Assembly: GCA_021208135.1 (NCBI GenBank)
Contig: JAJOKB010000046.1
Location: forward strand, 1 to 32,961
Length of the DNA stretch: 32,961 nt
Direction of reading: 5' to 3'
Source of the DNA: Verrucomicrobiota bacterium
Lineage (GTDB): Bacteria; Verrucomicrobiota; Verrucomicrobiia; Opitutales; Oceanipulchritudinaceae
The translations under genes were made by a program, and so were the position numbers. The notes under the pieces were generated by a model that did not search any database, was not told the origin of the DNA, and saw nothing but the letters and a program-made list of their open reading frames with translations. Each line of letters starts with the position of its first letter. The first letter of the stretch is position 1. Positions 1 through 32,961 of the stretch are shown here, one piece after another.

Positions 1-51
1 ACCGGCTGGTCCTCCACCAACGACAACTAAATCATAGGGTTCAATCGACAT
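1..51 (-). CDS. FAD/NAD(P)-binding oxidoreductase, N-terminal fragment
   Basis: Only the first 17 codons are in the window; the rest lies beyond its left edge. Reading the minus strand from the ATG at 51 gives MSIEPYDLVVVGGGPAG. The hydrophobic strand followed by GGGPAG is the Rossmann dinucleotide-binding motif (GxGxxG/A) found at the N-terminus of FAD-dependent reductases such as thioredoxin reductase, dihydrolipoyl dehydrogenase or geranylgeranyl-reductase-like proteins. Which of these it is cannot be decided from 17 residues. It follows the secreted PKD protein in the same direction after a 61-nt gap, so it could be in the same transcript. No clear Shine-Dalgarno sequence precedes it. Confidence 0.6.
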   Translation of the reverse strand, partial: MSIEPYDLVVVGGGPAG

Positions 52-112
52 ACCGCAACAGAACAACAACCTTTGCCGATTGACAACCCCAATCCTTGCA
101 AGTTTTTAGCAA

Positions 113-2714
113 TTACTCCGCTTGCAGTATCAATCTGAGGAACACAGCATTTTCGGTTTCTCCAGGCGTGGCGTCAACCGTCCATTGGTGATACCCATCG
201 CTGAGTGTCTCTGGTGTCAGTGCGGAAGTATCCACGGTGGACCAAGTGCTTAAATCCGCAGACTGTTCGACCGACCAAGTAAAGCCTTCGGCGTCTGCTC
301 GCGTACGGAATTTCATGACCCCCAAAGTCGTCGGAGTTCCATTTACGAGTTCCAAGCGCGGCATATACTCGGCGGGAACAGGGTCCAAGGGCCCTAATCC
401 AAATGCGAAACGCATTAAATTTGAAATGCCGTCGTTGGCGTAAGATTCCGTGGGCGCAGTTCCTTCCGCTCCACTGATGGCAAATGCCTCAAGCCACAGT
501 TCATAGGGACTGGGTTCAGGTTGAGCTGTGGTGACCTCGAAGAAACGGTGGGAACTAGCGGAATACCCGGCAGCGTTGCTCACGCGCAGGGTGACCAGAT
601 ATCTGCCGGACGCGTGCCAGTTGTGATTGACTACTTCACCTTCGGCAGTCGTGCCGTCGCCAAAATCCCAGTGCCAGGTGGCGTCCGCATGGGTGCTCTC
701 GCTGGCGGTGCCGTCAAAAGTGAAGATACCGTCTTCTTCGGCATAGCTAAAAGTGGCAAATGGTCGGTCGGCTGAGAAAGGTTTGAGCGCAAATATTGCG
801 GTTATTCCGGCATAGGCATCTGTGCCCCAGGCAGGAACATTGGCAGTAGGTATATTGTTCCCTCCAGCCGAAGTGCCTGCGTTGTTGCTGTGCTGGCCCA
901 CCACCAGAGCGCCACCGCTAATGGGGGAAGATGGCGCGCAAGTTGGTGTTGTCAGCACCACCGGTTCAGCATCAATATCGCCGTTGGGATATGTCCACTG
1001 TCCGGTCAACACACTGGAATAAGCCAGGGCATCCAACATGGGTTCATAAACTCTGGCCCAGTTATTCCAGGGCGCAGTACCCTCATTGAGAATGGGGTTG
1101 TTGTGGCCTAGTCGGCGCGGAAGTTTTTTGAAAGGCGTTGCTGGTAGTGACCATGCGAGGTCCTCTGCCAACAGTGTAAATGCGACCATCGGGTCCGACA
1201 CGCGTCGCATTTTCGGTGGCGCGTGTTGTTGTCAGATCCGGCCATCCGGCATTGTGATTGGGCCAGCCATCGTGAATGGGTTCAGGGTACGTTTGGGTGG
1301 GCCAGTTACCCCTATTGTTGATTATGCGCCGGAAAAAGCCTGCCAAAAAGGTCGCTGCCTCCAAATTGCCGTCATCCGCGCGCAGGCGGGCAATGTAACT
1401 GATATGAATATTGCCTTCAACTCCAGTGAATCTGTTTTGAAAGGCGTTGGCACCGGGGTTGAGGGCGATGTTGTTGCCAGACCAGAAATTGGAAGTGTTA
1501 TTGCCGTGGCACCGGGCCATGACAATGACACTGCCCCCAGCACTCAATGGAACCGAGTAATCAATGTCCATGCCATCAATGTACTGGTCGGGTGGGGATA
1601 CAAAGGTCGTGTCAATCAGGCCATCGCCAGTTGTATCCCGTGCTTCGGTGTACAGGCGGTTCCACCAGATCATCTCACCGTCGGCATTGTATCCTATGAC
1701 TGCTGGTTCGAAATCGGGCTGCTCGATGCGCGCTCCGGCATCCCAGAAAATAGATTTAATGTTGTATCCAAAATAAAAGTAATTGTTGCGCCGATCGACC
1801 GATATGGCGCCGATCCAGTGCCTGCCCTCGGCGCGGTAGCCGTTGTAGCCATAGGCCCGGTTATTGATGATGCGCACAGGTTCACCGGAGAAATCGTGGG
1901 TGCGCATGATGTCAATCGGCCATGTGCCCTGTCTGATACCGCCGTTGCCGTCAGGTGTAATGGCGAATAGTTCTTCATTGGTCCAGGATTGGTTGTCGGT
2001 GGGTAGGCGAATAGCGCTGTGCGTAGCCGTGGGGAAGTTTTGTCCAACACCGCGTTGCCAATCGCCGTTGACCCAATGGCTGGCGCGCAAACCAGGTAGT
2101 GAAGTCAAGTTGCCCTGAGGGTCCATGAAACCGATGGTGGCACTCCATTCTCCGCCTTGGGCAAAGACAACCCGACCATCGTTACCGACGTCCCAAGGTT
2201 GGAACACTTCATGGCCGTTTGCCGCCTGGATGCTGCGAATCCAATCAAAGGCAGTTGGCGTACCATCGACGAAGTTGTCGGAGAGCCTGCCAATAAAGTA
2301 GCCACCTGAAACTTGGCCGGAAACATAGAGCATGCCGGTGGGCTCTCCCGGAACCTCTGTGGTCCGCATCCACCGGAGGTTGGTTACAGCCCCGGCGGGG
2401 AGATGAACCACTTCGAGAATGCGTTCGGCATCTCCACTCAATCGCAAGATAAAGGCGACATTGGATCCGGATGGATTGGGCAGACCTGTCACTGGAATTT
2501 GTGTGCGCGCAATGTCCGCATCGATCCAATCGAGGTTTGCACTTACGCCGGCCACCAGAAAAGTGCCGTCAGACAGCTCCCGGACATCGTTGAAACGGGT
2601 GTTGGCATTGGCACCGGCATAAGTGACAACGAATCGCTGCACATTGCTGGCGTCAATGGAGGTAATAAATAGGCACAGCAATGCTGCGAAACAGGGTAGG
2701 AGGTAGTTTTTCAT
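113..2714 (-). CDS. Secreted beta-propeller-like/PKD-domain protein with verrucomicrobial C-terminal module (one frameshift)
   Basis: A protein of about 865 residues, exported and possibly surface-attached. I chose the ATG at 2714 because it begins a clean signal peptide (MKNYLLPCFAALLCLFITS, likely cut after IDA), whereas an upstream in-frame start would put 18 non-signal residues in front. The N-terminal ~530 residues contain loosely repeated 'DGTFLVAG / GMLYVSG / DGRIYTVG' blades typical of beta-propeller (SBBP-like) repeats. Next comes a PKD domain (WDFGDGTTAEGEVVNHNW, then YLVTLRVSNAAG). The C-terminus has a SNLMRFAFGLGP stretch and a final sandwich (VEQSADLSTWSTV ... FLRLILQ) seen in many Verrucomicrobiota secreted proteins. 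The frame breaks at a run of six T (1124-1129): five bases would join ...TTSNAFQK to LPRRLGHNN... without loss. The substrate or partner is unknown. The gene lies 66 nt after malQ in the same direction. Confidence 0.7.
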
Positions 2715-2780
2715 TTTAGTAGGAGGACAGGTATGTTTTGAGCACCAGCCTCCCAATGTCAACCTCAACAGGCAACTGGA

Positions 2781-4292
2781 TCAACGCGCGTACAAACTTT
2801 TCAATTCTCTCAAGTAAGCCCCGCTATCACGTTCCAGTATATCGAGTTGTGAACCCGTGCAACGCCATTGCCAATTGCCTTGTGCCTCGCCTGGAGTGTT
2901 CATGCGAGCGGGAGAACCAAGGCTGAGAAGGTCTTGCAGCGCCACCACGAACAGCTTGCTCACGGATGCATAGCCGGCGCGAATAAAGTCCCAGGGGACA
3001 TTGTCGCCCGGCACCCGCCAGTACCTGCGCATGAGATCCTTGGTGGCCTCAGGTTGGCTGTGATACCATTCCCAGCAGGTCGCATTATCGTGTGTTCCTG
3101 GGTACAGGACACTGTTGGGAATCAGATTGTGCGGCAGATAATCGCTGTTTTCGCCATCGAAGGCAAACTGCAGCACAGCCATGCCTGGAAGGCCTGTTTC
3201 TGCCAGTAATTTTCTCACCCCATCGGTGATCAAACCCAGATCTTCTGCGATCAGGCGTGCGCCGGGAATGCTTTTTTTGATTGCTTTGAAGAAATCCCAA
3301 TCCCGGTCCTGGCATCCAGGTGCCGTCCTTGGCGGTTTTCGCCGCTGCTGGTACAGACCAGTATTCGTCGAAGCCACGGAAGTGGTCGATGCGCACCACG
3401 TCGTACATGGTGAAATTGGCCTGCAAACGTTGCAGCCACCAACGGTAGCCATCTTTTTTGAGCGCCTTCCAATCAAACAAGGGGTTGCCCCACAGTTGAC
3501 CGTCAGCGGCAAAATAGTCCGGTGGGACACCGGCTACTGCGGTGGGTTTCAAATCCTTATCCAGTTGAAACCATTGCGGTTCAGCCCAGACGTCGGCGCT
3601 ATCCATAGCCACGAAGATAGGAATGTCGCCAATTATCCGTACGCCTTCCGCTTTGGCGTAGGTGCGCAATTTGTGCCATTGGCTGAAGAATTGGAATTGC
3701 AGGAACGCCTGCAGATCGCAGTCGCGCTGAATGGCTTCCTGCTCGAGCAGTAAGCAGGCTGACTTATAGTCGCGCTGTTCCGCTGGCCAACTGTACCAAG
3801 GCGCACCATTGTGGCGGGATTTAAGCGTGGCGAAGAGCGTGTAGGGCTGCAGCCAGGATTGATTTTCTGACTTAAAGGTTTCAAATTCGCGTGCACAGGT
3901 CGGCCTTTTGCAGTAATTTTCGTAGGCCAGGCGCAGTACTGGCCAGCGTCGCATCCACTGAGCCCCATAATCGACCTGATTGTTACTTAAATCTCTGAAA
4001 ATCAGTAAGTCTGATTCGTGCAGGTAGCCTTCACGCACGAGTTGCAACCAGATCAAGTCAGGTAGGGGTTGCCGGCAAAGGCGGAAAAACATTGATAAGG
4101 TGAATCGCCAAAACCAGTGGGTCCCAGCGGACACATTTGCCAATATTTAAAACCCAGATTGGCGAGGACATCGACAAAACGGTAGGCACCGCTGCCCAGG
4201 GTGCCAATGCCGGAGGGATCGGGCAAGGAAGTTGGGTGCAGGAGTACTCCGGCAGCGCGTTGATCCAGCCAGTTGAACAGAGGTTCTTTCAT
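2781..4292 (-). CDS. malQ: 4-alpha-glucanotransferase (amylomaltase), GH77, two frameshifts
   Basis: MalQ transfers alpha-1,4-glucan segments between maltodextrins in the cytoplasm. The reconstructed product is about 504 residues, the normal GH77 size. All hallmarks are present: the N-terminal GVLLHPTSLPDPSGIGTLG and [20 protein letters not shown] motifs, GDIPIFVAMDSADVW, the loop GVPPDYFAADGQLWGNP, the nucleophile Asp in VRIDHFRGFDEYW, the acid/base Glu in IAEDLGLIT, and the third acidic residue in GTHDNAT. The reading frame breaks twice: near 4055-4065, where a base appears to be lost after GNPYL, and at a CCC run at 3296-3298, where one base less joins WMPGPGL to DFFKAIKK. With the catalytic set intact and breaks at simple runs, this is probably a functional gene with sequence errors. 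It is transcribed divergently from the HU gene and is followed by the secreted PKD protein. The ATG at 4292 was chosen because it directly precedes the family N-terminus. Confidence 0.9.
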
Positions 4293-4544
4293 GAGTTAGC
4301 GTTGGTTGACTGTGATGACAGATTACCAATACTGCAGGTGGTGAGGTCTTTATGCAAGGATTTCACATGACAAAGACCGTTATTAGGAGGCGTTTTTCAT
4401 TAAATTTTCAATAACCACTCTGATGGATCCTAAAGGTGCTGTAATAATCAGCTATTAGCCTGCATTTGCTGTTGACGTAAAGGAAGGTAACGGGTTTTGT
4501 GACGCTTGTCCTAATTTTAACAACCCTAATCACAGGAAACTTAA
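4293..4544. promoter_or_regulatory. Divergent intergenic region between malQ and HU
   Basis: This 252-nt gap must hold promoters for both flanking genes, and I see no reading frame in it. On the plus strand TTGACG at 4472-4477 is a good -35, but the best -10 at 17-nt spacing is TTTTGT (4495-4500), which is weak. A Shine-Dalgarno-like AGGAAA at 4534-4539 sits 5 nt before the HU ATG. On the minus strand TTGTCA (complement of 4368-4373) with TAAAGA (complement of 4347-4352) at a short 15-nt spacing is a possible malQ promoter. The assignments are by eye and tentative. Confidence 0.35.
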
Positions 4545-4823
4545 ATGAATAAAGCAGAGCTCGTCGCAACCGTTCAAGCTAACCTCGGTGAAGGTGCAAC
4601 CAAAGCTGCCGCAGAACGCGCAGTTGATGCAGTCCTCGAAGCAATCAAAACCGGCATTGAAAAGGATCAGGCCGTGCAATTGATTGGCTTTGGTACATTC
4701 TCCGTTGTCGCCCGTTCAGCTCGTACCGGTATCAACCCCAAGACCAAAGAAAAGATCAAAATCCCTGCATCCAGTGCGGTTAAGTTCAAAGCTGGTGCCG
4801 CTCTCAAGAGCGTTGTCGCCTAA
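4545..4823 (+). CDS. hup: HU-family DNA-binding protein
   Basis: A small (92-residue) histone-like protein that bends DNA as a dimer and compacts the nucleoid. The sequence is a full-length HU/IHF fold: N-terminal helices (MNKAELVATVQANLGEGATK) and the signature GFGTFSVVARSARTGINPKT, which includes the beta-arm entry and the conserved Arg/Asn-Pro. Overall length and the absence of extensions favour HU over IHF. A well-placed ribosome binding site (AGGAAA, 5 nt before the ATG) and a strong terminator directly downstream suggest a highly expressed single-gene transcript. No frameshift is present. Confidence 0.95.
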   Translation: MNKAELVATVQANLGEGATKAAAERAVDAVLEAIKTGIEKDQAVQLIGFGTFSVVARSARTGINPKTKEKIKIPASSAVKFKAGAALKSVVA

Positions 4824-4839
4824 GTTTTGGCCAAAACTT
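4822..4839 (+). terminator. Palindrome overlapping the HU stop codon, possible first terminator
   Basis: AAGTTTTGG/CCAAAACTT is a perfect 18-nt palindrome that begins in the HU stop codon and is followed by GTTTTT. In RNA it can form a stem of about seven pairs with a tight loop next to a short U tract. It probably acts with the stronger hairpin 13 nt further on. It could instead be a protein-binding palindrome. Confidence 0.45.
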
Positions 4840-4851
4840 GTTTTTCAAAAC

Positions 4852-4879
4852 CGCCGCGATTCTTTCGCGGCGTTTTTTT
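4852..4879 (+). terminator. Rho-independent terminator of the HU gene
   Basis: CGCCGCGA (4852-4859), loop TTCTT and TCGCGGCG (4865-4872) form a perfect 8-bp GC-rich stem, followed at once by seven T (4873-4879). This is a textbook intrinsic terminator 28 nt after the HU stop. It separates hup from galK, whose start lies 57 nt after the T run. Confidence 0.92.
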
Positions 4880-4936
4880 ATTGGCTGTGTTTTTGTATTT
4901 TCATTTCGGATTCAGCTCTGTTTTATCTTCCCCATC

Positions 4937-6103
4937 ATGCACCAGACCATTTCTGAATTTTTCCAGACGACCTATGGTCAGTCTGCCGAAGTAGTAGCCC
5001 GTGCGCCAGGACGCATAGAATTTATTGGTAATCATGTTGATTACAATGGAGGCAAGGTATTGGGTGCCGCGATCAACCGATTTGTGACCGTGGCAGTGAA
5101 ATCCCGGTCAGATCGCCGCCTGCGATTTGTCAGTGCACAAGGAGGCGATATTGTGGAGATGGATTTGGACGATCTGACCCCTCGCAGTGGCAAGGTATCC
5201 TGGGTTAATTATCCGGTAGGGATGCTGCATGTATTGATTCGCGATGGCATGAAAGTTGAGCAGGGCTTTGATTTTGCAGTTACCAGTGACTTGCCATCGG
5301 GTGCCGGGCTTAGCAGCAGCGCTGCATTTGAATTATCGACTGCCCAGGCATTAGTTGCTCTGTACCAATACCCGCTGACATTGGAGCGGATGGTGTTATT
5401 GGCGCAAAAGGCGGAAAATGAGTTTGTGGGTGTGCCATGCGGGGTGCTGGATCAGGCTGTATCTGGTTTTGGCAAGCAAAACCACCTGGTGTTAATTGAC
5501 TGCCGCGAACCGGCATTTTCAACCCTGCCCTTGCCGGATGGGGTTCATTTCTGGATCTTCAACACGAACCTGAAACACAGCTTGGTCGATTCGTTATATG
5601 CCACCCGACATCGCGAGTGCCAAGTGGCATTGCGTCAGGTGCAAACGGAATTTGAAGAAGCGGCCTTTCTTACTGACATCAATGCTGCGCAGTTGCAAGC
5701 GCTGGCCCCTGGTATGCGGGCAGATCACTTTTCCCGGGCACAGCATGTGATTGAGGAACATGCCCGGGTTGAGGCGTGCGAGGAAATTCTGATGGGCGGC
5801 GGGGATCTGGCTGAAGTGGGCCGGTTGTTGTTTGCGTCCCACGACAGCTCGCGGCGGCTGTTTGGTAACAGCACGCCGGAACTGGACGCACTAGTGGAAT
5901 TATTGGCCGCTGAGCCCAATGTGTGGGGGGCCAGGTTAACAGGCGGTGGTTTTGGGGGTGCAGTGATGGCTTTGACCAAGGTGGCCTTTTCCGAAGCAGA
6001 TGCCGAAAGGTTGGCTGCCGCGTATAGACATCGATTGCCAGCGGCTCCAGAGCCCAGTATTTTTCATGTGACCACAGGAGATGGTGCCTGCCGATTACTT
6101 TGA
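4937..6103 (+). CDS. galK: Galactokinase (GHMP kinase family)
   Basis: Phosphorylates galactose at C1 using ATP, the first step of the Leloir pathway. The 388-residue product has the galactokinase signature near the N-terminus (GRIEFIGNHVDYNGG, residues about 25-39; the usual GEH is GNH here), the GHMP phosphate-binding loop LPSGAGLSSSAAFE, and the C-terminal TGGGFGG motif. The ATG at 4937 was chosen because the reading frame upstream runs through the HU terminator, and the family N-terminus (MHQTISEFFQTTYG) begins here. No galT or galE is nearby. A DtxR-type regulator starts 9 nt after the stop, so both are probably in one transcript. The gene is intact. Specificity for galactose rather than another sugar is inferred from the family. 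Confidence 0.88.
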   Translation: MHQTISEFFQTTYGQSAEVVARAPGRIEFIGNHVDYNGGKVLGAAINRFVTVAVKSRSDRRLRFVSAQGGDIVEMDLDDLTPRSGKVSWVNYPVGMLHVLIRDGMKVEQGFDFAVTSDLPSGAGLSSSAAFELSTAQALVALYQYPLTLERMVLLAQKAENEFVGVPCGVLDQAVSGFGKQNHLVLIDCREPAFSTLPLPDGVHFWIFNTNLKHSLVDSLYATRHRECQVALRQVQTEFEEAAFLTDINAAQLQALAPGMRADHFSRAQHVIEEHARVEACEEILMGGGDLAEVGRLLFASHDSSRRLFGNSTPELDALVELLAAEPNVWGARLTGGGFGGAVMALTKVAFSEADAERLAAAYRHRLPAAPEPSIFHVTTGDGACRLL

Positions 6104-6112
6104 CCATTCGCG

Positions 6113-6811
6113 ATGCCTAGTACCGCAGTTGAAAACTACATTAAAGAAATTTACCTGTTGTCGCAACGGCAGACAGGTGAGTTGGTGTTGATGGGCGATA
6201 TTGCCAAGGCATTGCAAGTCGCTCCGGGTACTGCGACTACAATGATGAAGTCTTTGGCGGCGAAAGATCTGGTTGAGTATGAAAGCCGTGTCGGGGTAAG
6301 GCTCTCCCCCACAGGTTTGCAACTGGCACTGCAAATTGTCCGCAAGCATCGCATATTGGAATACTTTTTGGTTGAAACTCTTGGTTTGGACTGGTCGGAG
6401 ATTCATCACGAAGCGGAGTTGCTCGAACACGCTGTATCTGAGCGAGTTTTGGAAGCACTGGATGCCTTTTTGGGCAGGCCGCAGTTTGATCCTCATGGAG
6501 ATCCCATCCCTGATGCCGCAGGCGGGCTTCCTGATCGCAGTCTCCGGTTGTTGGCCAAGTGTGAGGTGGGACAGACAGTGGAAATTGCGCGACTGGACGA
6601 CCGCGATGCAGAGTTTCTTCAGTTTGCCGAAGGCAGTGGATTAAAGCCGGGACTGAAATTGCGTGTGGCTGCTATATCCAAAATGGCGGGAGTGATGTCG
6701 CTGATGGATGTCGCCGCACCTGAAAGAATGATTACCCTTGGGATGCCTTCGGCAGCGCGAATATCAGTGCATCAGGACAAATTTGGCGGTGGCACTGGTG
6801 TCGGCGGCTGA
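6113..6811 (+). CDS. DtxR/MntR-family metal-dependent transcriptional regulator
   Basis: A 232-residue repressor-type protein. The N-terminal winged helix-turn-helix ([15 protein letters not shown] ... [21 protein letters not shown]) is followed by the dimerisation/metal-binding domain with the typical [12 protein letters not shown] and [13 protein letters not shown] segments that carry Fe/Mn ligands. The C-terminal ~75 residues look like the FeoA/SH3-like domain of longer family members. Such proteins sense Mn(II) or Fe(II) and repress uptake genes. No transporter is adjacent here, so its targets are elsewhere. It lies 9 nt after galK with no obvious ribosome binding site, which suggests co-transcription. 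Its last 48 nt overlap the 3' end of uvrA on the opposite strand. Confidence 0.88.
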
Positions 6812-9622
6812 CTGCATTGAATCCGGCGGTCCTGAGTAGAGTAGATTGCCGCCAGCATCCCCTCCGCCCGGTCCCAGGTCGATGATCCAGTCGGCAAGCC
6901 TGATGAATTCTGTATTGTGTTCAATGACCACAATGGTGTTTCCCTGGTCGCGCAGTTGGAAAAGCAGATCCAGCAGGTGCTGAATATCCAACCAGTGAAG
7001 ACCAGTGGTGGGTTCATCGAGGATATACAAGGTTTCTCCTTGCACACCCTTGCTCAGCTCAAGGGAAAGTTTGAGGCGCTGAGCCTCACCGCCGCTCAAC
7101 GTGTTGGCTGCCTGGCCGAGTTTAAGATAGCCAAGTCCAACAGCGCGCAAGGTTTCCAGTTTGTGTTTGATTTTGGGAACTTTGGCAAAAAAATCGGCAG
7201 CCTGCTCAACCGTTAGGTTTAGCACATCGGCGATATTCAATCCTCGGTAGCGCACCTCCAGTGTTTCCCGATTGTAGCGCAGACCTGCGCACGAAGGACA
7301 CTCGGAGTAAACGTCTGCCAAAAAGTGCATGTCCAATTTAATGACACCATCGCCGGCGCATCGTTCGCAGCGGCCCCCGCGCATGTTGAAGCTGAAGCGT
7401 GTCGGCTTATATCCGCGGACCTTGGCCAGAGAGGTTTGGGCAAACAAGGCGCGTAAATCGTCAAATACCTTGGTGAAGGTGGCGGGATTGGATCTCGGAC
7501 TGCGTCCGATCGGTTGTTGATCCACAACCACCACACGACTGAAATGCTCCAGACCGTTGATGCCACCATGTGCTCCGGGAATATCGCGGCTGCGGTTCAG
7601 TTTCATGGCAGCGCTCTTTGCCAGAATGTCATTGACCAAAGTGCTTTTTCCGGAGCCGCTGACTCCAGTAACACAGATAAACAATCCCACAGGGAACTGA
7701 ACATCCATCGCTTTGAGATTGTGTTCAGAGGGTGATTTTACCACTATGGATTTCGCTGTTGGACGCAGTCGTCTGCCAGCAGCTTGCAGGTGCTTTTGGC
7801 CACTTAAAAAGGCCGCTGAAACGGATTTTGGGCAGGCCAATAAGGATGTTAAATTGCCGGCGTAAACGATTGAACCGCCTGCTGCACCTGCTCCCGGGCC
7901 GACCTCAACAATAAAATCGGCACCTTTCATGAATTCCGGGTCGTGCTCCACTACTACCACGGAATTACCCCTGTCGCGCAACCCCTGCAGCGCTAGTAGC
8001 AGGCGATAGGTATCCGCTGCATGGAGGCCGATGGTGGGTTCGTCCAGAATGTAGGTGATGCCTGTCAACTCCATGCCCAACTGGCTTGCCAGGCGGACCC
8101 GTTGCGCTTCGCCGCCACTCAATGAGTTGAATGTTCGTTGCAGCCCAAGATAACCAAGCCCAACTTCGATAAGGAAGTGTAACCGTTGCTTGAGTGCCGA
8201 ACAAATTTCAGGAAATAAATGATTCGGTAACTGCTCCAGGAAGTGCAACGCCGTATGCAAGTCCATGGCGTTAAACTCCTGATAGGAGAGTGTATTCAAC
8301 AATACATGCCGTGCCTCGGCACGCAGACCGGAGCCCTTGCAGTCCGGGCAGGTTGCCGAGTGTTGGTAGGCCATTAATCTCGCCCGCAAACCGTCGCTGC
8401 TGGTCGAGCGTTGGGTTTCGGCCAGGTCAGCGAGCACACCGCCAAAATGTCGCGGCTCTGGCAAGGATTTGCCGGCTTTTAGCTTGAATGCGAACAATCG
8501 TTCGGTGTCCCCATGCAGTATGAGGTTTCGTACCTCAGGATCGAGTTCCTGCCAAGGCAAGTTCGGATCGAAGGGAACTTGTTCCGAAAGCTGCTTGAGC
8601 ATGGCATTGCGCTGAATGATCATGCGCCTGGAACCCAGACGCCACGGTTTGACAGCCCCGTTGCGCACCGAAAGACTGCTGTCAGGCACCACCAGTTCGG
8701 GGGCAAAGCGCAATGTTTGGCCGAGTCCGCCGCAGGTGGTGCATGCTCCGTCCGCATGGTTATTGGAAAAAGTGCGTGGTGTGACAGGTGGGTAAACTGT
8801 ACCGCAATGACTGCAAGACAACTCTCTGCTCAAGGTTACCTCGCGCCAGCCTGCAGGCGAGTCCTTGTCCTCGACCAATGCCAGCGCACGGTTTTTTCCC
8901 TCGCGAAAAGCCAGTTCCAAAGAGTCGGCCAGTCGACTGCGTTGCTCAGATTTCAGAGCCAATCTATCAATGACCAAGTCCAACACGACTGCTTGATTTC
9001 CTGAAGGCAGTTGGTTGGCCTCCTCCAGATCGGTAATCAATCCGTTGATGCGCACACGTTGAAATCCCTTTTGTCTGAGATGCGGAAACTCACCCCTGAC
9101 AATGGATGGTTTGGCTGTCAGGTAATGACAGAGTAGCTGAACGCGTTTGCCCTGATAATCGTGCAAGAGTAAATCCAGGCAATCATCCAGGGTTCGCCTG
9201 ACGATGGGGTGGCCATCTTGCGGACAAAAGGCTTCTCCGGCAAATGCCCATAGCAGCCGAGCGTAATCGGCCACCTCCGAGACGGTGGCAACTGTACTGC
9301 GTGGGTTAGTTTGGTTTCCTGTACGTTGTTCGATCGCAATGACAGGTGACAATCCGTGGATAAAATCGACTTCGGGGCGGGGGATTTGTTCTAATACTGA
9401 TTTGGCTCGTGTGGACAGACTGTCGATGAATTTGCGGTAACCCTCGGCATACAACGTATCAAAAGCCAGTGAGGATTTGCCGGAACCACTGACGCCGGTG
9501 ATAACTACGAGTTGGTTGCGAGGCAACCGAATCTCAATGTTGCGCAGGTTGTGCTGACGAGCGCCTTTGATGTGAATTTCGGAATAGCCTCGGGACGGCT
9601 GACCTGAGCTATTATCTGTCAT
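6764..9622 (-). CDS. uvrA: UvrABC excinuclease subunit A
   Basis: UvrA is the damage-recognition ATPase of nucleotide excision repair. The 952-residue protein is intact and of typical UvrA1 length. It has two ABC modules: Walker [13 protein letters not shown] (about 43-54) and [13 protein letters not shown] (about 653-665), signature motifs [16 protein letters not shown] (about 501-516) and [15 protein letters not shown], and Walker [12 protein letters not shown] and [11 protein letters not shown]. Zinc cysteines are visible at 270/273/294/297, 425/428 and 752/755/775/778. The UvrB-binding region is retained. The sequence diverges from the enterobacterial type in places (for example the [22 protein letters not shown] region), so it may be a second, phylum-specific UvrA. 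Its ATG overlaps the malQ2 stop by 11 nt, implying translational coupling. Its 3' end overlaps the dtxR-like gene. Confidence 0.93.
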
Positions 9623-11129
9623 ACAACCAACCTAATTCAGCCAAATATCCGTGGGTGTTGACCAGAGAATTCCATTCATCCTGCTGGATGCGCCAGCTCC
9701 AATTTCCGCCGACAACTCCAGGTACATTCAAGCGGGCGCTGTTATCCAGAGCCAGCACATCCTGAAAGGCAATCACAGCCAATGCAGAGTTGCTGCGATA
9801 GGCACAACGAATCAAGTCCCAAGCAATGTCATTGCCATTGACTCTCAAGTAGCGCCTCACTTTGTCCTGTATCCAAGGTTCGCTGGTGTCATACCACGAC
9901 TGAATGGTTGAACTATCATGGTCGGTGGTGCAGATAACGGAATTGAACTCCATGAAGTGCGGCGCATGCGGACTCCGTCCCTTGCTTTGAAAGCCGTTTT
10001 GTACCAGCACGCACCCTGCCAGTCCCAGGGAATTTGCAAGTGTCCGGTTTTGACTGGATTCCCATTCAACATCTTTAGCCAAAAGTCGCAAAGGTGAGGC
10101 ATGATTGGAGAGAAAGTCAAATAAGGTGGCCCCGGGGACTTTGTGCCAAGCGCCATGGGCGGCACTGTCGCTGGCAGCGGGCACTTGCCAAACCTGGGAG
10201 AACATTCTGAAGTTATCCAGTATTTGGACATCGTGAATCTGGAGTCCGTGATGCAAACGCGAACGCCACCAGGAAAGCAATTCCTGTCCGCCATTATCCC
10301 AATCGTAGGCAGGTTGATGGCGGATACTGCCGAACGGCAGGCTGGCACTGGGAACCTCGCCAACCCAGAACTTTGGCTGTGCTTCGCCATCTACGCCGAA
10401 CAGGCTTGGGTGTTGCCAGACATCGGCGCAATCCATAGGTAAATGATGAGGAACCATGCCGACGATATGAACTCCTACATGGGCCGCCTTTTGCCGCAGC
10501 AGCCGGAATTGCCCAAACAACAAATATTGCAGCCAGGAATGAAACTCTTGTTCCTCCAGCATATTGAGTGTTAATCCAGCCTCACTCGCTGATGGGTAAT
10601 TGCGGTATTCCTGCGGCCAATCGTACCATGGTTTTTGCTGAAAGGCCTGTTTCAGGGCCATGAACAATGAGTAGGCTTCCAGCCAATCTTTGTGTTCGCT
10701 GGTGAATAAATGCAGCAACCCGTAGTTGGGGAGGTATGACAAATCCCGTTCACGGAAACGCCGCCAGGCCAAACGCAACAAAGGCATCTTCACAGCGTAC
10801 AGGCGACCGTAATCAACGCGCTGCGCCGGCAGGCGGTTTAATGGACTGAGTTCGCCCGGATGTAACAAACCCAATTGCGGCAGCACCTCCATGTCGATGA
10901 ACAGCGGATTGCCCGCAAAGGCCGATAATGTTTGGAAGGGCGAATCACCAAAGCCGGTTGGCCCGGTCGGCAGTAATTGCCAATAGCGCAATCCAGCGGC
11001 AGCGCAAAATTCAATCAACTTGTGTGCGTGTCTGCCAAGAACCCCAATGCCTTGTGTTCCAGGAAGACAACTCAAATGCAGGGATAAACCCGCGCCCCGA
11101 TCCTTTAGCCAAGTGTACTTACCACTCAT
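9612..11129 (-). CDS. MalQ-like GH77 paralogue with degenerate active site (probable pseudoenzyme)
   Basis: A full-length (505-residue), uninterrupted relative of 4-alpha-glucanotransferase. The fold signatures are kept: [50 protein letters not shown], and the C-terminal [15 protein letters not shown]. The active site is eroded. The nucleophile position keeps Asp305 (ILDNFRMF instead of RIDHFRGF) and the third acid is Asp405 (TDHDSST), but the acid/base Glu of the IAEDLG motif is Lys352 (LLAKDVEW). The loop GVPPDYFxxxGQxWGNP has become [17 protein letters not shown], and GDIPIF is GMVPHHL. By spacing, 305/352/405 match Thermus amylomaltase D293/E340/D395. Loss of the acid/base predicts no normal transglycosylation, so a binding, regulatory or structural role is inferred. 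Its start overlaps the lipocalin stop (ATGA) and its stop overlaps the uvrA start. Confidence 0.85.
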
Positions 11130-11680
11130 TGTTGCGGCATTCGCCTGATGCTTGCCACGTCAAAGTCCCGCTGTTGCAAAAAGAGTATCAGGTCTGAGAA
11201 AAGCGCAGGATCGATATCTGCAGAGCGACTGAGAATGCGCAGATTGCGGCGATTACCGCTGCTGACCACCGCCACCTGGTTTTGTTCGTCGGTGTATAAT
11301 ACCAAAAACTGTTCGGAGACGAACGGGTTCTGATCCCAGCGAATGAGCCATTCGGCAAAGGTCATGACATTGCGCACAGTGGCCCTGCCGCGCAGTTCAG
11401 TGAACTCCGGAGCGTTGGCACGTGCGAGGAAAGTGTACAGCACGTCAATATTGCCTTGGGCGTCCAAAGTGTAGATTTCCTGTCCCATGACTGCCCTGCG
11501 GTCCAGTTGGCCCGGCATATGCGCAATCACAAACCAACTTCCGGAAAATGCCCGCAAATCGATAGAGGCCACGGTTCTGAGCGGTTCCAGTTCGCGTTGC
11601 TCCTGGCGGGTGGTCGCACATCCAGCGGCCAGTAAAGCGGCAAACAGCAGCGCAATAATCGATAAACGGTTGTGTGTCAT
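11126..11680 (-). CDS. Lipocalin-family outer-membrane lipoprotein (Blc-like)
   Basis: A 184-residue lipoprotein. The N-terminus MTHNRLSIIALLFAALLAAGC is a type II signal peptide with lipobox LAAGC. Lipidation at that Cys would anchor the protein, probably in the outer membrane because the residues after Cys (ATT) lack the Asp sorting signal. The mature part carries the lipocalin motif G-x-W (FSGSWFVIAHMPG, about residues 45-57) followed by beta-strand-rich sequence, as in bacterial lipocalin Blc, which binds fatty acids or lysophospholipids. The gene lies 22 nt after msrA and shares an ATGA overlap with the following malQ-like gene. No frameshift is seen. Confidence 0.82.
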   Translation of the reverse strand: MTHNRLSIIALLFAALLAAGCATTRQEQRELEPLRTVASIDLRAFSGSWFVIAHMPGQLDRRAVMGQEIYTLDAQGNIDVLYTFLARANAPEFTELRGRATVRNVMTFAEWLIRWDQNPFVSEQFLVLYTDEQNQVAVVSSGNRRNLRILSRSADIDPALFSDLILFLQQRDFDVASIRRMPQQ

Positions 11681-11702
11681 GGTTGGTTGAGTTGAATTTA
11701 AA

Positions 11703-12254
11703 TCACAGCTTACGTATCTTCCTGATTTTGTCCACCTTTGGTTGGATCACATAGGCACAATAAGCTTGTTGCGGATGATTGGCGAAATAATCGTTGTGGT
11801 AATCCTCTGCCGGATAGAATGCCTGAAGCCTGTCTATTTGAGTCACAATCGGGCGGTCAAACACTCCGGAGGCCTCCGCCGCTTTGATGGCCTGGCGCGC
11901 CACCTGTTCCTGTTGTTCGTCGTGACACAGAATAATGGAACGATAATGGGTGCCTACATCGTTGCCCTGACGGTTGAGAGTGGTCGGATCATGGGTGAGC
12001 CAAAAGTAATCCAACAACTCGCCATAGGAAATAATGTGTGGATCGAACTGAATCTGTACCACTTCCGCATGGCCGGTGGTACCGGAGCATACTTGGCGGT
12101 AGTTTGGATGACTCACATGCCCACCGGCGTAACCCGATTGTACCGCCAGCACGCCGGGCAGCATTTTAAATAGGGCTTCCAGGCACCAAAAACAACCACC
12201 GCCGAGGGTTGCGGTGGCTGGATTGACGGATGTTGCTGGATCAGATGGTGCCAT
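11703..12254 (-). CDS. msrA: Peptide-methionine (S)-S-oxide reductase
   Basis: Repairs oxidised methionine by reducing methionine-S-sulfoxide, with thioredoxin as usual electron donor. The 183-residue product has the catalytic GCFWC motif (Cys21, Cys24), [47 protein letters not shown] and [11 protein letters not shown]. All are conserved MsrA elements in the right order. No MsrB domain is fused. The start overlaps the 3' end of glyA by 14 nt. The short lysine/arginine tail is unremarkable. No signal peptide is seen, so it acts in the cytoplasm. Confidence 0.94.
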
Positions 12255-13522
12255 AGGGCAGGGGAAACGCCGCGCACAGCTTCATGGCTATGGCTTTGGC
12301 CTCATCGCGCGCCTTGTCTGATTCGGGATTGCGCAGTACAATATCAATGGCTTTGGCAATTTGACGAAACTCCTCCTCGCCCATGCCACGGGAGGTACAG
12401 GCAGGTGCGCCCAGGCGGATACCGCTGGTCTGGAAGGGGCTGCGGGTCTCACCGGGTACTGTATTGCGATTGGGTTGTGATGTGAGCTGCATCCAAAGCG
12501 ATTTGCGCGACTTTGCCTGAAAGGTTGGGCAGGTTGTGACGCAGATCAATCAACAGCAGGTGGTTGTCCGTACCGCCGCTGGAAAGTTTGTAGCCCATTT
12601 CCAGAAACGCCTGGGCCATTGCTGCAGCGTTTTTGCGGACTTGAATCTGGTATTGTTTGAATTCAGGTTTGGCGGCTTCGCGGAAGCAGATAGCCTTGGC
12701 CGCAATGATGTGCATCAAAGGTCCGCCCTGACCACCGGGGAAAATGGCGCTGTTTAACGCCTTTTCGTACTTTGCTTTGGCCAGAATCAACCCGCCTCGT
12801 GGTCCACGGAGGGTTTTGTGGGTTGTGGTGGTCACGAAGTCACAATGAGGCACGGGGCTGGGATGTTCACCAGTGGCAACCAGTCCGGCAATATGCGCGA
12901 TATCAGCCAGAATATAGGCATCGACCGACTTTGCGATGGCTGCCATACGTTCGAAATCAATGATACGCGGATAGGCTGATGCGCCAACGGTGATCATTTT
13001 GGGGCGTTCTTTCAGCGCTTGCTGTTCGAGTGCATCGTAATCGATGCGCCCGGTTTCAGGATCCACATAATAATGGACAATACTGTATAACTTGCCGGAG
13101 AAATTGGCTGGATTACCGTGGGTCAGGTGACCGCCATCCGCCAGGTTCATGGTCAACAATTTATCGCCGGGTTGCAACACAGCGCTATAGACGCCAAAGT
13201 TTGCCTGGCTGCCCGAGTGAGGCTGAACGTTGGCGTATTCCGCACCGAACAAAGCCTTGGCCCTGTCAATGGCCAACTGTTCGGCTACGTCGACGTGTTC
13301 GCAACCGCCATAATACCGTTTGCCGGGATAACCCTCGGCGTATTTGTTGGTCAGCACACTGCCACAGGCTTCCATGACAGCTGGCAGGGTGAAGTTCTCC
13401 GAGGCGATCAGTTCTATATGATTTTCCTGACGCTTGCGCTCGGCGACCAACGCGGCGTGAATTTCGACATCCAGCTCGGCCAGAGGAGCAGGATTTAGGG
13501 TGTTTTCCAGTACGGTACTCAT
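12241..13522 (-). CDS. glyA: Serine hydroxymethyltransferase (one frameshift)
   Basis: PLP enzyme that interconverts serine and glycine while loading one-carbon units on tetrahydrofolate. The reconstructed length is about 427 residues, as usual. Motifs include [47 protein letters not shown], the PLP lysine in [13 protein letters not shown], and near the end [19 protein letters not shown]. The frame breaks at a GGG run (12472-12474 on the plus strand): one base fewer joins DAAHITT directly to NRNTVPGE. I chose the ATG at 13522, which overlaps the rpiB stop as ATGA, rather than a TTG three codons upstream. Grouping with an LMW phosphatase and rpiB resembles the ywlE-ywlF-ywlG-glyA order in Bacillus. 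Confidence 0.93.
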
Positions 13523-14013
13523 GAACAACAAGATTTTACGGGGGATGATTGGGACTCGAGGGCTGACATTTTATCGACGCGGCGTTGATGCCGTCCGCCT
13601 TCGAATTCAGCGGTCAGAAAGAGATCGACCATGCGGCAAGCCATGTGCGGTGTGGTATAAAGTTGGCCGAAGCAGAGGACATTGGTGTTGTTGTGACGTC
13701 GTGTGAGCTGGGCTTCTTCATCAAAGTGTACCAAAGCCGCACGTATGCCCGCAAATTTGTTGGCCGAAATGCTCATTCCAATGCCCGTGGTACAGCAGAG
13801 TACCCCGAAATCGGCGGCTCCACTTTGCACATCTGTGGCCACTTTGGCGGCATAGTCAGGGTAATCGACGCTCGATTTGGTAAGTGTGCCGTGGTCGATG
13901 ACTTCGATATTTTGGCTCTTGAAGTAAGCCAGCAAGGCCTCGCGCAATTCAAAGGCACCATGGTCGGCACCTAAACTGATGATGGGATTTTTCACAAAGT
14001 TGATTTGATCCAT
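13519..14013 (-). CDS. rpiB: Ribose-5-phosphate isomerase B
   Basis: Interconverts ribose-5-phosphate and ribulose-5-phosphate in the pentose phosphate pathway. The 164-residue product shows the RpiB/LacAB pattern: [34 protein letters not shown], the active-site Cys region [29 protein letters not shown], and the family C-terminus [17 protein letters not shown] followed by about 12 extra residues. It overlaps the phosphatase stop upstream by 22 nt and the glyA start downstream by 4 nt (ATGA), so the three genes are likely translated in a coupled way. The gene is intact. Confidence 0.93.
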
Positions 14014-14468
14014 TGGATGATTGAAGGAATGGCTTCGGCCAGACTGTCTCTGGTTTCAAGGTATTCTTGCAGCGGGCCGCCATAAGGGTCTGGTACGCGG
14101 GCGTCTGTGCTATCCAAACGCTCGCGAAACAGCAGGACAGGTTTGTTCAGGTCTGGAAAGTAGGCAAACAATGTGTCGCGATGACCTTCAGTCATGGCGA
14201 GAATCCAATCGGAGGCGCGCAACAATTCATCCGTCACTTGTTGAGAGCGGTGCTGGGTCAGATCCAGATGCACGCGTTGCAGGGCTGTGACGGCATTCCG
14301 GGATGCCGGCATGCCATCACCTGCAGCGACACCTGCAGAAACCACCTTAATGCTCTTGAGGGGTTCAGGTTCTGCTGCCAGAGCGTGCGCAAGCAACTTC
14401 TCCGCCATAGGGGAACGGCAGGTGTTGCCGGTGCACACTATTAAAATTTGCCGCTGCGCACTGTCCAT
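13992..14468 (-). CDS. Low-molecular-weight phosphatase, protein-arginine-phosphatase (YwlE) type
   Basis: A 158-residue LMW protein phosphatase. I chose the ATG at 14468 because the family begins about ten residues before the P-loop. The longer open frame upstream adds 74 residues that read back into the intergenic region and transglutaminase end without homology. The P-loop is CTGNTCRSPMAEKLL (Cys12, Thr16, Arg18), and the general acid is the Asp of VPDPYGG. In Bacillus YwlE the Thr at the corresponding place (CTGNTCRS) selects phospho-arginine, while tyrosine phosphatases carry Ile or Val there. This residue and the adjacency to rpiB and glyA, as in Bacillus, favour arginine phosphatase activity. 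No arginine kinase (McsB) is in the window. Confidence 0.87.
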   Translation of the reverse strand: MDSAQRQILIVCTGNTCRSPMAEKLLAHALAAEPEPLKSIKVVSAGVAAGDGMPASRNAVTALQRVHLDLTQHRSQQVTDELLRASDWILAMTEGHRDTLFAYFPDLNKPVLLFRERLDSTDARVPDPYGGPLQEYLETRDSLAEAIPSIIQWIKSTL

Positions 14469-14568
14469 AAACTTCTCAGCATGTCCGTGCAGGCAGCGTT
14501 GTAAAGTGCGCAGTGAAGAACTTTTTGGGTTCTGAAAAAAATCCTGATTGAGCAGGCGGGCTGCGAAC

Positions 14569-15447
14569 TCAATCGGTTGGAGTGACCGTGACCTCGATAT
14601 CAAGGGTTTGTTCACCGCCACCAAAGACTGCGCCTCTGACCAGACTGACATCACTATAATCGCGACCTCTGGCGATGGTGATATGCTCATCGTTCACCAG
14701 CTTGTTATTGGTGGGATCCAGATCCACCCAACCCAATCCCGGCACGAAGATGGACACCCAGGCATGCGAGGCGTCGGCTCCAATCAGTCGTGGTTGTCCC
14801 GGTGGGGGTGTGGTCAGAATATAGCCACTCACATAACTGGCAGGGAGTCCGCAAGAGCGGATTGCAGCGATCATAAAGTGGGCGAAATCCTGACAAACGC
14901 CCTTTCTTTCCTTAAAAACAGTCGCCACGGGAGTGGATACATCGGTGGCGTCCGGGTCGAATGTGAAGTTTTTGAAAATGTAGGAGTTGAGTTCCAACGC
15001 AGCTTCCAGGAATTTGCGATCACCGAGGAAAATTTTCGCGGCGAATTCCTCAATGGACGGGTCGCGGGGAATGAGCGGAGATGCGTAAATGAACTGTTCG
15101 GCGAGGTTGGTTTCGCGGCGCGTGTTGGAGTCAATAAACGATTTGACCTCATCGCAAGTGGGGGAGAGCTCAGGCATCGGTGACTCAATGGGTAGAATAC
15201 TCACGTCTGAGTGCACTTCCAACAGCAGTTCAGAATGCTGCTGGGGCACGGAAAACAAGTGCATGGTATTGCCAAAAAAGTCCACTCTGGTCGATAAATC
15301 GCTGGGTTGAGGATGAATTTTCAGGTCAAAGGAATGACAGGTCTGCCTGGTGGAACTGCTGGGTTCCAGGTGAGCACTGTGGTGCGAAGCAGCCACGGGG
15401 AAGGAGTAGTTGTAGCGCGTAATGTGATGGATGTGGTAGCGAGCCAT
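14569..15447 (-). CDS. Transglutaminase-like cysteine protease/peptidase
   Basis: A 292-residue cytoplasmic protein (no signal peptide) with the bacterial transglutaminase N-terminal beta domain (MARYHIHHITRYNYSFPV, typical 'H.T.Y.Y..PV') and the papain-like core. The catalytic triad is visible: Cys185 in RKGVCQDFAHFM, His228 in GADASHAWVSIF, and Asp in WVDLDPTNN (about 242-244). Proteins of this class sit next to circularly permuted ATP-grasp and alpha-E proteins in many genomes and are thought to hydrolyse or transfer peptides made by the ATP-grasp ligase (Iyer, Aravind and colleagues). Here the gene starts 28 nt after the ATP-grasp/alpha-E gene, which supports a shared operon. The gene is intact. 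Confidence 0.9.
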   Translation of the reverse strand: MARYHIHHITRYNYSFPVAASHHSAHLEPSSSTRQTCHSFDLKIHPQPSDLSTRVDFFGNTMHLFSVPQQHSELLLEVHSDVSILPIESPMPELSPTCDEVKSFIDSNTRRETNLAEQFIYASPLIPRDPSIEEFAAKIFLGDRKFLEAALELNSYIFKNFTFDPDATDVSTPVATVFKERKGVCQDFAHFMIAAIRSCGLPASYVSGYILTTPPPGQPRLIGADASHAWVSIFVPGLGWVDLDPTNNKLVNDEHITIARGRDYSDVSLVRGAVFGGGEQTLDIEVTVTPTD

Positions 15448-15475
15448 GGATATGCGGGCAAGGGCCAGGGAGGAT

Positions 15476-18026
15476 TTAACGCGATTGCAGGCGATGTGTG
15501 CTCAGGGTCGCTTTGGCGTGAGCGAAGTAATGTTGGGCAAGAAACTCCGACAGACTATAAAAGTCCTCCACCATTTCGTACAAAAACGAATCCAGTCTGG
15601 CGTGGAGACCCGTACTGTCTTTTTCAGTAAGTTCAGTGGCATCATTTAATCCGAGACTGCTGAATAACTTAATAGCCAGTCGGTCAATTGCGGTCGCTGG
15701 GCTGTCGCTGCGGCGGTGTGGCAAGTCCCTGATATGAGCCCGCAATTGATCTACTTGAAATTGCACTGAACGCGGGTTTGCCGGATCAAAAAACCAGTAG
15801 ATCCAACACCGGAGCAAGATTCATTTGCGTGAGGTAACGCCGACGATAGGTAATGGTGCTGTCGGCGCAAATCAGCAACTTGTGCAGGATACCATCCATG
15901 TGTGGCACCTCGCGCTCGAGTGAGCCGCGCAGGAGCGTACACAGATTTACGCCACGTTCCATTCTGCGGCCAAGGTCCAGAAAGATCCAACCGTAGCCTC
16001 TGGTCATGTTCTCCATAGCCAGGCCGCTGATGCCAGCTAAGACAATCAAGGTTTCGTCGACGAATCCAAACAAATCAACACCAGCGTTGCGGGCATTGCC
16101 TCTGGTAGTGAGACTTTGAAAGCGCCCAAGCATTTGCCAGGTATCGTTCGACAACCGTTCCTTGACGCTGCCGGCAGTTCGTTGAACGTGTTTTACCAGC
16201 GCCTGCAGACTGCCGGGATTATCCTGTGAGCTGATCACCTCGGCAAGCAATTGATCCCACTGTTCGAACGACAACGTGTCAGCACCACCCTCATTGATTT
16301 CGGCGATCCTTTCCTCGCTGAGCAAGGTTTGCAAAATGGGCAGCAGCTGAGACAATGAAGAAACTTCGATTTCCTCAGCGACAGTATTGAGTAGTAAACG
16401 CGCTATACGGGCGTGGTTCTCAGCGCGTTCCATGTAGCGACCTAACCAATACAAGTTGTCCGCCACTCTGCTGGGCAAGTCCGGAGCCGCGCGATGTATT
16501 TGCACCGAACCCATCAAGTGGGCCAATGGAGCTGGTTCTTCGGCTTTGACGTCGCGCGGGGCCAGGACCCAGGTATCTTTGCTGCCTCCTCCCTGTTGCA
16601 TGGAGACCGAGTATGGATGACTTTCTGCGCCGATGCGCGTCAAGCCACCTGGCATAAGCGAATAGGAACCGTGGGCGGCGACCATGAATACGCGCAGCAG
16701 AAAATTGCGCGGTTCCAATCCATTGGAGCCAAAGACAGGCGTTGTTGCCTGCGATACCAACTCCTGTGCACACCACATGGATGGTTGTTTTTTAATTCTC
16801 GATCTGGCATCCTCCAGTTGCGCTGCGCTCATCATTGGACCAAACAGACTGGGCTGATTGGAACCAAGGAAAGTCGGTTTTACCACAAGCTCCGGCAGGT
16901 GTTCCAAAACATATTGCAGTTCAGCCTCTTGCCCACACCACCAAGTTGCCACGGAGGGCAGTTTGAGAGGTTCGCCCAGCACGCGTTTGCTCAGATTTGG
17001 CAGAAATGCCATCAATGCAGGCGTCTCACAAAGACCCGCGCCCAAAGCGTTGCGACCGCCACATTCCCTAGCCGGACCGCATTGACCAGACCAGGGACTC
17101 CCAACAGGGAATCATCCCGCAGCTCCAAGGGGTCGCAGTACACTGAATCAACGCGCCGGATAATGACATCGACCGGCTGAATCCCGCTGATTGTTTTCAA
17201 AAACACCTGATTATTGCGCACGGTCAAGTCGGCACCTTCGACCAGTGGATAGCCCAGATTCCGTGCCAGGAACGATTGCTCAAAGTACGTTTCATTGGCC
17301 GGTCCGGGGGTCAAATAAACGATGCGCGGATTGTCCTTGTTGCGCGGTGCCAGGGCGGCAAAGGATTCATTGAATTTTCGAAAAGGAGCGACAGTCGCTG
17401 CACGCCGGTGCGGCGAAAATGGTCTGGCATGACCCGTCCGCTGATGAACCGGTTTTCCATCGCGTAACCGATGCCAGATGAAGCCTCCACCCGGTCCGCG
17501 AGCACCCACCAGCGGCCATCGGGCGAACGTGCCAAATCTGCGGCGTACACGTGAATAAAGCGGCCTTTGCGCGGCTGGTATCCGTGTAAGGGCGCAGAAA
17601 GCCCGGATTGCCCAATACCAATGGTGGGGGCAACACGCCGTATTCCAGTAAATTCTGACGACCGTAAGCGTCCTGGAGGATGTAATTGAGCAGAAAAACG
17701 CGTTGGGCGAGGGCATTTTCGAGCCACAACCACTCGCTGTGGTCGAACACCACCGGCAATAAATCCATCATCCATGGTCTGTTCGGTCCGTCCGGATCAT
17801 CATAAACGTTGTAGGTAATGCCGTTGTCACGGATGATTCTGCGCAGTTGTTCCTCGCGTTGACGCAGATCTTCCATGGATCCGTTGCGCAGACTTTCTGC
17901 CAACGCACTCCATGGTTTGCGGATGTTTCCCTTGGCGTCCACACATTCGTCATAATATCCATCCGTCCCACGATAGGAGCCAAACAATTCTGCTGTGTTA
18001 ACTGTGTGTGTGGTGGTCGTGGGCAT
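15476..18026 (-). CDS. Circularly permuted ATP-grasp protein fused to alpha-E domain (four frameshifts)
   Basis: The reconstructed protein is about 850 residues. The first ~480 residues form the circularly permuted ATP-grasp module (DUF404/DUF407 type): GTDGYYDECVDAKGNIRKPW, RRIIRDNGITYNVYDD, VYAADLARSPDGRWWVLADR, IVYLTPGPANETYFEQSFLAR, DVIIRRVDSVYCDPLELR, GAGLCETPALMAFLPNL, and an ELVVKPTF lysine. The rest is the helical alpha-E domain (SRVADNLYWLGRYMERAENHARI ... RGYGWIFLDLGRRMERG). Such enzymes are predicted to ligate amino acids to a peptide or small molecule; alpha-E and a transglutaminase partner accompany them. Frame breaks lie at 17590-17592 (one C missing in the coding strand), 17381-17384 (one T missing), 17050-17051 (one A missing), and 15788-15793 (one T extra). 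Each repair yields family sequence. No stop separates the two halves, so I infer a real fusion. Confidence 0.87.
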
Positions 18027-18088
18027 GGTTTATCAGGACAAGACATCCTATACCATGTTCTGGATGCGACAAATGTCCAGCCCTCAGG

Positions 18089-19000
18089 TCACACCCGTGC
18101 ATAATCGCCAATTTCTCCCTTGAGAATCGGCTTCATAACGATGTCCGGGTCAGGATTGGGGATAGCAGACAATAGCCCCTTGGTGTAAGGGTGGCGCGGA
18201 TTGTCGAAAATTTCCTTAACATCGCCAAATTCGACTATTTTGCCCTGATACATCACAGCCACTTCATCGCAGATGTGTCTGACGACACTCAGGTCGTGGG
18301 CGACAAAAATGTAGGTCAATTGAAATTCGTCCTGCAAATCCATCAACAGATTGATCACCTGGGCTTGTACGGAAACGTCCAGTGCCGAAACCGCTTCATC
18401 GGCGACGACTAAAGAGGGTCTCAGGATGAGCGCGCGGGCGATGCCGATGCGTTGTCTTTGACCGCCGGAAAAGGCATGCGGATAGCGTTGCATGTGGATG
18501 GGTTTCATGCCCACTTTTTGCAGCATTTCCGCAACTAAATCCCGCCGCTCGGCGCGTGATCCGACATCGTGAATGACCAGTGGTTCACCCACAATATCGC
18601 CAACGGTCATTCTGGGATTTAGGGATGCAAATGGATCCTGGAAAATCATCTGCATTTCTTTGCGCAAAGGCTTGAGTTCGCGAGGCTTTAGCTTTGCCAT
18701 GTCAACAATTCCCCTGGCAGATTTGAATAAAATCTCCCCACTGGTAGGATCGATGGCCCGCAGAATTGAGCGGGCACAGGTGGTTTTTCCTGATCCACTT
18801 TCACCGACGATTCCCAGGGTGCGTCCGGGTTTGAGGTCAAAGCTGACGTCGTCCACGGCGCGGACGGTGTCCACCTGTTTTTTGACCAGTCCACTGCTGA
18901 AAATCGGGAAAAATTTGCACAGGTTGCGCACTCGCAACAGGCATCCGTCCATTGGATCCGCTGAACCCGTGTTGCCTTTCTCAGGGGTGAATGTACTCAT
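18089..19000 (-). CDS. oppF: Oligopeptide/oligosaccharide ABC transporter ATP-binding protein (OppF type)
   Basis: A 303-residue ABC ATPase that powers the import complex on the cytoplasmic side. It has Walker [20 protein letters not shown]-loop [14 protein letters not shown], signature [15 protein letters not shown], Walker [13 protein letters not shown] and H-loop [10 protein letters not shown]. The C-terminal [17 protein letters not shown] segment is the conserved oligo_HPY region of Opp/Dpp ATPases. The spacing [21 protein letters not shown] after the N-terminus is typical of OppF rather than OppD. The start overlaps the oppD stop by 4 nt (ATGA). It is the last gene of the transporter. 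The 62 nt to the ATP-grasp gene hold no clear terminator. Confidence 0.93.
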
Positions 19001-20018
19001 GCCAGTAGTTCGGGTTGTAGTTCAGAAGGGTGCATGGAAACCTCGCGTCCATCTTTGAGGCGGATTAAAGGTTTAGGTGTAAGAAGGTCGTAATCGCCAA
19101 CGATACTGTCGATGGTTGGCAGACGGTCGCGCACGTGTTCCACGCTGGGAATGGCAGCCAACAGACCCTTGGAGTAGGGGTGAACCGGCGTTTTTAAAAT
19201 CTGTCGCACCGTGCCTTTCTCCAGGATTCTGCCGCCAAACATGACATTTACGTAATCTGCGGTCTGTGCCACGACCCCCAGATCGTGGGTGATGAAGATG
19301 ACACTGGTGCGCATTTCGCGCTGTAGATCCTTAATCAGCTCAATGATTTGAGCCTGGATGGTCACGTCCAGAGCTGTGGTCGGTTCGTCTGCTATCAGTA
19401 TTTCCGGTTTGCACACCAGTGCCATGGCAATCACCACGCGTTGCCGCATACCGCCTGACAGTTCGTGTGGGTATTGTCTTAATCGGGTTTCAGGCTTGGG
19501 GATTCCCACCTTGGCGATCATCTCAATAGCCCTGCGTTCAGCCTCTTTTTGGCTGACATTCTGATGCAGCAATATGGCCTCACAGATTTGATTGCCGATA
19601 GTGTGCACAGGACTGAGTGCGGTCATAGGCTCTTGAAAGATCATGCTGATAAAGCCGCCCCGTACCTTGAACAGCAAATCATCCTTTCAGTCAAGGAACT
19701 GATTTCGATGGGCTTGCCGTTTTTCGGATAAAAGGTGATTTTTCCGCCAGTGATTCTTCCGGGTTCCTGAATCAGCTTCAAAATGGTGTAGGCGGTGACG
19801 CTTTTTCCGGATCCGCTCTCGCCGACGATGGCCAGGATACTCCCTCTTTTCATCTCGAAGGAAATACCTCGCACCGCTTGAACTGCACCCTCCTCGGTGA
19901 AGAAAGTCACCTCCAGGTCCTCGACCTTTAACACAATATCGTCCGCACTGTTGCCCACAGATCCTTGAACCTGGGATGCGTTAGCGGAAGTCTTCTGTAA
20001 TGGATCTTGCTGTTGCAT
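18997..20018 (-). CDS. oppD: Oligopeptide/oligosaccharide ABC transporter ATP-binding protein (OppD type, one frameshift)
   Basis: The second ATPase of the transporter, about 340 residues when reconstructed. Motifs: Walker [20 protein letters not shown]-loop [17 protein letters not shown], signature [15 protein letters not shown], Walker [14 protein letters not shown]-loop [10 protein letters not shown], and the oligo_HPY region [14 protein letters not shown]. The frame breaks between SSLTER and [10 protein letters not shown] at a CC pair (19683-19684 on the plus strand); a third base would restore it. It begins 7 nt after the oppC stop and ends with an ATGA overlap with oppF. An N-terminal ~27-residue polar extension precedes the ABC domain. 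Confidence 0.92.
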
Positions 20019-20024
20019 GATGGT

Positions 20025-21146
20025 TTATCTGGAGCTGTATGGGTCAGCGGCATCGCGCAGTCCGTCACCCAGATAGTTAAAGGCGAAAACCGTGATAATA
20101 ATCATAAATACCGGCATCAGTAGCCATGGATAGGCAGATACCACCTGTAAATCCAGACAGTCCTGTAATAGCACGCCCCAACTTACAATGGGCGGTCGCA
20201 GTCCAAGACCCAGAAAACTTAGGCTGGTTTCTGCCAGAATCATGCCCGGGATACTTAAGGTGAGCGATACGATGATGTGACTGGTAAAGCCGGGCAATAA
20301 GTGCCGGAAAATGATGCGACCATGACTGGCACCCATGAGGCGGGCCGCAACGGCATAGTCTTCCTCGCGCAATGAAAGGATTTTGCCACGAACAACACGT
20401 GCCAGCCCAGTCCAACCCAGTGCGCTCAGAATCACTGTTATCATAAAATACACGGTCAGCGGACTCCAGGTGGCAGGCAGCACAGCAGCCAAGGCCATCC
20501 ACAGCGGCAACCCTGGAAACGCATTGATGATTTCGATCGCTCTCTGGATCAAATTGTCAATTCTGCCGCCCGCATATCCGGAAATACCACCCAACAGCAG
20601 GCCGAGCACAAAGGTGAGTACGATGGAGATCAAACCGATGGATAGACTGATGCGGGAACCATAAATCAGTCTGCTGAAGAGATCATGACCGTATCGGTCC
20701 GCGCCCAGGAAAAACCAGACTGGTTGTACCTCACCATCATCGAGCGGAGTGAAGCGGTCCCGATTTACCCCGAAGAAATGCCTGTCCCAGGTGAACAGAC
20801 CCCACATGGTATAGCTGTCGCCGCGCACAAAAAATCCAAGCGGAACTTTTACATCAGTACGCAGTACATAAAAGGTGCGCAAACTGACAGGATCGGTCTT
20901 ATTGACCAAACCGTGGACATAAAATCCCTCTGAAAAGCTGAATTTCGGCATCTGAGGTGGTGCCCACATGTAGTCGTAGTTGCGGGTGTCCTTGGACATG
21001 GGTGCCAAAAATTCGGCAAAAATTGCCATCAGGTATAGCACGATGAGGATAAACATCGAGGCCACCGCCAGTTTGTGGCGGGAGAAGCGCAGTCGGATCA
21101 ATTCCCATTGCGAGAGAGCCCCTTTTTCGATGGTGGGTGCAGTCAT
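20025..21146 (-). CDS. oppC: ABC transporter permease (OppC type) with large extracytoplasmic insert
   Basis: An inner-membrane permease of about 373 residues. I chose the ATG at 21146, whose A is shared with the stop of the preceding permease (TAATG); a longer frame upstream adds 14 residues inside that gene. TM1 is about HKLAVASMFILIVLYLMAIF. An insert of roughly 110 residues follows (from FLAPMSKDTRNYDYMW to DDGEVQPVWF), longer than in classic OppC. The core then starts at FFLGADRYGHDLFSRLIYGS, a hallmark. The EAA loop EEDYAVAARLMGASHGRIIFRHLLP contacts the ATPases. The gene ends DGLRDAADPYS, as usual for OppC/DppC. It is intact. Confidence 0.93.
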   Translation of the reverse strand: MTAPTIEKGALSQWELIRLRFSRHKLAVASMFILIVLYLMAIFAEFLAPMSKDTRNYDYMWAPPQMPKFSFSEGFYVHGLVNKTDPVSLRTFYVLRTDVKVPLGFFVRGDSYTMWGLFTWDRHFFGVNRDRFTPLDDGEVQPVWFFLGADRYGHDLFSRLIYGSRISLSIGLISIVLTFVLGLLLGGISGYAGGRIDNLIQRAIEIINAFPGLPLWMALAAVLPATWSPLTVYFMITVILSALGWTGLARVVRGKILSLREEDYAVAARLMGASHGRIIFRHLLPGFTSHIIVSLTLSIPGMILAETSLSFLGLGLRPPIVSWGVLLQDCLDLQVVSAYPWLLMPVFMIIITVFAFNYLGDGLRDAADPYSSR

Positions 21147-22202
21147 TAGCGTGACCCTCCTTCCATGCGGATCCTTGGATCCAACCACAGCAGTAACAGG
21201 TCGGATACCAATGTCCCCATTACTCCGAGCAGTGAGAAGATCATTAACATTGAGCCAGCGAGATACATATCCTGGGAAAGCAATGAGGTTAACATCAATG
21301 GACCTATCGTTGGCAGGCTTAGCACCAGCGCGACAATGGCACCACCTGAAAGTAGGGCGGGGAAAATGCCGCCTATCCCGGAAATAAACGGATTGAGCGC
21401 CAGCCGCACCGGATACTTCATTAGCAGTTTGAAGGGACGCACGCCTTTGGCTCTGGCTGTGGTTACATAGGGTTTCTTGAGTTCATCGAGCAGGTTGCCG
21501 CGCATCACGCGAATCATACCTGCGGTGCTGCCAGTGGCTATCACAATGATAGGGATCCAAATGTGTTGCAACAGATCGACGACTTTGCCCCAAGACCAGT
21601 TCGGCTGTGTAGCGTATTCGGGCGAGAAGAGCCCCGATACACTCATGCCAAACCATTCCCACGCGCCGTACATCAACAGTACAGCGAGCAGGAAATTAGG
21701 AATACACATCCCGATAAAGCCAATAACGGATGTTATATAATCGCCTATCGAATACTGGCGAACGGCGGAGTAGATGCCAATCGGCAGGGCGATTGCCCAG
21801 GTAAACAGAATAGTTCCAAGTGAAATCAACACGGTCAGCATCACCCGTTCGCCGATGATCGAATTGACCGATTGTTTGCTTTCCATGGATCGGCCCAAAA
21901 ATCCTTGCAGCAGACCCAGATCTTCGCCGTCGAAGCTGAAGAACCAATAAACCCCGGCCCAGCGCAGGTATTTTTCCACTACACCTGCCTCCAGATGAAA
22001 CATTTCGGTGAGCTGATCGATTTCCTGCTGATCGGCACCAGTCCCTGACTCTTCGAGCTGCATGATGCGAAAGGTCACATAATCACCGGGGGGGAAGTTG
22101 AATGATGACAAAGGAGATGACCGATATGATGAACAGAGTGGGGACCATGATGATCAGTCGTCTGCCAATGTAGGGGTGACGATAACCAATCAGAACAAGC
22201 AT
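21146..22202 (-). CDS. oppB: ABC transporter permease (OppB type), possibly the C-terminal half of a fusion (one frameshift)
   Basis: Inner-membrane permease with the OppB pattern: IGRRLIIMVPTLFIISVISFVII (TM1), PPGDY, an extracytoplasmic region containing EVVEKYLRWAG-like sequence, ERVMLTVLISLGTILFTWAI, and the EAA loop YVTTARAKGVRPFKLLMKYPVRLALNPF. The frame breaks at a run of seven G (22088-22094); six would join VIIQLPPGDYVTF. The conservative start is the ATG at 22202 (MLVLIGYRHPYIGRR), which shares one base with the stop of the solute-binding gene (TGATG). An alternative reading makes this region continuous with the solute-binding protein; see findings. It lies upstream of oppC with a 1-nt overlap. 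Confidence 0.88.
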
Positions 22203-24459
22203 CAAGCCAAAAGCTGCCCCAAATGAGAATGCGCACCAGCTGGCCGATGTCGAATCCTGAGCGCGTTGCTGTGGCGTCGGGGCAGAGTGCGCATGGGCGT
22301 AATGGTGCGCAACTCGGCGAGCATGGCGTTGATGACTGCCGGGGTGTCTGCCTGGCCATCAAAAAAGTAAGTCTCGATACCGGTGTTGCCGGGGGAAATA
22401 AAATCCCAACTGTAAACCGCGCGCTCAGGTACGTTGCGCACAAAATCCCGCAGTGGAATAATGCGTGGCGGAGAGTTGGACACTGAAATGGTCCACAGGT
22501 TTTCTGCTGCCAGCAAAAGGTTCTCCCGGAATATTTCGACCTTTTCGTCGAAAGCTATGGTCGCACGGGTGTGTTCGAACACTTCCATGGTCCTGCGATA
22601 GGTCGAATCAGGGTGGGGTGCAATGGCACCGGGATGTTCGCGCGATTCCTCCGTGTCAAACAATCCGCCAGCCAGAAACCAGTTGGCATATCCCCTGGCC
22701 CAGTCCGAATGCGTCGATGATGGTACAAACATGCGCGGTTCAAGAATCGGCAAGAATTCACCGTTACCTGACCAAACGTTAAAATCATGAATGCGTGCAT
22801 CGGTTTCCACCCTGAACAAGTTGCCACTGCGCTCGCGCGCGGTGACGCGGATCCCGATCTGTTCCCAGTAATCGGTAATGGTCTGTGCGGCACCACCACC
22901 GGTTCTGCCTACCACATTGAGAAAGAAGTGCATGCGCGAACCATCGGCAAAAGTGCGGAACCCTTGGCGATCCCGCCGATCCAGGCCGAGTTCATCCAAC
23001 AAGGCATTAGCGCGGTCAGGATCATATTCAACAAATGCGTAGTACAGTTCCGGGGTGAAGAAGGGCGAATCCCTTGGCGGCGCAGCCTGCGCTGGTTCCG
23101 CCAGTCCATTGTATTCGGCGCGAATCACATTTTCGCGGTGAATGGCCAGCGACAGTGCTTGCCGGAATCTGGGTTCGCGCAACAGGTGATACTTGTTTTC
23201 AGCTTCGCGGTCGCCTGGCGTAAAGCGGCGGTTTTGGTTGGGCTGGATTAGGAAAATGGATCTTTCGCCCATCATCCAATGGCGCAGTTGCATTCTGTTG
23301 CGCTCGAGGTTTTCCATCAGCAAGCTGTATTGCCCCACTTCCACGCCACTGGTTTGCAAAACCACATTGCCCTGCATGGCATTGACTGCGATCAGGTCGG
23401 GAGATTTATCCTCAAAGAAAATCCGGTCCAGATAAGGCAATTGCCGTCCCTCAGTGTCTACCGCGAAGTAATAGGGGTTGCGCACCATGGTCAGCGGCAA
23501 ATTGCGTTTGTGTGTGCGCACGATCCATGGGCGCAGTGACGGCATTTCCGGGTTGAGGAAGGTGCGCACGTAGAAATATACCTGGCGCGGACGCTGCAAA
23601 TTTGCGCTCTGCATGACGCTGGCAATCAACTCAGGATCACCGATTGTCGGATGAAAACGACTTAGGTAATGCGCCGGTCGATCGGTCAAATCCATGCCGG
23701 GGAAAGAGGCAAGTCGTTCCAAAAACAAACCATTGGGTACCGGAAAACGAAACCGGATCGTAAAGGCATCGACTTTTTCTATGGTGCCCACCTGATCCTG
23801 AATACGCAGGATTTCGGGGATACGGCCGCCCATGATGACCGGATCTTTCACCTCGTGTTCATACCAGTACATGATGTCATCAGCGGTAAACGGATGGCCG
23901 TCAGACCAACGCATGCCGCGCCGCAGGAAAAAAGTGTATTCCGTGCCATCTTCATTCACTTCCCACCCTCGGGCCACATGCGGCACGATGGGATATCCGG
24001 CATGACTCCAGCGAACCAGAAAAGTATAAGACAGACGGTTCGGCACCAGCCCCCACAGCGAACCCATGCCGGAGACATAATAGAGCCAGGTGCCTCCATA
24101 TCGTCCATTACCTTCAACTCCCTCCATGACCACTGGTTCAGGGCCGATCCGTTCCTCCAGTGGTGGCAAGCTGCCTTCACGCACCAGTTCACTCAACAGG
24201 GCGATTCGTGCCTGGGCCACCACGCAGCCGTCGACCCTTCACTGTAGTCAACCTCGCGGAATACCGTAATGGGATTCGTCGTGTCGACGCGCACATCGCG
24301 CAGGGACTCAGCCATGGCTACGCGCTCAGGATCAAAGGCAGGAACTTCTGTCCGCAGTTCAGGAGTTAACACCCAGCCCCAGAATGCAATCATTGCAAGC
24401 AGTGCTAGGCCCGCCAGGAAAACCTTGGCGGTGAAAATTAAAAATTCCTTATATTTCAC
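22202..24459 (-). CDS. ABC transporter family 5 solute-binding protein, membrane-anchored (frameshifted)
   Basis: Captures the substrate for the Opp-type importer outside the inner membrane. It starts at a GTG (24459) with an N-terminal membrane anchor or signal (FLIFTAKVFLAGLALLAMIAFWGWVL) and no lipobox. SBP_bac_5 features follow: YGGTW, VARGWEVNEDGTEYTFFLRRGMRWSDGHPFTADDIMYWYE, MVRNPYYFAVDTEGRQLPYLD, and EPRFRQALSLAIHRENVI. The YGGTW opening is shared with oligosaccharide-binding members of this family, so a sugar substrate is plausible but unproven. One base seems missing at a CCC (24235-24237): restoring it gives DYSEGVDGCVVAQARIALL. The tail after ITPMRTL is Arg/His-rich (PRRHSNALRIRHRP) and looks out of frame, so the true C-terminus is uncertain and may continue into OppB. 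Confidence 0.88.
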
Positions 24460-24600
24460 TTTCGGGTATGTAGTTCAGGGAGGGACTTTTATTTGGGGGG
24501 CTGTTTGTAGTTCTGTCGAGAACATTGCACTATAAATTTTATCCAAATTTAAGCTTGCGGCATGGATTGAAATCTCTACTTTTCACACCTTTATTTTGGA
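24460..24600. promoter_or_regulatory. AT-rich divergent region between the transporter operon and tRNA-Lys
   Basis: No gene is seen in these 141 nt. For the minus-strand transporter, TATAGT (complement of 24529-24534) is a -10-like hexamer with no convincing -35. For the tRNA, TTGCGG (24555-24560) and TACTTT (24577-24582) at 16-nt spacing would start transcription roughly ten bases before the tRNA. Both are weak matches. Confidence 0.3.
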
Positions 24601-24676
24601 GGGCGAATAGCTCAGTTGGTAGAGCAGGAGACTTTTAATCTCTTGGTCCAGGGTTCGAGTCCCTGTTCGCCTACCA
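24601..24676 (+). tRNA. tRNA-Lys (anticodon UUU)
   Basis: A complete cloverleaf can be drawn. The acceptor stem is GGGCGAA/TTCGCCT (first pair G-U), the D arm GCTC-AGTTGGTA-GAGC, and the anticodon arm GGAGA-CTTTTAA-TCTCT with anticodon TTT. The T arm is CAGGG-TTCGAGT-CCCTG, the discriminator base is A at 24673, and the 3' CCA is encoded at 24674-24676. The anticodon reads AAA and AAG lysine codons. A glycosidase-like reading frame starts 13 nt after the CCA. Confidence 0.97.
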
Positions 24677-24689
24677 TTCATTGCGTTTT

Positions 24690-25585
24690 ATGTTTAAACT
24701 TTCCGACCATTGGCTGGGGGACACTTGGTACTATGTTGAACAAGATGTTGCTCACATGTTTTATTTGTTCTGTCCCCGTCATATTGAGCGGCACACTTGC
24801 TGGAGTATAGGGCACGCCACTAGTTCGGACCTGCGCACTTGGACTGATCACGGAGAACTCTTTGGTTCTCGACCTGAAGACCCGCTCAACGCTTGTTTGT
24901 CGACTGGATCGGTTACCCGCTGGCGCAGCAGCTACCTGATGGCGTGTCTGGCCAATCACAATCATTCCAACCCGAGGGTTGTCTATGCCACATCACCGGA
25001 TTTGTATGAGTGGCAGTGGGTAGCTGGGGTTGACTGTGATTTGCATTCCAGTGGCTACAGTCGAAGAGGAAGTCTGCCGTTCAAAAATCCCCGGTGGCGG
25101 GATCCGTTTGTATTTACCCATGAAGGTTATCTGCATCAGCTAATAACTGCTGCGAACGACAGTTTACCGCCTGAGGCGGATGGTGTTATCGGGCACATGC
25201 GCACTGTAGATCTGCATACGTGGGAATTTTTCCACCATTGGATCTGTATGGAGTAGGCACTGACTTGGAATGTCCCAAACTGTATCGGATGGGGGATCAG
25301 TTTGTGTTATGGGTGTCGATGTTCACCGTGTTGCAAAGCCCGCACTTTAGATCCGCCCAACCAGAGGGGCTCAATGGCAATACTACCTACAAATTTACCG
25401 CACCCTCTCTAGCCGGTCCCTATCGGGCGCAGGGCACTGGCCGCATACTGGATCGGGATTATCCCGGCGGTCCTTATGCCTGCGAGGCAGTCTTGTTTAA
25501 AGGACAGTGGTATCTGTTGGGCACTTGCTGGAGCGATCGTCTGGGGGACAGCATTTGTGATCCCATTCCAATCGCAATGGCCTGA
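24690..25585 (+). CDS. GH32-like glycoside hydrolase, cytoplasmic (one frameshift)
   Basis: A reconstructed protein of about 298 residues resembling the five-bladed beta-propeller of GH32 (clan GH-J, beta-fructosidases). The second and third acidic motifs are clear: RDP in NPRWRDPFVF (Asp138) and EC in DLECPKLY (Glu194). The first motif, normally WMNDPNG, is WLGDTWYY (Asp11). Blade-like repeats read WSIGHATSSDLRTWTDHG and VVYATSPDLYEWQW. There is no signal peptide and no C-terminal GH32 sandwich, so it is shorter than classic invertases. The frame breaks at five T (25227-25231); a sixth restores TWEFFPPLDLYGVGTDLE. I took the ATG at 24690 as start; a TTG at 24681 is possible. It ends 8 nt from the convergent regulator gene. 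The substrate is unknown, though a fructoside is the family expectation. Confidence 0.75.
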
Positions 25586-25593
25586 GCCGCCTT

Positions 25594-26737
25594 TTATCCT
25601 TGTCCCTGCATTTGACGCAGGTATCGACGTGCCACCTCCAGTGGAACGGTATTGTTAGCCGTTCTGCCCTTGGATACGCAGTAAATGATGTATTGTTCAA
25701 GACCCAGAATATTATTGGGCCAATCGGATTTTCTGATCAGGTCGTACACATCGGGTGAAAACTGTGTTTGGCGGGCCTGCGGGGCTATCGCCAGCGAGTT
25801 TTTCAGAATATGTGCAACAAGATCTTCAAGATCTTCCATTCTCTCCTGCAAAGTTGGCAGGTGCAGCACGGTGTCCATCAGATAATACGCGAATTCGGTG
25901 CTTACTGAACCAGCCACCATTTCTTCTTCCAGATGAACTCCAGCCAGACAAATCAGCCAGCCTTGGGCGGTTTGCTTGGCAAATACCTGGGTCAGTTGAG
26001 TTTGTAATTCCTGATCAATCTTTTCCACATACTCCAGCACCAGGGTGCCACCGAGTGCGGACTGGAGAATGCCTCCGCCGATGCCGTTGCCATAGATATC
26101 TTCCTCGATTTCCAAGGTGGATTTCTCGGCGCAGTTATAGACCACGAACGGTTTGTCGTGACCGCAGCAAACCAGATGCAAGGTTTCGGCCAGTTGCAGT
26201 TTGCCCACACCTGCTTCGCCCTCAATCAGGATTGGCGGCCTTCGACCCGACTTCTGCAGTTGAAGCAGCGCATGTTTTACTTCCGCAATGTGTGGGGATT
26301 TGCCCGCCAGTGCGAGGCACGATTCCCACGTAATGGTACCACTGCCGGCTGCACTGTTCATATTGGCACTGGTTTCTTCCTGACCACGTGCGGCCAGGCC
26401 CCGCTGAATGGATTCCACAAACTCAGCGATGCGCAGGGGTTTGCGCAGATAATCAAATGCGCCTGCCCGCAGTGCTTTCAACGCATTGGCCTTGGAAGGT
26501 ATTCCGTCGGTAATAATCAGCAGAGTGTCCAGTTTTTTTGCTCTGCAGTTCATCTGCCAGATCCATACCGCCATTACTCAGGTCAGCCAGCACAATGTCG
26601 ATACGCTCGGCCTTGCATTGTTTGGCAGCGTCTTTGCAGTCACCGGCAGTGAAAACCTTAAAGCCCATCGGTGACAGCACGGCGGACAATGCCTCGCGCA
26701 CACCGCTGGCAGGGTCAATAATCAGAATATTAGCCAT
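25594..26737 (-). CDS. NtrC-like response regulator with degenerate AAA+ domain (one frameshift)
   Basis: About 380 residues. The receiver domain (1-120) has acidic Asp8 in ILIIDPASG, phospho-acceptor Asp52 in IVLADLSNGG, and the conserved Lys in YLRKPL. A sigma-54-activator-type AAA+ domain follows but is eroded. Walker A is GEAGVGKLQLAE, with Leu after the Lys. Walker B is GGTLVLEYVEKI where GGTLFLDEI is normal, so the DE pair is lost. The GAFTGA loop is absent (IYGNGIGGGILQSALGG). WPNNILGLEQYI still matches WPGNVRELEN. No Fis-type helix-turn-helix follows. It probably cannot activate sigma-54 promoters and may act through protein contacts. The frame breaks at seven T (26533-26539); six join LQSKK to LDTLLIITDG. 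Its start overlaps the GDSL hydrolase stop by 8 nt. Confidence 0.82.
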
Positions 26738-27386
26738 TGTTCAGGGTTTTGAAAGTGTTGAGCCAGGCATCAGCCATCAGAGTGTGTCCCAGAATTGTGG
26801 GGTGGACGCCATCCGGCGCGAGTTCATCAACTGTGTATGTTTGCAAGGCATCAGTAAACACCTTTTGGTAGGGAACCAAGGCTAGACCTCTCCGGGTTGC
26901 GAGATCACGGATTGCATGGGCGCGTATGGTCAGTTCCTCGGCAAATTCCTCGGTCCAGGCACTTCCTTGGATCAGGAAGGGTTCTCCCAGAATAATGCGC
27001 ACGGCAGGCATTTGCTCGATGGTGAAGTCAAGCAGTGCATCGTAGCTGCGGATGAAGTGGCTGAGAGGCACTCCGTCATAGACGTCTCCGCGTTTGAATC
27101 CGTGCCAAACATCGTTCACCCCTACCAGAATACTGAGCACATCCGGCTGCAAGTTCAGGGTATCTTTTTGCCAGCGGGCATAAAGTTGAGTGATTTTGTG
27201 GCCTGAAATACCTCGGTTGAAGAAAGTCCATGCGCGTTGAGGGTGCAGTTGCGGCAGGCGCCCACACAGAATCCGCACGTAACCGTTGCCGAAGTTGCCG
27301 GGAGCATCCGGTTCCTGGTTGGCATTGCGTCCGCAATCGGTAATGGAGTCACCTTGAAATACCACCGAACAAGGGGTTTTTTGCAT
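26730..27386 (-). CDS. SGNH/GDSL-family hydrolase (esterase/lipase-like)
   Basis: A 218-residue cytoplasmic serine esterase-type enzyme. Blocks I, II, III and V of the SGNH family are visible: VVFQGDSITDCGR (nucleophile Ser), NRGISGHKI (Gly), ILVGVNDVWHG (Asn) and LAPDGVHPTILGH (Asp-His). The block I extension DSITDCGR with NGYVRIL resembles carbohydrate esterases and acetylxylan-esterase-like members, but the substrate cannot be read from sequence. I chose the ATG at 27386 because it precedes the first strand by seven residues; an upstream start adds 13 residues. The gene is divergent from the alpha-oxoamine synthase and overlaps the regulator gene downstream by 8 nt. Confidence 0.88.
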   Translation of the reverse strand: MQKTPCSVVFQGDSITDCGRNANQEPDAPGNFGNGYVRILCGRLPQLHPQRAWTFFNRGISGHKITQLYARWQKDTLNLQPDVLSILVGVNDVWHGFKRGDVYDGVPLSHFIRSYDALLDFTIEQMPAVRIILGEPFLIQGSAWTEEFAEELTIRAHAIRDLATRRGLALVPYQKVFTDALQTYTVDELAPDGVHPTILGHTLMADAWLNTFKTLNNG

Positions 27387-27487
27387 GAGTTGAGAGTGTG
27401 GGTTCGTCGGTCTTGATACAAGCAATTATTGGCAATGTAGGTGGAACATCTTGCAACCCGCGCTGGAATGGACACATATCTGTATCT
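27387..27487. promoter_or_regulatory. Divergent promoter region between GDSL hydrolase and oxoamine synthase
   Basis: 101 nt with no reading frame of its own. Towards the right, TTGATA (27413-27418) with TGTAGG (27436-27441) at 17-nt spacing is a possible but weak promoter. I see no convincing operator or hairpin. Confidence 0.3.
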
Positions 27488-28697
27488 ATGAAGTCATTGC
27501 TTAAACCGTGGCTAAAACCCGATCCGGAAAACAGTATCGCCCGTAGATGCCGCGAAGACGAACTCACCAAAGCGCGTCTTAAATACCAGCTCTGGTATCT
27601 TAGTTTCAAAGGTCAACAGGGACCCAGAGTCGATTGGGAGGGTAAACAATTGTTGATGATGAGCAGCAATGATTACCTTGGGTTAAGCGATCATCCGCTC
27701 GTCGTCCGCGCTGGCAAGCAGGCGCTGGAAAAATGGGGCAGTAGTACTACCGGAGCCCGGTTGGCCAACGGCAGTCGCAGTTTTCACCATGAACTGGAGG
27801 AGCGACTGGCCGCATTCGTCGGTAAAGAGGCATGCCATGTATTCAGTGCCGGATACCTCGCATGCATGTCTGCCGTCAGCACTTTCTCTTCCAGGGGCGA
27901 TTTGATTCTGGTCGACCGCAATGTGCATTCCAGTTTGTGGTCGGGGATTGGCTTGTCCTCAGCCCGCGTTGAACGGTTCGGCCACAACAACCCTTCCGAC
28001 CTTCAGGATATTCTCATGAGCGAGGCGCGTGAGTTGCCCAAAATGGTGGTTGTCGAGGGCGTTTATTCCATGGAAGGACACATTGCCAGATTGCCGGAAA
28101 TTATTGAGGTCGGTCGCGGCAATAACTGTTTTTATGTGCTGGATGATGCACATGGCTTTGGTGTTCTCGGCGATCGCGGTCAGGGGACTGCCGGTTACCT
28201 GGATTGTGTGCGTGGCGTCGATATTATTTGTGGTAGCCTTTCCAAATCTCTGTCCAGTGTCGGTGGGTTTGTGGCCGGCGACAAAACGTTGATTGAATAT
28301 CTGCGCACGCACAGCAAGCAATGCATCTTTTCTGCCGCCATCAGTCCTGTGCAGGCAGCCTGTGCGCTTGCGGCCCTGGATATCCTGCAGCGCGAACCTG
28401 AGCACCGCCTGAGACTCTGGGACAACACCAGATACTACAAACAATTGCTCAATCAATTGGATTTGGATACCTGGGACAGTGAAACTCCTGCTGTACCCAT
28501 CATTGTCGGCAATAAGGAAAGAGCTTACCGAATTTGGAAAAATCTGCTCGAACAAGGCGTATTTACCGTTTTAGCTATTGCTCCTGCCGTACCTCCTGGC
28601 AAAGATTTGCTTACGCACCGCGGTTTCAGCCCGCCATACACGCTCAGACCTCGAGCAGGTTGCTGAAGCTCTCGGCAAAGCATTTCGCAAATACTAA
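27488..28697 (+). CDS. Alpha-oxoamine synthase family PLP enzyme (one frameshift)
   Basis: A PLP enzyme of about 403 residues in the family of 8-amino-7-oxononanoate synthase, 2-amino-3-ketobutyrate CoA ligase and serine palmitoyltransferase, which condense an amino acid with an acyl-CoA. Motifs: [51 protein letters not shown], the PLP lysine in [13 protein letters not shown], and a C-terminal [20 protein letters not shown] chose the ATG at 27488; a longer upstream frame crosses the divergent promoter. Near 28608-28612 one extra base breaks the frame. Reading past it gives the family end [21 protein letters not shown], with a stop at 28695-28697. No other biotin gene is nearby, so a sphingolipid-type or other lipid precursor is equally possible. 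A GDSL hydrolase lies divergently. Confidence 0.85.
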
Positions 28698-28731
28698 TCC
28701 CAAACATAACGAACTCAACACTATCACAATC

Positions 28732-30384
28732 ATGGCACCCGCAAAAAAAGCCCCAGGCAATAAGGACAAGCTACTGAAAAAAAAAGTCGACCACCATCCA
28801 TTGGTAGTCAATGGCGACCTGCGTGAAAGCGCCAATCAGGCTTGTTGGCCAGCGCAGAAAGCAATGGAGGATAAACTCACCAAGGTGTTTAAAAGCTTTG
28901 GCTTTACCTTGAAACGCATGCACCCCTACAGCGAACAGCGCAAACACGGTTTCATCGGCAGCCAAAAAGAGGGCATGGATGTATTCGCTAAGGTGGATCC
29001 AGAGTTGCCCCTGGTGGTTGCTGAAAGTGTTTGGCAATACAGCCATCATATCCTCCACGGACTGATTGATCACAAGGCACCTATCCTTACCGTCGCCAAT
29101 TGGTCGGGTCAGTGGCCGGGTTTGGTCGGAATGCTCAACCTGAATGGCTGCCTCACCAAGGCTGGCGTTGAATACAGCACCGTTTGGAGCGAAGATTTCA
29201 GCGACACGCCGTTCCTTATGGCTATCAAAAAATGGTTGGCCCGCGGACGTATTCTGCATCCCACTGTGCACGTGTCTCCTTTGAGTCTGGCGAAAATGCC
29301 CCCCAAGGCGCGCAAGACAGGCGCTGCCCTCGCTGCAGACCTCAAGCGCAAAAAGGCTATTATGGGCGTTTTTGACGAGGGTTGTATGGGCATGTACAAC
29401 GCCATTATTCCCGACGAATTGCTTTTTTCAACCGGTGTCTACAAAGAGCGCCTAAGCCAAAGCGCTCTATACGCGGCTATGTTGAACGTCACTGATAAAG
29501 AGGCCACTGCTGTTTACAAGTGGTTGGTCAAGAAGGGCTTCAATTTTCACTTTGGCAAAAATGAAGCAACTGACCTGACAGAAGCCCAAGTTTTGCAGCA
29601 ATGCAAAATGTATATCGCTGCTTGCCGAATCGGCGATGAGTTCGGCTGCGAGGCTATTGGTATTCAGTACCAGCAAGGGCTCAAAGACCTGTGTCCAGCC
29701 AGCGATCTGGTGGAAGGTATCTTAAACAACAGCGATCGTCCCCCTGTGAAAAATGCCCTCGGCGAGATTATTCGCGATGGCAAGCCCTTCACCCATTTCA
29801 ATGAAGTGGATGAATGCGCCGGCCTGGATGGCATTCTAACGCAACGCGTCCACGAAGCGCTGAAGCAGCCGGTAGAAAACACGTTGCACGATTTGCGTTG
29901 GGGCGATGCTGACGCCAGTGGTACGACTGATGAATACGTCTGGGTGTTTGAAATCAGTGGCGGTGCGCCTCCGGCCCATCATGTGGACGGCTACAAGGGA
30001 ACGCATGGTTACCGTCAGCCGGCCATGTACTTCCGCCTGGGTGGCGCAACCTGTTCTGGCGTCGCCAAACCCGGTGAAATCATTTGGAGCCGAATATTTG
30101 TCGCCAATGGTAAACTTAAAATGGACATTGGTCGCGGTAAAGCGATCACTCTGCCCGAAGAAGAAACCCGGCGCAGATTGGATTCCACCACACCTGTATG
30201 GCCCATCATGCACGGCGTCACCTATGGTGTCAGCCGCGATCAGATGATGGCTCGGCACCCGGCCAACCACATTCAGATCGCCTACGCCAATTCAGCTGCT
30301 GAAGCAGATCTTGTCCTGCTCACTAAAGCGGCAATGGCCGAAGAATTGGGTATTGAAGTTTTTTATTTGCGGCACTCGCGCTGA
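28732..30384 (+). CDS. L-fucose isomerase-like protein
   Basis: A 550-residue, intact, cytoplasmic protein. I chose the ATG at 28732 ([18 protein letters not shown]): the open frame extends upstream only because it reads the end of the oxoamine synthase gene out of frame. After a Lys-rich N-terminal tail, the sequence resembles the two Rossmann-like N-terminal domains and C-terminal domain of L-fucose/L-arabinose isomerases ([76 protein letters not shown]). These enzymes interconvert aldose and ketose using Mn(II). I could not confirm all metal ligands, so the substrate and even activity are open. It starts 34 nt after the synthase stop, and a hairpin terminator follows. Confidence 0.62.
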
Positions 30385-30457
30385 CGGCAAGGACTTCTGA
30401 TTTTCCGGCTGTGCGAATCTGCGGAGCGCACGGCAAGGTCACATTAACGACACTTGA

Positions 30458-30490
30458 CCACTGTGGGAGTCATGCCCACAGTGGTTTGTT
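30458..30490 (+). terminator. Hairpin terminator after the fucose isomerase-like gene
   Basis: CCACTGTGGG (30458-30467), loop AGTCATG and CCCACAGTGG (30475-30484) form a perfect 10-bp stem followed by TTTGTT. The U tract is short, but the stem is strong. It lies 74 nt after the isomerase-like stop and 33 nt before the metY start, so it separates two transcripts. A role as a metY leader attenuator cannot be excluded. Confidence 0.75.
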
Positions 30491-30522
30491 CATTGAATTG
30501 CTAACCCTAACATTGTCTCTAC

Positions 30523-31827
30523 ATGCAATCCATTCCTTCAGGTTTTGGTACCAAAGCTGTTCATGCCGGGCAAAAGCCCGATCCGACCACCGGTTCCAGA
30601 GCCGTACCTATCTATCAGACCACCAGCTATCAGTTCAGGGATACTGAACATGCGGCCAATTTATTTGCGCTCAAAGAGCTGGGCAATATCTATACACGTA
30701 TTCACAATCCAACTACGGATGTGGTCGAAGCCCGTCTGGCTGCCCTGGAAGGTGGCACTGCTGCGTTGGCGCACTCCAGTGGGCAGGCTGCCATTACCAA
30801 TGCCATTCTAAACATCGCAGGTGCTGGTGACCACATTGTTTCAGTAGCCCAGCTTTACGGTGGTACTTATACTTTGTTCCACAACACTCTGCCCAAACTG
30901 GGCATTGAGGTTACCTTTGTGAATGGCGAGGATCCGGAAGCTTTTCGCTCCGCCTTGAAACCGAATACCAAGGCCTTTTTTGGGGAGACCATGGGCAATC
31001 CCCGTCTCAATATTTTCCCAATCGCTGAAGTTGCCGCCATTGCCAACGAAGCCGGTGTACCTCTCATTCTCGACAATACCGCTCTCAGCCCTGCACTTTG
31101 CCGTCCTATCGAACACGGGGCACATGTTGTGGTGCATAGTCTCACCAAGTTCATTGGTGGTCATGGCACCAGCATCGGAGGCGTTGTCGTTGACGGTGGC
31201 AATTTCGACTGGAGCAGGGGACGATTCCCTGGATTTACTGAACCGGATCCCAGCTATCACGGTCTGGTGTATTGGGATGTGTTCAAAGCTTTCCCGCCCG
31301 CCGGCGGCGCCAACGTCGCCTACGGTTTAAAAATGCGCTTGCAGCTCATGCGAGATACAGGCAACTGCCCATCGCCATTTAATTCATTTTTGCATCTTCA
31401 AGGCTTGGAGACCTTGCACCTGCGTATGCAGCGTCACTGCAGTAACGCCATGGCAGTGGCGGAATTTTTGCAAAACCATCCAAAGGTAAGCTGGGTTAAC
31501 TACCCAGGCTTGCCCAGCAGCCCGGCCCACGCATTGGCGCAAAAGTATCTGACGGGTGGTTATGGTGCGCTGTTGGGCTTTGGTGTAGTGGGCGGGCTTG
31601 CAGCCGGTAAGCGTTTCATTGAGGGGCTCAGCTTGTTCAGTCATTTGGCCAACATTGGCGATGCCAAGAGCCTTGCGATCCACCCCGCAAGTACCACCCA
31701 CTCGCAGTTAACTGCTGAACAGCAGGTAGCCAGTGGGGTTTCTCCAGATTACATCCGCCTCAGCGTTGGCATTGAAGATCCGGCAGATATTTTGGAAGAT
31801 TTGCGCCAATCCCTGGACCAAATCTAA
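30523..31827 (+). CDS. metY: O-acetylhomoserine sulfhydrylase
   Basis: PLP enzyme that makes homocysteine (or cysteine) from O-acetylhomoserine (or O-acetylserine) and sulfide. The 434-residue product is the length of MetY/Cys25-type enzymes, longer than MetB and MetC. Motifs: [92 protein letters not shown], the PLP lysine in [16 protein letters not shown], and [18 protein letters not shown] near the C-terminus. The 138-nt region before it contains a terminator hairpin but no SAM riboswitch that I can recognise. The gene is intact. It is followed after 20 nt by a DedA-type membrane protein. Confidence 0.93.
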
Positions 31828-31847
31828 TTTTCAATAGCCAAAACATT

Positions 31848-32544
31848 ATGGTGCCGCAACTGCAGGCAAGGGCTGGAGCTATCTACGCCAGGCATCCGCG
31901 CAAGGCCATTGTCTCTGGCCTGTTGGCCGTCGCTTTGGGGATAGTGTTGATTGCCGCAGTTGTGGTTCATCGCGAATGGGTGTTGGCGTCCGTGCAATCA
32001 TTGCGCGCCTGGTCTATCGCTTCTCTGCAGGGTATTCCGCTGTCCTGGTATCTGCTAGCGATGATCCTGACGCCAGCGTTTGGTGCTCCTTTGAGTATTT
32101 TCTATGTCACCGTTGCCACAGTGGCCGGTGGTCCTCTGCAGGGCGTTGTTTACGCCTGTGTTGCAGTCTTCCTCAATATGGCGCTCAGCTATGCATTGGC
32201 TGCTTATCTCTGTCGGCCCTTGCTTCAAAGAGTGCTGCTTAGACTTGGGTACAGCGTACCAAAGATCAGACAGGAAATTGAGAACAAGGTGATCGTCATC
32301 GTCAGGGTTTCGCCTCTTCCTTTTGTAGTGCAAAATTATTCACTGGGTATTGCCAGAGTGAAATTTTGGCCCTACCTGTGGATTTCCGGCGTTATTCAGG
32401 CTTTCTGGGCCATTGGCATGGTCTTGCTGGCAGATTCATTTTTTCAGCGGATCCTGGCTACTGGCTATTTCCGGAGCAGTCATTCTGGTCACAGCGTTTT
32501 TCATTATGCGCTCCATTCAGCGCCGTAATGCCAACAAACCATGA
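31848..32544 (+). CDS. TVP38/TMEM64 (DedA/VTT) family membrane protein (one frameshift)
   Basis: An integral membrane protein of about 231 residues. TM segments include AIVSGLLAVALGIVLIAAVVV, WYLLAMILTPAFGAPLSIFYVTVATVAGG, and GVVYACVAVFLNMALSYALAAYL. The VTT-domain signature region is RVSPLPFVVQNYSLGIARVKFWPYLWIS. Family members move phospholipid carriers or lipids across the membrane; the specific role here is unknown. After SFFQ (near 32446-32450) one extra base breaks the frame. The alternative frame continues as a last TM helix and polar tail (GSWLLAISGAVILVTAFFIM, then RSIQRRNANKP) with a stop at 32542-32544. That stop overlaps the coaE ATG as ATGA, which supports the reconstruction. 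Confidence 0.85.
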
Positions 32545-32961
32545 ATGTCGGTCTTACCGGTGGAATAGGTTGCGGTAAATCAACCGCCCTCAAATTTTTC
32601 AGTGAAGCAGGCGCATCCGTTTTGGACACCGATTGTGTCGCCAAAGAACTGCTGGACACTGACCGGGAGGTGCGTCAAGGAGTTTTGGAACTCTTTGGTG
32701 CAGGCGTTTTTACCTCTGAAGGAAAGGTTGACAGGGCCGCCCTCGCATCTATGGTATTTTCTAATTCGGATAAGTTGCGTGCTCTGGAGTCGCTGGTTCA
32801 TCCTAAAGTTCGGACCGTGTGGCAACAGAGGCTATCGCAAAACCACCCCCTTCTGGTCGTAGAAATTCCTGTTGTTTGAAAAAATCTTGCAACAGCATTT
32901 CGATTGCGTCGTCTGCGTTGCTGCGATCTATCTCTAAGTCACCACGCCTGTTGAAACGGGG
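32541..32961 (+). CDS. coaE: Dephospho-CoA kinase, N-terminal part (two frame breaks, cut by window end)
   Basis: CoaE phosphorylates dephospho-CoA, the last step of coenzyme A synthesis. The N-terminus MNVGLTGGIGCGKSTALKFF is the P-loop NTP-binding motif. It continues as VLDTDCVAKELL, GKVDRAALASMVFSNSDKLRALESLVHPKV and LVVEIP, all CoaE-like. After EIP (32868-32873) two bases seem missing: restoring them gives the family motif PLLFEK, then ILQQHFDCVVCVAA. Another break follows near 32920-32935, after which LLKRG is read. About 140 of the usual ~200 residues are in the window. The ATG overlaps the membrane-protein stop by 4 nt. Confidence 0.88.

Follow-up and report, generated by a model that had tools for sequence, protein, structure and literature searches.

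The window, by which we mean the whole stretch of 32,961 nucleotides analysed here, is part of a Verrucomicrobiota assembly of 119 contigs that is 74.5% complete. Its gene pair of interest, F and TG, lies on the minus strand (Table 1), with F coding for a circularly permuted ATP-grasp domain (CP_ATPgrasp_2) followed by an Alpha-E domain (PF04168), and TG for a transglutaminase-like protein. When the frames of F were searched separately against Pfam, CP_ATPgrasp_2 was recovered at model positions 1-64, 49-130, 123-236 and 237-373 of 374 and Alpha-E at positions 1-213 and 213-294 of 294; the F frame also carries the two ER motifs of Alpha-E, GRYMER and GRRMER. TG matches Bact_transglu_N (E 5.6e-25) and Transglut_core (E 2.1e-22), and finds 3isr and 6g49 as sequence matches in the PDB. 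As sequence evidence goes, the Pfam matches in both genes are far above chance level. At E 0.01 the pieces of F matched only CP_ATPgrasp and Alpha-E and showed no amidase domain, Transglut_core being encoded by the separate gene.

Table 1. Features of the F-TG locus and its neighbours (positions in the window)
Feature	Position	Strand	Basis
F, fused CP_ATPgrasp_2 + Alpha-E gene	15476..18026	minus	Pfam on pieces, frame map, invariant residues
TG, transglutaminase-like protein, 292 aa	14569..15447	minus	Bact_transglu_N + Transglut_core; Cys185, His228, Asp244
One open frame with ATP-grasp end (17051-16632) and Alpha-E start (from 16478)	15786..17111	minus	Pfam; direct fusion evidence
Segment with predicted Mg/ATP motif, Asp and Glu retained	17380..17592	minus	Translation and comparison; putative metal role
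SBP_bac_5 of oligopeptide-type ABC transporter	22202-24223	minus	Pfam
Permeases of oligopeptide-type ABC transporter	21146-22111, 20025-21188	minus	
ATPases of oligopeptide-type ABC transporter	18997-20018 (two frames), 18089-19000	minus	
LMWPc, low-molecular-weight phosphatase, downstream neighbour	13992..14693	minus	Stop-to-stop range, start uncertain

An earlier note on this DNA had read the two domains of F as a single reading frame once indels were repaired. The fusion stands and the repair proves unnecessary for seeing it, because CP_ATPgrasp_2 237-373 and Alpha-E 1-213 share one open frame, in which the domains are spaced by 51 codons with neither a stop nor a restart between them. The note was also right about the position and strand of F and TG, the gap of 28 nt that separates TG from the end of F, and the full Cys-His-Asp set of TG: Cys185, His228 and Asp244, which we take to be the catalytic triad from knowledge of the family, are unchanged in all ten aligned TG proteins.

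Four frame changes interrupt F, near 17590, 17385, 17050 and 15790, and the closest intact relatives agree on where they lie. Four such changes within 2.55 kb, together with the splitting of the partner genes on two other contigs (C37 and C78), are what might be expected if F were a decaying gene without function in its own genome. Against this, F matches 146 of the 151 residues that are invariant in six intact relatives, the remaining five being S86, F207, L392 and L533, which are substituted (L048 numbering), and the first Met, which is uncovered. The predicted Mg/ATP motif, reading DLARSPDG...LADR...SSGIGYAMENR, is likewise retained, so that the loss of ATP-binding residues raised as a danger by the earlier note is not seen. 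Further, the TG gene is intact, and frame switches are found genome-wide: a scan of 20 other contigs of the same genome returned 62 non-boundary-like events in 295 kb of coding sequence (0.21/kb), compared with 21 events in 348 kb (0.06/kb) at the relatives' loci and 3 in 73 kb (0.04/kb) at five named Opitutales or Puniceicoccaceae-type loci, the codon model having been trained on the window's own genome and possibly being less sensitive in relatives. The RpoN gene of this genome is also split. The scan undercounts, as it recovered just two of the four changes in F as such events, calling one boundary-like and missing one; with about half of F's changes recovered, F still lies above the genome average. 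Sequence error is the likelier cause of the frame changes, and decay of F appears improbable.

To characterize the fold we used a model of an intact relative (L080), and an alignment of 61 sequences representing, by length, 74 of the 79 fused ORFs described below, thinned below 85% identity. The L080 model has a mean pLDDT of 88.9 and a pTM of 0.88. Its ligase half aligns with 3n6x, a putative glutathionylspermidine synthase of Methylobacillus flagellatus that shares the CP-ATP-grasp domain with F (E 3.6e-82 by sequence), at Z 44.5 and rmsd 3.2 over 446 aligned residues; 3n6x is a chain of 474 residues and matches just the ATP-grasp part of F. The fold of the ligase half is further shared with the glutathione and homoglutathione synthetases (Z 20-24), the peptide-spermidine ligases YgiC (Z 22.5) and YjfC (Z 21.5), Cp1B (Z 21.5) and the glutathionylspermidine synthetase/amidase chains (2io7 and others, Z 19.1-20.7). 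Identity to the synthetase/amidase and to YgiC/YjfC is about 10-14%, and the partner here is instead a separate protein of the transglutaminase fold. Nevertheless, the placement of a ligase next to an amidase in the synthetase/amidase offers a functional parallel to F and TG, and the data fit the two working by analogy with that enzyme without belonging to its family. The Alpha-E domain modelled alone (pLDDT 90.1) had no confident structural match, the best Foldseek hit having an E of 0.25. The best VIA-align hit was a cytochrome bd subunit (Z 10.1, rmsd 7.4), and we neither claim nor exclude any family for Alpha-E because this Z falls under the tool's expectation for helical bundles.

Modelled on the chemistry of glutathione synthetase, YgiC/YjfC and glutathionylspermidine synthetase, the ATP-grasp half of F would use ATP and Mg to turn a carboxylate into its acyl phosphate, to be joined to an amine, while Alpha-E might place the substrate or a partner subunit. 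TG, as a cysteine enzyme, would perform amide hydrolysis or transfer. The pair would hence construct, and then free, a small compound with an amide linkage. This would probably be a short peptide or a peptide-amine conjugate whose assembly needs no ribosomal precursor; TG could also cross-link proteins rather than cleave amides. We regard this mechanism, together with the role in nitrogen limitation developed below, as the best explanation of F and TG, and would give it an even chance of being correct. An ATP-grasp homologue from Yersinia is reported to free phosphate from ATP (PMC6376114), and the available portions of the published work on homologues name no product. Our literature search found no paper with DUF2126, and none covering two of Rv2409c, Rv2410c and Rv2411c.

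A scan of named genomes recovered at least 549 relatives of F, of which we analysed the best 80. The premise of the earlier note that ATP-grasp and Alpha-E are often separate made the fusion look unusual, which it is not: 79 of these best 80 relatives have a fused frame of over 600 aa, four of them judged by length and tblastn coverage only, with the Alpha-E profile missing 1e-10, and the remaining one (L157) is cut by a contig end. Within the same best 80 of at least 549, TG lies within 1.5 kb after F at 75 of 77 assessable loci (exceptions L102 and L122), DUF2126 is present anywhere within the locus at 61 of 74 assessable loci, and all five components occur at 24 of 74, a cultured relative, Pelagicoccus (L082 or L085), being among those that have them. 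At 17 of these 24 the genes run ATP-grasp, Alpha-E, TG-DUF2126, F, TG along a single strand. By record title the hosts include Opitutales, Acidobacteria, Planctomycetes, Bacteroidetes, Latescibacteria and Proteobacteria. Closer to home, we considered 55 genomes of the same family or order, the window's own included. Alpha-E was found in 26 of these and the fused frame in 20, at 22 loci that include the broken one of the window and one cut by a contig end (G013). All 20 genomes with the fused frame also have a separate Alpha-E, six further genomes have the separate form only, and a stand-alone ligase accompanies the fused gene in 20 of 20. TG follows F at 20 of the 21 loci that could be assessed; G037 is the exception, and the locus of G033 is cut. 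In the phylum as a whole Alpha-E occurs in at least 117 of 383 genomes; among the matches listed, a separate Alpha-E match was present in all 41 genomes with a second, weaker match in a frame of at least 827 aa, fusion in this count being deduced from frame length and not from domains.

The window's own genome conforms to this pattern, with a stand-alone ATP-grasp and Alpha-E on contig C37 and a TG-DUF2126 gene on contig C78, both broken by frame changes. F and TG thus make up a single component of a larger, dispersed system. At E 1e-10, no NCBIfam model matched F, TG or TG-DUF2126, nor any of the stand-alone proteins. Going by their domains, F and TG almost certainly are members of the widespread CP-ATP-grasp/Alpha-E/transglutaminase amidoligase system, in a form for which no Anbu-type proteasome subunit was detected; this kind of system is already known, and F-TG adds a further member to one that is common in bacteria. 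PP_2685-2688 of Pseudomonas putida and I35_5080-5083 of Burkholderia cenocepacia share with it the CP-ATP-grasp, Alpha-E and transglutaminase-like proteins, and the Burkholderia operon also encodes a large TG-like protein, as does the window's genome. Unlike in these operons, the ligase domains here form one protein, the parts are distributed over three contigs, and the search for Anbu gave no match. More distant parallels are the Pseudomonas Rlo (RloABC) system, in which an ATP-grasp protein is encoded with a transglutaminase-like protein as here, and RimK/RimB, in which one is encoded with a peptidase; these differ in having an aspartic peptidase and a membrane-bound, inactive transglutaminase, and the accessible part of the source does not mention Alpha-E (PMC12239564).

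The relatives, L039 included, split by mean identity to the window into type A (43-47%), to which the window belongs, and type B (26-32%). Among the 55 genomes type A comprises eight loci in eight genomes (the window's own, G000, and G010, G011, G012, G018, G019, G027, G045). Comparison of the two types and their partners showed that: 1) the type A proteins at all eight loci, the window's included, retain Asp170 and Glu183 (L048 numbering). 2) Asp170 is replaced by Asn, Gln or His, and Glu183 by Gln or His, at every one of the 13 type B loci examined; the fused piece of G013 lacks this region and falls outside these 13. 3) Glu183 is present in all of the 61 named type A proteins, Asp170 in 58 of them and Lys376 in 41 only. 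4) Among 14 stand-alone rows, of which that of G002 came from a wrong frame, the piece from the window's genome and 11 others keep both Asp170 and Glu183, and that of G023 has Ala at Glu183. 5) TG-DUF2126 as one protein occurs in eight of the 55 genomes, exactly the eight with type A, that of G000 being split by a frame change. 6) In eight other genomes, all type B with the type of G013 excepted, DUF2126 is divergent, lacks the TG part and sits in a frame of 716-827 aa; a TG-type gene directly precedes it in at least G002, G004, G013, G036, G048 and G054. Asp170 and Glu183 are predicted magnesium ligands. In Cp1B, changing conserved Arg, Asp, Glu and Asn residues is reported to remove most activity (PMC12568646); the one-by-one matching of these to Asp170 and Glu183 is our own putative assignment. 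We tentatively propose that Opitutales and relatives possess a nitrogen-starvation pathway of three ligases (ATP-grasp + Alpha-E, TG-DUF2126 and F) and two TG-like enzymes that makes a precursor-free amide compound, with F either an active form that goes with the one-protein TG-DUF2126 or a pseudo-ligase possibly regulating or scaffolding the stand-alone ligase. The pairing with the stand-alone ligase, the co-occurrence of TG-DUF2126 and the intact fused form, and the putative pseudo-ligase paralogue point to candidate partners of F.

Published predictions see in such clusters a system for peptide synthesis or modification (PMC5666114, PMC6376114, PMC3597751), and the earlier note had offered peptide synthesis or tagging. 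In the tagging reading F would ligate proteins to an amino acid or a peptide, with TG serving to attach or remove it. Two amide-active enzymes side by side would suit such a reaction, and hypotheses of this kind have been published for the related Anbu operon; the same source, in the part available, leaves them unconfirmed and reports no specific interaction of Anbu with other proteins of the operon (PMC6376114). The neighbourhood comparison for conserved small substrate ORFs suggested by the note found none near the relatives' clusters tested: among 1712 small ORFs, the best eight clusters comprised at most four loci each, apart from one of 25 loci, with 9 loci left out, including both members of the pair L082/L085, as near duplicates picked by eye whose closest fused proteins are 80-99.8% identical. 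The 25-locus cluster consists of G+C-rich, low-complexity frames and was judged a product of chance. A genome-encoded tag or precursor therefore gains no support. Likewise, no PF00227 match indicative of an Anbu-type subunit was found in the window or the rest of its 74.5% complete genome, and among the 55 genomes only G039 has one. The same search matches Synechococcus, whose group is described as lacking HslV in the available part of the source (PMC5666114), so that it probably can see Anbu. The absence of the proteasome-like peptidase claimed by the note thus stands as an observation, and does not amount to a local loss, since absence is the rule in 54 of 55 genomes. The ATP-grasp amide ligase, Alpha-E and TG-like pair accord with the published predictions of peptide synthesis or modification; with no substrate gene found near the clusters tested, tagging is unlikely.

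The oligopeptide-type ABC transporter set (18089..24223) lies directly upstream of F on the same strand with a gap of 62 nt, and F-TG might serve this transporter by modifying or trimming imported peptides as a nitrogen source. Comparable arrangements exist in a few relatives: OppD/OppF-type genes immediately before F in G033 (L079) and a Urt-like transporter set after F-TG in G010. In G036 the F-TG pair is followed by genes for DUF2126, an SBP and a permease, and G054 has similar ones close to F-TG. Among the 80 named loci (best of at least 549), however, a similar SBP is present in one (L083), a similar permease in none and a similar ATPase, which belongs to a generic family, in five. Tallies of the flanks also found no conserved partner. 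They covered, per side, the two closest ORFs with a length of 110-899 aa, called by length and possibly including antisense frames, with 7 loci left out as near duplicates picked by eye; the best families reached just 3 of the 123 ORFs downstream and 3 of the 102 upstream. Transporter linkage is hence ruled out as a general rule, and we judge a transporter-dedicated F-TG improbable even at this locus. The downstream LMWPc gene is probably unrelated to F-TG.

Returning to the preferred reading, that of F and TG as builders and releasers of a small amide-linked compound, several reports connect their homologues to nitrogen. In Burkholderia cenocepacia the DUF404/407, DUF403 and both TG genes are listed among sigma-54 and NtrC targets (PMC5491218), and PP_2686-2688 of P. 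putida are up 11- to 15-fold under nitrogen limitation in the wild type. In an rpoN mutant they are still up 14- to 20-fold, as is urtA likewise (PMC7801951, Table 2). The PP_2688 promoter is reported to respond to nitrogen and that of PP_2685 not (PMC8050072), and in marine metagenomes the domains co-occur with those of urea metabolism (PMC3597751). The induction in the rpoN mutant and the non-response of PP_2685 mean that nitrogen limitation is supported and strict sigma-54 dependence is not. In the genomes themselves, the stand-alone ATP-grasp gene of 17 out of 23 relatives has a sigma-54-like site of no more than two mismatches between 300 nt upstream and 100 nt downstream of its guessed start, whereas controls from the relatives' loci show such a site at 17 of 232 starts. 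The starts are longest-ORF guesses, three of the 17 sites sit at +1, +1 and +60, and in G005 and G011 a TG gene precedes the ATP-grasp gene. At the named loci such sites occur at 16 of 67 operon starts versus 23 of 449 controls; as the loci are related, the sigma-54 counts overstate independence. The window's own genome encodes RpoN, and its C37 operon carries two sites, one at -82 that matches throughout and one at -155 with a single mismatch; no sigma-54-like site was found for TG-DUF2126 on C78. A sigma-54 promoter at the window locus itself was rejected: the starts of the SBP gene, F and TG have no site, and the window has 28 sigma-54-like matches where 28.1 are expected. As separate fused operons in relatives also have such a site in just 1 of 14 cases, the case for sigma-54 control concerns the partner operon and not F. 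The system as a whole likely serves nitrogen limitation. Its relatives occupy at least 549 loci in many phyla, with homologues in Pseudomonas and Burkholderia reported as strongly induced by nitrogen limitation, and the sigma-54-like sites and the nitrogen link point to a growth condition in which the product might be found.

Comparison of the fused ATP-grasp/Alpha-E ligases showed that Asp170 and Glu183 (numbering of the L048 protein), the predicted Mg-binding residues kept by the window-like proteins (type A), are both lost from the proteins of a second type (type B) at all 13 loci examined (L055, L057, L056, L051, L058, L045, L049, L053, L042, L047, L050, L059 and L079). This joint loss suggests that the type B fused protein is a pseudo-ligase.

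At L047 (10467-13453) the transglutaminase and a divergent DUF2126 protein are encoded by two adjoining genes rather than as a single fused protein, and similarly split neighbors are present in G002, G004, G013, G048 and G054. Apart from G013, whose fused piece does not include the region of Asp170 and Glu183, the genomes with this split arrangement carry the type B ligase. Among the stand-alone ATP-grasp proteins, that of G023 (L062, 8128-9555) has an alanine in place of the motif glutamate, and the search of 55 genomes recovered no fused copy in this genome.

In G033, which belongs to another family, OppD/OppF-type genes (L079, 2019-3445) lie immediately 5' of the fused ligase gene, as they do in the window. 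G010 contains urea-type ABC transporter genes (Peripla_BP_5, BPD_transp_2; L044, 52-5854) downstream of the genes for the one-protein transglutaminase-DUF2126 partner, the fused ligase and the transglutaminase.

The stand-alone ATP-grasp/Alpha-E genes of the window's own genome are preceded by a sigma-54-type site without mismatches at -82 and a second, with 1 mismatch, at -155.

Coordinates of further features in the window and at own-genome locus L060
Feature	Position	Remarks
4-alpha-glucanotransferase (GH77), first copy	2781-4143	broken by frame change
4-alpha-glucanotransferase (GH77), second copy	9612-11129	
Sigma-54 interaction domain protein	25594-26574	upstream of the oligopeptide transporter, same strand
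Sigma-54-type sites of stand-alone ATP-grasp/Alpha-E genes	L060, upstream of 8652	minus strand
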